Below, piece after piece: positions 1-60,039 of a stretch of 60,039 bases of DNA. The DNA is from an uncultured Porphyromonadaceae bacterium. GTDB taxonomy: Bacteria > Bacteroidota > Bacteroidia > Bacteroidales > Muribaculaceae. The position numbers and the translations under genes were made by a program. The notes under the pieces were generated by a model that did no database searches, was not told where the DNA came from, and worked only from the letters and a program-made list of their open reading frames with translations. The stretch spans positions 1 to 60,039 of the forward strand of contig CAMWQB010000004.1 of the NCBI GenBank assembly GCA_947176295.1, in the 5' to 3' direction. How positions within the stretch are numbered: the stretch's first letter is position 1; each line of letters opens with the position of its first letter.

Positions 1-875
1 GTGCGGAAGTTGGCGGGCTCGTCGAGCACGAGGCCGTCGCGGTTGCCGAGGATGTTGGTCGAGAACCAACCGGAGAGGCCCAGGCAACGTGTGCCTCTGA
101 TGGGTGCGAAACCGGATTTCACGAGGGTCTGGCCGGTCTTGAAGTCCTTGCCTGCGATGGGCATCTTGGTCTTCTCGGCGAGTTCCCACATAGCGGGGAA
201 GTCGACTGTCGTGTTGGGGGCACCCATGATGAAGGGAGCGCCTTCCATGAGGGCGGCGTAAGCGTAGCACATTGAGGGGGCGATGTGTTCCTTATCGTCG
301 GCCTTCATAGCAGCTTCGAGGTCGGCGAGGTGGTAGTGAACCTTTTCGTCGACGGGAACATACACTTCGGTTGAAGCAGCCCAGAGGACAACGATGCGGT
401 CTGCGCCGGATTCTTTCTTGAAGTTGCGGATGTCTTCGCGGAGCTGCTCAACGAGTTCCCAGCGTGTGCCGGTCTTAACATTGTCGCCATCGAGACGCTT
501 TGCGTAGTTGTGGTCGAAGGCAGCCTTCATGGGTTTGATAGCCTCGAGCTCTTCCTTGACGGGGTTGATATCCTTTTCCTTGAGGACTTCTGCGTTGATG
601 GCAGATTCGTAAGCGTTGGCAGGATATACGTCCCAAGCTGCGAAAACAATGTCGTTGAGATCAGCGATGGGAACGATTTCGTTGTACTTGAGGTATTTCT
701 TTTCAGCACCTTCACCGACACGCATGCGGTCGTACTGAGTCATGGAGCCAACAGGCTTAGCCAAGCCCTTGCGGGCCATAAAAACGCCGGTCATAAAAGT
801 AGTGGTAACAGCACCGAGGCCTACCACCATAACACCGAGCTTGCCCTCAGCGGGCTTGCAAATTGTCTTGCTCAT
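1..875 (-). CDS. ino1: myo-inositol-1-phosphate synthase, 3' end beyond window
   Basis: Converts glucose 6-phosphate to inositol 1-phosphate using NAD, supplying the head group for inositol lipids. The first 291 residues are visible; the family is usually about 430 aa, so the C-terminal third lies left of the window. The N-terminus carries the Rossmann nucleotide-binding stretch VMVVGLGAVTTT (residues about 15-26), followed by MTQYDRMR, GDNVKTGTRWELVEQ and the family signature AGKDFKTGQT. The ATG at 875 has a Bacteroidetes -7 box about 100 bases upstream. It is the last gene of the minus-strand lipid operon but is separated from the HAD gene by 267 bases and has its own promoter. The reading frame is open throughout the window. 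Confidence 0.9.
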   Translation of the reverse strand, partial: MSKTICKPAEGKLGVMVVGLGAVTTTFMTGVFMARKGLAKPVGSMTQYDRMRVGEGAEKKYLKYNEIVPIADLNDIVFAAWDVYPANAYESAINAEVLKEKDINPVKEELEAIKPMKAAFDHNYAKRLDGDNVKTGTRWELVEQLREDIRNFKKESGADRIVVLWAASTEVYVPVDEKVHYHLADLEAAMKADDKEHIAPSMCYAYAALMEGAPFIMGAPNTTVDFPAMWELAEKTKMPIAGKDFKTGQTLVKSGFAPIRGTRCLGLSGWFSTNILGNRDGLVLDEPANFR

Positions 876-980
876 TGTCTTAAAAATCAGCGGAGAGGTT
901 AGATTATGGTTTATTTGTTTTAATTCTGCTTATCGGATACCAAAAAGGGGCATGCGGGGGCATGCCACGATTTCAGCCCT

Positions 981-1011
981 CAAAAGTACGTATAGTTTTT
1001 GATATATCGAA
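981..1011 (-). promoter_or_regulatory. promoter of inositol phosphate synthase gene
   Basis: On the minus strand TACTTTTG (988-981) matches the Bacteroidetes -7 consensus TAnnTTTG. TTCG (1011-1008) lies 19 bases upstream as a one-mismatch -33 element. It would give a leader of about 100 bases before the ATG at 875. The spacing fits the primary sigma factor of Bacteroidetes. Confidence 0.6.
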
Positions 1012-1142
1012 GGAATTATGCTATAATGTTTGTGAATAGATGTATTATTTCTCTAATTTTTCGACCTATATGCAAACTTGCGTTAATTCATCAGCACGTT
1101 ACGGCCAGGTATGTTAACGCAGCTTAATAGCGCTTATTCAAA

Positions 1143-1862
1143 TCAGATGCCCAAAAGCGGCAATAAGTCGGACAAAGAGGATATGACGGATGGGTGGACG
1201 GCAGCATCTTCTTCGGGCGTCCATCCTTTACCTTTGAGCCAAGCCACCCGGCAGCCTATCGATTCGGCCGGGAGGATGTCTTTTTTGAGGGAATCACCAA
1301 CGACGAGCACCTGCTCGGGCTCGAGGCCGAGTGCGCGTACGCCAAGGCGGAATATCTCAGGGTCGGGCTTACGTACGCCGACGACGGCACTCTCGATGAT
1401 CTGCGGGAAAAATTTATCGAGGCTGAAATCGGCCAGAACCGAAGCTATATTACCATAGAAATTGCTAACGAGCACCAGGGGAAAGCGCTCGGCAAGCGCT
1501 TCAAGGACCGGTCTGGCTTCCTCGACGCATGAGCGGGCGAAAGAATAGCAATATCGCGCCACGGCCTCGGCTTTAAGCTTTACGAGCTCGGGCTCGATAG
1601 CACCTCTGTCGGCGAGCCACTCCAGTTCAATGAGCATCTTGATTCGCAGGAGGTCGAGGAAATTGTGGTCGGGGCGTATATACGGATGTTTGGCGAGAGC
1701 CCTTTCGGCATGGACATAAGCGTCGCGGAAGAGCTCCTTGTCGACATCGACGCCTGCAGCGCGATAACCGTTCCAGATTACTTCGCTCCAATGGTCGCCG
1801 CGGCTGTCGAGCGTGCCGCCGTAGTCGAATATTATGCCTTTGATATCTTGGTCGAATTTCAT
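1143..1862 (-). CDS. HAD-family hydrolase in inositol-lipid operon
   Basis: A 239-aa haloacid dehalogenase superfamily protein, predicted cytoplasmic. Motif I is FDYGGT near residues 13-18 (nucleophile Asp), motif II VSNF, motif III around the Lys of RKPDPEIF and motif IV GDSLKKD. The second motif-I aspartate, which acts as general acid in most phosphatases, is Gly here; DxG variants occur in subfamily IA. It starts 20 bases after the second CDP-alcohol phosphotransferase, so a role in lipid head-group phosphate removal is a reasonable inference. The substrate is unknown. Confidence 0.8.
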   Translation of the reverse strand: MKFDQDIKGIIFDYGGTLDSRGDHWSEVIWNGYRAAGVDVDKELFRDAYVHAERALAKHPYIRPDHNFLDLLRIKMLIELEWLADRGAIEPELVKLKAEAVARYCYSFARSCVEEARPVLEALAERFPLVLVSNFYGNIASVLADFSLDKFFPQIIESAVVGVRKPDPEIFRLGVRALGLEPEQVLVVGDSLKKDILPAESIGCRVAWLKGKGWTPEEDAAVHPSVISSLSDLLPLLGI

Positions 1863-1882
1863 ATACTATATATATTAAGGTG

Positions 1883-2836
1883 TCAGTCGAGCGAACGGGG
1901 AGCGAAATCGCCGGCTCGGAGCGCGGCTGTCATCTTCCGGCAAATAGCCTCGTGTCGACGCATCATATAAACAAGGAGAGAATTGAGCACCACAAGTTCG
2001 AAGGCAAAATAGAGCCATGGCATGCGGGCAAAGAGAGAACAGAAGAGAGCAATCGTGCGCCAGTTGAAGGAGAGGATGTTGGTGAACTTCATCAGGGGGA
2101 GGCTGAGCTTTCGGAAATCGGCACGAAAGGCCTCGGGGATGCGTCCGTCGGGGAAGCGCAGAGCGAGCTCGCGGCGCATCTCCTGCATGGCCGGGGTCAT
2201 GACTTCCTGGTTTGCAGTATAGTTGGCATAGAACCAAAGCGTGATTTTCTTCCAGAAATCGCGTGTCCACGAGAGGCTCTTGAGTTTCTTTCGAAGGGCC
2301 TCAGTAGAATCGAGCTCCGCCCCACCCTCTCCTTTGAGGAAATACAGATGCAGCTGCCTGTAGTAGTCGGCCATTGCCGCCTGCTTGGCATGGCACACAC
2401 CCGAGACTACGGCAATGATCCATATCAGCCAAGGATGAGCCATGAAGAATTGCGAGGTGTAGTTTTCGCGGAGACAGATAGCGACATAGATCGTGAAGAA
2501 CCAAAGGTCGCCACTGAGCCCGTCGAGGATACGTCCGATGCGGGAATATTGCCCGGTCATGCGGGCGAGCTGCCCGTCGGCACTGTCGAAGGAGTTGGCC
2601 CAGACGAGAAGGGCCATGCCGATGACATTTATCCACAATTGATTGAAATAAAAAGCGATGCCGGCAGCGATGCCAATGAAAATCGAGGCAATGGTAATGG
2701 CATTGGGCGAGACGCCGAGGCGCTTGGCCAACAGGGCCCAGCAATAACCTATCGGGCGATAGAAGGCGAGATCGATAGTCTCTTCGGTGTCGAGCGACTT
2801 GAGGGAGGCCTTATAAGCTGAGAAATCTATTTTCAT
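1883..2836 (-). CDS. second CDP-alcohol phosphotransferase
   Basis: A 317-aa integral membrane enzyme of the CDP-alcohol phosphotransferase superfamily, which moves a phospho-lipid from a CDP-activated donor to an alcohol. The signature begins canonically, FDSADGQLAR, then eight residues and GRILDGLSGD. The last aspartate is four residues after the previous one (DGLSGD) rather than the usual three (DxxxD), so the catalytic Asp position is shifted. It is longer than the 232-aa paralogue at 4661-5359 through a charged loop and extra C-terminal segments. Its ATG overlaps the stop of the acyltransferase (ATGA), implying translational coupling. The acceptor alcohol is unknown; an inositol phosphate or a second head group is possible. 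Confidence 0.8.
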   Translation of the reverse strand: MKIDFSAYKASLKSLDTEETIDLAFYRPIGYCWALLAKRLGVSPNAITIASIFIGIAAGIAFYFNQLWINVIGMALLVWANSFDSADGQLARMTGQYSRIGRILDGLSGDLWFFTIYVAICLRENYTSQFFMAHPWLIWIIAVVSGVCHAKQAAMADYYRQLHLYFLKGEGGAELDSTEALRKKLKSLSWTRDFWKKITLWFYANYTANQEVMTPAMQEMRRELALRFPDGRIPEAFRADFRKLSLPLMKFTNILSFNWRTIALFCSLFARMPWLYFAFELVVLNSLLVYMMRRHEAICRKMTAALRAGDFAPRSLD

Positions 2837-3693
2837 TTGTACTTTCTAAGTTCGTAAGTCTTTTGGCGCAAGTATTTCCCGAGCTCCATGGGATTCTCGG
2901 CATGTGCTTTCTGCTCTTCGGGCGAAATCGGCTCTCCGACGGAGATATGGAGGGTCTTTCCGACCTTACGGAACACCTCAGCGGGGATGCGCAGCGAGCG
3001 ACCCTGCCAGAAAATGTGGCCCAGGATATTGCACCAGAGAGAATTCTTGTCGTGGAAGTAGATAGGAATGACCGGCACTTTTGCCCGCCAGATAATCTGC
3101 AGGACACTTTCCTGCCACTCGCGGTCGACGGTACGATAATGCCAGTCGGTCTTGCTCATAGCCCCTGCGGGGAAGAAGCCGAGGGGCTCGCCCTGTGCCA
3201 GCTGCTTGAGAGCCGCGCGGATTCCGGCCACTGAGACGGCGCGCTTCGCAGGGTCGGTGGAAGCACTTTGGTCGACAGCGATAAAATTCGGGCGCATAGC
3301 AGTGATGTGTCCGAGAATCATGTTCACCATGACCTTGAAGCGGGGGCGTCGCGAGCCGACAAGATGAATAAGGGCAATGCCATCGAGCGCACCAAGTGGA
3401 TGGTTGCTGACGGTGATGAAAGCTCCTTCGGGCAGGTGGTCGAGGATTTCCTCGTTGTCGACCCTGAGGGTGATTCCGAACTGCTCGGAGAGAAGGCGAG
3501 TGGTGAACTCCGGTCCGGGAGTGTCGCAACAAGCGCGATGGACGCGATTGACCTTATCGACCGAAAGGAAGCGGAGGAGCCAGTTGACGAGCTTGGGGTG
3601 TCCGTCGAGAGCGGGCACCATAGTGCGGATATCGTCGTAGTTCAGGACGTCGGGGCGGACGTCGTATTTTTCGCCATTAACGGTATATTCCAT
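2833..3693 (-). CDS. PlsC-like lipid acyltransferase (GlsA-like)
   Basis: A 286-aa acyltransferase of the glycerolipid/hemolysin type. The acyl-CoA/ACP site is SNHPLGALDG near residue 100 (His and Asp of the NHPxxxxD block), with FFPAGAMS downstream matching the FPEG-like phosphate/acceptor block. It resembles the glsA-like protein at 31115-31966, which has NHPLGGLDG and FPAG, so the two are probably paralogues. It lies 12 bases after the PAP2 gene and overlaps the second phosphotransferase gene by 4 bases. It may acylate an amino-lipid, lyso-lipid or ceramide precursor used by this operon; the acceptor is inferred only. Confidence 0.8.
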   Translation of the reverse strand: MEYTVNGEKYDVRPDVLNYDDIRTMVPALDGHPKLVNWLLRFLSVDKVNRVHRACCDTPGPEFTTRLLSEQFGITLRVDNEEILDHLPEGAFITVSNHPLGALDGIALIHLVGSRRPRFKVMVNMILGHITAMRPNFIAVDQSASTDPAKRAVSVAGIRAALKQLAQGEPLGFFPAGAMSKTDWHYRTVDREWQESVLQIIWRAKVPVIPIYFHDKNSLWCNILGHIFWQGRSLRIPAEVFRKVGKTLHISVGEPISPEEQKAHAENPMELGKYLRQKTYELRKYK

Positions 3694-3705
3694 AGAGCGG
3701 GGGAG

Positions 3706-4638
3706 TTAACGTGAGATGTAAGCAACGTAGCGTGAGATGAAGCGCCGGAAGGGGAGGATGTGCATAAGGAAGAACTCGAAGAGAGCAAATCCGAGGAAGG
3801 CACAAGCAATTCCGGAAAGCACGTCGATGATATAATGATGGGAAGTATAAACTGCCGTGAACCAGATTCCGACCGTAACGACAGCCAGGAGCGCCACCCA
3901 CGCAGCTCCGGCGCGTGAGCGGACCGCATATATCAGCGCCACGAGGGTATAGGCCGAATGGAGCGATGGCAGCGCCGCAAAGACATTGGAATTCCGGGCG
4001 TAGAGCGCATCGAAAATTCCGAGGCCGGTCATGCTGTCGAAGCGCCCGAGCCCTGCAACGTCGCCCGGAGTGCCGGGCACAGCCTCGAAGCCATGGAGCT
4101 CGACATACCACGGCGGGGCCGCGGGATGGACGTAGTAGAACGCAAAGCCAATGAGATTGACCAGCAGGAAGACAAGGGCGAAGCGGAGATATGCATCGCG
4201 GCGCCCTGTGAAATACAGCCACAAGCCGAAAATGATGGGCAGGGGCACCCAGCAGAGATAGAACACGCCGGCAAGGAAATCCATGACGGGATGGTTGTGG
4301 AGCGCAAAGAACTCGTTGGGTGTGAGGATGCCGCCGGAGGTGGATATTCCGAATATAGCTTTTTCGGCCCCATAGAGGCCTGCGACGTCGACATGATTTA
4401 CCTTATAGTTCGGCAGGAGATTCATCCAGTCGTAGCTTATTCCAAAAAGGAAGAAAGGAATGAGAGCCACGACGAGGCGCCGCGTTGGCCCGGAGATAAA
4501 GAAGAGAAGAAAAATCAGGAAGGCCAGGGCGAGATGCTCGGGTCGGAAACCTATGCCGAAAGCCGTAACGCTGAGCCACACTACAAGGGCTATGGCACAA
4601 GCAAGAGACTCGATGCGTGAAGGCAGGGATACTGTCAT
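3706..4638 (-). CDS. PAP2/AUR1-like inositol phosphorylceramide synthase candidate
   Basis: A 310-aa polytopic membrane protein. The phosphatase/transferase motifs are HPAAPPWY (as in AUR1-type enzymes, in place of KxxxxxxRP), PSLHS and HHYIIDV (H-x3-D). AUR1-type proteins transfer inositol phosphate from phosphatidylinositol to ceramide. I chose the ATG at 4638, giving MTVSLPSRIE, because the longer open frame would run into the preceding phosphotransferase gene. It starts 22 bases after that gene. In Bacteroides thetaiotaomicron a protein of this type sits in the inositol lipid cluster as I recall, which supports the assignment. A general lipid phosphatase is the alternative. Confidence 0.8.
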   Translation of the reverse strand: MTVSLPSRIESLACAIALVVWLSVTAFGIGFRPEHLALAFLIFLLFFISGPTRRLVVALIPFFLFGISYDWMNLLPNYKVNHVDVAGLYGAEKAIFGISTSGGILTPNEFFALHNHPVMDFLAGVFYLCWVPLPIIFGLWLYFTGRRDAYLRFALVFLLVNLIGFAFYYVHPAAPPWYVELHGFEAVPGTPGDVAGLGRFDSMTGLGIFDALYARNSNVFAALPSLHSAYTLVALIYAVRSRAGAAWVALLAVVTVGIWFTAVYTSHHYIIDVLSGIACAFLGFALFEFFLMHILPFRRFISRYVAYISR

Positions 4639-4660
4639 AATGTCTAAACCGCAGGTATTC

Positions 4661-5359
4661 TTACTTAAGAGCCTTCCGGCAGTGGGATATCCGGGCAAAT
4701 GCCGTAAGGTTGGCAAATATGGCGATAATCCACATAGCCACAAGGAGAATGGCGTCGGGGGAGAAGGAGGAGGCAGGGTCGATGCACTGACCGGTGATAC
4801 CCGTTGCCAAAAGGGCGATTGCCGTAACCACCACTCGCTCGGGACGCTGCATGAAGCCGACCTTGCACTCGATGTCGAGCCCTTCGGCACGGGCGCGGAC
4901 ATAGCTTACCATGATGCTACCCACGAGGGCCAGGAATGTAACGATGGCCGAACCGAAGGCGCCGCAGCCCATAAAATAGTATGCTATACCCCCGAGGGTG
5001 AAGAGCTCGCAATAGCGGTCGAGAACAGAATCGTACATCGCGCCGAAGCGGCTGACCATCCCACCGATGCGCGCCACCTGTCCATCGAGCATATCGAAGA
5101 GCGAGAATCCGATGACGAGAGCGCCGGCGAGAGTAACGAGGGCGTAGTCGGGGCGGGCGTCGCCTCCGGCCTGCATCACCTTCCATCCGGCCCAAGCCAT
5201 GACGGCCGCAGCTGCGGCGTTGCCGAGGAAGCCGATTGTCGTGACCATATTGGGAGTAACACCCATCTTAATGAGAAGCCTGACGAAAGGATTGATTACC
5301 ACATATATGCCCTGCTGAAGGGCATCCCTCGAAGATTTTGCTGTCTTTTTGATGTTCAT
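4661..5359 (-). CDS. CDP-alcohol phosphotransferase, phosphatidylinositol-phosphate synthase type
   Basis: A 232-aa membrane enzyme with a perfect superfamily signature: FDMLDGQVAR, eight residues, then GAMYDSVLD, so all four aspartates, both glycines and Ala-Arg fit D-x2-DG-x2-AR-x8-G-x3-D-x3-D. In an operon with inositol-phosphate synthase it most likely joins CDP-diacylglycerol (or a CDP-lipid) to inositol 1-phosphate to give phosphatidylinositol phosphate. It lies between GtrA and the AUR1-like gene, and the PgpA-type phosphatase upstream could remove the remaining phosphate. Phosphatidylglycerophosphate synthase is possible from sequence alone, but context favours inositol. Confidence 0.85.
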   Translation of the reverse strand: MNIKKTAKSSRDALQQGIYVVINPFVRLLIKMGVTPNMVTTIGFLGNAAAAAVMAWAGWKVMQAGGDARPDYALVTLAGALVIGFSLFDMLDGQVARIGGMVSRFGAMYDSVLDRYCELFTLGGIAYYFMGCGAFGSAIVTFLALVGSIMVSYVRARAEGLDIECKVGFMQRPERVVVTAIALLATGITGQCIDPASSFSPDAILLVAMWIIAIFANLTAFARISHCRKALK

Positions 5360-5374
5360 GACGAATGTGATATC

Positions 5375-5944
5375 TTAGTTTTTGGGGGAAGAGGCAGAAG
5401 AATTGCCGCGCTTCCGCGGCACGAATATGGAAGCGACGCGTATGGCCAGGGGGTCGAAGCGCGTGGGACGATAGACAAAATAGCGCTGGAGCGCAAAATT
5501 CCAGAACCAGGAGACGAGGAGCGACACCAGCAGAGTGGACACGGCGAAAATAGCGTCGGGCGTGAAGCCGAGCTTATGCAGGAACTCCCAGCGGCTCAAG
5601 CCCATTGCGCCAAAGGTTGTGCCATACATATTGAGGAGGAGGGAGCCGGTCCAGACAAGGATATACTTGACAATGACGGCCCGGACGCTCTGGCCGGAGG
5701 CATGGAAGGTGAAGTGATAATTTATGGCGCAATTGACCACACCTCCGAGAATGGCACCGCAGGCCACGGAGAGGTTAGAGCGGTAGAAGGGGTCGAGAGC
5801 CTTGAAGACGAAGGAGAAGAGCAGGACACGGACAATCATGTCGGTCCACGATGCGGCCTGCGACGAAACTATAGAACGCAGAAAGGTGAAGACCAGCGAA
5901 TTGTTGTGGAGGAGCTTGTCTCCTACATTCTTCAATTTATCCAT
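5375..5944 (-). CDS. GtrA family membrane protein
   Basis: A 189-aa protein with about four hydrophobic helices, the N-terminal FLRSIVSSQAASWTDM segment and the NYHFTFHAS motif typical of GtrA proteins, which are thought to help flip or translocate lipid-linked sugars. It is spaced 12 bases from pgpA and 15 from the phosphotransferase gene. A GtrA-like gene inside the inositol-lipid cluster suggests movement of an inositol or glycosylated lipid across the inner membrane; this is inference. The C-terminal tail is basic and serine-rich. Confidence 0.8.
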   Translation of the reverse strand: MDKLKNVGDKLLHNNSLVFTFLRSIVSSQAASWTDMIVRVLLFSFVFKALDPFYRSNLSVACGAILGGVVNCAINYHFTFHASGQSVRAVIVKYILVWTGSLLLNMYGTTFGAMGLSRWEFLHKLGFTPDAIFAVSTLLVSLLVSWFWNFALQRYFVYRPTRFDPLAIRVASIFVPRKRGNSSASSPKN

Positions 5945-5956
5945 TTGTGTAGGGTC

Positions 5957-6502
5957 TTAAACGAGGATGTTGAGAACGCAGATGATAATGGCAGAATAAA
6001 TGCCGGCGAGAATATCATCGGCCATCATGCCATATCCGCGCGGGAGGCGCTCCATGGCTCTAATTCCGAGTGGCTTCACAATATCGAAGAAGCGGAAGAG
6101 GGCGAGCGAGAGCAAAATCTCCCACCAGGGACATCCCGGAAGGACGGGTAGTAGGCTGATCCACTGGCCGACGGTTTCGTCGGCGCAGGCGATGACGGGA
6201 TCCTTGCCCCAGTATTTCTCGGAGACAGAACTGGCCCACGTGCCGCCCACGGTGTAGACGACCGCAGCGACGAATGTGGCCCAGAAGCACAGGGCCGGGG
6301 AGGCCCAGAGATAGAGGGGGAGCCACAGAACGATGGCAAGGCAGGCACCCCACGTGCCTGGGGCAAGGGGAAGGTAGCCCACGAAGAAGGATGTGGCGAG
6401 CATGCGGGGAATGAAAGGGAATCCTTCATCGCCGCTCTTGGGGCGCCGGCGGATGTGTGCTGCCGTGCGGGGGTCGAATCTCTCGTTTTCGGGGGTGCTC
6501 AT
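5957..6502 (-). CDS. pgpA: PgpA-type phosphatidylglycerophosphatase A
   Basis: A 181-aa membrane phosphatase with family motifs PLAPGTWG near residue 46, ADETVGQW, RFFDIVKPLG and YGMMADDILAG near the C-terminus. Classic PgpA removes the phosphate from phosphatidylglycerophosphate. In this operon it is the best candidate to dephosphorylate phosphatidylinositol phosphate. Its start overlaps the stop of the ATP-grasp gene by 4 bases. The N-terminal 28 residues are hydrophilic and arginine-rich. Confidence 0.85.
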   Translation of the reverse strand: MSTPENERFDPRTAAHIRRRPKSGDEGFPFIPRMLATSFFVGYLPLAPGTWGACLAIVLWLPLYLWASPALCFWATFVAAVVYTVGGTWASSVSEKYWGKDPVIACADETVGQWISLLPVLPGCPWWEILLSLALFRFFDIVKPLGIRAMERLPRGYGMMADDILAGIYSAIIICVLNILV

Positions 6503-7368
6503 CTGCGATTCTTTTTAATCTGAGCGAGGAATGCCCTTGCGATGAAGGGCGCGGCTTCGGAGCGGCAAGGAGCGAAGGAAGGCCAGTCGTTGAAGTCGAT
6601 TATGCGTGCGACGCCATCGGCGCCAACGACGCAGTCGCCGCCATAGATATGGACATCGAGGAGCGAAGCGGCTTTCTCGCATAGGTCATGGAGGCCTTCG
6701 GGAGAGAATCCGAAGCCCTCGGAAGCGCCGTTGATGGCTTCGTCGCCCCACTTGCTGTGGCCCTCGTCGAAGGGATAGAACCAGTAGAAATAACCCGAAC
6801 CGAGGACTCCATAGAATTTGATGAGATCGCCTTCGAGATGGCGGTTAATTACGGCACGGCTGATTCCGCGCAGGAAATATTCCTGGAGGACTTCCTGAGC
6901 TTCCTCGGCATGGCGGACGTAGCTCACGTCCTCCTTATGCATAGCATGGAAGTCGCCGCGTTTGATCCACACGCGGTCCATCCCACGGGCCACGAGTGCA
7001 TCGCGGACGGCCTCGTCGGTGTTTACGATTATTGATTCGGGATAGGGAATTCCGGAGCCCATGAGAATGCGGGTCATGCGCTCGCGGGTGCAGTTCTCGA
7101 TGCCATAGCCGGAGTTTACGACAATACACCCTTCGTCCTCAAGGGCCTGGAGCTGCCGGATGCTCCTCTGCTCGCGGCACATAGCGAGAATAGCTCTCTC
7201 GCCATTGAGGCCAAGCTCATTGAACTGTTCCTCGCTATACACGTTCACTTCGCAGCCTCGCTTCCGGAGCTGGTCGGCGACGGCGTTGAAGATTGCGGCA
7301 TCATTTCCAATATGGTTAGGCGAATATGCGCCTGCGCGCATTATTCCGGCGATAGTAAGGTCTGCCAT
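6499..7368 (-). CDS. ATP-grasp domain protein, first gene of lipid operon
   Basis: A 289-aa predicted cytoplasmic ATP-grasp enzyme. Visible elements are an N-terminal domain starting MADLTIAGIM, the nucleotide-contact strand VWIKRGDFHAMHK (near residue 140), and the metal/ATP-binding strand GVARIIDFNDWPSF close to the C-terminus, equivalent to the D-x-N element of the fold. Such enzymes ligate a carboxylate to an amine or, in ITPK-type relatives, phosphorylate inositol phosphates. I cannot assign a substrate. The ATG at 7368 was preferred over upstream in-frame starts because those lie beyond the -7 box. It overlaps pgpA by 4 bases. Confidence 0.75.
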   Translation of the reverse strand: MADLTIAGIMRAGAYSPNHIGNDAAIFNAVADQLRKRGCEVNVYSEEQFNELGLNGERAILAMCREQRSIRQLQALEDEGCIVVNSGYGIENCTRERMTRILMGSGIPYPESIIVNTDEAVRDALVARGMDRVWIKRGDFHAMHKEDVSYVRHAEEAQEVLQEYFLRGISRAVINRHLEGDLIKFYGVLGSGYFYWFYPFDEGHSKWGDEAINGASEGFGFSPEGLHDLCEKAASLLDVHIYGGDCVVGADGVARIIDFNDWPSFAPCRSEAAPFIARAFLAQIKKNRR

Positions 7369-7420
7369 TGCAAGAAATAAGATTGAAACATACCCATGCC
7401 CATCAGGGCATAGTCCGCGA

Positions 7421-7428
7421 CAAAGATA
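7421..7428 (-). promoter_or_regulatory. -7 box of inositol-lipid operon
   Basis: TATCTTTG on the minus strand, a perfect TAnnTTTG box, 52 bases before the ATG of the ATP-grasp gene. No good TTTG is seen at the expected -33 position. It is the likely promoter for the eight tightly spaced genes down to 1143. Confidence 0.55.
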
Positions 7429-7534
7429 CAAAAATTTTTCCACACGCGAGCCCAAGTGTCTAAAAAAGCATATTCAAAAGGGTGGGCGAACAGAACTGAA
7501 GCACGGTTATGGCGGGGAAGCGGAAATTTTTTTG

Positions 7535-7542
7535 TATATTTG
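7535..7542 (+). promoter_or_regulatory. -7 box for leaderless phosphoribosyltransferase transcript
   Basis: TATATTTG matches TAnnTTTG exactly and ends only seven bases before the ATG at 7550. The transcript should start within a few bases of the start codon, giving a leaderless or almost leaderless mRNA. The -33 region has no clear match. Confidence 0.5.
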
Positions 7543-7549
7543 CGGACGA

Positions 7550-8116
7550 ATGAGAGTAATAACCTTGAACGAACGAGAATTCGAGCATGCGAGCCGACGC
7601 CTTGAGGGGTTGGTCCGGGAGGACTATTGCCCGGATCTGGTGGTGGGCATCGCCATGGGCGGCGAATTTCTGGCCGCGATGATGTTCAAGGATATTCCGC
7701 ACGTGTCGGTGAGGATGCACAGGCCTTCGACGGCCGACAAGGAGAGGGCGAGCATCGTCTTCCGCATTCTCCGGCGCTCGCCCCGGAAGCTCTCGGATGC
7801 ATTGCGGCTTGTGGAGGCGCGGGTGCTGCGGATGAAATCTCTTTGGGAAAAGCCGCGTAAGCTTCAGCTCAAGGCCGAGGCGACCGAAGCAATAGCCACG
7901 GCCAAGCGCGTGCTGGTAGTGGACGATGCCGTGGATTCGGGGGCGACGATGAAGGCCGTGATAGATGCGGTGAGCTCCGTGAAGGGCGAGCGGGAGGTGA
8001 GGAGCGCTGTGATTACGATGACTACCTCCTCCCCGAAGGTGAAGCCCTCGTATGCTCTCTTCCGCAACGGCACACTGATACGCTTCCCCTGGAGCAAGGA
8101 TTTCTATCGCTTATGA
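7550..8116 (+). CDS. phosphoribosyltransferase-domain protein
   Basis: A 188-aa type I phosphoribosyltransferase-fold protein. The PRPP-binding loop is RVLVVDDAVDSGATM (residues about 118-132), a slightly unusual version of the VVDDvxxTGxT motif with Ser in place of Thr. MGGEFLAAMM near residue 36 corresponds to the substrate-side loop. The start at 7550 is set by the promoter just upstream; the open frame runs further left but without support. It overlaps the next gene by 4 bases. A nucleobase salvage or regulatory role is possible; the substrate is unknown. Confidence 0.75.
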   Translation: MRVITLNEREFEHASRRLEGLVREDYCPDLVVGIAMGGEFLAAMMFKDIPHVSVRMHRPSTADKERASIVFRILRRSPRKLSDALRLVEARVLRMKSLWEKPRKLQLKAEATEAIATAKRVLVVDDAVDSGATMKAVIDAVSSVKGEREVRSAVITMTTSSPKVKPSYALFRNGTLIRFPWSKDFYRL

Positions 8117-8685
8117 GTGAAGGTGAAGGCTTCCTGCTTGCGCTGGACCTTGATGGAACATACGTCCGGGGCAATACGTTGCATATCTACATCCGCTGCG
8201 GGCTGCGCGACATGTGGCGCCGCCGCCGCATAGTGCCTCTGGCAAAGTGTATGCTGCTGCTTGCCGCCAGAAAGCTACATCTTGTGAGCCATCGGAAGAT
8301 GAAATTCGACATCTTCGGCCTTATCGAGCCGACAAAGGAATTGCAGGAGGACTTTGAGGAACGGGTGTGGAAAAGGGAGAGCCCCGAGATTCTTGAGCTC
8401 GTTACGGAATATCACGACAAGGGATACTGCGTGCTACTTGCCACGGCCGCACCGGCACAATACGTGCCTCTGATCTGGGGGGCGGACTATGTGGCTACGG
8501 ATATGGACGAGAGGACGAATCCCGGCCGCGTGGAATGCCGGGGAGAGGAGAAGCTGAGGCGCGTGGAGGAATATGCCTCGGCCCGGGGGCTGAGGCTGAA
8601 GGCTGCTATAACGGACGATGCCAAGGACGATGCGCCGCTGCTCGGGGCCGCCGAGGAGCGAATTTTAGTTAAATATCATTCGTAA
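8113..8685 (+). CDS. HAD-family phosphatase
   Basis: A 190-aa HAD protein with motif I LDLDGT at residues about 11-16, with both aspartates present, LLATAAPAQ as motif II and ITDDAKDDAPLL as motif IV. The small cap region and length resemble phosphoserine-phosphatase-like subclass IB members. ATGA overlap with the phosphoribosyltransferase gene indicates a two-gene operon, possibly nucleotide or sugar-phosphate turnover. It is divergent from the inositol-lipid operon. Confidence 0.75.
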   Translation: MSEGEGFLLALDLDGTYVRGNTLHIYIRCGLRDMWRRRRIVPLAKCMLLLAARKLHLVSHRKMKFDIFGLIEPTKELQEDFEERVWKRESPEILELVTEYHDKGYCVLLATAAPAQYVPLIWGADYVATDMDERTNPGRVECRGEEKLRRVEEYASARGLRLKAAITDDAKDDAPLLGAAEERILVKYHS

Positions 8686-8742
8686 AACTTAAATATATTT
8701 TAAGAGCGAGACCGGATGCACTTTTGTGCGTGCATTTTTCGT

Positions 8743-8750
8743 TATCTTTG
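8743..8750 (+). promoter_or_regulatory. -7 box before large secreted protein gene
   Basis: TATCTTTG, a perfect -7 box, 51 bases before the ATG at 8802. A TTTG at 8723-8726 lies only 16 bases upstream, short for a -33 element. Confidence 0.5.
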
Positions 8751-8801
8751 TAATTCTCAATTAGCAACACATCAATCAATCCATAATACACATCTTACAC
8801 A

Positions 8802-11800
8802 ATGGGAAAATTTCTACCACTCAGCATTGGCTTAATGATGCTCTCCGGAGCGGCAGCATGGTCGGCAGCCCCCGGGCAGGAGGCCGTCGGGCGCTACCTT
8901 CAGGAGCGGAAAGCACCTTTGGCCATGATGCAGAAGGCCAAGGCCGGGTCGCCGCTTACGCTCGGCAACGACAAATCCTCCACAGTCCGGAAGGCCGTCG
9001 GGGCCAGACCGGTCTACAGCCATACGGGGCTCGACGAGCTGGGCTATCTTGATGGCCCTGACGGGACCACATGGTTTTTCACGGCCAAATACGACTACGA
9101 GGAAGTGGTGTATGAATACTACACGGAGCGCCTCCTCCAAGGCTTCGAAATCACGGTCTACGACAGCACCCACAAGCTCGTGGGCACGGTGAAGGACAAA
9201 ATCGAGCTCGGCGAAGGCGACACGCGCGTGGCGTCGATAGGCTTCGACGCGATGGTGTCGAAGTCGTTCTTCAACAACGACGACCGCTACGAGCTGATAG
9301 TGAACGTGGCGATGAACAGGCCCGACTACAGCGTGCGCTGTTTCTCGCAGATCTATTCTATCGGTGCCCCTGCCGGGGAGGATGGAGACACGCCCGTGGT
9401 AACGACGATGCCCGGCTATGTGTGCGCGAGCGTCAACACGGCAAACCGCTCGTGGGAGGAAAACTTCTATATCGGTGTCATCACCGAGACGGGCTATGAC
9501 GACACGCTCATCGACAACCTGAGCGAATATGCAGCTTCGAACAAGAACGTGATCACCGTCTACAAGAAGGCGGGCTGGAGCGCAAACGGCCCTGTGGAAA
9601 TCGGGCGCTTCGAGGTGTCGGGAGCCAATCTTCCGGGCGACCAGATGGCTGTGCCTTTCTTCATGGCCGACGTGCGCGACGGCAAGCCTGTGTTCGTGTT
9701 CCAGCACTATGAGAAGTGGTTCTTCAAGAATGCCATCGGCCCGGGGCTGGGACTTCCGGATGAAAACGAAGAGGACGGCATGCCTTTCCTCGACAATAAT
9801 CTGGTGGTAGAGATCTACACTTATCCCGGCTCCGGCAACTCGCTGGTGGAAGAGAAAATCGTGAAGATTCCCGCCGACCAGTCGACGGACAATCCCGACG
9901 TGATGTTCCGCTACTATTCCGTGGGCCATCTTCTCTACGCCGGGGATATGGACGCTGAGGGGAACACTAATGTGTGCATCCAGCAGTATCTCCGCAGCAA
10001 CGACGACATGTACCTGACGTCGTTCGTGCGCTACGACGCTGCGGGGTCGAAAATCCGGGACCTTGCCACGGACACGGAGTACTACACCCTTATGAGCGAC
10101 ATCCGCGGCTTCGAGAGCCAGCTGATGTATGCCAAGTCGGACGACGCGGGCGCCTTCACTTTCCACTTCGTGGACGTTCCTTCCGGAATGGAAATCACGG
10201 AGATTCCGGCAGCCTTTCAGAACTACCAGCTCCGCGCGAATGTCGACCGCTACCCTGTGGGCGAGAGCTACGAATATGCTTTCCAGACAGCTCAGAGCCA
10301 TTACGACGAGGAGAACAATGTGCTGGAGCACATCGTATGGGTCAATGCCGACGGCGACTACAGCCACACGGACGTGCTGAATCTCGGCAACGACATCAAC
10401 ATGGCGCAGGTTTACATCACCTGCGAGGCACTCTCGCCCTACGTGTTCAACACGGATGAGGCCCGCGAATATATGTGGCTTGTGAAGCGCACCAAGCCGG
10501 GGAGTGGGGCCTCGTCGAGCGCGGCGGATACGTGGCTCTACATTCTATCGTCGGACGGCTCGAAGCTCTTCGAGGTCGGGCCGGACAGCGAGAAGGGCGA
10601 AATCCGCGGAGTGTCGCTGGTGTCGCCCCGCTCCAACGGGCTGCTGTGGATCACATACTCGCAGGATGAGACTCGCCAGTGGAGCGAAGACCTCTATTCG
10701 CTGCCTATGGGAATGTTTGCCCGCGGCGGCGAAGGCACGGTGGAGAATCCTTACCTCATCAGCACAGCCGGCGACTTCGAGCAGATGCGCCTCTTCCCGG
10801 ACAAGCACTTCGCCCTTGCTGCAGACATCGTTGCGGACGGCACAGAATTCAGCTCCATCAAGAGCGCCTTCACGGGGAGCCTGGACGGCCGCGGCCATAA
10901 GATTACGGGTCTGACCGTAACGGGCAACGGCATCTTCGCGGAGCTGCAGACGGATGCCGTCGTGAAGGACATAACCTTCGTGGGGTCGCGCCTTCTCAAT
11001 CCTTCGGGGACATCGGTAGCCTTCGTTGCAGCAAGAGCATCGGGCGCCACCATCTCAGGAGTACACATCGCCGGGCTGAGCGTGGAGGCTGCCGAGAGCG
11101 ATTTTGTCTTCGGCGCCATCGCGGGCACGGCAGCTCTGGGCACCACGATAGAACACTGCTCGCTATCGTCGTCGACCCTTGTGCTTCCTGAGGCGGAGGG
11201 CGTGGGCGGCATCGCAGGCAACCTCCGCACCGGGGCCACAATCGAAGGGTGCTCGGTGAAGGCACGCATCACCGCCGGGGCCGAACTCGGCGGCATTGCG
11301 GGGAGCATCTACAGCGACAACAACATCTCGGACTGCCACGTGGATGCCGACCTTACGGCCGGTTCGGTCGTGGGCGGCATCGTGGGCTACAACGATGGCT
11401 CGCCCGTGATGCGCTGCTATGTGGAAGGCTCGATCAAAGCCACGGGCCAGCTGCGGGCGATGTACTACGACAACGGCCCCTGTGCCGGCGGTGTTGTGGG
11501 CACGCTCGAGAATGCCTTCGTATCGTCGGAAAGCGGCGAATCGTCGATGCAGAAAGAGCCTATCATCGCCAACAATTTCGTGCGCCTCACGAGCCTCGAG
11601 GGCTACACTCCGGCTCTGGCGCCCTCTCATTCCGAGCAGCAGAAGACGCTGCACCGCATCGTGGGCCGCTCGCAGGTGAACGAGGCTCCTGAAATCATCG
11701 ACTATACTTCCGACTACAAGCCGGTCTACGGAGAACCGCTCCCTGCGGAGCCGCGTCTGAAGTCGAACTTCGTTATCTCGGGCCTCGACCCCGTGCAATC

Positions 11801-12452
11801 CGACATCGAGGCGCTCCACACCACCACCGAGGGCGAAAGCGTGGATGCCGACCGACTTTCGGCCGAATGGTTTGCCGAGAAGCTCGGGCTGGAATATGCC
11901 GATGGCAAACTGTGGAACGAACTGGCCGACTACGACCCTGCGCTCAAGCATGAGACGGGCAACTTCTGCACTCCGGCGGAACTCACCGTGGAGGAAGGCT
12001 CGCTCTTCGACGTGCACGTGGTATTCGTGGACCGCGAGAATCTGGGCATCGCCGAGATTATGGACCGCTTCAGCTACTCGGCCACGGACGAGAGCATCGC
12101 TGAAATGACGGGCGACGCAACGCTGACCAAGGGGCGCCTGGCCGTGCAGTTCGAGGCTCTGAAGGCGGGCACGACCGTGCTCGATATCTGCGGGGCCAAG
12201 TGCACGGTAAAGGTAGTGGAAGCGACTTCGGGCATAGGCTCCGTGGCTTCTCCGGCTCAAGAGCTGAAGCTTGTGTATGACGGCGCTGCCGTGAGCGCTG
12301 CCGAGGCCGACATCGCGATATACAACCTCGCGGGCACGCGCGTGGCCGGCGGCCGTAACAGAGTGAGCACGCTCACTCTGGCAACGGGTGTCTACATCGC
12401 CACGGCATCGGACGGCGTGGGCTCTGCTTCGCTCAAGTTCGTTGTAAGGTAA
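8802..12452 (+). CDS. large secreted protein with GLUG-like repeats and C-terminal tail
   Basis: A 1216-aa exported protein. The N-terminus MGKFLPLSIGLMMLSGAAAWSA is a signal peptide. The first 600 residues are a unique, beta-rich, acidic region. Around residues 640-900 are repeated glycine-rich units such as GGIAGNLRTGATIEGC and GGIAGSIYSDNNISDC, resembling GLUG repeats of adhesins. The last 75 residues (IYNLAGTRV ... LATGVYIATA ... SLKFVVR) resemble a Bacteroidetes C-terminal sorting or anchoring domain. No catalytic motif is recognised. It is a monocistronic unit with its own promoter. Confidence 0.75.
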   Translation: MGKFLPLSIGLMMLSGAAAWSAAPGQEAVGRYLQERKAPLAMMQKAKAGSPLTLGNDKSSTVRKAVGARPVYSHTGLDELGYLDGPDGTTWFFTAKYDYEEVVYEYYTERLLQGFEITVYDSTHKLVGTVKDKIELGEGDTRVASIGFDAMVSKSFFNNDDRYELIVNVAMNRPDYSVRCFSQIYSIGAPAGEDGDTPVVTTMPGYVCASVNTANRSWEENFYIGVITETGYDDTLIDNLSEYAASNKNVITVYKKAGWSANGPVEIGRFEVSGANLPGDQMAVPFFMADVRDGKPVFVFQHYEKWFFKNAIGPGLGLPDENEEDGMPFLDNNLVVEIYTYPGSGNSLVEEKIVKIPADQSTDNPDVMFRYYSVGHLLYAGDMDAEGNTNVCIQQYLRSNDDMYLTSFVRYDAAGSKIRDLATDTEYYTLMSDIRGFESQLMYAKSDDAGAFTFHFVDVPSGMEITEIPAAFQNYQLRANVDRYPVGESYEYAFQTAQSHYDEENNVLEHIVWVNADGDYSHTDVLNLGNDINMAQVYITCEALSPYVFNTDEAREYMWLVKRTKPGSGASSSAADTWLYILSSDGSKLFEVGPDSEKGEIRGVSLVSPRSNGLLWITYSQDETRQWSEDLYSLPMGMFARGGEGTVENPYLISTAGDFEQMRLFPDKHFALAADIVADGTEFSSIKSAFTGSLDGRGHKITGLTVTGNGIFAELQTDAVVKDITFVGSRLLNPSGTSVAFVAARASGATISGVHIAGLSVEAAESDFVFGAIAGTAALGTTIEHCSLSSSTLVLPEAEGVGGIAGNLRTGATIEGCSVKARITAGAELGGIAGSIYSDNNISDCHVDADLTAGSVVGGIVGYNDGSPVMRCYVEGSIKATGQLRAMYYDNGPCAGGVVGTLENAFVSSESGESSMQKEPIIANNFVRLTSLEGYTPALAPSHSEQQKTLHRIVGRSQVNEAPEIIDYTSDYKPVYGEPLPAEPRLKSNFVISGLDPVQSDIEALHTTTEGESVDADRLSAEWFAEKLGLEYADGKLWNELADYDPALKHETGNFCTPAELTVEEGSLFDVHVVFVDRENLGIAEIMDRFSYSATDESIAEMTGDATLTKGRLAVQFEALKAGTTVLDICGAKCTVKVVEATSGIGSVASPAQELKLVYDGAAVSAAEADIAIYNLAGTRVAGGRNRVSTLTLATGVYIATASDGVGSASLKFVVR

Positions 12453-12468
12453 TAGAGTATTCGTGAAT

Positions 12469-13128
12469 ATGAACGCATTTGAATTTCTGGAGGGGCTTGC
12501 GGCGAACAACAACCGCGAGTGGTTTGCGGCTCACAGGGGTGAATATGAGGCCGTGCGCGAATGGTGGATTGCCGGCATACAGCGGGTGATCGATGCTATG
12601 GCGGCGGACTATGAGCCTTCGTTTGCTGGGCTGCACGCCCGCGACTGCATCTACCGCATAAACCGCAATCTCCGCTTTTCGCAGGACAAAACTCCCTATA
12701 AGACCCACCTGGCTGCACTGATATCGCCGCACGGGCGCCGCTACGAGAAGGCGTGCTACTATATCCATCTCGGGCTGGACGACAACGGGCTCTACGCGGG
12801 GGTGTGGTGCCCCGACAGCGCGATGTTGCGCAAGCTCCGCAATGCCATCGTGGACAATATCGAGGAGTTTGAGGAAATTCTGGAGAACCCCAATCTGGAG
12901 AAGGACTTCCCCGGGTGGTGCGGGCGGTCGCTCAAGACTATACCTCAAGGCTGGCCGAAAGACCACCCTCAGGCTCACTTGCTGCGCCTGCAGGAGTATG
13001 GAAAGTATCATCGCGTGGACCGCAGCTTCTATGATCAGCCCGACTGGCCCGAGAGGGCGGCGGCCATTCTGAAACCCACGAAGGCCTTCAACGATTTCCT
13101 CAACTATTCCATCGACGAGGAATTGTAA
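12469..13128 (+). CDS. DUF2461 family protein
   Basis: A 219-aa cytoplasmic protein of the DUF2461 (TIGR02453) type. The start FEFLEGLAANNNREWFAAHR and the block YRINRNLRFSQDKTPYKTH are the conserved family features; KTIPQGWPKDHP lies in the C-terminal half. Function is unknown. ATG 12469 and GTG 12463 are both possible starts in the same frame. It lies 16 bases after the secreted protein gene and is closed by a strong terminator. Confidence 0.8.
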   Translation: MNAFEFLEGLAANNNREWFAAHRGEYEAVREWWIAGIQRVIDAMAADYEPSFAGLHARDCIYRINRNLRFSQDKTPYKTHLAALISPHGRRYEKACYYIHLGLDDNGLYAGVWCPDSAMLRKLRNAIVDNIEEFEEILENPNLEKDFPGWCGRSLKTIPQGWPKDHPQAHLLRLQEYGKYHRVDRSFYDQPDWPERAAAILKPTKAFNDFLNYSIDEEL

Positions 13129-13145
13129 GACGAGGAGATATGAAC

Positions 13146-13194
13146 AATCCCCGCCCGGGCCGGATTACGGACTTCGGGCGGGGATTCTTTTTTT
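13146..13194 (+). terminator. rho-independent terminator
   Basis: AATCCCCGCCCG (13146-13157) pairs perfectly with CGGGCGGGGATT (13175-13186), a 12-bp stem, followed by CTTTTTTT. It ends the plus-strand unit 8802-13128. Confidence 0.9.
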
Positions 13195-13207
13195 GAAGCG
13201 CTATATG

Positions 13208-14404
13208 CTAATTTTTGGATGAAATATACTTATCGGTCATCAGGGCGAGGGCGCCGTCGGTGGTAACGTTGCAAGCGGTGCCGAAGCCGTCCTGGACGGT
13301 GTAGATGGCCGTCATTATTCCGAAGAATTCGGCTATGGCTTCGGGCGATTGACTGACGAGCACGATGCTGCCGACGATGGTGATACACGACATATTGAGG
13401 CCTCCGGGGACGCCGGGGGAGCCGATGGCTATGACGCAGGCCAGGAGGGCGAAGAGCATCATATCCGTCAGGGCCGGGAGGGCTCCGAACAAGATGTAGT
13501 ATACCGACGTAACGAGGGCCATCTCGGCGATTACGGAGCCGCATAGATGGAGGTTGGAAAAGAGCGGGAGGGCGAAGTCGGCGGTGTCTTTCTTGACCAC
13601 CGGGCTCTCGGCTATGCACTCGAGGGCGAAGGGGAGCGTGGCTGCGGACGACATCGTGCCCAAGGCTGTGAAATATGCTTTGGGATAGTATTTTGCCACG
13701 AGCCAGCCATTGCGGCGGGAGTAGACTGAGGCCGCAACATACATGATGACCATCCACACTATCTGGCACAGGACAATCAGGAGCAATACGAACAAGAAGG
13801 ATTTCATCTGCCCCAGCTGTCCCTTGTAGGCAATCAGGGCGAAGTTTGCGCCTATGAAGAAGGGCAATACAGGCAAGAGAACCTTTTTGACAATTGTGAG
13901 CACCATGGTCTGGAATTTGTCGAGGAAGGTTTCCAGAGAGGTGAATTTTGTCCACACCACGCCGAGGCCCACGAGCAGGGCGAGCAGGAGGGTGGACATG
14001 GTGTCGATGGTCGGGAAATTCAAGGTGATGAGCATCTTTTCCGGCAAAGCCCGCATGGCCTCGGATGAGGTGCCCATATGGAGGAAGGGCACTATCGTGC
14101 GGCTGCTGAATATCGAGAGAAACGCGGCGCCTAAGGAGGATAAATATGCCAGCACGAGGGTGAAACCCAAGAGGGAGCCCACATTTCCGGAGAAACGCGT
14201 AATGGACGGGGCGACACAGCCGAAGATAATCAGCGGCACCATGAAAAGGATGAGCTGGCTGGTGATGTGCTTTATAATCATAAGCACTTGCAAGGAGGCC
14301 TCCAAGGGTGTGGCCCGGAGGCATGTGATGGCCAGCCCGAGCAGGGATCCTATGAGGATGGCAATTATTAGGGTGAAGGCCGTGCTGCGCAGGAATTGTT
14401 TCAT
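13208..14404 (-). CDS. dicarboxylate/amino acid:cation symporter (DAACS family)
   Basis: A 398-aa inner-membrane carrier related to GltP/DctA and human EAATs, coupling uptake of a dicarboxylate or acidic amino acid to protons or sodium. The serine-rich re-entrant loop is degenerate, ALGTMSSAATLP near residue 248; the second re-entrant loop contains GSPGVPGG near residue 330, and the substrate/ion site has NVTTDG close to the C-terminus. About eight hydrophobic segments are visible. It is monocistronic on the minus strand between two hairpins. Serine is a possible substrate, but specificity cannot be read from sequence. Confidence 0.85.
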   Translation of the reverse strand: MKQFLRSTAFTLIIAILIGSLLGLAITCLRATPLEASLQVLMIIKHITSQLILFMVPLIIFGCVAPSITRFSGNVGSLLGFTLVLAYLSSLGAAFLSIFSSRTIVPFLHMGTSSEAMRALPEKMLITLNFPTIDTMSTLLLALLVGLGVVWTKFTSLETFLDKFQTMVLTIVKKVLLPVLPFFIGANFALIAYKGQLGQMKSFLFVLLLIVLCQIVWMVIMYVAASVYSRRNGWLVAKYYPKAYFTALGTMSSAATLPFALECIAESPVVKKDTADFALPLFSNLHLCGSVIAEMALVTSVYYILFGALPALTDMMLFALLACVIAIGSPGVPGGLNMSCITIVGSIVLVSQSPEAIAEFFGIMTAIYTVQDGFGTACNVTTDGALALMTDKYISSKN

Positions 14405-14446
14405 AAGGCAATTATTTCATTGATTTTCGAGGATGGCTCTTTACAG

Positions 14447-14480
14447 AATTCCCCGCCCGGAGCGGGCCGGACGGGGAATT
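14447..14480 (-). terminator. hairpin after GH13 gene
   Basis: AATTCCCCG-c-CCGG pairs with CCGG-a-CGGGGAATT around a 6-base loop. It lies 42 bases after the stop of the secreted amylase gene and before the symporter start. The T-run after the stem is short on this strand, so termination strength is uncertain. Confidence 0.5.
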
Positions 14481-14521
14481 GCGGAGTGTATTTTTATGGG
14501 CACTAAATATATGCCCGAGAA

Positions 14522-16642
14522 TCAGCGGATGTAGATCTTGGAGGCGGTGGCGCCCTGACGGCGGATGTAGATGCCGGGGGCGGAAGGCTCGTCTACGCGA
14601 ACGCCCTGGAGATTGTAATATTCCACGGGGCCGTCGGCTTCTTCGATTTCAACCGCATCGATGCCGGAGACGTTGCGGACGCCGACGGTGCGGGCTTGCC
14701 AGTCGATGACAATCGTGTACTTCGTGCCGGCCGTGCCTCCTGAGAGGGTGTAGGCCTTGGGGTCGCTGAGTTTCTCGAAGGGTGCGGTGCCTCCGAGGGT
14801 GATGGCTTTGTCGCTGCCGCTGGCGCCATAGCGCACGCCTGCACCGTTGAAGGCTGACCAGTTGCCGGCAGTGCCGAGGGCTGAGGCGAAGCTAAAGGCT
14901 CCCTGAATGGTTACGTCGGCAGTGAAGGTTGCGCCGTCTTCGTTCATCTTCACACCGGAGGCGGGGTCCCAGGAGTTGCCGTTGACCTGGCCGATGATGT
15001 AGAAGTTTGCAGGCATGTCGGAGGGACGGGCTGCGGGGTCGAGCTTGAGGAAGGACACGTAGCCGGCCTTTGAAGTCTTTCCGTCGTCGTAGAGGGCCGT
15101 CCAGTTGATGTCAACGGACTGGCCGAATGGCGTGTTGGCGCCGATGGTTATAGTGGTCTTTCCGGGATTAATATCGATAGTCTTATTCTCGAATTTGAGA
15201 GTTGCTTTGGGAGAGTTGATGAGTTCGACTTCGACATCGAGCGTCTCGCCGCGGAACTGTCCGCCTTCGGGCGAGAATAGTACCGAGGGGGCGTTGTTCT
15301 GGGCGCCGGCCATGATGACTGCGATGCCGGAAGTGCCGGTGGTGCCGGAAATGGTGGTGGGAGTAACGGTGAACTGGCGGCCTGAAACGAGGTCGGTATA
15401 CGTTCCGGCGGGGCAGTAGCCCCCACCGTTTGCGACGCTCACGGCCTGCGAGCCACCCTTGCCTACGACGATTACGGCGCCGCCATCCTTGCGGGTGATG
15501 GACGCAACACCGTTAGCGCCGGTGTAGTAGTCGTCCTTGCCGACCATTGCGTTGCGGAACTTGTTGACGGCTGCAATCTCGGGGGCTGTGAAATGCGTGG
15601 AGCCTTTCGTGCTCATCTTGATAGCGCTGTAGCCCGTCTGCGGGGGACGCGAAAGATAGAGGGAAGTAGCCTTGGCGCGGCTTGCTACGATGGCCCATGC
15701 TCGGTCGATCTGAGCCTGTTCCACAAACTTAGTAGCTCCGCCTTCGTTGGCGTAGGTGTCGTGGCTTTCGCCCCAGTAGACAACTTTGTTTTCGGGAATC
15801 ACGGAGGTAGCCCATCCGGCTTTCGAGGAGGGTACGCTGCCTCCCTTCACGGAGTTGAGCACGGTGGTGCAATATTTGTTGTCAGTAACGCTCATGTGAG
15901 TGGTATATTCTTGCATGAGTGCGTTAGCCTTGGAGCCGCCGGGTGTGTCGAGAATCTCGCCATAGTGATAGATATCGGGGGCGGCGGCTATGACGGCCGA
16001 CCAGAATCCGCAGTTTTCGGAAGGCAGGCCGATGTGCTTGGCGGCATCCCAGCGGATGCCGTCGATGCCCTGAGCAACGAGGTCCTTGACAAATGCGACA
16101 GCACGCTCCTGCACCTCTGCGCTTTCGGAGTTCACGTCGGGATAGTCGCCGAGGCGATGCTGAATAATGGACGTGCGGTTGTTGTAGTTTACCTTGGCGG
16201 TGGTTGCGCGCAGGCGGTCGTTGGTGTTCCACCAGCTGTTGCGGTTGGAAGTTTTGCCGTTGATGTGGTTTGCTACGACGTCGACAATCACCTTTATGCC
16301 GTATTTATGGGCTTCGTCGCAAAGATTTTTGAGATCGGACTTGGATGAGGCAGTTCCGGAGCTGCGGAATGCGAAGTCGTAGGGGAGATAGGCATAATAC
16401 CATTCGGCGCCGGCCGAAGCATTGCCCTGCACGGGCGAAAGCTGTATGGCAGTGAAGCCGGCTTCAGCGATTTCGGGCAGCATTTCCCGGGCTTGTTTTG
16501 CGCTCCAGCAGAAGAGGTGGAGGATGTTGCCATCCTGGATATTTGCGGGCAGACCATAGTCGGAGGGAGATTGAGCTCCTGCTATCCCGCTCATCATCAA
16601 CCCGAAAAGCAAAGCCATCGGGCGTAAGAACCGTTTAAGCAT
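14522..16642 (-). CDS. secreted GH13 alpha-amylase family protein with C-terminal sorting tail
   Basis: A 706-aa exported glycoside hydrolase. It has a signal peptide (MLKRFLRPMALLFGLMMSGI, cleaved near AQS), then a GH13 catalytic barrel: DVVANH (region I), GIRWDAAKH (nucleophile Asp), GEIL (acid/base Glu) and ESHD (transition-state Asp). After the barrel comes a region with PNFYIIGQVNG resembling the beta-sandwich starch-binding modules of Bacteroidales amylases. The last 45 residues contain VEYYNLQGVRV and PGIYIRRQG, a tail shared with the 21448-24459 protein. It probably degrades alpha-glucan outside the inner membrane. A -7 box lies about 60 bases upstream. Confidence 0.9.
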   Translation of the reverse strand: MLKRFLRPMALLFGLMMSGIAGAQSPSDYGLPANIQDGNILHLFCWSAKQAREMLPEIAEAGFTAIQLSPVQGNASAGAEWYYAYLPYDFAFRSSGTASSKSDLKNLCDEAHKYGIKVIVDVVANHINGKTSNRNSWWNTNDRLRATTAKVNYNNRTSIIQHRLGDYPDVNSESAEVQERAVAFVKDLVAQGIDGIRWDAAKHIGLPSENCGFWSAVIAAAPDIYHYGEILDTPGGSKANALMQEYTTHMSVTDNKYCTTVLNSVKGGSVPSSKAGWATSVIPENKVVYWGESHDTYANEGGATKFVEQAQIDRAWAIVASRAKATSLYLSRPPQTGYSAIKMSTKGSTHFTAPEIAAVNKFRNAMVGKDDYYTGANGVASITRKDGGAVIVVGKGGSQAVSVANGGGYCPAGTYTDLVSGRQFTVTPTTISGTTGTSGIAVIMAGAQNNAPSVLFSPEGGQFRGETLDVEVELINSPKATLKFENKTIDINPGKTTITIGANTPFGQSVDINWTALYDDGKTSKAGYVSFLKLDPAARPSDMPANFYIIGQVNGNSWDPASGVKMNEDGATFTADVTIQGAFSFASALGTAGNWSAFNGAGVRYGASGSDKAITLGGTAPFEKLSDPKAYTLSGGTAGTKYTIVIDWQARTVGVRNVSGIDAVEIEEADGPVEYYNLQGVRVDEPSAPGIYIRRQGATASKIYIR

Positions 16643-16700
16643 GATATAGATAAGTATTGATATGGGTTTATTATTCGATTATATGCAAATTTCAGCGCTA

Positions 16701-16708
16701 CAAATATA
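16701..16708 (-). promoter_or_regulatory. -7 box of GH13 gene
   Basis: TATATTTG on the minus strand, a perfect -7 element 58 bases before the ATG at 16642. The -33 element is unclear. Confidence 0.5.
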
Positions 16709-16875
16709 CTCAAAAATCCCCAAATCAAGAAATAAGCCGGTCAAAAAAATTACTTGGCAGGGAATTGGGAATCGGGAGGAATTGGGGTGCAAAGTTTAAA
16801 TTGTATTTTCGGTCATTACACAAAAAGAATCGAAACCCCATTAATCTATAAACCTTCACTGTCCCAGTCGAAATA

Positions 16876-17319
16876 TTAGAAGATTGATTTTATTAAATAC
16901 CATGGAACTAAAAGCAGTTCAATTAGGCAACCAGAACTACGCATATTAGCAGGATTTATAGAAGATCTTCGTCCTCTATTACAACAGTTTTGACATATTT
17001 GGAAATGATAATCAGAGTCTAAACCAGACGTAAACCTTCCGGGGGCACCAATAATAGGATTCCCACACATCGGACATCGTCCGTTATTCAATAGTCCTAC
17101 TGATTTTAGATATTCTACTTCCTTAGGGTCTTCAACAGTAACTAAAAAATGTTTAGGATAATTTGGATCTGCTTTATATAATGCCTTATTAGATTCCCAT
17201 CGACCAAGCTTCTCATTAAAATCTTTAGTCCTGAAACCTGCTTTATTTAGGGCATCTGCCATGGCTTCATTCCATTCATGCCATGTCATAGCTTTAACTT
17301 GTCCTGACGTATATTTCAT
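16876..17319 (-). CDS. hypothetical protein with two CxxC zinc-ribbon pairs
   Basis: A 147-aa protein I do not recognise. Residues about 82-110 hold GRCPMCGNPIIG and FQICQNCC, two CxxC pairs that could bind one zinc ion. The C-terminus is hydrophobic (LIELLLVPWYLI). The gene is AT-rich compared with its neighbours. It begins 9 bases after the end of the preceding, frameshifted gene, so it is the last member of a three-gene minus-strand unit in the accessory island. Confidence 0.6.
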   Translation of the reverse strand: MKYTSGQVKAMTWHEWNEAMADALNKAGFRTKDFNEKLGRWESNKALYKADPNYPKHFLVTVEDPKEVEYLKSVGLLNNGRCPMCGNPIIGAPGRFTSGLDSDYHFQICQNCCNRGRRSSINPANMRSSGCLIELLLVPWYLIKSIF

Positions 17320-17328
17320 AGCAAAAAC

Positions 17329-17729
17329 TTATTTTAATTTTCTTAGTATTTCTATAGGCACCCCCTGTTCAAACTCGTAGAAATATTTTCCTTTATCAAG
17401 TATGTTATTTACTACAAATTGAACTTTGGGGTGTTCTTCGCAAAGCGAAATAATTTGTCGACGGTAATGCGCATGGCACTACCTATCGTCTCTTTTTGTG
17501 TCTTGAATATTCCTATAGGTATAGTAATTGATAGCGAAGGATTCTGCATGTATGGATTGCTTTCTATTCTATCAAGAATTGAAACTCGAGCCATATATGC
17601 AAGCATGTAATACCCTTCTTTATTATCGTTTATGGAGAAAAAATCAGTACCTTTCATTTCTAACTCGGATAGCACTTTTAACATTTTACCCATAGCTATA
17701 GCTACCCTATTTAAATCTTGCGCTCCCAT
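17329..17729 (-). pseudogene. small hypothetical gene with single-base frameshift
   Basis: From the ATG at 17729 one frame encodes 105 aa and stops at 17412. Near 17465 a second frame takes over with a more protein-like sequence, RQIISLCEEHPKVQFV... ending EILRKLK at the stop at 17329-17331. Joining needs one extra base near 17465 and gives about 133 aa. The joined end leaves 9 bases before the next ATG, matching tight operon spacing. No family is recognised. A sequencing indel or real decay are both possible. Confidence 0.6.
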
Positions 17730-17731
17730 AT

Positions 17732-18186
17732 TTACATAAATGCAGTAAATTTTTCTTCAAGCCCTTTGTTTATTTTCATTATCATTTCTTCTTGATCCAT
17801 ATTCTCTGGAAAAGTCCACTCTAACTTCATGAAGCCAAATACTGGATTGTTTTTCATTTCCATACGAACTGTTACATTCCCGAAAGATGGATATATATAA
17901 TATATCTGCGATCCACCTGGTCCAACAATTCCGACAGCAACCATAGTATTATCTTCTTGTATAATGCGACATCTTTCATGACTACTTAAGAAATGATCAA
18001 TAAGAACAGAGTACTTTGTTTTTATACCACCCTCCTTTTTAATCTTAGAGGACTGTTTTACCGCGTCGCAGATAAATTTACCTACGAAAAAGACTAAAAG
18101 TACGATGATAAGACTCTTTCAAGATTGATCATTGGTTTCTTTGGGAAAAGGCAGTATTCAGCTATTCCTCCGATAATAAGGTTCAT
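17732..18186 (-). pseudogene. small membrane protein gene, frameshifted next to IS
   Basis: The ATG at 18186 opens MNLIIGGIAEYCLFP and reaches a stop at once unless one base is added near 18115-18120, in a short A run. The joined frame then reads EKSLIIVLLVFFVGKFIC (a membrane helix) and continues to the stop at 17732, about 151 aa in all. The intact 3' part from an internal ATG at 17944 is 70 aa. The start codon is 2 bases from the IS inverted repeat. Its stop is 2 bases before the next ATG. Family unknown. Confidence 0.6.
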
Positions 18187-18187
18187 A

Positions 18188-19215
18188 ACCTGTTGGTTGA
18201 ATTAAATTAGTGAATATTTTATTTGCCCAATTGGACGATGATCAACGAAATTGACATATTGCATAAAGGCCATTGCGGCGATTTTGCCTGCCATGCGAAT
18301 GAAAAGGCCGCAGGATTATTTTGCGTAGTTTCGTCTCATCATAAGATTATCGTTGAGCTGGGAGAATATCGTTTCAATTCGTTTACGGAATCTCTTGTAA
18401 GCCCATGTAGGCGGACGCCAGTTTCTCTGATTGAGCCGATATGGGACTTCAAGCGTGATATTGGCCGTTTCAAAGAGATTCTTCTGAATCTCAGCACTGA
18501 GATAACCCTTATCTCCATGCATGGTGCTGTCATGGTATTCCCAGCGCACATCGTCAAGAGAACGGAGATCATGGACGCTTGCCAGTGTCCTGTCATACGA
18601 ATGTATGACTCCGCGTATCCCACCGACAGCATGGAGTTTATACCCATAGTAATGTATGCCCTGCGATGCGCAATATCCCCAGTCGGGGGTTGCCTCGATA
18701 TTATCGCGTTCCATGGCGCAGCGATTGGCTCGTGCGTTCTGACAGACTTTTACCGGCTTGGAATCAATGCATAACACATCCTCGGAGCCATCAATGGCGA
18801 CAGCTACATCCTTGCGGATTTCTTCAGCAAGTGGAGCCGTAAGCTTACGTCGGGCGTTGAACGGTCTGTGGCTGATCAGATTTGGAAAATCCTCCTTACA
18901 CTCATTATGCAGACGATAAAAGAGAAGATTCTCGCTGTCGAAGCCGAAGGCTTCAGCAGTTATACCAAGAGCGATGACTTCGAGGTCAGAGAACTCGGGA
19001 ACAACATCGCATCTGGGTACATTTCCGAGTTCACTAACACGATTTCCGGCAAAATCCTTGCAGATTCCGAGAATTCTGGCGAAATTTGCTATGAAGTTGC
19101 GCATAAGCAGTATAATAGCGCTTAGTAGTTTGGTCACCATTAATTTACTAATAATCTGCGAATTGTGTAATTTTTTCATCTTTAAATATTTAGAATTTCA
19201 ATTCAACCAACAGGT
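18188..19215. mobile_element. IS982-type insertion sequence
   Basis: A 1028-bp element bounded by perfect 16-bp inverted repeats: ACCTGTTGGTTGAATT at 18188-18203 and its complement at 19200-19215. It carries one transposase gene on the minus strand. Size and transposase type fit the IS982 family. I see no direct target duplication: left flank ends GGTTCATA, right flank begins AAACAATA. It lies between a divergent gene pair, 2 bases from one start codon and 36 from the other. Confidence 0.85.
18202..19179 (-). pseudogene. IS982-family transposase with in-frame stop
   Basis: The DDE transposase reads 287 aa from the ATG at 19179 to a TAA at 18318-18316. Recognisable parts are FSDLEVIALGITAEAFGF, the catalytic strand VLCIDSKPV, YGYKLHAVGG, HGDKGYLS and ETIFSQL. 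The same frame continues past the TAA for 37 codons, reading LFIRMAGKIAAMAFMQ and then VDHRPIGQIKYSLI before a stop at 18204-18202. That tail matches the usual IS982 C-terminus, so the gene carries a nonsense mutation (or needs readthrough). Probably inactive. Confidence 0.85.
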
Positions 19216-19251
19216 AAACAATAATTTTTGAGCATATAAATGCCGTAAAAA

Positions 19252-20346
19252 ATGAAAATATATAGCGTATTCATAAGTCACTCTTCCAAAGATTCTGCAA
19301 TCGCAAATCAGATATGTGGTTATTTGGAGGGAAATGGCGTTAAATGTTGGATTGCTCCTCGTGATATAACTCCAGGGGCCGCTTATCCCAGTGAGATTAC
19401 TCGCGGAATAAAACTTTGCGACGTATTCTTGATTGTTTTAACGGAGCAATCAGTTCATTCACCCCATGTAAATACGGAAACAGACATTGCCTTTAACGCA
19501 GGTAAAACCATCATACCATTCTTTGCCGACAAGGTTTCACTGGGTAACAGCATGTCTTATTATCTTGCAAGAAAACAATGGATTTTAGGATATGAGGATT
19601 ATGACAAATCCATGATGCTTCTTCTTGACACCTTAAAAACTAAACAAGGTAAAGAATATGTAATGGACAATACTGACGAGGAAGGGCCCCGACAGTCGCA
19701 ACCGCCCACTCCTCCACTTTTGTCGCCCAATAGGAACACAGGGATTAAAAACGATAAACCTAAATTCTCCGCTGTCTATAAGAATAAAGGTTGTCTGATA
19801 TCTATAACTCTATGTTTAGCTGTTGTCTTAGTCTTTCCATTTATGTTTAATCAGCACTCGGAATCACCCAGCCCGGATTGTTCTTCACCCTCAGAGGATA
19901 CTGAAATCGAAATGATTCCTGACAAAACAAACTCGAATGAGAATGTCAACATACATGAAAATCAAATTGAAGATATTATTTTCAGCGAAACGACAATCGA
20001 CAATCAATTGACTGAAGCATCTTGGCAAATATTAAATAAACACAAACAGCTTTCCATTAAAGCGATATTAAGTAAAATTGGCAATTTGACCAACACCCAC
20101 TGCTCACTTTATATTTATAAACGAAGCGTGGAAGGCGTTATCGAAAATAATAATGGTCAACATATAGGTTATTTCGAAGGACTAATATCATCCGCTAATG
20201 GGACTTCATTCAATATAACTGGTGATCTTTTTATCAAAAAAAATGATGGCTCATATGATTATGTCCAGCATAAGTTATCGGCAATGATAAAATGCTCCGA
20301 GCAAATCTCTGATGCTTTAATCCACGAAATGACAAATGATGACTAA
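19252..20346 (+). CDS. TIR-domain membrane protein with C-terminal ectodomain
   Basis: A 364-aa protein. Residues 1-130 are a TIR domain: YSVFISHSSKDS, CWIAPRDITPG, then the helix TETDIAF, where Glu76 is the likely NADase catalytic residue. Residues 135-180 are a Pro/Asn-rich linker. A single membrane helix spans about 181-199 (LISITLCLAVVLVFPFMF), and 200-364 is an acidic, asparagine-rich segment likely to be periplasmic. TIR proteins of bacteria commonly cleave NAD in anti-phage defence; sensing by the ectodomain is inference. The gene is AT-rich and starts 36 bases from an IS end, so its native promoter may be displaced. Confidence 0.8.
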   Translation: MKIYSVFISHSSKDSAIANQICGYLEGNGVKCWIAPRDITPGAAYPSEITRGIKLCDVFLIVLTEQSVHSPHVNTETDIAFNAGKTIIPFFADKVSLGNSMSYYLARKQWILGYEDYDKSMMLLLDTLKTKQGKEYVMDNTDEEGPRQSQPPTPPLLSPNRNTGIKNDKPKFSAVYKNKGCLISITLCLAVVLVFPFMFNQHSESPSPDCSSPSEDTEIEMIPDKTNSNENVNIHENQIEDIIFSETTIDNQLTEASWQILNKHKQLSIKAILSKIGNLTNTHCSLYIYKRSVEGVIENNNGQHIGYFEGLISSANGTSFNITGDLFIKKNDGSYDYVQHKLSAMIKCSEQISDALIHEMTNDD

Positions 20347-20400
20347 ACTGAAACGTGGCCTACAACTAGAAAATAAATAAAATTCAACATAAGGACTGAC

Positions 20401-20728
20401 TTGATATTATCAATTCTACTCTGGGCAGCCCCTGGAGAAATCCACTGGACGCTGAAAACGGGAGATCCGATTTCTGTTGCTCTCTCCGAAACTTCGATGT
20501 GGGACTTTTTGTCCATAAGTGTACCTGTTACTGTCGCATTCCTCTGCGTTTCAATTATTGCAGGAATGTGGATCTCTAAAAAAATATGGTAAAGGCAATA
20601 ATTCCTCTAAAGGATGCCAAGATGGGAAAGGTCTATATCTAGAGGCAAGTGAAGATAAGGAAGCCTCTTTACAAGAACGCGAGGATAAAGTAAAGGAATG
20701 CGAAAATGAAGCCGATAAAAAAAAGTAA
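20401..20728 (+). pseudogene. small membrane protein with charged tail, frameshifted at an A7 run
   Basis: From TTG at 20401 (AAGGA about 8 bases upstream) the frame gives 63 aa with a hydrophobic helix, FLSISVPVTVAFLCVSIIAG, and stops at 20592. At the seven-A run 20578-20584 another frame continues KYGKGNNSSKGCQDGKG and a charged, coiled-coil-like tail ending ADKKK at 20728. Removing one A joins them into about 108 aa. It follows the TIR gene by 54 bases. Further protein-like fragments continue to about 20894 in other frames. A slippage-controlled gene, decay or assembly error cannot be separated here. Confidence 0.45.
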
Positions 20729-20978
20729 TGGATTAAAAACTTTAATGAGATATCTGTAAAATCGCAGAGTCATTGCAAGAAAAAAAGGTTTTGAAGTTAC
20801 ACTTTCATATAACAAGGGAGACATAGGCTTAACCGCAACGAACTCGCGTGGATCCTCTTTTTATAGGATTCTTATCCCGAACTCGCGACAATAAATTCGT
20901 TGTAGTGGATAAAATAGTATGTTTTTTATCCAGTATATGATGCGAAATGGATAAATTATTGTGCAGTGAGTGGGGTAT

Positions 20979-21018
20979 AAAAAAAGTCCGCAACACATTT
21001 CTGCAATGGGTTTCGGAC
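20979..21018 (-). terminator. rho-independent terminator of ncRNA candidate
   Basis: On the minus strand GTCCG, an imperfect inner stem ACCCATT/AATGTGT, then CGGAC is followed by seven T. Nothing suitable follows the stem on the plus strand, so it acts leftward. Confidence 0.8.
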
Positions 21019-21260
21019 CTAAGCCTTGTTTGAGGCTGTGTGTGATTCAAAAAACAATAAACTTTTAGAGCAATTTTTCCAAAGAGTGTTAGATTATATC
21101 ATACTTACTTATTCATGCTGAGAATCACACGCATACCGGGGAATCCGCAGTGTGGCGTCGTCGCGACGCGGCCGGAGCCGGCTGCCTTCTGTTGCTTAGA
21201 TCTGTGTTGGGTGTTAGAAAAAATTGGCCTAAGACTTCGGGCTACACGTAGGACTATCAG
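20979..21260 (-). ncRNA. candidate structured non-coding RNA
   Basis: A minus-strand transcript of about 280 nt is predicted from a near-consensus promoter at 21297-21266 to a strong terminator at 21018-20979. No convincing open frame lies inside. Possible internal helices are GCGTCG-cga-CGACGC, GTGTGATTC pairing with GAATCACAC across about 75 nt, and AGCCT-caaaca-AGGCT. I could not match it to tmRNA, RNase P or SRP RNA by their conserved blocks. 6S RNA or a lineage-specific RNA remain possible. Confidence 0.5.
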
Positions 21261-21265
21261 CGATG

Positions 21266-21297
21266 CAAAGATAGTGCATTTTACTCAGTCTGCCAAA
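21266..21297 (-). promoter_or_regulatory. promoter of ncRNA candidate
   Basis: TTTG (21297-21294), a 20-base spacer, then TATCTTTG (21273-21266) on the minus strand: one of the best Bacteroidetes promoters in the window, yet no protein gene follows. Confidence 0.65.
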
Positions 21298-21383
21298 TAA
21301 AATTCAAAATTTTTAAAATTTTTATTTTGATCATGCCCGAAAGGGCCTCACAGCGTACTTTACGCCTTAAACCGACGCCACAT

Positions 21384-21422
21384 AAAAACGGCGCCCCGGA
21401 AGCTTGAACTTTCGGGGCGCCG
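21384..21422 (-). terminator. rho-independent terminator
   Basis: CGGCGCCCCG pairs with its complement around an AAGTTCAAGCTT-type loop, followed by TTTTT on the minus strand. It ends the 21448-24459 gene. Confidence 0.85.
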
Positions 21423-21447
21423 ATGTTATGGAGCTTATCCTTGGGGA

Positions 21448-24400
21448 TTAGCGGAGGCGGATTTTGACAGCGGATGCACCCTGGTGGCGGATGTAGATGC
21501 CGGGGGTGAGGGCTGAGGCGTTTACTTCGATGCCCTGGAGGTTGAAGTAGCGGACGTCGCCTTCGGCATCGGCCTTGATGCTCTCAATGCCTGTGGTGAG
21601 GTTGTCGAGGTCGATCATGTTGGAGGGCTCGGCTTCGCCATCGGGATATACAGCGCTGACGAATACTGGACGGTCCATGCTCATGGTGGCTATGCCGCCG
21701 TTGGAGGCCGTGAGGGTGAAGGACGTTGCGTCGGAGCTGATGAGCTGGTCGCCGTTGAGGCGCGTGCCTGCGTTCACGTCGTAGATGTGATAGCCGAGGA
21801 GGGGGTTGGAGTCAATCTCGACGAGGCGAACGTTGTCGACCCACATCGCGGGGGTATAGGAGCCTTTGGAGCAGAAGTGGATTGCAACATATCGGGCTTC
21901 TCCGGGGATGCCGTCGAAGCTAACTTCGTGCATCTTATTATCCTGCGGCACCCAAGAGTCGGAAACGCTCGTGGAGCTCTTTTCCGCTACCTTCTTCGTG
22001 AAGGCTTCGGCGGGGTTGAGCATGCTGTAGCTGTCGTCGGTGGTATAGAGGATTTCGACCTTGTAAGTATTGCCGTAGCTTGAAATCTGCTTGAGGCCGA
22101 GGAGCATGTCGAGACGGAGCACGGCACTCTCGCGGCAGTTGAGTTGGGGAGAGATGAGCCAGTCGTCCTGCTGCTTGTTGGAAGCAACGGTAACGCCGAG
22201 CACATTGCGGCCATCAGCGTCCTTAGGAGTGGATACGTCCTTGGCGAGATTGAGCTCGGAGCCGGATGCGCTATACCACGTGCCACCGCTCGCACCGTCG
22301 ATGTCGATTGTAACCCATCCGTTGAAGGGTCCGGTGGAGTCTTCCTTGAAGCCGGGGTCTTCGAAGGATTCAGCGATAGCCACGGCGGAGTATTCGAGGT
22401 CCTTAGCGGGCACCCACGAGAGAACCACAGCACCATTTTCGCCGAGAGTGCCGCTGAGCTCGGTTGCGGGAGCGCAGACGCTGTATCCGAGTTGGAGAGC
22501 CTGAGCTTCGCCCTTATCGTTGTCGGGGAGCTGGTCGCCATTGAGCTTTACCTGCACGTTGAAGCTATACTCCGTGGCTTCGAGGGCGTGGAGCGAGGAG
22601 AAGGGCACCTCGACCGTGTATGTTGCGGAGCCGAGAGCGGGAATGTCCTGCATTTCGCCGAAGTTGATGGAGCCGGGATAGTCGGAGAGGACTTCGAGGG
22701 AATAATCGGCGGCCTTGGCCTCGTTGGCGCCGTTGTTGCTTACGCGTACGGAAAGCGTGGCGTTCTTGCCGGCCTTGACTTCGGAATCGACAGCAACGGC
22801 CGAAACTGCGAGGTCCTTGTCGACGAGGTTGAAGACGCGAACGTCGTCGATAGCGAAGTTTTCGCCATAGTCGCTGACAGCGAGGAGGGCAACACGGAAG
22901 GTCTTTGCAGAGGCGGGGATAGCGGCGGCAAGTTCGGTGGAAACGACTACCCACTGATTTGCGGGAGAACCCGCGGGAACGTATTCGGCACCGGGGACAT
23001 CGATCCACTCGCCGTTGTCTACGCTTACCTGCACCTTCACAATATCGGCTTTATTGTTGGAGGCGACGTTGAACTTTGCGAAGCTGATGACGGGGCGCAT
23101 GCCGGCTGCATACTGCAGCGGGGGCGTGGCCAGACGGCTCCTGTTGCCTTTCTGGATGAGATAGAAGTTGTAGTAAGCAAAGCCTCCATCGCCGTCGTAG
23201 GGTTGGATAGCAGGACGCGAGAGGCTCTCGACAGCGGTCCAGAAATATTCTTTCGAGCTTGCTGCGGAAACACATTCATTATCCCAGAGGGGGCTGAATT
23301 CGCCGCCGGCAAAAGAGTCGGCGAAAGGCATTGCCACGGAGCCGATGCGCACCTGAGGACTTTCGACAGCAGGGGATTCGAGGCCTGGAGCGGCATATTT
23401 AGCCTTCACTGAATATTTGAGCGCCTGGAGGCCCGAAGGGAAGACTTCCTCGGAATAGGAGCAGCGGGTGAGATTGGATGCAACGACAATGGAAGCGCCG
23501 TCGACGATGCGCGTAACTGTGTAGCTGAGCTTTGCGGGATCGAGAGATGCGCCATGGGTGCCGAACACGGGAGCCTCCCAGCTGACAGTGTGAACGTTGC
23601 CGGTAGAGGCAATCTTCACGTTTTCGGGGGCACCGGGCGTCTCGGGGCCAACGTAGGTAACGGCGCTGAGTTTCTCCGAAGACTGGTCGCCGGCTGCAAC
23701 AACCACCGCATAGGTAACGTTGCCAGCCTCACCGCGCTTTTCGGTGTAAACGACCTTTTCGCCGGGAGCAGCCGCAACATCCTTCTTTATAGCCTGGACG
23801 CCGCGATAGAGGGTGTAGGAAGTGGCGCCGGCGAGAGGCTGACCGGTGAGGGTCGTGGACGGCATGGTGAAGCTTACTTCAACACTGAGGGCACCGTCGG
23901 CATCGGGAGTGAGCTTGAAGTCGGCGGGAGCCTGAGGCACAGCCGAAGCACCGCGAGAGCAAATCTTGGCAGTGCGGAGATAGAGGCGGGAGAGGCCTTC
24001 GAAGGACACGCGGTAGTTGCCCGATTCGGGCACCATGAAGGACACAGCCTGCTCTTCGGCGTCGTAAGTGTAAGTTGCACCGGTGAGAGCCTTGAGCATG
24101 GTGTACTTCTCGAGGTCGTCGCCCTGACCGAAAAGCACTTTTACAGACCATTCGGTGTCGAGGGTGCTGTAGAGACAGGGGGTGAGATACACCACATATT
24201 CCTCGCCTGCGTTGAGGGGCAGGTCGGGCGTGGTGAGATAGTCGTCGTAGCTGTAGACGCTGTAGTTGTAGAGGCCGAGACCATTATAGTTCTGGTAGCT
24301 CCACATCGTGAGGTCGTCGTGGTCGTAACGGATGGAGGTCTGCGTGCATTGGCTGAATCCCTGCTGGGATGCGGCATCGAACACGAGTTCTTCCGCTGCG

Positions 24401-24459
24401 AACGCATTTGTAGCGGCTGCGAGAGCCACCACCACTGCTGCTGCGTAATTTTTTTTCAT
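21448..24459 (-). CDS. secreted choice-of-anchor/cleaved-adhesin type protein with sorting tail
   Basis: A 1003-aa exported surface protein. The signal peptide is MKKNYAAAVVVALAAATNAFA. Fibronectin-III-like stretches occur at about 180-370 (for example PGAPENVKIASTGNVHTVSW). Two jelly-roll domains of the cleaved-adhesin/choice-of-anchor-J kind begin around FADSFAGGEFSPLWD and AIAESFEDPGF, the second preceded by a CARDB-like region (DLAVSAVAVDSEVKAGKNA). The C-terminus has VRYFNLQGIEV and PGIYIRHQG, nearly identical to the GH13 protein tail. Function is probably adhesion or glycan/protein binding. No catalytic motif is seen. Monocistronic. Confidence 0.8.
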   Translation of the reverse strand: MKKNYAAAVVVALAAATNAFAAEELVFDAASQQGFSQCTQTSIRYDHDDLTMWSYQNYNGLGLYNYSVYSYDDYLTTPDLPLNAGEEYVVYLTPCLYSTLDTEWSVKVLFGQGDDLEKYTMLKALTGATYTYDAEEQAVSFMVPESGNYRVSFEGLSRLYLRTAKICSRGASAVPQAPADFKLTPDADGALSVEVSFTMPSTTLTGQPLAGATSYTLYRGVQAIKKDVAAAPGEKVVYTEKRGEAGNVTYAVVVAAGDQSSEKLSAVTYVGPETPGAPENVKIASTGNVHTVSWEAPVFGTHGASLDPAKLSYTVTRIVDGASIVVASNLTRCSYSEEVFPSGLQALKYSVKAKYAAPGLESPAVESPQVRIGSVAMPFADSFAGGEFSPLWDNECVSAASSKEYFWTAVESLSRPAIQPYDGDGGFAYYNFYLIQKGNRSRLATPPLQYAAGMRPVISFAKFNVASNNKADIVKVQVSVDNGEWIDVPGAEYVPAGSPANQWVVVSTELAAAIPASAKTFRVALLAVSDYGENFAIDDVRVFNLVDKDLAVSAVAVDSEVKAGKNATLSVRVSNNGANEAKAADYSLEVLSDYPGSINFGEMQDIPALGSATYTVEVPFSSLHALEATEYSFNVQVKLNGDQLPDNDKGEAQALQLGYSVCAPATELSGTLGENGAVVLSWVPAKDLEYSAVAIAESFEDPGFKEDSTGPFNGWVTIDIDGASGGTWYSASGSELNLAKDVSTPKDADGRNVLGVTVASNKQQDDWLISPQLNCRESAVLRLDMLLGLKQISSYGNTYKVEILYTTDDSYSMLNPAEAFTKKVAEKSSTSVSDSWVPQDNKMHEVSFDGIPGEARYVAIHFCSKGSYTPAMWVDNVRLVEIDSNPLLGYHIYDVNAGTRLNGDQLISSDATSFTLTASNGGIATMSMDRPVFVSAVYPDGEAEPSNMIDLDNLTTGIESIKADAEGDVRYFNLQGIEVNASALTPGIYIRHQGASAVKIRLR

Positions 24460-24565
24460 ATTCTCCGGAATAAACGTTAATCTATAATTAATTTCAAACT
24501 TGGGATTTCAGGAAAGGGGCGGGGCTGCGTGCATAAAGGACACAGCCCTGCCTTAATCCTGAATA

Positions 24566-25957
24566 TTATTTAGCGTATACGGGGCGGACGGACATGCCCA
24601 TGCCGCGGTAGGTCGTGCCGTCGAGCTTGTAGACGCCTTCGGCCATGAAGAACTTGAGTATGGTGCAGACGTCGTTCTCGGTGGGGCGGCCACTTGCCCA
24701 TGTAGCGTCGCCGCCGTCGCCGGTGAGGTAGTAGCCGGAGCTGATGGGGCTGAGATAGCTCGAGGGCTTGCCTGCATAGGTCAGGAAGGCCATGGCGGGG
24801 AGGCGCAGGGAGTTGCCGTTGGGGCCGGTAACGATTGCGTCGTAGCCCGAGCGGGTCCATGTGCATTTTTCGATGAGCTCCTTGAACTCGGCGGGGGTGG
24901 GAAGGCGCCAGTCTTCGCCCCAGCACTGCGTGGCGGGGTCGTACTCGGTGCCGCAGATGTCCTGGCCAAGGTCGACGTAAGAGTCGGTGAGGGGGTCGTA
25001 GAACTTGTAGTTGAAGCTGTGGGAGTAGAGCTTCGGAGCGATTTCACCCCAGCAGAAATACTGGCCGGCAAGGTTGGAAGAGCTGCCGCCTACATTGAAA
25101 GGAGCCCACTTGACGGAGAGACCGAGATCGACGGGCTCGTCGGGAGCGAGATACGTAACCTTATCGGAGGGCACGGGGCCATAGACGGCGCGGATGCTGA
25201 AGCCCACGTCGGGATAGTCGTAGCCTTCGGCCGAGTGGTTCTGGGCATCCATGTTAGCGCGGTAGTTGCGACATTCTACGGTGGGATCGCCTTCGTATTC
25301 GGTCGAGGTCCAGTAGAAGCAACCTGTCTGGTCGTGTGTGTGCTCGGTTCCCACCATGTTTCCGGCAGCGGGGAAGAAGATGCTGTTGCCGTTGACAGTG
25401 GAGGTTGCCATGCAGCCGGCCACGCCGTCGATGGCCGTCCAGGTCCATTTGCAGCTGTTGCAGAGCTCAGCCCACTCCTGACGGGTGGGGATGCGCCACT
25501 GGTCGCCCCACTTCACGTGGGCCACGTCGTAGTTGGTGCCCGTGATTGTAGCACCCAGCTTGTAGTATTCCTCCCAATAGTCGTAGAACTGACCTTCTTC
25601 ATATTCGGGATTGATCCACTTATATGTAGCGGTAGAATACTCGGTTTTGGGTTCGGTCTCGCCATAGGCGTAGAAGTTGCCGTAGTCGGAGGGAGTGGTG
25701 GCGCCGACGTTCCAGGCGGCCCACTTTACGGAGAGGCCCATATCTACCATCCGCTCGGTATCGCCGGGGCCGACAGGGGGATTCACGGGGGTGTCGCCGC
25801 CTTCGTTTTCGAAAGTGATTTTAGCCACGTCGGCCACCTTGACGGTTTCGCTCGAGCCGTCGGCCTTGTGGATGCGCATGATTTTTTCCTGAGCTCCGGC
25901 AACGGTGGTTGCGGACGCAGCCAGGGCAAGGATAGCGAGAGTATGAAGTTTTTTCAT
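24566..25957 (-). CDS. exported protein with two tandem Fib_succ_major-like domains
   Basis: A 463-aa protein with signal peptide MKKLHTLAILALAASATTVAGA. After a short N-terminal module (KIMRIHKADGSSETVKVADV) come two related repeats, each beginning VDMGLSVKWAAWNVG or VDLGLSVKWAPFNVG and containing GDQWRIPTRQEW or GEDWRLPTPAEF. These features match the Fibrobacter succinogenes major paralogous domain, common in Bacteroidales surface proteins of unknown function. The ATG at 25957 lies 5 bases after the stop of the small gene upstream, so the two form an operon. Confidence 0.8.
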   Translation of the reverse strand: MKKLHTLAILALAASATTVAGAQEKIMRIHKADGSSETVKVADVAKITFENEGGDTPVNPPVGPGDTERMVDMGLSVKWAAWNVGATTPSDYGNFYAYGETEPKTEYSTATYKWINPEYEEGQFYDYWEEYYKLGATITGTNYDVAHVKWGDQWRIPTRQEWAELCNSCKWTWTAIDGVAGCMATSTVNGNSIFFPAAGNMVGTEHTHDQTGCFYWTSTEYEGDPTVECRNYRANMDAQNHSAEGYDYPDVGFSIRAVYGPVPSDKVTYLAPDEPVDLGLSVKWAPFNVGGSSSNLAGQYFCWGEIAPKLYSHSFNYKFYDPLTDSYVDLGQDICGTEYDPATQCWGEDWRLPTPAEFKELIEKCTWTRSGYDAIVTGPNGNSLRLPAMAFLTYAGKPSSYLSPISSGYYLTGDGGDATWASGRPTENDVCTILKFFMAEGVYKLDGTTYRGMGMSVRPVYAK

Positions 25958-25962
25958 AATTA

Positions 25963-26418
25963 TCAGAGAGCTACTTTTGTTGTGAATGCGTCGATCTTGA
26001 CAATATAGATGCCGCGGCCATATTCGGCACGGCTGAGGTCGAATTCGCCGGCGGGGCATGCGGCAGCCTTGAGGAGCTGACCGGAGATGCTATAGACGGC
26101 AGCCATGGCGCCTTCAGCGGCACCGCGGAAATGGACGCCGTCGGCATCGGCATAGACATGGAGGCCGGGAGCCCCGGCGCCTTCAATGCCCGAAAGGTCG
26201 ACAAAGTCGAGAGCCTCGATATTTTCGAGGTCGAACTCCACGGGCTGGGCACCGGAAGTCTTCACATGCAATTTTCCACCCACGAAGCTAAGCTCGGGCA
26301 TGGAATCGAAATGGAAGTGAGCCGGCTCGCCACCCGCAGGCTTCACGCGCAAGGCATCGGCAGCCGAGGCCGCGAGAGCTCCAAGCGCCAGCAGGGTAAG
26401 AAGCAGAATCTTTTTCAT
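25963..26418 (-). CDS. small exported protein with C-terminal sorting-like domain
   Basis: A 151-aa protein with signal peptide MKKILLLTLLALGALAASAADA. The first half has the beta-strand pattern LRVKPAGGEPAHFHFDSMPELSF common to the N-terminal modules of Bacteroidales surface proteins, and related to the start of its operon partner. The end, VYSISGQLLKA ... RGIYIVKIDAFTTKVAL, is like a type 9 secretion C-terminal domain. It may be a minimal carrier of that tail. Function unknown. Confidence 0.7.
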   Translation of the reverse strand: MKKILLLTLLALGALAASAADALRVKPAGGEPAHFHFDSMPELSFVGGKLHVKTSGAQPVEFDLENIEALDFVDLSGIEGAGAPGLHVYADADGVHFRGAAEGAMAAVYSISGQLLKAAACPAGEFDLSRAEYGRGIYIVKIDAFTTKVAL

Positions 26419-26496
26419 ATATAGAAATTGTGATTTTTGAGCCACCGAAATCGATTGTGAGATGGCAATTGGTTGGTAATAGAGCATAAGCCACGA

Positions 26497-26504
26497 CAAA
26501 AGTA
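26497..26504 (-). promoter_or_regulatory. -7 box of 26418-24566 operon
   Basis: TACTTTTG on the minus strand matches TAnnTTTG, 78 bases before the ATG at 26418. The -33 element is not convincing. Confidence 0.45.
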
Positions 26505-26668
26505 CAACAAAAATTCCCATCAAGTCCCACATCACATATTAAAGAATGTTAATTTACGCACATATTGTCATCCATACCCACCTCCGGGCATGCCACCTGC
26601 TATTCAGAAAGTTCAAATCTTTTCATTAATTTTATTCAAATCGGACTAATTTTTTCTAATTTTTTTCG

Positions 26669-26676
26669 TAACTTTG
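26669..26676 (+). promoter_or_regulatory. -7 box of metallophosphatase/receptor operon
   Basis: TAACTTTG matches the consensus and ends 27 bases before the ATG at 26704, which rules out the longer open frame beginning at 26674 as the translated start. Confidence 0.55.
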
Positions 26677-26703
26677 CAGCGTCGAAACAAATCCAATAGG
26701 TTC

Positions 26704-27636
26704 ATGCGTTCCATTATTGCAAGCATTGCCCTCCTGGCAACCCTCGCATTCGGGGTCGTGGCTTCGGCCCAGGAGCTTCCGAAAGGCAATGTAAATTTTC
26801 TTGTAGTGAGCGATCTCGGCGCCTTTGGCGGAGGCGACCAGCCGGAAGTGGCTGCGACGCTCGGCCGGGTGGCAGAAACCTTTTCCCCCACAGCAATCCT
26901 CAACATGGGCGACACCTTCCACTTCTGGGGAGTGGAAAGCGTGGACGACCCGGGATGGGTATCCAACTTCGAAAGCATCTATACGGCGCCGTTTCTCCAC
27001 TCGCTGTGGTATTGCGCTCTTGGCAACCATGATTACCAGGGCAATACGCAGGCATTAGTGGACTATACACATAAAAGCCGCCGCTGGAATATGCCCGAAC
27101 GATATTACAGCAAGACCTTCAGCCGCCGTGGCACGAGCGTGGAAGTAATCTTCCTGGACACTACCCCCTTCCTCCAGCGGGCACAGACGCAGCCGGACAT
27201 CTACCCGGACGCCGGCCGCCAGGACACCGCCGCCCAAACGGCATGGCTCGCGAAGGCCCTGGCCTCGTCGACGGCCGACTGGGTGATTGTCGCCGCCCAC
27301 CACCCCGTCTACTCCTCGCGACCGGACAATTCCCGCCAACGAGCCGACATCCAAGCCCATATAGCCCCCGTGCTCGCCAAGCATCGTCCCGACGCATATA
27401 TCTCCGGCGACGTACATTGCTTCGAACATTTCGCATTCCCCGACGACCCGACCGACTACTTCACCTGTACGGCCGGGTCTGTTGCATATCCCGTGGACGC
27501 TCCCGACCCCCGCACGCTCTTCACCTCCGGCAGCAGCGGCTTCATGACGCTCTCGGCCGACGCGGAGAAGCTGAGCATAGCGATGCTCGACAAGGAAGGG
27601 CGAGTGCTCTACACCTACACGAAAACCAAGCATTAA
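26704..27636 (+). CDS. exported metallophosphatase (purple acid phosphatase-like)
   Basis: A 310-aa calcineurin-like phosphoesterase with signal peptide MRSIIASIALLATLAFGVVASA. Metal-binding motifs follow in order: VSDLG, NMGDTFH, GNHD, AAHHPVY and GDVHCFEH. The order and size resemble the tartrate-resistant acid phosphatase group, which hydrolyses phosphomonoesters in the periplasm or at the surface. The next gene, a TonB-dependent receptor, starts 18 bases downstream, so cleavage and uptake may be linked. The substrate is unknown. Confidence 0.85.
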   Translation: MRSIIASIALLATLAFGVVASAQELPKGNVNFLVVSDLGAFGGGDQPEVAATLGRVAETFSPTAILNMGDTFHFWGVESVDDPGWVSNFESIYTAPFLHSLWYCALGNHDYQGNTQALVDYTHKSRRWNMPERYYSKTFSRRGTSVEVIFLDTTPFLQRAQTQPDIYPDAGRQDTAAQTAWLAKALASSTADWVIVAAHHPVYSSRPDNSRQRADIQAHIAPVLAKHRPDAYISGDVHCFEHFAFPDDPTDYFTCTAGSVAYPVDAPDPRTLFTSGSSGFMTLSADAEKLSIAMLDKEGRVLYTYTKTKH

Positions 27637-27654
27637 TAACCAATAATTAACCTC

Positions 27655-30600
27655 ATGCACAAACATTTCTGCCTTTCAAGCGCTCTGCGCTTTGTAGTGA
27701 TGGCCCTTGTGCTGACGATGGCAATGGGAGTGAACGCCCAGATTACCACATCGTCGCTATCGGGCCAAGTAACCGAGCCTAACGGCGAACCGCTCATCGG
27801 CGCCTCCGTTGTGGCTGTGCACCAACCCTCGGGCACGCGCTATGCGACGTCCACCAACCTCGATGGCCGCTACTCCATCGAAGGTATGCGCGTCGGCGGT
27901 CCCTACCACATCGACTACAGCTATGTAGGCAAGCAGTCGGTGATTCTCGACGACATCAACCTCGAACTGGGCGAAAACACTCAGCTCGACATCTATCTCG
28001 AAGACAAGACGACGGAACTCTCCGAAGTCGTGGTCCGCGGCAAGGGCTCCAAGTTTATCCAGGCCAAGACCGGCGCAACGACCAACATCTCGGGTGCGAT
28101 GATCAACGCCATGCCCACGGTGAACCGCTCGATTTCCGACATCGCCAAGCTCTCGCCCTACTCCAACGGCATGAGCTTCGCCGGCGCTGACGGCCGAAGC
28201 ACCAACTTCACCATCGACGGCTCGAACTTCAACAACAACTTCGGCCTCTCGTCGAAGCTCCCCGGCGGCGGCAACCCCATCTCGCTCGAGGCTATCGACG
28301 AAATGCAGATTGTGGTATCGCCCTTCGACGTACGCCAGACCAACTTCATCGGCGGCGGCATCAACGCCATCACCAAGTCGGGCACAAACACCTTCAAGGG
28401 CTCGGCTTACGTCTACTACACCGATCAGACCCTCCGCGGCAACCGCATCGACGGCCTTGACCTCGGCACTCGCGCCGACGCTTCGCGCACGATCTACGGC
28501 TTCACTGTCGGCGGCCCCATCATCAAGAACAAGCTCTTCTTCTTCGTGAACTTCGAACACGAGTCGAACCCCGGCGAAGTGGTTCTCTACAAGGCCTGCG
28601 GCCCGGGGATGACCCCCGGCGGCATGGTGTCGCGCACGACAACGGCCGACCTGCAGCGCGTGTCGGACCACCTGATGAGCCGCTATAACTACGATCCGGG
28701 CTCCTACACCAACTTCCCCGGCGACGAATCCAACAACCGCCTTCTGGCGCGCCTGGACTGGAACATCACGGACCGCCACCGCCTGGGCGTGCGTTTCAAC
28801 TACACGAAGAACACCGCCTGGAACGCTCCCAACGGCAACTCGTCCGATACGGGCTACCGCCTGAACGGCACCTACCGCGTGGGCACGCAGTCGATGGCCT
28901 TCGCCAACTCGCTCTACTCGATGGACAACAAGGTGCTGTCGTTCTCGGCCGACCTCAACAGCCGCTTCAACGACCGCGTGTCGAATCAGCTCCTTGCCAC
29001 CTACACGCATATCGCCGATATGCGCGGCACCAACTCCGATCCCTTCCCCTTCATCGACATCATGGCCGGCTACGGCGCGGACGGCAACCCCATCCTCGAG
29101 CCCTACATGAGCGCCGGCTACGAGCTCTTCACCTACAACAACGGCGTGAAGAACAACGTGCTCTCGATCACGGACAACGTGAAGTGGCTCCTTGGCTCGC
29201 ACGTGCTCACCGGCGGCCTCGCCTTCGAGCACCAGATGGCATCGAACGCTTACATGCGTAACGGCACGGGCTACTACCGCTACAACTCGGTGGACGACTT
29301 CATCAACGGCGCCGCTCCCGAATCGTTTGCCCTCACCTACGGCTTCAACGGCGAGAAGGAACCCTCGGCCAAGGTAGTATTCAACCAGATCGGCATCTAC
29401 CTGCAGGACGAATGGAACATCAACCGCCTCTTCAAGCTCAGCTACGGCATCCGTCTTGACGAGCTGATGTTCGACAACGGCGCTCTCGAACGCAACAACG
29501 CCATCTACGACCTCGACTTCGGCGGCAAGCACATCGACACCGGCCTGTGGCCCAAGAACCGCATGCAGGTATCGCCCCGCCTGGGCTTCAACTGGGACGT
29601 CCTGGGCGACAAGAACCTCACCGTCCGCGGCGGCACGGGCATCTTCACGGGCCGTCTGCCTCTGGTGTTCTTCACGAACATGCCCACCAACGCCAACCTC
29701 GTGCAGAACTCCGTTCAGTTCAAGACCACTTACGACAAGAGCGGCGTGCCCGTGTCGCATGACCCTCGTCTCGACCAGCTCGCAGGCGGCATGATCACGG
29801 ACATGGACCAGGTGATCTCGATGTTCGGCCTCCCCACCTCCAACGAAAAGCATGTGGCATCGTCGAAGATTTCGGGCGTAGACGCCGACTTCAAGATGCC
29901 CCAGGTATGGAAAACGTCGGTAGGTGTCGACTATCGTCTGCCCGTAAGCTTCCCTCTCTATGTGTCGGGCGAGCTCATCTACATGCGTAACTTCAACTCC
30001 GTGAACATCACGAACTGGAACATCAAGCCCGAAAGCGAGTGGAGCTCGGTAGAGCGCTTCGCCGGCCCCGACAACCGCGTGATCTATCCCTCGGACAAAA
30101 GCTACCAGTATGTGCCCGGCACGAACGCCGTAGTGCTCACCAACTCCTCGAAGGGCCACGGCCTCATCGAGAGCTTCACCATCAACGCACGCCCCATCGA
30201 AAACCTTGGCATCATGGCCTCCTACACCCACACGGCTAATACGGAAGTATCCGGCATGCCCGGCTCGGACCCCGTGTCGACATGGCAGGGCCTGATCACC
30301 GTTGACGGCCCCAACTTCGCTGACGTGCAGTGCTCGCAGTATGTAGTGCCCAACAAGCTCATCGCCTCCGTAGACTGGAAGATTCCCTTCACCTACAACG
30401 GCCTGAAACGCAACACCAACCTCAGCCTCTTCTATAGCGGCTACAGCTTCAGCGGCTACAGCTATTGCTACTCCAACGACATGAACGGCGACGGCATCAA
30501 CAACGACCTGATGTACATCCCCCGCAACGACGACGAAATCCGCTTCAAGACGACGGCCGACCGCGATGCCTTCTGGGCCTTCGTAGAGCAGGATTCCTAC

Positions 30601-30966
30601 CTCCGCAACCACAAGGGTCAGTATGCCGAGGCTTACAGCGCCCGCTCGCCCTGGACCCACCGCTTCGACTTCCGCCTGATGGAAGAATTCGAATTCCGCG
30701 TAGGCCAGGCCAAGCACGCCATCCAGCTGAGCTTCGACATCATGAATATCGGCAACCTCTTCAACTCGAAGTGGGGTGTGGCCCGCACGAACTACATCTG
30801 CAACAACAGCCGCATCCTCAAATACGAAGGCATGACTGCCGACCGCATGCCCATGTTCTCGATGGTGAAGGTCAACGGCGAATATCCCACGCAGAGCTAC
30901 GACTACCTGCGCGAGAACACCCAGTGCTGGCAGTTCCAGATCGGCGTGAAGTATATCTTCAACTAA
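27655..30966 (+). CDS. TonB-dependent outer-membrane receptor, Oar-like
   Basis: A 1103-aa outer-membrane protein. Signal peptide to about residue 29, then a carboxypeptidase-regulatory-like domain (SSLSGQVTEPNGEPLIGASV), a plug domain (SEVVVRGKG, ITKSGTNTFKGSAYVYY) and a long beta-barrel ending FQIGVKYIFN with a terminal aromatic. The architecture is of the Oar/CarboxypepD-plug type rather than SusC, and no SusD gene follows. Codon choice is strongly biased to C-ending codons compared with other genes, suggesting high expression. It ends with a strong terminator. Confidence 0.85.
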   Translation: MHKHFCLSSALRFVVMALVLTMAMGVNAQITTSSLSGQVTEPNGEPLIGASVVAVHQPSGTRYATSTNLDGRYSIEGMRVGGPYHIDYSYVGKQSVILDDINLELGENTQLDIYLEDKTTELSEVVVRGKGSKFIQAKTGATTNISGAMINAMPTVNRSISDIAKLSPYSNGMSFAGADGRSTNFTIDGSNFNNNFGLSSKLPGGGNPISLEAIDEMQIVVSPFDVRQTNFIGGGINAITKSGTNTFKGSAYVYYTDQTLRGNRIDGLDLGTRADASRTIYGFTVGGPIIKNKLFFFVNFEHESNPGEVVLYKACGPGMTPGGMVSRTTTADLQRVSDHLMSRYNYDPGSYTNFPGDESNNRLLARLDWNITDRHRLGVRFNYTKNTAWNAPNGNSSDTGYRLNGTYRVGTQSMAFANSLYSMDNKVLSFSADLNSRFNDRVSNQLLATYTHIADMRGTNSDPFPFIDIMAGYGADGNPILEPYMSAGYELFTYNNGVKNNVLSITDNVKWLLGSHVLTGGLAFEHQMASNAYMRNGTGYYRYNSVDDFINGAAPESFALTYGFNGEKEPSAKVVFNQIGIYLQDEWNINRLFKLSYGIRLDELMFDNGALERNNAIYDLDFGGKHIDTGLWPKNRMQVSPRLGFNWDVLGDKNLTVRGGTGIFTGRLPLVFFTNMPTNANLVQNSVQFKTTYDKSGVPVSHDPRLDQLAGGMITDMDQVISMFGLPTSNEKHVASSKISGVDADFKMPQVWKTSVGVDYRLPVSFPLYVSGELIYMRNFNSVNITNWNIKPESEWSSVERFAGPDNRVIYPSDKSYQYVPGTNAVVLTNSSKGHGLIESFTINARPIENLGIMASYTHTANTEVSGMPGSDPVSTWQGLITVDGPNFADVQCSQYVVPNKLIASVDWKIPFTYNGLKRNTNLSLFYSGYSFSGYSYCYSNDMNGDGINNDLMYIPRNDDEIRFKTTADRDAFWAFVEQDSYLRNHKGQYAEAYSARSPWTHRFDFRLMEEFEFRVGQAKHAIQLSFDIMNIGNLFNSKWGVARTNYICNNSRILKYEGMTADRMPMFSMVKVNGEYPTQSYDYLRENTQCWQFQIGVKYIFN

Positions 30967-30991
30967 TCCCCTACTCCGCATAACCCCCCGC

Positions 30992-31027
30992 GACAGGCGA
31001 CGCCCCCGGCGCCGCCTGTCTTTTTTT
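30992..31027 (+). terminator. rho-independent terminator
   Basis: GACAGGCG pairs with CGCCTGTC across a GC-rich inner region, directly followed by seven T. It ends the phosphatase/receptor operon. Confidence 0.9.
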
Positions 31028-31090
31028 ACTGCTCTCGTAAAAAAGATCCAGGGCTACAAAAATTGGTGGGGGATTTTCGGGAAAAATGCT

Positions 31091-31098
31091 TAATTTTG
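31091..31098 (+). promoter_or_regulatory. -7 box of glycine-lipid operon
   Basis: TAATTTTG, a perfect -7 element, 17 bases before the ATG at 31115, giving a very short leader. No clear -33. Confidence 0.5.
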
Positions 31099-31114
31099 CA
31101 GCAACAATTCCGAT

Positions 31115-31966
31115 ATGCCACAAGCTACAGCCCCGTCCGAGGGGCCGATCTGCATAAGCCTTGCCGATGTGCTCCGCACGAAGCTTGGCCCTGGGCGCGC
31201 CCGACGTGTGCCCCGCTTTGCCGTGCGCTTTCTCGAACGGATTATCTGCCAGGACCGGCTGAACGAACTGCTGCGCGCTGCGTGGCCGCTTGAGGGAGCG
31301 GATTTCTGCCATGCCGTGCTCAAGGAGCTCGACGTGGAGGTGAAGCTCGAGGGGCGGGAGAAGCTGCCGGCGTCGGGTCGCGCGCTCTTTGTGTGCAACC
31401 ATCCTTTGGGCGGCCTCGACGGCATTGCCATCATCGCGGCGCTTTCGGAGGTCTACGGCCCGGGGCTGCGATTTGTGGTGAACGATATGCTCATGGCCGT
31501 GGCTCCGCTGCGAGAGGTGTTCGTGCCTGTGAACAAGCACGGGGCGCAGACCCGCGAGAGCGCATCGGCCCTTGAGGCGGCTTTGGCGAGCGATGCTCCG
31601 GTTGTGATTTTTCCGGCGGGGCTGTGCTCCCGGCGGGGCAAGGGTGGAGAAATCGCCGACCTGCCGTGGCTCAAGACTTTCGTGAGCCTTGCGCGGCGGT
31701 GGAAGCGTCCCGTGGTGCCTATGTTCTTTTCGGGGCGCAACTCGTCGTTTTTCTACCGTTTTGCAAATCTGCGCAAGCGCGCGGGCATAAAACTGAATAT
31801 CGAGATGGTGCGCCTTCCGCGGGAGCTTGTCCTGGCCGAGGGGTCGCGCTATCGCCTTGTCTGCGGACACCCCGTCCCGGTGTCGGAACTGGGAGGGCGC
31901 GCTGCCGAAGTGGCGTCGCGCATCCGTGATATAGTCTATTCCTTAGCATCTGAAACCCGTCCATGA
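31115..31966 (+). CDS. glsA: GlsA-like O-acyltransferase for glycine lipid synthesis
   Basis: A 283-aa PlsC-superfamily acyltransferase with NHPLGGLDG near residue 94 and IFPAGLCSRR near residue 167. In Bacteroides thetaiotaomicron GlsA adds the second, ester-linked acyl chain to N-acyl-3-hydroxy-acyl glycine. The adjoining gene is a GNAT acyltransferase of the GlsB type and the stop/start overlap is ATGA, which supports the assignment. Here the gene order is glsA then glsB. Confidence 0.75.
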   Translation: MPQATAPSEGPICISLADVLRTKLGPGRARRVPRFAVRFLERIICQDRLNELLRAAWPLEGADFCHAVLKELDVEVKLEGREKLPASGRALFVCNHPLGGLDGIAIIAALSEVYGPGLRFVVNDMLMAVAPLREVFVPVNKHGAQTRESASALEAALASDAPVVIFPAGLCSRRGKGGEIADLPWLKTFVSLARRWKRPVVPMFFSGRNSSFFYRFANLRKRAGIKLNIEMVRLPRELVLAEGSRYRLVCGHPVPVSELGGRAAEVASRIRDIVYSLASETRP

Positions 31967-32898
31967 ATCAGAAAATTACCGATCCCATACCTACCGAACT
32001 CATCGAGGCAGAACTGACACGCGAGCGCTTTCTGCGCACAACCAACAAGGGTGGCAACGAGCTCTATGTGGTAACCGCCCATAATTCGCCTATGGTAATG
32101 CGCGAGATAGGGCGATTGCGCGAAATAGCCTTCCGCCTCGCGGGCGGAGGGACAGGAAAGGAATGCGACATCGATGAATACGACACGATGGAGCCTCCCT
32201 GCAGCCAGCTTGTGGTGTGGGACCCGGATTCGAAACTCATTCTCGGGGGATACCGCTTTATCCGCGGCTGCGACATCCGCCGGAACGAGGAAGGGGTGCC
32301 CCGCATCGCCACGTCGCACATGTTCCGCTTCTCGGATAAATTCGTGTCGGATTATCTGCCATATACCATCGAGCTGGGGCGTTCGTTCGTGCGTCCGGAA
32401 TACCAGTCGTCGCGTGCCGGGGCGAAGGCACTCTATGCGCTGGACAATCTCTGGGACGGGCTGGGGTCGCTGACGGTGATATATCCCGAGACGAAATATC
32501 TTTTCGGGAAGGTGACGATGTATCCGAGCTATACCCGCGAATGTCGCGACCTTATCCTGTATTTTCTCCACAAGCATTTTCCTGACCGGGAAGGGCTGGT
32601 GCGCCCTATCCGCGCGTTGGAGACGGAAACGCCCGAGGACAAGCTCGCGGCTGTGCTCCCGGGCGATGATTTCAAGACGGACTATCGCATCCTGAATGCG
32701 GAAATCCGCAAATACGGGGATACGATTCCGCCGCTTGTGAATGCTTATATGAGCCTTTCGCCGACGATGAAGATGTTCGGCACGGCCATAAACGACGAGT
32801 TCGGCGATGTTGAGGAAAGCGGCATCCTGCTGACGATAGAAGATATTTTCGAGTCGAAGAAGGCCCGCCACATCAACACCTTCCATCCGGGGGAATAA
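31963..32898 (+). CDS. glsB: GlsB-like N-acyltransferase for glycine lipid synthesis
   Basis: A 311-aa acyltransferase of the GNAT/hemolysin-like type. The N-terminal half contains YVVTAHNSPMVMREIGRLRE, CDIDEYD, LVVWDPDSKLILGGYRF and ELGRSFVRPEYQ, features of the family that acylates ornithine (OlsB) or glycine (GlsB). In Bacteroides GlsB makes the amide-linked 3-hydroxy-acyl glycine, first step of glycine lipids. It is coupled by ATGA overlap to the glsA-like gene. An ornithine lipid role is the alternative. Confidence 0.75.
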   Translation: MNQKITDPIPTELIEAELTRERFLRTTNKGGNELYVVTAHNSPMVMREIGRLREIAFRLAGGGTGKECDIDEYDTMEPPCSQLVVWDPDSKLILGGYRFIRGCDIRRNEEGVPRIATSHMFRFSDKFVSDYLPYTIELGRSFVRPEYQSSRAGAKALYALDNLWDGLGSLTVIYPETKYLFGKVTMYPSYTRECRDLILYFLHKHFPDREGLVRPIRALETETPEDKLAAVLPGDDFKTDYRILNAEIRKYGDTIPPLVNAYMSLSPTMKMFGTAINDEFGDVEESGILLTIEDIFESKKARHINTFHPGE

Positions 32899-32918
32899 GC
32901 CCCCATCCCTTCCGGGCC

Positions 32919-33212
32919 TCAGAGCTCGTAGTCGACGCAGGCTCGGGCTTCCTTATTTGCGGCGAGGAGCGCGGCGGCGGCTACGTGGGCGGGATGTTTT
33001 GCGTAGCGCTCGACGTCGGCCATAGTGTCGACGGTGGCCGTCAGGACCACATCCCACGTTTCGGCGGGATTCTGATTAATGCCCACTTCGATGGCGCGGA
33101 GGACATCGATCTGTGAGGGAAGGGCTTCGAGGGCGGCCTTGAAGCGGCGCGCAACTTCCAGGCGCTCCTCGGGAGTGCCTGAGAGCTTGAATGAGACGAT
33201 ATGCTTGACCAT
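32919..33212 (-). CDS. Dabb (stress-responsive A/B barrel) domain protein
   Basis: A 97-aa protein starting MVKHIVSFKLSG, with the HPAHVAAAA helix near the middle, typical of the dimeric alpha/beta-barrel Dabb family. Function of bacterial members is mostly unknown. The ATG at 33212 is 2 bases after the stop of the ABC-F gene, making it the last gene of the aspartate kinase unit. Confidence 0.8.
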   Translation of the reverse strand: MVKHIVSFKLSGTPEERLEVARRFKAALEALPSQIDVLRAIEVGINQNPAETWDVVLTATVDTMADVERYAKHPAHVAAAALLAANKEARACVDYEL

Positions 33213-33214
33213 AA

Positions 33215-34852
<1,638 letters not shown>

Positions 34853-36181
34853 TTAGCTGAAGAGGCTGGCACTGAGGCGCCGGAGGGCTTCGACCTTGTC
34901 TTCCTTGCGGACGAGGACGGAAATATTGTAGTTGCTGCCGCCGTAAGAAATCATGCGGATGGGAATGTCGCCGAGAGCTGCCACGGCCCGTGCTTCATAG
35001 CCGGCGTTGTGCCACTCGAGGTCGCCGACAATGCAGAGGATAACCATGTCGTGGTCTACGCTCACGGTGCCGAAGGCTTTCAGCTCGTCGACAATGGCTG
35101 CGAGGCGGGCCTCGTTGTCGACCGTAACGGTAACGCCGACCTCCGAGGTGGCAATCATGTCGATGCTCGTGCGATGGTTTTCGAAGGTCTCGAACACTTT
35201 GTGGAGGAATCCGTAAGCCAGGAGCATGCGTCCGCTCTTGATTTTTATGGCCGTGATTCCGTCCTTAGCGGCAATGGCCTTGATTGTGCCGTCGGGGGCC
35301 GTGTTGCAGATAATGGTGCCGGGCGCCTCGGGCTGCATGGTGTTGAGCAGCCGCACGGGAATGTTGTGGAGCTTGGCGGGGAGAACGCAGTTGGGGTGGA
35401 GAATCTTCGCGCCGAAATATGCGAGCTCGGCGGCTTCCTCGAAGTGGAGGCGGCTGACGGGGCGTGTGCCTTCGACAAAGCGGGGGTCGTTGTTGTGCAT
35501 CCCGTCGATGTCGGTCCATATCTGGATTTCGTCGAGGTCGAGGACGGCTCCGATTATCGAGGCCGTGTAGTCGCTGCCGCCACGCTGGAGATTCGCCACC
35601 TTTCCGGAGGAGTCGCGGCAAATAAAGCCCTGGGTGAGGAAAAGCTCGGCCTCGGGCTGCTGCTCGATGAGAATAGAGAGCTTCTCGCGGATGTAGGCCA
35701 TGTCGGGCTCGCCGGAGTCGAATGTGCGCATGAAGCTGAGGGCGGGGAGCATGGCCACACGAATGCCCCTCTCGCGGAGATGGGCGAACATCAGGGCCGT
35801 GGAAATGAGTTCGCCTTGGGCGAGAATCTCTTTTTCCTGCACCTCCGTGAAAGGTTTGCGGCGATCTGCGCGCTCAAAGTAGGTCCGGATCATCTCCCAC
35901 GAGCGCTCGATAGCCTTCAGGGCCTCTGCGCGGCCACCGACGGTGGTGAGCAGGGCGTCGACCACGGCATCGTATTTTGCCTCGAGGGCATTCAATGTTT
36001 CCTGTGCTCCGGGAATATTGCCTTTATAGAGATATTCCGAAATTTCTACGAGGGAGTTGGTGGTTCCGCTCATAGCCGAGAGCACCACAATATTGCGTCC
36101 GCGCTCAAGGACGAGGTCAGCCACGTGGCGGATGCGATCCGGGCTGCCTACCGAAGTTCCGCCGAATTTGAGTACTTTCAT
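34853..36181 (-). CDS. lysC: aspartate kinase
   Basis: A 442-aa aspartokinase, the first step of lysine, threonine and methionine synthesis. The kinase domain opens MKVLKFGGTSVGSPD and contains GGSDYTASIIG near residue 202. The C-terminal third holds ACT regulatory repeats (TAIKIKSGRML; VGVTVTVDN). It is the monofunctional form, not fused to homoserine dehydrogenase. It leads an operon with the ABC-F and Dabb genes and has a full promoter upstream. Confidence 0.9.
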   Translation of the reverse strand: MKVLKFGGTSVGSPDRIRHVADLVLERGRNIVVLSAMSGTTNSLVEISEYLYKGNIPGAQETLNALEAKYDAVVDALLTTVGGRAEALKAIERSWEMIRTYFERADRRKPFTEVQEKEILAQGELISTALMFAHLRERGIRVAMLPALSFMRTFDSGEPDMAYIREKLSILIEQQPEAELFLTQGFICRDSSGKVANLQRGGSDYTASIIGAVLDLDEIQIWTDIDGMHNNDPRFVEGTRPVSRLHFEEAAELAYFGAKILHPNCVLPAKLHNIPVRLLNTMQPEAPGTIICNTAPDGTIKAIAAKDGITAIKIKSGRMLLAYGFLHKVFETFENHRTSIDMIATSEVGVTVTVDNEARLAAIVDELKAFGTVSVDHDMVILCIVGDLEWHNAGYEARAVAALGDIPIRMISYGGSNYNISVLVRKEDKVEALRRLSASLFS

Positions 36182-36239
36182 TCTTCTCTACGTGTGTGTG
36201 CTCGCGCGTGGTTCTAAAAAAAATCGCGCTTGCGGCCTG

Positions 36240-36271
36240 CAAAGGTAGGGAAAATTTTTGAGATGGGCAAA
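36240..36271 (-). promoter_or_regulatory. promoter of lysC operon
   Basis: TTTG (36271-36268), a 20-base spacer and TACCTTTG (36247-36240) on the minus strand. Both elements match the Bacteroidetes consensus. Leader about 55 bases. Confidence 0.7.
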
Positions 36272-36291
36272 TTTGTTAATTAATGTTATAT

Positions 36292-36320
36292 TATAGTACT
36301 TGGTATTGCATAGTACTATA
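36292..36320. promoter_or_regulatory. candidate PadR operator
   Basis: A perfect inverted repeat, TATAGTACT (36292-36300), 11 bases, AGTACTATA (36312-36320). It covers the -33 region of the padR promoter and lies between the divergent lysC and padR promoters, so autoregulation by the PadR protein is likely. Confidence 0.55.
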
Positions 36321-36336
36321 TTTCGTTATAACTTTG
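36305..36336 (+). promoter_or_regulatory. promoter of padR-pspC unit
   Basis: ATTG (36305-36308), a 20-base spacer, then TAACTTTG (36329-36336), a perfect -7 box. Leader about 55 bases to the ATG at 36395. Confidence 0.6.
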
Positions 36337-36394
36337 CGGTGTCCTTCTGACACATCTACAATCCAATTACAATCTACAACAATAACCAAATTCT

Positions 36395-36781
36395 ATGAAC
36401 ATCGACAATCTCAAATCCCAGATGCGGAAAGGGATGCTGGAATTCAGCGTTCTTCTGCTTTTGCGAGGTGGCGACGCGTATGCCTCGGAGATTATCTCCC
36501 GGATGAAGGATGCCCGTCTGATCGTGATGGAGGGCACGCTTTATCCCCTGCTCACACGTCTCAAGAACGACGGGCTCCTGACCTACAGATGGGAAGAGTC
36601 CCCGGCGGGCCCACCGCGGAAGTACTATTCCATCACCTCTCTGGGCCACGAATTCCTGCGCCAGCTCCAGGACTCGTGGGATGAAATATCGCATACGGTG
36701 AACCATCTTCGCAATCTGCCCTACATGCCTCCCGAGCTCCGGGAAGATGAGGAGCCTCAGCCGCCGGCCTACGAAGAATAA
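36395..36781 (+). CDS. PadR-family transcriptional regulator
   Basis: A 128-aa winged-helix repressor. MRKGMLEFSVLLLL, the wing segment ARLIVMEGTLYPLLTRLKNDGLL and GPPRKYYSITSLGHEF are the hallmarks of PadR. The C-terminal dimerisation helix is short, and an acidic proline-rich tail (PPELREDEEPQPPAYEE) follows. The next gene encodes a PspC-domain membrane protein, a pairing common in Bacteroidetes, so it probably controls an envelope-stress unit and itself through the palindrome upstream. Confidence 0.85.
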   Translation: MNIDNLKSQMRKGMLEFSVLLLLRGGDAYASEIISRMKDARLIVMEGTLYPLLTRLKNDGLLTYRWEESPAGPPRKYYSITSLGHEFLRQLQDSWDEISHTVNHLRNLPYMPPELREDEEPQPPAYEE

Positions 36782-36852
36782 GCCCCCGCTCTCTCCCTTA
36801 CATCCGATTACAAATATTACTTCACATACACACTCTCTACGCTACAACCAAA

Positions 36853-37911
36853 ATGAAAAAGACATTTTCCGCCAACATCAACGGGCGAATCTTCAACATA
36901 GACGAGGATGCCTACTCGCTCCTCCAAAACTACCTGCATCAGCTCCACGACACCTTCGGAGGCGATGAGGGGCGCGAAATCGTGGGCGACATCGAGGCCC
37001 GCATCGCCGAGCTCTTCGACGAGCGCGTGGCCTCAGGGGCCTCTGTGATAGTGCTGATGGACGTGAACCGCGTGATAGAGACGATGGGACGTCCGGAAGA
37101 CCTCAGCGAAAGTTCGCCTGCCGACCCGGACGTCCACACTTCCGGGAACGCCACGGCCGAGGAGCCTCCGGTAATCTCCATCAACCTTCCGGGCCACAAG
37201 CGTTTGTTCCGCAACATGCAGAACAGAGTGCTGGGCGGCGTGGTAAGCGGCCTCGGCACGTATCTCGGCTGGGAAATATGGGTCATGCGCCTTGCCCTGT
37301 TGGTGCTGGCCCTGTTCACCTATTTCTGGCCTCTCACGATTGTGTATATGGTGGCATGGATGGTGATTCCCGCAGCGCGCACGCCGAGGCAGATTCTGGA
37401 AATGCATGGCGAACCCGTGAACGTGGAAACCGTGGGCCAGACCATCCTGAAGCAACAGCCCACACCTCCGCCCTATCAGGGCACCGAGGAGGGAATGACG
37501 GCGCGCATGGCCGAGATCCAGAGCCGCAACCGCGGCGACGGGCTGTCGACCATCATGCGAGCCATAGCCAACTGCATCGCCGGCTTCTTCGGCTTCCTGT
37601 CGGCCATCGCCTGCCTGGGAATAGGGATAAGCATCATCGCCCTCATAGCATGGATGATAGGGCTGAACGTAGCTCCCGACGTAATACCCTCCGGTCTTCC
37701 CTACGAGTCGCCGATACTTGCCGGGATGACGGCCTTGTGTGCCCTGTGCTTCATTTTGATTCCCTGCATAGGCATCACCTGGGGAGCGGCATCAATGGTG
37801 CTGAACGCTCCCGGCGCAGGTAAAAAAACTGTAATTTCTTTAGTCGTACTGGATATGCTGATGCTTGTACTCACTATCGTTCTGGGCATGATACTCGCAT
37901 CGATGTCCTGA
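36853..37911 (+). CDS. PspC-domain envelope stress protein
   Basis: A 352-aa inner-membrane protein. The N-terminal 100 residues are a soluble domain starting MKKTFSANINGRIFNIDEDAY, as in Bacteroidetes PspC proteins. The PspC domain is KRLFRNMQNRVLGGVVSGLGTYLG with two hydrophobic segments near residues 145-180. At least two further membrane segments follow after residue 235. It lies 71 bases behind padR and is probably controlled by it. Confidence 0.8.
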   Translation: MKKTFSANINGRIFNIDEDAYSLLQNYLHQLHDTFGGDEGREIVGDIEARIAELFDERVASGASVIVLMDVNRVIETMGRPEDLSESSPADPDVHTSGNATAEEPPVISINLPGHKRLFRNMQNRVLGGVVSGLGTYLGWEIWVMRLALLVLALFTYFWPLTIVYMVAWMVIPAARTPRQILEMHGEPVNVETVGQTILKQQPTPPPYQGTEEGMTARMAEIQSRNRGDGLSTIMRAIANCIAGFFGFLSAIACLGIGISIIALIAWMIGLNVAPDVIPSGLPYESPILAGMTALCALCFILIPCIGITWGAASMVLNAPGAGKKTVISLVVLDMLMLVLTIVLGMILASMS

Positions 37912-37916
37912 GAGCT

Positions 37917-39056
37917 CTAAAGCGCTCTGAGTTCGAGCGCAGCTCTCGCCAGGGCCGCGACATCACCGCATGGCACAGCCCTGACTTTCGGGTGGTCCTC
38001 TATGCCTTCGATCGCACCGCCGACGGCATAGAGGGCCACCGGCGTGTCGCAGGCCAGGGCCTCGCGGGTGGTGAGGCCATAGGTCTCGGCGTAGCTCGGA
38101 TTCACAAACACGGAAGCGTTGCGGAAATACCAGGCCATTTTTTCCGGCTTATCCTGCAGGGGGGCGCAAATTATCCCCAAGGGGCGCAGCTTCCGGGCCT
38201 GGCGTTTCGACACTCCGACAACGAGCATATCAACGTCGGCCGGGATAGCCTCCCGTAGGGCCTTGAGGTCGTCGAGGCCCTTATACTTCTGCCAGGGATA
38301 GGCGGCACAGAGCACGAATCCGGGACGGAAGGCGGCGGCCGGAAGGGGGGTGAAGACAGGGTCGGGAGCGGGCGAACACACCTCGATGCGGGCTTTCCCT
38401 AAAAAAGAACGCCTCAGGAGCGCAGCCTGCCACCGGCTGACGGCACGCACCTTAATAGCATCGGCCAGCGGGGCAAGTAAGGCCCGTTTGCGTGCGAAGT
38501 TGCGGGCCGAGCGGTCTACAATGCTGGCGGGGTAGGCCTTGGTCATGGGGCAATCACGGCACCCCCCGGCTTCTTCGGTGAAGCGCAGGCATCCTTCGTG
38601 CGGGAGAAAGGCGCAGTGGCCCGTAACGGGCCAAAAGTCGTGCATCGTCCAGACAATCTCCACCCCGCGACGGGCCTCCTGCTGAAGACGGCGGACAAAA
38701 AGCCTGAGGTTCAGATAATGGCCGTGGAGATTGTGGAGAATAATTCTTTCGGGGCGCAGGTCCTTTTCAACAGCGAGGAAGCGAAGAGTAGCCAGAATTG
38801 AGCCCCGGCCTTCGGCGTCGAAAAGACGGGCGAGCAGATAGTGGTCGTCGGCATCTATGCGGCTGCCTATCGAGATATGCCTCACCCCCATGCGCTTCAA
38901 CTCTGCGGGAAGGGAGGCTCGGCCTGAGGCAACAACCACGCGCATCCCCCTGTCGAGGGCTTCGAGCGCATCGCGACGCACGGCAGCGCCCGTGCTCCCG
39001 CCGGATGCAACGGTGGAAACAATCAGACACAGGGGCTTAGGGGTTTCTCGGGACAT
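37917..39056 (-). CDS. family 4-type glycosyltransferase
   Basis: A 379-aa GT-B glycosyltransferase. The N-terminus LIVSTVASGGSTGAAVRRD and the acceptor-domain WTMHDFWPVTGHCAFL segment (with a nearby cluster of cysteines) are typical of Bacteroidales GT4 enzymes, and the nucleotide-sugar site is FVNPSYAETYGLTTREALACDTPV. The open frame extends upstream, but ATG 39056 lies just behind the -7 box at 39066, so the longer start is rejected. It is divergent from the glycan genes on the right. Confidence 0.8.
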   Translation of the reverse strand: MSRETPKPLCLIVSTVASGGSTGAAVRRDALEALDRGMRVVVASGRASLPAELKRMGVRHISIGSRIDADDHYLLARLFDAEGRGSILATLRFLAVEKDLRPERIILHNLHGHYLNLRLFVRRLQQEARRGVEIVWTMHDFWPVTGHCAFLPHEGCLRFTEEAGGCRDCPMTKAYPASIVDRSARNFARKRALLAPLADAIKVRAVSRWQAALLRRSFLGKARIEVCSPAPDPVFTPLPAAAFRPGFVLCAAYPWQKYKGLDDLKALREAIPADVDMLVVGVSKRQARKLRPLGIICAPLQDKPEKMAWYFRNASVFVNPSYAETYGLTTREALACDTPVALYAVGGAIEGIEDHPKVRAVPCGDVAALARAALELRAL

Positions 39057-39065
39057 ATTTGTCCG

Positions 39066-39073
39066 CAAAGGTA
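39066..39073 (-). promoter_or_regulatory. -7 box of GT4 gene
   Basis: TACCTTTG on the minus strand, nine bases before the ATG at 39056, giving a leaderless or near-leaderless transcript. Confidence 0.5.
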
Positions 39074-39103
39074 CAAAAATTCTCCCAATAAGGAATTTTT
39101 CCG

Positions 39104-39111
39104 TAACTTTG
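39104..39111 (+). promoter_or_regulatory. -7 box of glycan operon
   Basis: TAACTTTG ends six bases before the ATG at 39118, so this transcript should also be leaderless or nearly so. Only 30 bases separate it from the divergent -7 box. Confidence 0.5.
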
Positions 39112-39117
39112 CAAGAG

Positions 39118-40542
39118 ATGAGCATTCTTCGAAAATACGCATATCCGCTTTGCGAAACGGGGGTCTTGGCCGCGTGGCTGGGGCTTGCCGGGTGGTTGTG
39201 CCCCCATGCAGGCGTAGCCACAGCCCTGATTCTTGCGGGAGTGTGGGTGTGCGTGCGCGTGGCCGCCCATTGTCTGGGGCTTTGCACCAAGGCCGAAAAA
39301 CGTGTCCTTCTATGCGCCATGGGCCTCCTCGGAGCTCTTCTCATCGTGAATCTCGATTTCTTCATGGGCCATCCCGGCGCGCATGGCGGGCAGCCCTATC
39401 TGGCAAACTTCGACGCCTCGCTCAACTGGGGCTACATCCTCGGCATCCTCGAAAACGGGTCGGTGCCCCCATACAATTTCTCGAATTACTCGTGGATTAT
39501 GGCGCCGGCCGCGGCCGTCGGAGGCCTCCGAAGCGTGCTGGCGGTGAACTCTCTGTGTGTGATGCTTGCAATCTGCTTCTGCGGGCGCATCGCAAGGGAA
39601 TGCTGCCGCGTCCAAGGGGCCGCGGTGAGCGCCGCAGCGATGCTTATGCTCACCTTCGCTTTCAATTTCATATCGTTAGGGACGGTGCTTCTGAAGGATG
39701 CCGTGGTTGCAATGGCATTTTCCGGGGCGGCGACGGCGTTGCTAATTCTGCGACAGACCGACCGGTCCGCGCTTCGACCGATGCTCTGGGCGGCTGCGGC
39801 ATGTTTGCTTTCGATATGGGTGCGACCGCGTTCGGGCAGCATGCTTGTAGTCCTGATTCTGATATTCGTCCCGTGGAAAGACTTCGCCGGCGGGAAAAGA
39901 TGGGCTGTCGTGCGTCGGTTTCTACCACTGGCACTTCTGTGCATGGCGGCTCTTGTAGTGGAGAACACACTGCTGACCATGGGCATAACGGATCTCATCA
40001 AAGAGGATATTCAGCCGAACCGAGCCCTGGTTTTCACGTCCTCGCCGCGAGGGAGCACTCTTGCCCCGCTGATTGACTCCTACCCGACAATGCCGATTTG
40101 GGAACGCATTCTTCTGCTGCCGTTTTCGATGGCGCTTCAGCTGCTGCTGCCGCTGCCCTGGACCTATCTACGCCACTTCGACTACGGGCCCACGATGATG
40201 CTCTCGCACCTTGGGTATCCCCTCTATCTGGAGGCCGGGGCGGTGCTGTATTTCTTCGTCTTCTGCCTGCGGAAAGCCCCTGCGAAACTGGCGCTTGTCT
40301 CCTGCGCCGGAATGCTGTTCTATATCATCACGGCTTATACCTACGGGGGCACGGTGAGCCGCTACGCCCAGATGCTGCTGCCGCTGCTGCTGCCGGCCGG
40401 GGCTTGGGTGCTCGTAAATTGCCGAGGCAAACGGAGCCTCAGACTGTGGATGTGCGCATACGTTCTGCTTTTGGCCCTGGCGCTCGGCGCAGGAATGTAT
40501 CTCTACAACCTGAACCCGGGAGGCAACGACATTAGATGCTGA
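39118..40542 (+). CDS. polytopic membrane protein of glycan operon
   Basis: A 474-aa protein with about ten or more hydrophobic helices. I do not recognise a specific family. The layout, with FDASLNWGYILGILENGSVPP in a large loop and a cluster of glycosyltransferases downstream, resembles membrane glycosyltransferases or O-antigen polymerase-like proteins. The start at 39118 (MSILRKYAYPL) is set by the promoter; the longer frame overlaps the divergent gene. The next gene starts 3 bases downstream. Confidence 0.65.
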   Translation: MSILRKYAYPLCETGVLAAWLGLAGWLCPHAGVATALILAGVWVCVRVAAHCLGLCTKAEKRVLLCAMGLLGALLIVNLDFFMGHPGAHGGQPYLANFDASLNWGYILGILENGSVPPYNFSNYSWIMAPAAAVGGLRSVLAVNSLCVMLAICFCGRIARECCRVQGAAVSAAAMLMLTFAFNFISLGTVLLKDAVVAMAFSGAATALLILRQTDRSALRPMLWAAAACLLSIWVRPRSGSMLVVLILIFVPWKDFAGGKRWAVVRRFLPLALLCMAALVVENTLLTMGITDLIKEDIQPNRALVFTSSPRGSTLAPLIDSYPTMPIWERILLLPFSMALQLLLPLPWTYLRHFDYGPTMMLSHLGYPLYLEAGAVLYFFVFCLRKAPAKLALVSCAGMLFYIITAYTYGGTVSRYAQMLLPLLLPAGAWVLVNCRGKRSLRLWMCAYVLLLALALGAGMYLYNLNPGGNDIRC

Positions 40543-40545
40543 GAC

Positions 40546-41280
40546 ATGGCAGAGATGGAACGACTGAGCATTATCACAATAACGCGCAACGACGGCGCAG
40601 CCCTCGCGGAGGCGGTGCGGAGCGTGGCAAGCCAGACGGCAGCCTCGCGGATCGAGCATCTTGTGGTGGACAGCAGCGAGCCTCCCGCCCGGCTGCCTGA
40701 TGGCTCGGAAGCCCGACTTCTTCGCGTGGCGCCACGAGGGGTCTACGCCGCTCTCAACGAGGGAGTCCGCCGGAGCACGGGCGAAATTATAGGAATGGTG
40801 CATGGCAACGACCGCCTGCCCGGCGCCGACACCGCGGCCCGGGTGCTTGAGCTCTTTGATGCCGACCCCGAGCTGGACTTCATCTACGGTAATCTCGAAT
40901 ACCGCGACCCTGCAAGCGGAGAGCTGCGGCGGCGCTACGACAGCTCGCGCTTCCGCCCGCGCCTCCTGGACTATGGCTTCGGGCCCGCACATCCCACGCT
41001 CTACGTTCGCCGAAGGGTATTCGAGCGGGCCGGCGGCCTCTACGACGAGAGCTTCCGGATTGCCGGTGACTTCGAGATGTGGATTCGTCTCTTCTCAGCC
41101 GAGGCCGGCCTGAAGTGGCGGCATGTCGACGAAGTGCTCTCCATCATGAGCCCGGGGGGCCTGTCGTCGCGGCTTGGCAACCAGCTCACCGTGAGCATCC
41201 GCGAAAAGCTGAAAGCGCTGCGGAAAAACGGGCACAAGGCTTCTGTGGCAAAACTTTTTCTCCGAGCATTTTACTTATGA
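40546..41280 (+). CDS. family 2 glycosyltransferase
   Basis: A 244-aa GT-A enzyme. LSIITITRNDGAALAEAVRS opens the nucleotide-binding fold, VHGNDRL is the DxD-like site, and GDFEMWIRLF is the catalytic-base (ED-like) region typical of WcaA-type GT2 enzymes. It is 3 bases after the membrane protein gene and overlaps the next start (ATGA), so it belongs to a glycan assembly operon. Sugar specificity unknown. Confidence 0.85.
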   Translation: MAEMERLSIITITRNDGAALAEAVRSVASQTAASRIEHLVVDSSEPPARLPDGSEARLLRVAPRGVYAALNEGVRRSTGEIIGMVHGNDRLPGADTAARVLELFDADPELDFIYGNLEYRDPASGELRRRYDSSRFRPRLLDYGFGPAHPTLYVRRRVFERAGGLYDESFRIAGDFEMWIRLFSAEAGLKWRHVDEVLSIMSPGGLSSRLGNQLTVSIREKLKALRKNGHKASVAKLFLRAFYL

Positions 41281-41933
41281 TTGAACCGATAAAAAAAGAG
41301 GACCTGCAGACGGCTCCGCGCCCTCGGGCGGTCGTGCTGATGGAAGGCCGTGAATATCTCAGGCCATATCTGGAGCGGGTATTCGAGCCGGAATATGAGT
41401 TCCTGATCTGCAGGGAGCTTCCGGCGGGGGAGCCCGTTGATGCCTGCGTAAGCATCCTTGGCGAAGACGACAGGGATGAGGGCCTCGCCATGCCTGCTAT
41501 AATCATCCCCGAAGTCATAGCCACGGGGATGGACGGCCTGGGGCGCCGACTGGCCGAAGACGTTGCCGCAGGGCGCTTTTTCGCTATCCGCGACACGGAT
41601 TACCCCCGGGTGCGGGTTGTGCATGCCACCGACGTGGCAGAGGCTGCCTTTCTCGCAGCCAAACGCGGGGCCGCCGGAATATGGCGCCTCGACGACGGGG
41701 CCGAACCAACACTGAACGAGCTTGCAGACGCTTTGGCATACAGGATGAACGGGAAACGGCTGTATGCCCTTCCGCGGAAGTGGGCCCGGCTTTTCGGAGT
41801 GGGGCGCAAATGGATGCGCTACAGCTGCTCACCCGCGCCTGAGGTGGCCTCGTTTGCGGAAGCGTTCGACTTCCGCCCCACCCCGGTATGCACGTATCTG
41901 AAAACGCATGTCTACGACGGAAACAGCCTCTGA
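41277..41933 (+). CDS. hypothetical protein with epimerase-like C-terminal part
   Basis: A 218-aa protein. The N-terminal Gly-rich Rossmann loop of an NAD-dependent epimerase is absent, but residues 110-190 (RVVHATDVAEAAFLAA; WRLDDGAEPTLNELADALAYRM) read like the second half of a nucleotide-sugar epimerase/dehydratase. It may be a shortened, non-catalytic relative. Coupled by ATGA overlap to the GT2 gene and 6 bases before the next gene. Weak assignment. Confidence 0.5.
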   Translation: MIEPIKKEDLQTAPRPRAVVLMEGREYLRPYLERVFEPEYEFLICRELPAGEPVDACVSILGEDDRDEGLAMPAIIIPEVIATGMDGLGRRLAEDVAAGRFFAIRDTDYPRVRVVHATDVAEAAFLAAKRGAAGIWRLDDGAEPTLNELADALAYRMNGKRLYALPRKWARLFGVGRKWMRYSCSPAPEVASFAEAFDFRPTPVCTYLKTHVYDGNSL

Positions 41934-41939
41934 CGAACT

Positions 41940-42779
41940 ATGAGTTTTATCAACACATTAGGCTCCACGATTAAGGGGGCAGCAAAAGTGGCGCTTCTGT
42001 CGCGGATGCGCGGAGCGGGAAGGCGCTCGAACAGGGGCGGACGGGTGTTTGTTCTCGGCAACGGGCCATCCCTTCGGGAGACGCTCGACGCTTACGCAGG
42101 AAAACTGAACGGCCGGACGTGCATGGGCGTGAATTTTGCGATGAATGCTCCGGAAATCCGAGCGCTTGCACCTGAGCTCTATGTGCTTGCCGACCCTCAC
42201 TTTTTCAAGCCTGAAGGAGAAAACGAAAACGTCGACGCGCTCTGGGGGAATCTTCGGGATGCAGGCGAAATGCGTCTGTACGTGCCGGCGCAGTATTCCC
42301 TTCGCGCCAAGGCGCGTCTTGGGTCGGGCAGTCGCGTGGACTTGCGCAGCTTCAATGCCGTGGGCGTGGAAGGTTTCGGGGCCTTTGCGCGCGGTGTCTA
42401 CCGTCTGGGGTTGGGGATGCCTCGGCCACGCAATGTGCTCATTCCCTCGTTGATGCTGGCTATCCGCGAGGGGTTCAGCGAGATAATAATTCTGGGGGCC
42501 GACCACTCATGGATGAAGACCTTGGGCGTTACGGACGAGAATGAAGTGGTGAGCATACAGCCGCATTTCTACACGGAAGATTCTCGTGAGGAGGCCCGCG
42601 TGCGCCATGAATACCGGGGCTACCGTCTGCACGATATAGTGGAGAGTTTCGCAGTGGCTTTCAGGGCCTATCATCAGATCGCTGATTATGCGCGGGAGGA
42701 GGGCGTCGACATCGTGAACGCTACTCCGGGGAGCTTTATCGACGCCTTCCGGCGAGGGGATGTTAGGGATTTTTTGTAG
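41940..42779 (+). CDS. MptE/DUF115-like Rossmann protein in glycan operon
   Basis: A 279-aa protein. GGRVFVLGNGPSLRETLDAY (residues about 32-51) is the nucleotide-binding start of the DUF115/6-hydroxymethylpterin pyrophosphokinase MptE-like fold, followed by GVNFAMNAPEI, YVLADPHFF and IIILGADHSWMKTL. Family members in cell-surface loci are thought to act as sugar transferases or in glycan modification. Last gene of the operon. Function inferred from context. Confidence 0.65.
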   Translation: MSFINTLGSTIKGAAKVALLSRMRGAGRRSNRGGRVFVLGNGPSLRETLDAYAGKLNGRTCMGVNFAMNAPEIRALAPELYVLADPHFFKPEGENENVDALWGNLRDAGEMRLYVPAQYSLRAKARLGSGSRVDLRSFNAVGVEGFGAFARGVYRLGLGMPRPRNVLIPSLMLAIREGFSEIIILGADHSWMKTLGVTDENEVVSIQPHFYTEDSREEARVRHEYRGYRLHDIVESFAVAFRAYHQIADYAREEGVDIVNATPGSFIDAFRRGDVRDFL

Positions 42780-42784
42780 CAAAA

Positions 42785-42816
42785 TTTGATTTTTTCGGCG
42801 AAAAAGTGTAATTTTG
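42785..42816 (+). promoter_or_regulatory. promoter of Lrp-type regulator
   Basis: TTTG (42785-42788), a 20-base spacer, TAATTTTG (42809-42816): both boxes match the consensus exactly. Leader about 25 bases. Confidence 0.7.
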
Positions 42817-42847
42817 TCAGACTAAACTCTAAAAAGACTACTAATCC

Positions 42848-43309
42848 ATGGATAAAATTGACAATCTTGATCTTCATATTCTCAAAATCGTAATGCACAA
42901 CGCGCGCATCCCCTCGAAGGATGTGGCCCTGGAGTGCGGGGTTTCGCGTGCGGCCATCCACCAGCGCCTGCAGCGCCTTATAGATATGAAGGTAATCACG
43001 GGCTCGGGCTATAAGGTGAACCCCAAGACGCTGGGCTATGCAACGTGCACTTACATCGGCGTGAACCTCGAGCGCGGCGCGCTCTACCGCGAGGTGGTGC
43101 CCGAACTTGAAAAGATTCCCGAGGTTGTGGAATGCCACTTCACGACCGGCCCGTACACGATGCTTATCAAGCTCTACGTCCGCGACAACGAGCAGCTGAT
43201 GGACCTCCTGAACAACAAAATCCAGATGATTCCCGGTGTTGTAGGCACGGAGACGCTTATCTCTCTGGACAACTCCATCGACCGTGAAATCCCGGTACGC
43301 TTCGACTAA
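42848..43309 (+). CDS. Lrp/AsnC family regulator
   Basis: A 153-aa regulator. Residues 1-60 form the winged helix (DNLDLHILKIVMHNARIPSKDVALECGVSRAAIHQRLQRLID in pattern), and the rest is a RAM/ACT-like ligand domain with VVECHFTTGPYTMLIKLYV. Such proteins sense amino acids. It stands alone behind its own promoter, 37 bases before a GH13 gene, so co-transcription with that gene is possible. Confidence 0.85.
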   Translation: MDKIDNLDLHILKIVMHNARIPSKDVALECGVSRAAIHQRLQRLIDMKVITGSGYKVNPKTLGYATCTYIGVNLERGALYREVVPELEKIPEVVECHFTTGPYTMLIKLYVRDNEQLMDLLNNKIQMIPGVVGTETLISLDNSIDREIPVRFD

Positions 43310-43346
43310 CTGACATCTCTACCAAAAAAATACTTCCCCCCCGGTC

Positions 43347-44750
43347 ATGAAAAAAATATTCGCCCTGCTAATGGGACTCTGCGGCACGGCAGCCGCCGCG
43401 CAGGCAAGCCCCGCCGCAACCACCGTCGACCATCCGGACTGGAGCCGCGATGCAGTAATCTATGAAGTGAACGTTCGTCAGTTCACTCCGGAAGGCACCC
43501 TCAACGCCTTTGCCCGAGAGCTGCCGCGCCTTCGCGACCTCGGCGTGGACATCCTCTGGTTCATGCCTATGCACCCCATTTCGGAAGCAAAGCGCAAGGG
43601 CACGCTCGGCTCGTACTATGCCGTGGCCGACTACAAGGCCCTGAACCCGGAATACGGCACACTGGCCGACTTCAAGCGCGTGGTGGATGAAGCTCATGCG
43701 CTGGGAATGAAGGTGATAATCGACTGGGTGCCCAACCATACGGGCTGCGACAACATCTGGGTGAACTCCCACCCCGAATATTATGCCCGCAATGAAAAGG
43801 GGGAAATGTTCGGGCCCTTCGACTGGACGGACACCTATAAGCTGGACTATTCCAATCCCGAGACGCGCGCGGCCATGATTGATGCAATGAGCTTCTGGCT
43901 CACGGACGCGGGCATCGACGGCTTCCGCTGCGACGTGGCAGGCCAGGTGCCGGTGGATTTCTGGAACGAGGCTCGTCCCGCACTCGACGCGGCAGCGCAG
44001 GGGCGCTCCGTGTTCATGCTGGCCGAGGCCACCGAGCCGGAGCTGATGGAGCATGCTTTCGACATGGGCTATAACTGGCCGATGAAAGACCTCTTCAGCG
44101 CCATTGCGGCCACCTCGGGGCAGTATTCCTTCATCGCTCCCGGAGAGACGGCACCGAAGACCTTCCCGGAACGACACGCCGCCGACATCGTGAAACTCGT
44201 TGAAAGCCAAGAGGCCGAGTATCCCGGGGATTCTTACCTGATGAACATGACATCGAACCACGACCTGAACTCGTGGGAGGGCACGGAATTTGAGCGCTTA
44301 GGGTCGCTGTCGCGTGCGTTCGCCATTCTTTCGTACACGCTGCCGGGTATGCCCCTGATTTATACGGGGCAGGAAGTGGGCCTGAACCGCGCTCTGGAAT
44401 TCTTTGAAAAGGATGAGGCTCCCGACTGGAGCTCGAAGCCGGCAATGACCGAATTCTACATGACGCTCAACGCCTTGAAGCACTCCCGTCCGGAGCTTGC
44501 GAGCGGCAAGCTCGGAGGGAAGATGGAGGTGTTTCCCACCGATTCTCAGGACCTGCTGGTGTTCTCGCGCCGCCACGGCAGCCGCGAGACAGTCGTGGCC
44601 GTGAACCTCGGGCCGAAAGCCGAACTCCTCACATTCAAGGGCGCAACCCCGGCAACGGAGGGCGCTGTGAATGCCTTCACGGGCGCTCCCGCCGAGCTCC
44701 CCGCGTCGCTTGAACCGGGCGAAGCCGTGCTTCTAACCATCAACCGCTGA
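43347..44750 (+). CDS. exported GH13 alpha-amylase family enzyme
   Basis: A 467-aa glycoside hydrolase with signal peptide MKKIFALLMGLCGTAAAAQA. Catalytic-site regions: DWVPNHTG (I), GFRCDVAGQ (II, nucleophile Asp), MLAEATE (III, acid/base Glu) and MTSNHD (IV). The C-terminal 80 residues form the usual beta-sandwich. It lacks the sorting tail of the other GH13 protein, so it is probably periplasmic and acts on imported malto-oligosaccharides. The following pseudokinase gene starts 5 bases after its stop. Confidence 0.9.
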   Translation: MKKIFALLMGLCGTAAAAQASPAATTVDHPDWSRDAVIYEVNVRQFTPEGTLNAFARELPRLRDLGVDILWFMPMHPISEAKRKGTLGSYYAVADYKALNPEYGTLADFKRVVDEAHALGMKVIIDWVPNHTGCDNIWVNSHPEYYARNEKGEMFGPFDWTDTYKLDYSNPETRAAMIDAMSFWLTDAGIDGFRCDVAGQVPVDFWNEARPALDAAAQGRSVFMLAEATEPELMEHAFDMGYNWPMKDLFSAIAATSGQYSFIAPGETAPKTFPERHAADIVKLVESQEAEYPGDSYLMNMTSNHDLNSWEGTEFERLGSLSRAFAILSYTLPGMPLIYTGQEVGLNRALEFFEKDEAPDWSSKPAMTEFYMTLNALKHSRPELASGKLGGKMEVFPTDSQDLLVFSRRHGSRETVVAVNLGPKAELLTFKGATPATEGAVNAFTGAPAELPASLEPGEAVLLTINR

Positions 44751-44755
44751 GAGCC

Positions 44756-45529
44756 GTGGGCACGAACGCTGCTGAAACTCCCCGCTGGACCGAAATAGAG
44801 CACCTGACGGACTGGGACGAGGAATTCTATGACATTTACACGGCCAAAAAGCTTGGCAAGTGGGTGATGATCAAGACGCTGAAGCCTCAGTTTGCAGATG
44901 ACCCGAAATATAAGGAGATGATCGAACGCGAGTTTGACGTGCGCTACAACCTGGCGCATCCGAACATCGTGATGATAAACGACTTCGAAGACATCCCGGG
45001 GATAGGACGCTCGATTGTAACGGACGATGTGTACGGCGACACACTCCGCAAACTGCTGAACGAAGGGAAGGTAACGGAGCACCACCTCGACCAGGTGTGT
45101 CTCCAGCTCATAAACGCCCTGGAATACATCCAGACCAACCACATCGTGCATCCGCCGTTGCGCCCGGAGAACATAATCTTTACTCAGAATATCGGCAACC
45201 TCAAGCTTATCGACGTGGGCTTTGAGCAGAAGCCGTCGCTGAAGACGCGCGATGTGGCGGACGACATCTTCTACTACGGGCAGATTCTGGAGCTTGTGCT
45301 CGCGGCCACGGGAACGTCCGACCTGACGCTGCAGCGGGTGGCGCGGAAATGCACCGACCCGGACCCCCGCCGGCGCTACCGCGACATCCAGGAGCTGCGC
45401 ATGGCCATCCAAAACCGGAAGAACCGCAGGCTGATGATGCTTATCATCATCTTCCTTGGTCTGCTTGTGCTTTTGCTTGGATGGCTGTCGTCGCCCTATC
45501 GCCCTGCTCCACCACTCGACATCAATTAA
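44756..45529 (+). CDS. membrane-anchored protein kinase-like protein (probable pseudokinase)
   Basis: A 257-aa eukaryotic-type kinase fold starting at GTG. Recognisable are the ATP-lysine strand WVMIKTLKP, the helix-C glutamate in MIEREFDV, and HPNIV. The catalytic loop is HPPLRPENIIF where active kinases have HRDLKPEN, so the catalytic Asp is missing, while the Asn is kept. DFG is DVG. No Gly-rich loop is visible. A membrane helix (MMLIIIFLGLLVLLLGWL) near the C-terminus is followed by about 15 residues. It likely binds or scaffolds rather than phosphorylates. Probably in one transcript with the GH13 gene. Confidence 0.7.
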   Translation: MGTNAAETPRWTEIEHLTDWDEEFYDIYTAKKLGKWVMIKTLKPQFADDPKYKEMIEREFDVRYNLAHPNIVMINDFEDIPGIGRSIVTDDVYGDTLRKLLNEGKVTEHHLDQVCLQLINALEYIQTNHIVHPPLRPENIIFTQNIGNLKLIDVGFEQKPSLKTRDVADDIFYYGQILELVLAATGTSDLTLQRVARKCTDPDPRRRYRDIQELRMAIQNRKNRRLMMLIIIFLGLLVLLLGWLSSPYRPAPPLDIN

Positions 45530-45579
45530 CCCCCCCTCTTCTTTTCCAAAAAAAACCACCCCACAGACATTGCAGAAAT

Positions 45580-46749
45580 ATGGTGTACGTTCATCCTATC
45601 AGCACAGACGCCGACCAGCTCCGTCAATATGTAGAATTCGGAATAAATCTATACAAAGATAATCCCTACTATGTGCCGCCGTTGGTAAGCGACGACATCG
45701 CCTCGCTGACCCCGGAGAAGAATCCGGCTTTCGACTTCTGCGACGCCCAATCGTTCATGGCTTTCCGCAACGGCGAGCCTGTGGGAACAATAACCGCGAT
45801 GGTGAACCATGCCGTGAACGAGAAGACCGGGAAAAAGACCCTTCGCTTCGGGTTTATGAACTTTATAGACGACGCCGAGGTGGTGGACGCGCTCTTCGAT
45901 GCAGTAATAGCCTGGGGCCGCGAGCGGGGCATGGAGGAAATCGTGGGGCCCATGGGCTTCACCGACCTCGACCAGGAAGGTATGCTCATCGAAGGATTTG
46001 AGGAGCTGGGCACGATGGCCACTATCTACAACTATCCCTACTACGTGGACCACATGAAGCGTATGGGCTTTGAGAAAGAGGTGGACTGGATCGAGTTCCG
46101 GATGACGGTGCCCGACGCTGTTCCCGAAAAATATTCGCGCATCGCCGAAATCGTGGCCAAGCGCTACGATCTCCGCACCAAGAAATACACGTCGCGAAAG
46201 AAAATCAAGGAAGAATACGGGCGCGATATTTTCGAAGTCGTGAACAGCGCTTACGCCGACCTCTATGGCTTTGCACCGCTTACGCCTCGTCAGATACAGC
46301 ACTATATCGACGTGTATCTGAATATCCTGCGGCTTGAAGACGTGTCGCTGGTCGTGGATAAGGACGATAAACTCGTGGGACTTGGAATTTCGATGCCATC
46401 CGTGAGCCGTGCGCTGCAAAAGAGCCGCGGGCGCCTCTTCCCCACGGGTTGGTATCATCTTCTCAAGGCCATCAATGGCAAGACCGACACGGTAGACCTC
46501 CTGCTCGTGGCCGTACTGCCCGAATATCAGTCGAAGGGTGTGAATGCTCTTATATTCAACGATCTGCTGCCCGGATATATCCGCAACGGATATAAGTACG
46601 CCGAATCGAACCCCGAACTTGAGAACAATGAAAATGTGCAGAAACAATGGGAATATTTCGAGCGCAGGCAGCATCGCCGCCGTCGCGCATGGAGGAAGGA
46701 AATGCCCGCTGCAACTCTGCGTCTCAAAGACTTAGAAAAGGGTCTGTAA
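45580..46749 (+). CDS. GNAT-type acetyltransferase-like protein
   Basis: A 389-aa protein starting MVYVHPISTDADQLRQYVEF. It resembles the long Bacteroidetes N-acetyltransferase-like proteins, with GNAT-like strands in the N-terminal part (FMAFRNGEPVGTITAMVNHAV, EEIVGPMGFTDLDQEGML) and a second GNAT-like part with VDLLLVAVLPEYQSKGVNAL, where the QSKG-N segment corresponds to the acyl-CoA loop. The C-terminus is strongly basic (RRQHRRRRAWRK). The substrate is unknown. ATG 45580 was chosen over the longer open frame, which overlaps the pseudokinase gene. Confidence 0.7.
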   Translation: MVYVHPISTDADQLRQYVEFGINLYKDNPYYVPPLVSDDIASLTPEKNPAFDFCDAQSFMAFRNGEPVGTITAMVNHAVNEKTGKKTLRFGFMNFIDDAEVVDALFDAVIAWGRERGMEEIVGPMGFTDLDQEGMLIEGFEELGTMATIYNYPYYVDHMKRMGFEKEVDWIEFRMTVPDAVPEKYSRIAEIVAKRYDLRTKKYTSRKKIKEEYGRDIFEVVNSAYADLYGFAPLTPRQIQHYIDVYLNILRLEDVSLVVDKDDKLVGLGISMPSVSRALQKSRGRLFPTGWYHLLKAINGKTDTVDLLLVAVLPEYQSKGVNALIFNDLLPGYIRNGYKYAESNPELENNENVQKQWEYFERRQHRRRRAWRKEMPAATLRLKDLEKGL

Positions 46750-46801
46750 CTTTTTTGTAATTTTCTTTGTACTTTATAGCAATTGTATTGTATCTTTTTT
46801 G

Positions 46802-46809
46802 TAACTTTG
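46802..46809 (+). promoter_or_regulatory. -7 box of glutaminyl cyclase-sufE unit
   Basis: TAACTTTG matches the consensus, 22 bases before the ATG at 46832. The T-rich stretch upstream (46741-46800) has several near matches, so the exact -33 is unclear. Confidence 0.5.
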
Positions 46810-46831
46810 CCGCGTACAAAGAAAAACGGAT

Positions 46832-47839
46832 ATGAAATATCTCGGAGCCTTACTCACCATGTGCCTCGGTTTGGCAGCCTTGAGCTGCGGGGGGAACCGC
46901 ACGGCAAACGCAGCAGCTGAAGGGACACCTACGGAGCTGAAAGCACGCCTTATGGGCGATTTTCGTGCCGACAGCGCGTATGCCCATATCGAGCGTCAGG
47001 TATCTTTCGGGCCACGCGTTCCGGGCTCGGAAGGGCATCATGCCTGCCGCAACTATATCATCAATACTCTCGAACGCTATGCCGCGGACACTGTGATAGT
47101 GCAGGACGCGGAGGTTACGGCTTTCAACGGCGACCGTCTGCCCATCACCAACATCATGGCCAGCTATAATCCAGACACGCAGCGCCGCATACTTCTGCTT
47201 GCGCACTGGGACACACGGCCGTGGGCCGACCTCGAGAACACTCGCGAGCTGCGCGAGAAACCCATCCTCGGGGCCAACGACGGCGGTTCGGGGGTGGGAG
47301 TGCTTCTGGAAATAGCCCGCAACTTCCAGCTTATTGACCCTGAAATCGGTGTGGACCTGCTGTTTGTGGATGCCGAAGACTACGGCAACTCCACAGGCTT
47401 CGTGGAAAACACGGAAAGCTGGTGTCTGGGCACGCAATATTGGACCGAGCACATGCCCTACAAGGAAGGCAAGCTCCTGCCGGCCTACGGGGTGCTCCTG
47501 GATATGGTGGGCGGCAAGGATGCTCGCTTCCATCAGGAGATGTTCTCGATTCAGAATGCGCCGAACGTAACGAACAAAATCTGGGCGGAAGCGGCCATTC
47601 TTGGCTATGACGATGTGTTCATTCCAAGCCAAGGGGGCGCCGTAACGGACGACCATATCTTCCTCCACAAAGCCGGCATACCGACAGTGGACGTCATCGA
47701 GACCGTCAACGAGCACACGGGCACCTTCCCTCCGACATGGCACACCCATGCCGACAACATGGACAATATCGACAAGCATTCCCTCGAAGCTGTCGGGCGG
47801 ACTATCCTCAACGTAGTGTATAAGGAAAAGAACTCATGA
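46832..47839 (+). CDS. type II glutaminyl-peptide cyclotransferase lipoprotein (M28 fold)
   Basis: A 335-aa lipoprotein: the signal ends LAALSC with Cys near residue 19. The zinc hydrolase fold shows LLLAHWDTRP, GANDGGSGVGVLLEIAR (metal Asp), LLFVDAEDYG (Glu), SWCLGTQYW and WHTHADNMDNID (metal His). As I recall the Porphyromonas/Prevotella glutaminyl cyclases, the pattern SAYxxxxRQVxFGPRxPG and the WCLGxQYW block match closely, rather than aminopeptidases. It would form N-terminal pyroglutamate on periplasmic proteins freed by signal peptidase. Coupled by ATGA overlap to sufE. Confidence 0.8.
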   Translation: MKYLGALLTMCLGLAALSCGGNRTANAAAEGTPTELKARLMGDFRADSAYAHIERQVSFGPRVPGSEGHHACRNYIINTLERYAADTVIVQDAEVTAFNGDRLPITNIMASYNPDTQRRILLLAHWDTRPWADLENTRELREKPILGANDGGSGVGVLLEIARNFQLIDPEIGVDLLFVDAEDYGNSTGFVENTESWCLGTQYWTEHMPYKEGKLLPAYGVLLDMVGGKDARFHQEMFSIQNAPNVTNKIWAEAAILGYDDVFIPSQGGAVTDDHIFLHKAGIPTVDVIETVNEHTGTFPPTWHTHADNMDNIDKHSLEAVGRTILNVVYKEKNS

Positions 47840-48252
47840 CAATAGACGAAAAAGAGCAAGAGATAATCGATGAATTCAGCGAGCTGGACGACTGGATGGA
47901 CCGCTATGCCATGATCATCGACCTTGGCAATCAGCTTCCACCCTTCCCGGACGCCCTCAAGACGCCCGACCGGATAATCGAGGGTTGCCAGAGCCGTGTG
48001 TGGCTCGACGGACAAATCACGCCCGAGGGTGTGGTCCTGTATCAGGCGGATTCCGACGCAATAATCGTCAAGGGGATTATCTCCCTGCTTATCAGTGTGC
48101 TCAACGGGCACACTCCGCAGGAGATTCTGGATGCCAAACTTCGTTTTATCGACGAGATAGGGCTGAGCGAACACTTGTCGCCGACGCGCGCCAACGGCCT
48201 TGTGGCCATGGTGAAGCAAATGCGCGCCTACGCCGCCGCCTTCGCGCGCTGA
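47836..48252 (+). CDS. sufE: SufE-family sulfur acceptor
   Basis: A 138-aa protein with the family signature EGCQSRVWLDG (active Cys near residue 52) and the following DSDAIIVKGIISLLISVLNG block. SufE accepts persulfide sulfur from SufS for iron-sulfur cluster assembly. Length and motif fit SufE fully. It shares a transcript with the glutaminyl cyclase gene through a 4-base overlap, without an obvious functional link. The nearby ferredoxin oxidoreductase needs iron-sulfur clusters. Confidence 0.9.
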   Translation: MTIDEKEQEIIDEFSELDDWMDRYAMIIDLGNQLPPFPDALKTPDRIIEGCQSRVWLDGQITPEGVVLYQADSDAIIVKGIISLLISVLNGHTPQEILDAKLRFIDEIGLSEHLSPTRANGLVAMVKQMRAYAAAFAR

Positions 48253-48535
48253 GAAAGGCTTTATGTAGAGACTTTGGGGTCTGACGCATCGGATAATTCG
48301 GACGTGTCGGACTTTTCATTTTTTGTGGGAGGGCGGCGTGATAAGGCTTTCTATTTCTTCGGGTGCCGCAGGTCTAGGTTAGAGCCGTCAGGCGCTTGCT
48401 TCAGCAAGACGACCGGCTCTCCGTTTTCGGTCTTGGCGCGAGGTCGGCTTAAGACAACCTTCCCCAATATCTGTTATGGTCGGGGGGTGGTTTTTGATTT
48501 TTTGGATTTTTTTTAGAATTGCGGGAAATAATTGC
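48253..48535. other. non-coding gap with long hairpin between sufE and korA
   Basis: No gene is seen. A 40-base hairpin at 48381-48420 pairs AGAGCCG with CGGCTCT and, inside, CTTGCT with AGCAAG, followed by CCG-tttt-CGG. It has no T-run on either strand. A 3' UTR element, part of the korA leader region or a REP-like repeat are possible. Confidence 0.4.
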
Positions 48536-48543
48536 TATCTTTG
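48536..48543 (+). promoter_or_regulatory. -7 box of korAB
   Basis: TATCTTTG, a perfect -7 element, 76 bases before the chosen start at 48620. It excludes upstream in-frame starts near 48476; an in-frame ATG at 48545 is too close to the box. Confidence 0.55.
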
Positions 48544-48619
48544 CATGAAATATAGTCTCTCCGGAGACTTTGACTTGCAAATAAACTCATTACATACCTT
48601 AAACCACCTATTTACCACT

Positions 48620-50461
48620 ATGTTGGAAAATGCAAAGGTTCGCGAGCTTGACAAGGTCGTAGTGCGCTTTTCGGGCGACTCGGGCGACGGGATGCAGCTT
48701 GCAGGCAATATATTCACGAATGTGTCGGCCGGACTGGGCAATCTTGTGTCGACTTTCCCTGACTATCCGGCAGAAATCCGCGCCCCGCAGGGGTCGCTGA
48801 GCGGTGTCTCGGGCTTCCAGGTGAGCGTAGGCACGGGTGTTCACACCCCCGGCGACAGCTGCGATGTGCTCATAGCCATGAATCCTGCGGCCCTAAAGCA
48901 AAACTACCGCTTCCTCAAGCCCGGCGGTGTGATAATCGTGGACATCGACTCCTTCAAAGAGGGGGACCTCCGGAAGGCGCTGTTCGAAACGGACAAGCCT
49001 TTTGAGGAACTGGGCATCAAGGCTCAGGTCGTGGAAGTGCCCGTAACATCGATGACGCGCGCAGCTCTGGCCGATTCGGGCCTCGACAACAAGAGCGTGC
49101 TGAAATGCCGCAATATCTTTGCTCTGGGCCTTGTGTGCTGGCTTTTCGATCGTCCTATGGAAGCAGCCCTGCGCCACCTGCGGAACAAGTTTGCCAAGAA
49201 GCCCGCAATCTATGAGGCCAATGCACTGGTACTGCAGGCCGGCTACAACTACGGCAACAATATTCACGCATCGGTGAGCACCTACCGCATCGACACGGAG
49301 AATCCGCGTCCGGGCGTCTATACCGACATCAACGGCAACACGGCCACGGCGTGGGGCCTGATCATGGCGTCCGAAAAGTGCGGCCGTCCGCTCTTCTTGG
49401 GCTCCTACCCCATCACTCCCGCCACGGACATCCTCCACGAGCTTGCGAAGCGCAAGGATTTGGGCGTGAAAGCAATCCAGATGGAAGACGAAATTGCGGG
49501 CGTATGCTCGGCCATAGGCGCGAGCTTCGCGGGCAATCTTGCCGTAACGTCCACTTCGGGCCCGGGTCTGGCGCTCAAGAGCGAGGGTATAGGCCTGGCA
49601 GTGATAGCCGAGCTCCCGCTGGTGGTGATCGACGTTCAGCGCGGCGGCCCCTCGACGGGCCTTCCGACAAAGACGGAGCAGACCGACCTGATGCAGGCTC
49701 TCTACGGGCGCAACGGCGAATCGCCGCTGGCCGTGGTGGCCCCGGCCTCACCGACAGATTGCTTCACGATGGCCTTCGAGGCATGCCGCATAGCCGTGGA
49801 GCACATGACGCCCGTGATTTTGCTGAGCGATGCCTTCATCGGCAACGGCTCGTCGGCCTGGCGAGTTCCTGATGCTGACGAGTTCCCGGAAATCAAGACG
49901 CCCTACGTGCCTGCGGGCACCGAAGGGTGGCGCCCCTACGACCGCAATGCCGAGACGCTTGCACGCTACTGGGCTATTCCCGGCACCGAGGGCCTGGCTC
50001 ACCGCCTTGGCGGCCTCGAGAAGGACGCGACAACAGGATCTATCTCGACCGACCCCGCCAACCACGAAAAGATGGTGAAGCTCCGCCGGGAGAAAATCGC
50101 CCGCATCGCCTATGACATTCCCGCGCTGGAGGTAATCGGCCGGGAGGATGCAGAGACGCTTCTGGTGGGCTGGGGCGGCACCTACGGCCACATCCGCACG
50201 GCCTCCGAAGAGCTGTGCCGCGAAGGCGAGAAGGTGGCTATGGCGCAGTTCCGCTACATCAATCCTCTGCCGGCCAATACGGGCGAGGTCCTGCGGAAAT
50301 ACAAGAAGGTAATCGTTGCCGAGCTGAACACAGGAATGTTCGCCGACTATCTCCAGGCCAAGTTCCCGGAAGTGAAAATCGAGCGCATCAACAAGATTCA
50401 AGGGCAGCCCTTCCAGGTGAGCGAGCTCAAGGAACGCACAAAAGAAATCATAAACGGCTAA
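48620..50461 (+). CDS. korA: 2-oxoacid:ferredoxin oxidoreductase, fused gamma-alpha subunit
   Basis: A 613-aa subunit of a 2-oxoglutarate:ferredoxin oxidoreductase-type enzyme, which interconverts 2-oxoacid plus CoA and acyl-CoA with ferredoxin. Residues 1-190 are the gamma domain (VVRFSGDSGDGMQLAGNIF). The alpha/pyrimidine-binding domain follows with GSYPITPATDILHELA, MEDEIAGVCSAIGAS, TSTSGPGLALKSEG and PTKTEQTDL. The C-terminal domain starts LLVGWGGTYG. The fused gamma-alpha layout is typical of Bacteroidetes. The beta gene follows after 28 bases. Confidence 0.9.
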   Translation: MLENAKVRELDKVVVRFSGDSGDGMQLAGNIFTNVSAGLGNLVSTFPDYPAEIRAPQGSLSGVSGFQVSVGTGVHTPGDSCDVLIAMNPAALKQNYRFLKPGGVIIVDIDSFKEGDLRKALFETDKPFEELGIKAQVVEVPVTSMTRAALADSGLDNKSVLKCRNIFALGLVCWLFDRPMEAALRHLRNKFAKKPAIYEANALVLQAGYNYGNNIHASVSTYRIDTENPRPGVYTDINGNTATAWGLIMASEKCGRPLFLGSYPITPATDILHELAKRKDLGVKAIQMEDEIAGVCSAIGASFAGNLAVTSTSGPGLALKSEGIGLAVIAELPLVVIDVQRGGPSTGLPTKTEQTDLMQALYGRNGESPLAVVAPASPTDCFTMAFEACRIAVEHMTPVILLSDAFIGNGSSAWRVPDADEFPEIKTPYVPAGTEGWRPYDRNAETLARYWAIPGTEGLAHRLGGLEKDATTGSISTDPANHEKMVKLRREKIARIAYDIPALEVIGREDAETLLVGWGGTYGHIRTASEELCREGEKVAMAQFRYINPLPANTGEVLRKYKKVIVAELNTGMFADYLQAKFPEVKIERINKIQGQPFQVSELKERTKEIING

Positions 50462-50489
50462 GCTACAGCACAGAGATATACAGACGACC

Positions 50490-51512
50490 ATGACACAGGA
50501 AACACAAGCACAGTTTACTCCCGCTAACTTCAAGAGCGACCAGTCGGTGCGCTGGTGTCCGGGCTGCGGCGACCATGCCATCCTCAACACCCTCCACAAG
50601 GCAATGTCCACACTTGGGGTGGCTCCGCACAAGACGGCCGTGATTTCGGGCATCGGCTGCTCGTCGCGCCTGCCCTACTACATGAACACCTACGGTTTCC
50701 ATACCATCCACGGGCGCGCTGCGGCGATAGCCACGGGCTTCAAGGTTGCGAACCCCGAGATGACGGTATGGCAGATTTCAGGCGACGGCGACGGGCTTGC
50801 CATCGGCGGCAACCACTTTATCCATGCCGTGCGACGGAATATCGACATCAACATCATACTCTTCAACAATAAAATCTACGGCCTGACCAAGGGCCAGTAT
50901 TCGCCCACGAGCGATCGCGGCTTTGTGTCGAAGTCGAGCCCTTACGGCACGGTGGAAGACCCGTTTATCCCGGCTGAACTCGTTTTCGGCGCGCGCGGCA
51001 ACTTCTTTGCGCGGAGCATCGATGTGGAGCTTGCCACGTCGCAGGAAGTGCTCGTTGCGGCAGCGCGACACAAGGGCACGGCCGTAACGGAGATACTTCA
51101 GAACTGCGTGATATTCAACAACGGCATCCACAACCCCATCACCGATAAGGAAGTGCGTGCCGACAAGACCATCCACCTTCGCCATGGCGAGAAGATGATC
51201 TTCGGCAAGAACGGCGACAAGGGTCTGGTGCAGGACGGCTTCCTCCTGAAGGCCGTAACCATAGGCGAGGACGGCTACACGCTCGACGACGTGCTTGTCC
51301 ACGACGCGCACACCCCCTCGAACTTCCTGCACCAGCAGCTTGCGATGATGGACGGCAAGGAGTTGCCTCTGGCCGTGGGCGTGATCCGCGACGTCGAGGC
51401 TCCGACCTACGACCAGGCCGTGGCCGAGCAGGTTGCGGAAGTGAAGGGCCGCAAAAACTTCGGCAGCCTCCGCGAGATGATTCTCGCAGGAGAGACCTGG
51501 GAAGTGAAGTAA
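50490..51512 (+). CDS. korB: 2-oxoacid:ferredoxin oxidoreductase, beta subunit
   Basis: A 340-aa thiamine-diphosphate subunit. RWCPGCGDHAIL carries two of the iron-sulfur ligand cysteines, CSSRLPYYMNTYG follows, and the ThDP/Mg site is GDGDGLAIGGNHFIHAVRRN with NNKIYGLTKGQYSPTS. It pairs with the korA product to form the 2-oxoglutarate (or related 2-oxoacid) enzyme feeding reduced ferredoxin into anaerobic metabolism. Substrate preference cannot be fixed from sequence. Confidence 0.9.
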   Translation: MTQETQAQFTPANFKSDQSVRWCPGCGDHAILNTLHKAMSTLGVAPHKTAVISGIGCSSRLPYYMNTYGFHTIHGRAAAIATGFKVANPEMTVWQISGDGDGLAIGGNHFIHAVRRNIDINIILFNNKIYGLTKGQYSPTSDRGFVSKSSPYGTVEDPFIPAELVFGARGNFFARSIDVELATSQEVLVAAARHKGTAVTEILQNCVIFNNGIHNPITDKEVRADKTIHLRHGEKMIFGKNGDKGLVQDGFLLKAVTIGEDGYTLDDVLVHDAHTPSNFLHQQLAMMDGKELPLAVGVIRDVEAPTYDQAVAEQVAEVKGRKNFGSLREMILAGETWEVK

Positions 51513-51671
51513 TGGCTTCCGTCCGAGACGAAGCGATTCAGAAAAAAGCGCCGACAAGCAGAACAATAGGGCGTCGGCAGCGGTTAATATCCAAAGGGGG
51601 CATGAAAATGTCCCCGCCCCTTCATCACACATACCACCCCAACGTTTCAAACTTATCCATACGTCTCTTCG

Positions 51672-53156
51672 ATGAGTATAATCCCTAAAACCGGAGCCCT
51701 TCTGCTGACGGTGGCCCTGACGGCAGCCGGAGCATTCGCGCAGACCTGCGCGGAAGGTGGCGGAGCCGTGTCGCTTGATTCATGTCGCGCGATGGCTCTC
51801 CAGAACAACAAGGAACTCAAGATTGCAGCCCAGGCAGTGAAAAAAGCCGGATACCAGAACAAGGAGGCCTTCTCGGCCTATCTTCCGGCCTTCGACTTTG
51901 CCGGAGGCTATATGTATAACCAGCGGAATATTTCCATTTTCGATTCCGACCAGCTGCTACCGACAAAGACCTTCGACCCGTCGAAGGGGACATACGAGTT
52001 CAACCTTGTGACCAATCCGCAGACGGGGATGCCCATAAAGGGCCCGAACGGCGAGTTTATCCCGTCGACGGTGGCTCTGATACCGAAAGACGCGATGACT
52101 TTCGACATCCACAATGTGTTCTTCGGAGCGGTGACGCTGACGCAGCCCGTGTTCATGGGCGGAAAAATCGTGGCCATGAACAAGCTGACGAAAGCCGCGC
52201 AGCGACTTGCCGAGTCGATGCACAATGCCGGGGCCGAGAACGTGATCTACGCCGTGGATGCGGCTTACTGGCAGGTTGTATCGCTGCAGGCCAAGCACGA
52301 GCTTGCGGTGAGCTACGTGAATCTTCTTGATTCGCTGAGCCGGAACGTGCATCTGATGGTCGACGAGGGCGTGGCCACGCGCTCGGACGCACTGACCGTG
52401 GACGTGAAGCTGAACTCGGCGCAGGTAGACCTCGTGAAGGTCGAAAACGGGCTCACGCTGTCGCGGATGCTTCTGGCGCAGACGTGCGGCCTCCCGGTGA
52501 ATACGGTGTTCCCGCTTGCCGACGAAGGGACGTGCCTGACCTCGGGCGCGGAAGCCTACGAAGCGGCTCCGGTGGCCAATTCCTACGATATGGAGGACGT
52601 GTATTCTCGCCGGCCCGACTTGCGTGCGCTCGGGGAGGCTGTGGAAATCGCGCGGCAGCAGAAGAACGTGGCCCGCGCGTCGATGCTTCCCAACCTGGCC
52701 ATCGTGGGTGCATACAGCTTCTCGGACCCGAACATGTTCGACGGCTTCAAGAAAAGGGTGAAAGGCGCCTTCTCCGTGGGCGCGATGCTCACCATCCCCC
52801 TCTGGCACTGGGGCGGCAACTACAACAAATACAAGGCAGCGGAGAGCGATGAAATCTCGCGTCGGCTCGCGCTGGAAGATGCGCGCGACCTGGTGGACCT
52901 GCAGGTGAACCAGGCGTCCTTCAAGACGAAAGAAGCGCAGAAGACTTACGAGATGACCACGGCAAATCTGCGGAAGGCCGATGAGAACCTGCGCACGGCG
53001 CGCCTTGCTTTCCGCGAAGGCATGGCTACGACGGACAACGTGATGGAAGCGCAGACGGCTTGGCTCAAGGCCCATTCCGAGCAAATCGACGCGGCGATAG
53101 ACATGCGTCTGTGCCGGACCTATCTCGAAAAATCGCTTGGCACGCTCGTGCCCTGA
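51672..53156 (+). CDS. TolC-family outer membrane efflux protein
   Basis: A 494-aa outer-membrane channel protein with signal peptide ending AAGAFAQT. The coiled-coil rich TolC pattern is seen twice: LDSCRAMALQNNKELKIAAQAVKKA at the start of the first repeat and SRRPDLRALGEAVEIARQQKNVARA at the start of the second. It lies first in a tolC-hlyD-permease-permease operon (83 bases to the next gene) and would form the outer channel of that exporter. Confidence 0.9.
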   Translation: MSIIPKTGALLLTVALTAAGAFAQTCAEGGGAVSLDSCRAMALQNNKELKIAAQAVKKAGYQNKEAFSAYLPAFDFAGGYMYNQRNISIFDSDQLLPTKTFDPSKGTYEFNLVTNPQTGMPIKGPNGEFIPSTVALIPKDAMTFDIHNVFFGAVTLTQPVFMGGKIVAMNKLTKAAQRLAESMHNAGAENVIYAVDAAYWQVVSLQAKHELAVSYVNLLDSLSRNVHLMVDEGVATRSDALTVDVKLNSAQVDLVKVENGLTLSRMLLAQTCGLPVNTVFPLADEGTCLTSGAEAYEAAPVANSYDMEDVYSRRPDLRALGEAVEIARQQKNVARASMLPNLAIVGAYSFSDPNMFDGFKKRVKGAFSVGAMLTIPLWHWGGNYNKYKAAESDEISRRLALEDARDLVDLQVNQASFKTKEAQKTYEMTTANLRKADENLRTARLAFREGMATTDNVMEAQTAWLKAHSEQIDAAIDMRLCRTYLEKSLGTLVP

Positions 53157-53238
53157 ACGGCATCCCCACCCTCGGGAAACAACAAACAAGAAAACACTCA
53201 TACACTCTCCCATAAATCCAAACTGAAAAACAGAAGTC

Positions 53239-54285
53239 ATGGCAAATAACGAAACTACTCCCTCGACGAGCCCCGACCTGTCGGCGGAGAAAAAGGCTAA
53301 CCGCACGCTTATGGCCACAATGCTTGTCGTGGTGGCGCTGGTGGCAGCAGTAGCCATTATAGGCTTTCTATTCATGAACCGTCCGGCCGACATCATTGAA
53401 GGGCAGGTTGAAGGCACGACCGTGCGCATCTCGGGCAAGCTCCCCGGACGCGTGGCCCGGCTGTATGTTGAAGAAGGCGACACGGTGAAGGCCGGCGATA
53501 CGCTCGTACACATCCATTCGTCGCTGGTGGAGGCCCAGCTCACCCAGGCCGAGGCCATGAAGGAGGCCGCAGCGGCGCAGAACCGCAAAATCGACGCCGG
53601 CACGCGCTCGCAGATCGTGCAGGCGGCCGCCGACATGCTTGCTCAGGCCGATGCAGCCGTGGGCATAACGAAGAAGACATACGAACGCCTCGAGCGCCTC
53701 TTCAACGAGGGTGTTGTATCGGAACAGAAGCGCGACGAAGCCAAGGCCGCCTACGACGCCGCCGTGGCCTCCCGGAGCGCAGCAGCCAGCCAGCTGTCGA
53801 TGGCCCGCCAGGGCGCGCAGCGCGAGGACAAGGAAAGCGCGGCCGCGATGGTTGAAGCCGCCGGCGGGAGCGTGAGCCAGGTAGAGGCCCTGCTGCAGGA
53901 CAGCTACCTCACGGCCACGGACAACGGCACCATCGACGTGATCTACCCGGAGACGGGCGAGCTCGTGAGCCTCGGCGCACCGGTGATGAACCTTCTGCTC
54001 GAGGACAAGCGATACATCACGTTCAACGTGCGCGAAGAGCTCCTTCAGGACCTGAACATGGGCGACGAAATCACGCTGACCGTCCCGGCCCTGGGGAACA
54101 AAGAGATAAAGGCCAAGATCTACTACGTGCGCGATATGGGCAGCTATGCCATGTGGCACTCCACCAAGGCCACGGGGAGCTACGACTCCCGCACGTTCCA
54201 GGTGAAGGCGCGTCCCACCGAGAAGGTGGCAGGGCTGCGTCCGGGAATGTCGGTACTCTATCACCACAAGGGAGCCGACCGCTAA
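53239..54285 (+). CDS. HlyD-family periplasmic adaptor
   Basis: A 348-aa membrane fusion protein. One N-terminal membrane helix (TMLVVVALVAAVAIIGFLF, about 30-48), then the split lipoyl domain (RISGKLPGRVARLYVEEGDTVKAGDTLV), a long alanine-rich coiled-coil hairpin (about 100-215), and the second lipoyl half with TATDNGTIDVIYPETGELV. It bridges the inner-membrane permeases and the TolC channel. Confidence 0.9.
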   Translation: MANNETTPSTSPDLSAEKKANRTLMATMLVVVALVAAVAIIGFLFMNRPADIIEGQVEGTTVRISGKLPGRVARLYVEEGDTVKAGDTLVHIHSSLVEAQLTQAEAMKEAAAAQNRKIDAGTRSQIVQAAADMLAQADAAVGITKKTYERLERLFNEGVVSEQKRDEAKAAYDAAVASRSAAASQLSMARQGAQREDKESAAAMVEAAGGSVSQVEALLQDSYLTATDNGTIDVIYPETGELVSLGAPVMNLLLEDKRYITFNVREELLQDLNMGDEITLTVPALGNKEIKAKIYYVRDMGSYAMWHSTKATGSYDSRTFQVKARPTEKVAGLRPGMSVLYHHKGADR

Positions 54286-54312
54286 ACAAGGAATCTACAA
54301 GCAACCGCAACT

Positions 54313-55488
54313 ATGACACAACAACCGGAGACGGGATTCATGGCAGGCTTGCGACGGGAGTTCCGACGCATGGGTAAGAGCAGGGCATATCTGTTCGGCA
54401 TGATATTCGTGCCGGTGCTTGTTGCCGTAACCTTCCTGAGCCTTCTTGGCGAAGGGCTGCCCAGGCGTGTGCCGACGACTGTGGTGGACCTGGACCACAC
54501 GCCACTCTCGCGCTCGGTGGTGCGCACGCTCAACTCCAATGAGATGATCGACCTCGTTGGCGAGGCCGAGAGCTATGATGCGGCGCTTGCACAGGTGCGC
54601 CGCGGGGAGAGCTTCGGATTTTTCGTAATCCCGGCCAACTTCGAGAAGGATGCCCTGAGCCTTCGGACGCCCACACTCTCCTACTATACGAACATGACCT
54701 ACTTCGTGCCTGGCACACTGGCGTTCAAGGGGTTCAAGACTATAGCCGTAACGGTGAGCGGGGGCGTTGTGAAGACGGCGCTGCAGGATTTGGGCGTGAG
54801 CGACCAGGCAATGGCCGGGCTCTTGCAGCCCGTGAGCATCGATAACTACGAGCTTGGCAACCCGTGGATGAACTACTCGATCTACCTCACGCCGTCGTTT
54901 GCCATCGGCGCTTTCGCCCTGATGATATTGCTGATGACGGTCTACTCGATAACGATGGAAATCAAGGACGGGACGTCGCCTGGGTGGCTTCGGACCTGTG
55001 GAGGACACCTCCCGACGGCACTGCTGAGCAAGATGCTGCCGCACACGGCCATCTACGTAGCCACGGGGACGCTGCTGCTGTGGCTGCTCTTCGGCTATGC
55101 TCACTTTCCGAGCCACGGATCGCTGCTGTGGCTGTGGATAGGGATGGTTCTTTTCGTGATAGCGAACCAGGCCTTTGCGCTGACTATCGTGTGTCTTCTT
55201 CCGAATCCGAGACTATCGTTCAGCATCTGCGCGCTCTTCGGGGTGCTCACCTTCTCGTTTGCCGGCTTCTCGTTCCCGGTAGAGAGCATGTACGGGGGCG
55301 TGGGCGTATTCAGCTGGCTTGCGCCAACGCGCTATCTGTTTTTAATTTATATCAACAACGCACTTAACGGCTACTCCGTGTGGTTTGTGCGGTGGTGGTT
55401 CGTGGCCCTTCTTGCCTTCCCGGCAGTTGCTGCACTTGCCACCCTGCGGCTGAAGAAAGCCCTGGAGCATCCGGTGTATGTGCCCTAA
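54313..55488 (+). CDS. ABC-2 type permease, first copy
   Basis: A 391-aa inner-membrane permease of the ABC-2/YhbR-like type: one N-terminal helix (YLFGMIFVPVLVAVTFLSLL), an extracytoplasmic domain to about 185, then five helices. The terminal PTRYLFLIYINNALNG segment and the FSFAGFSFPVESM element are typical. Starts 27 bases after hlyD and slightly overlaps the next open frame. No ATPase gene is present in the operon. Confidence 0.85.
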   Translation: MTQQPETGFMAGLRREFRRMGKSRAYLFGMIFVPVLVAVTFLSLLGEGLPRRVPTTVVDLDHTPLSRSVVRTLNSNEMIDLVGEAESYDAALAQVRRGESFGFFVIPANFEKDALSLRTPTLSYYTNMTYFVPGTLAFKGFKTIAVTVSGGVVKTALQDLGVSDQAMAGLLQPVSIDNYELGNPWMNYSIYLTPSFAIGAFALMILLMTVYSITMEIKDGTSPGWLRTCGGHLPTALLSKMLPHTAIYVATGTLLLWLLFGYAHFPSHGSLLWLWIGMVLFVIANQAFALTIVCLLPNPRLSFSICALFGVLTFSFAGFSFPVESMYGGVGVFSWLAPTRYLFLIYINNALNGYSVWFVRWWFVALLAFPAVAALATLRLKKALEHPVYVP

Positions 55489-55501
55489 GAAGACATCGAG
55501 C

Positions 55502-56734
55502 ATGGGACTTTTCCGCAAGACAGGCCAATGGCTGAGCATGATGGGACGGGTATTCCGCAACGAGTGGAAGCTCGTTCTGGGCGACATGGGTGTGCTTCTG
55601 TTTTTTGTAGCTCTCCCGCTGGCCTACCCGGTGGCCTACACGCTGGTGTATAATCCGGAGGTGGTGGACAACATCCGTATAGCCGTGGTGGACAACTCGC
55701 GGACGAAAGAATCGCGCGAGCTCGTGCGGACGGTGGATGCCACGCCGGCCCTCGAGGTATACGACTACGCCTCCGACCTCGGGGAGGCGAAGAAGATGAT
55801 GGCCGAGACGAAGGTCTACGGTGTGCTCGAGATACCTGCGGACTATGCACGGAAACTCGGGCGAGGCGAGCAGGTGCACGTGCCCTTCTACGCTGATATG
55901 AGCCTGCTGCTGCGCTTCCGCTCGGAGATGGGGGCGCTGACGGATGTGCAGATACAGATGGGGAAGGAAATCATGCCTGTAACGATAGACGAGACGCCAC
56001 TCTCGGCGCTTGCGGCGGGTCGCGAGCTCTCTCTGCCGGTGAAGAGCGACAGCTATTTCCTGGGCGATACGGAGCAGGGCTTCGCCTCGTTTGTGATTCC
56101 GGGCATCATCATCCTTATTCTCCAGCAGAGCCTTGTGCTGGGCGTGTGCCTTATAGGGGGCACCTCGCGCGAGCGTCGTCGGCGCGACCCTCAGGGGCTC
56201 GACCCGAAGGCTGTGAACGAGGCCGGGCCGTGGGCCACGATCTGGGGCAAGACCTTGTGCTACACGGTGTTCTACATCCCGTTTGTGCTGTATCTTACGC
56301 GAATTGTGCCTGAGATGTTCTCCCTGCCCCACTATGGGTCGCCGGTGCAGTATCTTCTGTTCCTGCTTCCGCTGCTGCTGTCGTCGTCGTTCTTGGGGCT
56401 TACGCTGGTCTACTTCATGAAGGAGCGCGAATCGGCCTTCATCATCGTAGTCTTCACGTCGGTGATTTTCCTGTTCCTCTCCGGGTTGACGTGGCCGCGC
56501 TATGCGATGAGCCGCTTCTGGGTGTGGATGAGCGACATTGTTCCGGCCACATGGGGCATTGAAGGCTTCATCAGCATCAACAACAACGGGGCCACGCTTG
56601 CCGAGGAGAGCACCGACTACATAGCGCTGTGGATTCTCTCGGCCGTGTATATGTTCACGGCGGCGTGGGTGTGCCGGAAAATCGCCGTGAGTTCGCGGCT
56701 GCGGGCTCTGAGCAAGAAGGAGAGTGGAGAATGA
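55502..56734 (+). CDS. ABC-2 type permease, second copy
   Basis: A 410-aa paralogue of the upstream permease with the same layout: helix GDMGVLLFFVALPLAYPVAY, extracytoplasmic domain, then IPGIIILILQQSLVLGVCLIGG and further helices, ending SRLRALSKKESGE. An earlier ATG at 55478 overlaps the previous gene; I prefer 55502, which has a purine-rich AAGAAGA about 12 bases upstream. The two permeases probably form a heterodimer. Confidence 0.8.
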   Translation: MGLFRKTGQWLSMMGRVFRNEWKLVLGDMGVLLFFVALPLAYPVAYTLVYNPEVVDNIRIAVVDNSRTKESRELVRTVDATPALEVYDYASDLGEAKKMMAETKVYGVLEIPADYARKLGRGEQVHVPFYADMSLLLRFRSEMGALTDVQIQMGKEIMPVTIDETPLSALAAGRELSLPVKSDSYFLGDTEQGFASFVIPGIIILILQQSLVLGVCLIGGTSRERRRRDPQGLDPKAVNEAGPWATIWGKTLCYTVFYIPFVLYLTRIVPEMFSLPHYGSPVQYLLFLLPLLLSSSFLGLTLVYFMKERESAFIIVVFTSVIFLFLSGLTWPRYAMSRFWVWMSDIVPATWGIEGFISINNNGATLAEESTDYIALWILSAVYMFTAAWVCRKIAVSSRLRALSKKESGE

Positions 56735-56811
56735 ACCTTCGGCAGGTCGAGGCGTTCCACTTGCAGATAACAACTGAAGCAATAACAACATAAAACGAAA
56801 GATATAAAACT

Positions 56812-57441
56812 ATGGCAACAGAAAATTTAGACCGCCTGAGCTATGCTCTGGGCATGAGCATGGGACAGAATTTCCGTGCTTCCGGCATCCAGCACATCAA
56901 TGCTCAGGACTTCGCCGACGGCGTGGCCGCTGTGTTCGACGGGGTCGCTCCCCGCATGAGCTTCGACGAAGCTAAGGAAGAGGTGCAGAAATTCTTCATG
57001 GAACTGCAGAAGAAGCAGGAGGAAGAGGCCAAGAAGATGGCCGACGTGAACGCCAAGGCCGGCGAGGAATTCCTTCTTGAGAACGGCAAGCGCGCGGAGG
57101 TGAAGATCACGGCAAGCGGCCTGCAATATGAGGTGCTGAAGGAAGGCACCGGCGCACAGCCTACGGCCAAGGACACCGTGAGCGTGCACTATACGGGCAA
57201 GCTGATCGACGGCACGGTATTTGATTCGTCGGAAGAGCGCGGCATGCCCGCCACCTTCGGCGTAACGCAGGTGATCCCCGGTTGGGTCGAGGCTCTGCAG
57301 CTGATGAAGGAAGGCGCGCAATACCGTCTGTTCATTCCTTCGGCTCTGGCCTACGGACCTCAGGGCGCCGGGGGCGTAATCGGGCCGAACGCTACGTTGA
57401 TTTTCGACGTAACCCTTCTGAAGGTGAATCCCACGGAATGA
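56812..57441 (+). CDS. FKBP-type peptidyl-prolyl isomerase, cytoplasmic
   Basis: A 209-aa FkpA/Mip-type isomerase without a signal peptide. The N-terminal helical dimerisation part runs to about residue 85. The FKBP domain has VHYTGKLIDGTVFDSS, ATFGVTQVIPGWVEAL (with the active-site Trp) and SALAYGPQGAG, so the canonical pocket is complete. It is the first of three FKBP genes; the second begins inside its stop codon. Confidence 0.9.
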   Translation: MATENLDRLSYALGMSMGQNFRASGIQHINAQDFADGVAAVFDGVAPRMSFDEAKEEVQKFFMELQKKQEEEAKKMADVNAKAGEEFLLENGKRAEVKITASGLQYEVLKEGTGAQPTAKDTVSVHYTGKLIDGTVFDSSEERGMPATFGVTQVIPGWVEALQLMKEGAQYRLFIPSALAYGPQGAGGVIGPNATLIFDVTLLKVNPTE

Positions 57442-58160
57442 AAAACAGAGCACGAATAGCATCCGTGCTGGCGGGCGCCGTCCTGGTGCTGAGTGCATCG
57501 GGGCAGCCCGTCGGGGATGCTCAGCCAAAAGCCGTCGCCGCCGACTCAACGTCGACGGCGCTGGCCGTATTTATCGGCGATGTCGTGAAGGAGGCTCTCT
57601 CGAGTCACGAGACGCTTGGCATGAATGTGGACCGGACGGCCTTCCTGAACGCACTGAACGCATACCTGACGGGGCAACCCGTGGGTATGAACGGTGCAGA
57701 TGCCAGAAGCTATCTGAACGGCCAATACGCCAAGGCTCAGACGGCGATGCCTGCCCCTCTGCCCCCGGCCGATCCCAAGCAGGAGGAAGCCGCGCTTGCA
57801 GCAGCTGCCGCCCGCACGGGGGTGATGGTATTCCCCTCCGGGACCGTGCTTGAGATTCTCACCGAGGGCACCGGGTCCAAACCCACGGAGGACGGCATAG
57901 CCGAGATGCGCTATGTGGGCACCCTTACGGACGGCACGGTCTTCGACGAGGTTCGCGCCGACGAGGCTTCTCTCGATTTCCCGGTGGCAGCGCTGCTCCC
58001 GGGCATGACAGAGGCCCTGCTCTCGGGCCTGATGAAGAGCGGGGGGCGCTATGTGCTGACCATTCCGGCATCGGCCGGCTATGGCAATGAAGGCGTGCCG
58101 GGCAAGGTTCCGCCGGGCGCTACGCTGCGGTTTGTGATCGACCTTATAGATGCTGAATAA
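57438..58160 (+). CDS. FKBP-type isomerase, exported, divergent active site
   Basis: A 240-aa protein with an N-terminal export signal (RIASVLAGAVLVLSASG). The FKBP domain is MRYVGTLTDGTVFDEV ... AALLPGMTEALLSGL ... ASAGYGNEG. The active-site Trp is Met (LLPGM for VIPGW), and AYG is GYG, so prolyl isomerisation may be weak or lost, leaving a chaperone role. Alanine/proline-rich linker between domains (PAPLPPADPKQEEAALAA). Start overlaps the previous stop (ATGA). Confidence 0.85.
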   Translation: MKNRARIASVLAGAVLVLSASGQPVGDAQPKAVAADSTSTALAVFIGDVVKEALSSHETLGMNVDRTAFLNALNAYLTGQPVGMNGADARSYLNGQYAKAQTAMPAPLPPADPKQEEAALAAAAARTGVMVFPSGTVLEILTEGTGSKPTEDGIAEMRYVGTLTDGTVFDEVRADEASLDFPVAALLPGMTEALLSGLMKSGGRYVLTIPASAGYGNEGVPGKVPPGATLRFVIDLIDAE

Positions 58161-58180
58161 TAAAATCCAAACAAGATAAG

Positions 58181-59074
58181 ATGAAGAAAATTTTACTCGG
58201 AGCCGGCGCAGCCGTGCTCCTTTCGCTGGCCTTCACGGCCTGCGACAAGAAAGATGCCGCCGACAAGGCCACAAGCGCGCTGAACGACTCGACGGCAACG
58301 GCCTACGGCTCGATGGCCGGAGCAATCATTCTCAGCGACTACATGCAGTTTGCCAACCAGGAGGACGCACCTTCGAAGGAAGATCTCATGAAGGGAATCA
58401 AGCTCGTGTTCTCGTCGAACAGCAGCCGCGGGACGCTCATCGGCATGCAAATGGCCATCCAGATGCTCTCCGAAATGGAGCACATGGAGAGCCAGGGCGT
58501 GAAGCTGAACCGCTCGAAGGTGCTTGCCGCCTTCAATGAAGTGTTCGGCGCCGACAGCATCGTGCCCGAACAGGTGCCCATGCTCAGCGAAGAATTCCAG
58601 CGTCTGATGCAGGCCTCCATGGCCGCAGCGAAGGCCACTCCGGAAGAAGAGGCAGAAGCAGCCCAGGAGGAAAGCCCCTCGGCTCAGAACGGCCAGGCAG
58701 CTGAAATCTTCATGCAGATGAGCAAAACGGAGAACCCCAACATCATGACGGCCGCTTCGGGCCTGAGCTACGAAATCAAGGCTCCCGGCGAGGGCCCGCA
58801 TCCGACGGCTACCTCGAAGGTAACACTCAACTACACGGGTCGCCTCATCGACGGCAAGGTGTTTGACTCGACCGAGGGCCGCGGCCCCGCCACCTTCCCC
58901 GTATCGGGTGTGATTCCCGGCTTCGGCGAAGGCGTCCAGCTCGTGGGCAAGGGCGGCAAAGCCACGCTCTACATTCCCGGCAACCTCGCATACGGCGAGG
59001 CCGGAGCACCTCAGGCCGGCATCGGCCCGAACGAGATGCTGATTTTCGACATCGAGCTCATCGACTTCGAATAA
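58181..59074 (+). CDS. FKBP-type isomerase lipoprotein
   Basis: A 297-aa lipoprotein: the signal ends LAFTAC, with the lipidated Cys near residue 21. A long helical dimerisation region (about 30-180) is followed by an FKBP domain with LNYTGRLIDGKVFDST, FPVSGVIPGFGEGV (Phe for the active Trp) and GNLAYGEAG. It would act in the periplasm on outer-membrane protein folding. It starts 20 bases after the second FKBP gene. Confidence 0.85.
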   Translation: MKKILLGAGAAVLLSLAFTACDKKDAADKATSALNDSTATAYGSMAGAIILSDYMQFANQEDAPSKEDLMKGIKLVFSSNSSRGTLIGMQMAIQMLSEMEHMESQGVKLNRSKVLAAFNEVFGADSIVPEQVPMLSEEFQRLMQASMAAAKATPEEEAEAAQEESPSAQNGQAAEIFMQMSKTENPNIMTAASGLSYEIKAPGEGPHPTATSKVTLNYTGRLIDGKVFDSTEGRGPATFPVSGVIPGFGEGVQLVGKGGKATLYIPGNLAYGEAGAPQAGIGPNEMLIFDIELIDFE

Positions 59075-59116
59075 TCCCCCCACATCCCGTCTATACACAA
59101 CATAGATAAAAGCGCC

Positions 59117-59152
59117 AACCGGCCGGAGCTGCGAGAGCAACTCCGGCCGGTT
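59117..59152. terminator. bidirectional terminator between convergent genes
   Basis: AACCGGCCGGAG pairs perfectly with CTCCGGCCGGTT around a 12-base loop, between the FKBP operon and the convergent 59184-59504 gene. T-runs are short on both sides. Confidence 0.7.
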
Positions 59153-59183
59153 ACTTTATGTTGTGCGGATGGGATATCCGGAA

Positions 59184-59504
59184 TCAGGCGAGGCCTATTT
59201 TGAGGACGATGATGAAGGCTGCGACTACCACGAGGAGAACCGCGGAGGCGATGATTGCGGTGATAGCTACGTTGCGCCATGCGCCGGAATGCCTGCGGGC
59301 ACCGAAAGCAGCTACGATGATGGCGGCTGCGGCCACGGCCATTGCGGCATAGCCTGTGGAGTAGGCAAGCGTGAGCCAGGCGAGGATTGCGAGGAGGAGT
59401 GCGGCAAGGGGAAGCCAACCGGATTTTTTCTGTTCGCCGGAGGTGTCAGTCGCCGGGGCGGAAGTAGCGCTCTGCACGGCTGCGGATGTCTTATCTTCGT
59501 TCAT
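59184..59504 (-). CDS. small membrane protein, unknown function
   Basis: A 106-aa protein starting MNEDKTSAAVQSATS, with a hydrophilic N-terminus of about 28 residues and then three hydrophobic helices (LPLAALLLAILAWLTLAY; AAMAVAAAAIIVAAFGA; AIIASAVLLVVVAAFIIVL). I do not recognise a family; the pattern is like the small helix-rich CCC-motif or DUF4190-type proteins. Monocistronic and convergent with the FKBP operon. Confidence 0.65.
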   Translation of the reverse strand: MNEDKTSAAVQSATSAPATDTSGEQKKSGWLPLAALLLAILAWLTLAYSTGYAAMAVAAAAIIVAAFGARRHSGAWRNVAITAIIASAVLLVVVAAFIIVLKIGLA

Positions 59505-59735
59505 TTCTAATGGGATGCGTATATTGTGGAAAGATGATTATAGCCAGCCGACAAGAAAGGCTGTATAAATACGACAATATTTACTAAAAAAAGTTTAATT
59601 CGTGCCAAAAAATATTTTTCGGATTAAACCTCGGAGCAAAAAGCTATTCTCAATTATGTTGCCCCGGCCACGAAGCTACGGCAATATCTTTCTATTCCTT
59701 ACAATCGACTTCACAAAAAAAACTTATTCTCTCCA

Positions 59736-60039
59736 ATGAATTCTCTAAGGTATGTCTTTCTGTCGCTGCTGATTTCCTTACTTCTTTTTCCTGCGCCGGC
59801 TTCGGCCTATACTCTTCGCGGCTCCGTGGAGGATGCTGCGACGGGCGAGACCCTGATTCAGGCGTCGGTGCGAGTGCTTAAGGCATCGGCGGATTCGGCG
59901 CTCGTGAAGGGTGCCGTCACCAACAACCGCGGGCGCTTCAAAATCGCAGACCTGCCTGCGGGGCGCTACATCGTGGAGACGTCGTATGTGGGAATGGCAA
60001 CGCAGACGCAGGACATCGACCTCAAGGGCGCCCTGACGC
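59736..60039 (+). CDS. TonB-linked outer-membrane protein, 5' part only
   Basis: The first 101 residues of an exported protein: signal peptide RYVFLSLLISLLLFPAPASA, then a carboxypeptidase-regulatory-like domain (LRGSVEDAATGETLIQASV ... NNRGRFKIADLPAGRYIVE). This domain opens TonB-dependent receptors and outer-membrane beta-barrel family proteins in Bacteroidetes. The gene runs off the right edge, so barrel type and partners cannot be seen. TATCTTTC at 59685-59692 is a near -7 box. Confidence 0.75.
   Translation, partial: MNSLRYVFLSLLISLLLFPAPASAYTLRGSVEDAATGETLIQASVRVLKASADSALVKGAVTNNRGRFKIADLPAGRYIVETSYVGMATQTQDIDLKGALT

Follow-up and report, generated by a model that had tools for sequence, protein, structure and literature searches.

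In Bacteroides thetaiotaomicron, the inositol lipid cluster is BT_1522-BT_1526, and a putative alternative cluster of B. vulgatus and Prevotella (BVU_RS13095, 13105 and 13115) is marked by an NTP transferase, a CDP-alcohol transferase and a HAD protein (Heaver 2022, PMC9246714). As outlined in that article, each species carries one of the two clusters near myo-inositol-phosphate synthase (MIPS), and in gut Bacteroidetes these lipids influence the capsule, resistance to peptides and fitness within the host (Heaver 2022, PMC9246714). The published view is one of two alternative clusters, whereas many Muribaculaceae appear to hold both in one operon, and this merged operon surrounds an enzyme of the ATP-grasp type that is left out of the pathway model. 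Muribaculaceae are among the major families of the mouse gut, and the window analysed here, the whole stretch of 60,039 nucleotides, comes from one of their members. Its inositol-lipid block lies within 1-7368 and is formed by eight minus-strand genes, from the ATP-grasp gene to the HAD gene, together with MIPS. In transcription order, and followed by two genes located elsewhere in the window, the features are:

7421..7428, minus strand: TAnnTTTG box, 60 bases upstream of the ATP-grasp start
6499..7368, minus strand: ATP-grasp protein of 289 residues, with a sequence profile closest to inositol 1,3,4-trisphosphate kinases (ITPKs)
5957..6502, minus strand: PgpA-type phosphatase, like the PIP phosphatase BT_1525 (PF04608, 1e-35)
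5375..5944, minus strand: GtrA-like membrane protein in the position of BT_1524 (PF04138, conserved position)
4661..5359, minus strand: PIPS-like CDP-alcohol phosphotransferase, BT_1523-like (NF052561, 9.4e-79)
3706..4626, minus strand: AUR1-like phosphoinositol dihydroceramide synthase (PAP2, BT_1522-like; NF052609)
2833..3693, minus strand: acyltransferase, a divergent GlsA relative (PF19576, 1.1e-21)
1883..2836, minus strand: second CDP-alcohol phosphotransferase, CPT2 (PF01066, 4.1e-12)
1143..1862, minus strand: HAD-IA family protein (PF00702, 5.3e-19)
981..988, minus strand: TAnnTTTG box, 113 bases upstream of the MIPS start
1..875, minus strand: MIPS, cut short at its 3' end by the contig edge (PF07994, 1.2e-81)
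31115-31966: GlsA, above cut-off
31963-32898: GlsB, above cut-off

An earlier sequence-only reading had described nine collinear genes joined mostly by overlaps or gaps under 25 bases. All nine are indeed present, and the junctions calculated from the coordinates are -4, 12, 15, 34, 12, -4, 20 and 267 bases in transcription order, the fourth depending on an AUR1-like start that we placed at 4626 in an open frame beginning at 4902, so that six of the eight junctions are overlaps or gaps of at most 20 bases. The widest gap, of 267 bases, precedes MIPS and contains the TAnnTTTG box, which we take to be the Bacteroides promoter motif, and an eight-gene unit with a separate MIPS unit is therefore likelier than a single nine-gene transcript. 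The block is beyond chance because the same gene order is found again in relatives.

The order PgpA, GtrA-like, PIPS, AUR1-like follows that of BT_1525 to BT_1522, and with MIPS these genes match the content of BT_1522-BT_1526, including its GtrA-like or hypothetical protein and its AUR1-like phosphoinositol dihydroceramide synthase. Unlike in that cluster, MIPS lies at the far end here, and the ATP-grasp, acyltransferase, CPT2 and HAD genes are added around the block. MIPS (PF07994 and PF01658) and PgpA (PF04608) are both above cut-offs, so the inositol-phosphate synthase named before is recovered as a family, but its gene is incomplete, with 291 residues inside the contig and PF01658 (Inos-1-P_synth) matched to model position 43 of 107. 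The AUR1-like PAP2 assignment is borne out by NF052609 (phosphoinositol dihydroceramide synthase), whose cut-off of 480 bits is exceeded at 488.8 bits, and serine palmitoyltransferase is found in the same genome. The two remaining names stand in part: the phosphotransferase called canonical has an intact GxxxDxxxD catalytic motif, as do 36 of 36 homologues scored, but reaches 264.4 bits against the NCBIfam cut-off of 350 for its best model, NF052561 (BT1523); and the GtrA name is weak at 21.3 bits, below the Pfam cut-off of 26.1, but the position of the gene is conserved in relatives.

CPT2 and HAD are found near MIPS in the window and in relatives, representing two of the three markers of the alternative cluster. 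The third, the nucleotidyltransferase NTP, is unlinked here, being located beside PdxA on another contig, and the BT-type block stands between ATP-grasp and CPT2, both features being differences from the alternative cluster. Among relatives, NTP is linked in 94 of 147 distinct ATP-grasp loci. CPT2 adopts the CDP-alcohol transferase fold, with the archaeal IPCT-DIPPS (4mnd), which has CDP-inositol chemistry, and AF2299 (4o6m) as its closest folds. Compared with the canonical DxxDGxxAR...GxxxDxxxD motif, the first three Asp residues are present and the fourth is replaced by Gly, as in 135 of 135 homologues with more than 40% identity over more than 200 residues, the next residue being Asp in 131 and Asn in 4. 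The IPCT-DIPPS model NF041135 matches NTP at 2.5e-9 and CPT2 at 8.5e-5, both far below cut-off, suggesting that the two weakly resemble the halves of an archaeal-type IPCT-DIPPS; in contrast to the archaeal systems, the NTP gene is separate, the supposed acceptor is a lipid and the fourth Asp of CPT2 is missing. In HAD phosphatases, the DxD motif provides the nucleophile and acid/base pair, the second Asp normally acting as acid/base. This second Asp is missing from the DYGGT motif of the HAD protein, and DxG is seen in 114 of 114 homologues of more than 150 residues. CPT2 and HAD may be orthologous to the B. vulgatus genes, as judged from gene order and family. The gene order of relatives would fit the B. 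vulgatus locus-tag order, placing ATP-grasp at the unmentioned RS13100; B. vulgatus itself is absent among the best 80 of 561 confirmed loci in a contig scan of genomes.

Since CPT2 and HAD, with NTP on another contig, match the alternative cluster of Heaver 2022, the operon is very probably composed of two inositol-lipid routes. This reading is based on observed gene content and synteny, on co-occurrence patterns, and on NTP and serine palmitoyltransferase being encoded in the genome; the chemistry of both routes would follow from the protein families and the pathway as presented in Heaver 2022 (PMC9246714). In the BT-type route, PIPS would couple inositol-3-phosphate from MIPS to CDP-DAG, PgpA would remove the surplus phosphate, and phosphoinositol would pass to dihydroceramide through the AUR1-like enzyme. 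In the alternative route, NTP would convert inositol phosphate to CDP-inositol, and CPT2, with help of HAD, would transfer phosphoinositol to a lipid acceptor. ATP-grasp, belonging to neither route alone, is probably an ITPK-like kinase whose substrate would be an inositol species shared by the two, namely the inositol-3-phosphate that MIPS supplies or, once the lipid is complete, its inositol head group. Such a merged operon with an ITPK-like ATP-grasp is, on balance, the explanation that we favour for the block as a whole. The further inositol or phospho-sphingolipid product previously proposed from the extra genes is only partly sustained, as CPT2 and HAD already belong to the proposed alternative cluster, are not new and need not mean a new product. 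ATP-grasp does support something further because it receives no mention in the main text of Heaver 2022 (PMC9246714), is more constant than any other gene of the block and is kept in genomes without NTP and strong CPT2. No description of it in an inositol-lipid context was found among the open-licence papers searched, and it appears to be the undescribed part of the block.

Whether ATP-grasp is a kinase or a ligase bears on the favoured explanation. The window protein has no Pfam match at E 0.05, PF05770 (ITPK) included; the best PF05770 score among its relatives is 21.1 bits, under the cut-off of 23, and a search of 296 genomes for a bridge to true ITPKs gave 3 weak matches, all below cut-off. 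Its profile against solved structures places Entamoeba ITPK (1z2n) first at an inflated 1.8e-9, PsnB next at 1e-4, and ITPK4 and human ITPK1 from third place onward at 0.002. Like ITPKs, it has the D-x-N-x-x-P-S/G-F/Y end motif, and it stands alongside MIPS, whose product ITPK1 uses. In contrast, the fold search assigns a RimK/Ddl-type ATP-grasp fold and is led by ligases tied with other ATP-grasp enzymes, ITPK being absent among the matches listed; it therefore fails as an arbiter between kinase and ligase. Sequence evidence thus weakly suggests a kinase, with the chances about evenly balanced, and the same balance applies to an action on an inositol species common to both routes.

The conservation of the block is strong but modular. 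In 15 of 22 same-genus loci, examined out of 29 listed genomes in which CPT2 matched strongly, PIPS and AUR1 lie between ATP-grasp and CPT2, so that the extra genes do stand with the core in relatives; all nine genes occur together in at least 6 of the 22 and in at least 9 of 147 distinct ATP-grasp loci, both lower bounds as contig ends interrupt loci, and a single fixed nine-gene unit is ruled out. Of eight further same-genus members with a weak or no CPT2 match, the one searched (G032) yielded no ATP-grasp.

The order NTP, ATP-grasp, CPT2 in 19 of 20 wide-ranging Bacteroidales loci is relevant to a second explanation, in which ATP-grasp supplies the kinase step lacking from a Kennedy-type route and is part of the alternative route only. 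HAD or another phosphatase would free inositol; ATP-grasp would yield the right isomer by phosphorylating this inositol again or by placing a 1-phosphate on inositol-3-phosphate; NTP would make CDP-inositol, and CPT2 would make PI. Both this order and the faint IPCT-DIPPS likeness argue for it. However, ATP-grasp stays beside PIPS-AUR1 in 13 Muribaculaceae genomes that have no strong NTP and CPT2, which weakens any strict assignment to the NTP route, and the HAD protein lacks the usual acid/base residue. IPCT uses the MIPS product directly for CDP-inositol. Direct use of this product is also part of the model as given in Heaver 2022 (PMC9246714), and we consider a Kennedy-type role rather unlikely.

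Slightly less probable still is a RimK/LysX/Ddl-like ligase attaching an amino acid or a similar group to an inositol lipid or other head group to give an aminoacylated lipid. In the profile search ITPK outranks PsnB by some five orders of magnitude, although the ITPK score is inflated; the profile alignment shows D258-x-N where PsnB has E-x-N; and no carrier protein is recognised among the block ORFs. To a similar degree, it is doubtful that the operon is simply redundant, with both routes leading to the same PI and PI-dihydroceramide in an easily rearranged locus that carries ATP-grasp, acyltransferase and GtrA along as passengers. In favour of redundancy, a quick ATP-grasp tree requires no fewer than 9 changes of PIPS/AUR1, the hybrid class needs a minimum of 4 on well supported branches, and acyltransferase (22 of 147 loci) and GtrA (43 of 147) are patchy. 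Against it, ATP-grasp and CPT2, the latter with only 3 changes, persist through the PIPS/AUR1 changes, and 23 of 24 CPT2-positive genomes retain NTP, in most cases away from the operon; NTP is adjacent to the operon in 0 of 22 same-genus loci. An independent-pairs test of PIPS/AUR1 against CPT2 had too few pairs.

If the ITPK-like kinase of the favoured explanation phosphorylates inositol species, the products could be phosphoinositide-like molecules that hosts might read. Tentatively, and with low probability, Muribaculaceae and other Bacteroidales could use an operon-borne bacterial ITPK-type kinase to turn the MIPS product into phosphorylated inositol lipids, as bacterial phosphoinositides, or into soluble inositol polyphosphates; hitherto this step has been attributed to eukaryotes and archaea.

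The operon acyltransferase scores 116.3 of 260 bits with NF053697 and is 29% identical to the GlsA of the same window. As separate GlsA and GlsB are encoded, it is ruled out as the housekeeping GlsA and is, judged by its sequence, a second, divergent relative of this glycine-lipid enzyme.

The nine-gene inositol-lipid block proposed by the sequence-only reading holds, as eight collinear minus-strand genes run from the ATP-grasp gene (start 7368) to the HAD gene (end 1143) and are followed by the myo-inositol-phosphate synthase (MIPS) gene, which is cut by the contig edge. The window covers the opening 60 kb of contig C4, in an assembly of 2.23 Mb and 138 contigs. The order is ATP-grasp, PgpA, GtrA, a BT_1523-like CDP-alcohol phosphotransferase (PIPS), AUR1-like PAP2, acyltransferase, a second CDP-alcohol phosphotransferase (CPT2), HAD and MIPS. 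The junctions measure -4, 12, 15, 34, 12, -4 and 20 bases, and then 267 bases up to MIPS. TAnnTTTG boxes, which we take to be the Bacteroides -7 element, precede the ATP-grasp start by 60 bases and MIPS by 113 bases; the whole window has 24 such octamers on both strands. An eight-gene transcript and a MIPS gene with its own promoter is the likelier layout. Features at this end of the window are:

1143-1862, minus strand: HAD gene
1883-2836, minus strand: CPT2 gene
about 7556-8685, plus strand: divergent phosphoribosyltransferase-domain gene and weakly HAD-IB-like gene, adjoining the operon start

The published text on the alternative inositol-lipid cluster names a nucleotidyltransferase (NTP; BVU_RS13095), a CDP-alcohol transferase (13105) and a HAD protein (13115), and notes that a homologue of lysylphosphatidylglycerol synthase lies close by (PMC9246714). 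Among 20 order-wide loci chosen by ATP-grasp (19 lie outside the family; L059 is within it), NTP, ATP-grasp and CPT2 stand in this order in 19, with HAD afterwards in 18. A gap of about 1 kb separates CPT2 from HAD in nine of the 20; six of the seven gaps read contain an ORF, and both ORFs tested match LPG_synthase_TM (YbhN-like). These loci fit the alternative cluster (Heaver 2022); going by gene order, 13100, which goes unmentioned, would correspond to ATP-grasp and 13110 to the YbhN gene. ATP-grasp does not occur in the main text of PMC9246714, and the relevant passages of a 2023 review give the same NTP-plus-transferase route again (PMC10191378). L070 (near 4043) and L071 (near 3894) carry an extra CDP-alcohol transferase with a canonical motif, 28-31% identical to CPT2, about 1.9 kb before NTP.

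NTP follows CPT2 across genomes. It is present in all six genomes with strong CPT2 and in 23 of 24 distinct CPT2-positive genomes of a later search (five at only 35-39% identity; the exception is G786), and is absent from all 15 Muribaculaceae without strong CPT2 and from seven further AUR1 genomes of the order. In the window genome, NTP lies apart from the operon on contig C26 (L162, 5104-6928), so that the alternative route can be complete there though split over contigs. PdxA is the usual NTP neighbour in many relatives, and NTP in L162 is stranded beside it.

The two routes are combined in related loci. As the selection of loci went by CPT2 or ATP-grasp or by hand, the counts do not give natural frequencies, and gene absences are uncertain because of contig ends. 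In 20 family loci picked from a CPT2 search, ATP-grasp is always present, directly preceded by NTP in 16; PIPS and AUR1 lie between ATP-grasp and CPT2 in seven, and all nine genes occur in three (L033, L034 and L038), with PdxA-NTP retained in front of the complete set in L038. PIPS and AUR1 are likewise inserted in 15 of 22 same-genus loci, the others having GtrA-acyltransferase, acyltransferase or none of the searched set at that place; six of the 22 have all nine genes, four lack only the acyltransferase, and none has NTP adjacent to the operon. Among 80 named loci, the best of 561 confirmed, CPT2 occurs in all 80, the full BT-type insertion in four and GtrA-acyltransferase only in three, and 13 hold just ATP-grasp and CPT2. 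Eight genomes of this last type were searched, and a strong NTP match was found elsewhere in seven and none in G786. In L125 (10976-13516), ATP-grasp and CPT2 alone are followed by genes resembling, by eye, ribosomal proteins S12 and S7.

The 147 distinct ATP-grasp loci (153 less six with identical proteins) contain CPT2 in 132, HAD in 107, NTP in 94, GtrA in 43, PIPS and AUR1 in 34, acyltransferase in 22 and all nine genes in nine. On a tree of 148 ATP-grasps, built by a quick method with 61 of 145 inner branches unsupported, PIPS/AUR1 changes at least nine times and CPT2 three times. G363 and G467 have both routes at separate places. Unrelated genes between CPT2 and HAD, judged by eye as a possibly secreted 344-residue protein in L034 (10006-11040) and a transposase-like protein in L042 (9982-10557), are signs of rearrangement there.

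ATP-grasp does not follow NTP and CPT2. Of 17 Muribaculaceae genomes that lack a strong CPT2 match, 15 keep it, the exceptions being G032 and G120. In 13 of the 15 it precedes GtrA-PIPS-AUR1 (L176 alone has PgpA in between), and its key residues are unchanged except position 245 (Glu in 11); in L173, at a contig end, and L174 it follows PdxA only. A survey of 198 genomes from the order finds ATP-grasp in 24, AUR1 in 11 and the two together in four; the seven that have AUR1 but not ATP-grasp show that BT-type lipids do not require it. On the simplest reading, ATP-grasp acts on something supplied by either route rather than performing one route's step. The further lipid product proposed from the four extra genes (ATP-grasp, acyltransferase, CPT2 and HAD) is partly supported: half of them come from a putative pathway already in print, and the remaining conserved piece is ATP-grasp, for which no description with inositol lipids was found in the open-licence literature searched.

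The CPT2 profile matched against solved structures finds AF2299 first (9.8e-12), then choline/ethanolamine transferases (1.4e-5 and 5.3e-5), PIPS (0.002) and IPCT-DIPPS (0.006); by fold the order is AF2299 (18.0), IPCT-DIPPS (15.8), PIPS (up to 14.0) and choline transferases (up to 11.7). These relatives, together with the NTP partner, favour CDP-inositol as the predicted donor. At the fourth Asp position of the signature, all 36 PIPS homologues scored keep Asp, and all 135 CPT2 homologues scored have Gly, the next residue being D or N. The HAD protein belongs to the HAD-IA group, and all 114 homologues scored have DxG instead of DxD, with Gly at the D+2 place. We take these positions to be the usual base of CPT2 and the usual acid/base of HAD. 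Replacement of both suggests that CPT2 and HAD may have an unusual mechanism or act jointly, and a phosphatase role of the HAD family is doubtful. A fused CPT2/HAD pair is reported in P. veroralis, in the text on the alternative cluster (PMC9246714).

The pathway of the core five genes is characterised in B. thetaiotaomicron, as described there (PMC9246714). Against the curated model of phosphoinositol dihydroceramide synthase, the AUR1-like protein scores over the cut-off; the PIPS-like protein falls under the cut-off of its model, yet its best model is the right one. The PgpA and MIPS assignments are clear, and the GtrA match is weak. Serine palmitoyltransferase is found over cut-off in the window genome, making sphingolipid synthesis plausible. 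The window also holds a second membrane-lipid locus, given by

31115-31966 and 31963-32898: GlsA and GlsB, overlapping glycine-lipid genes, both over NCBIfam cut-offs
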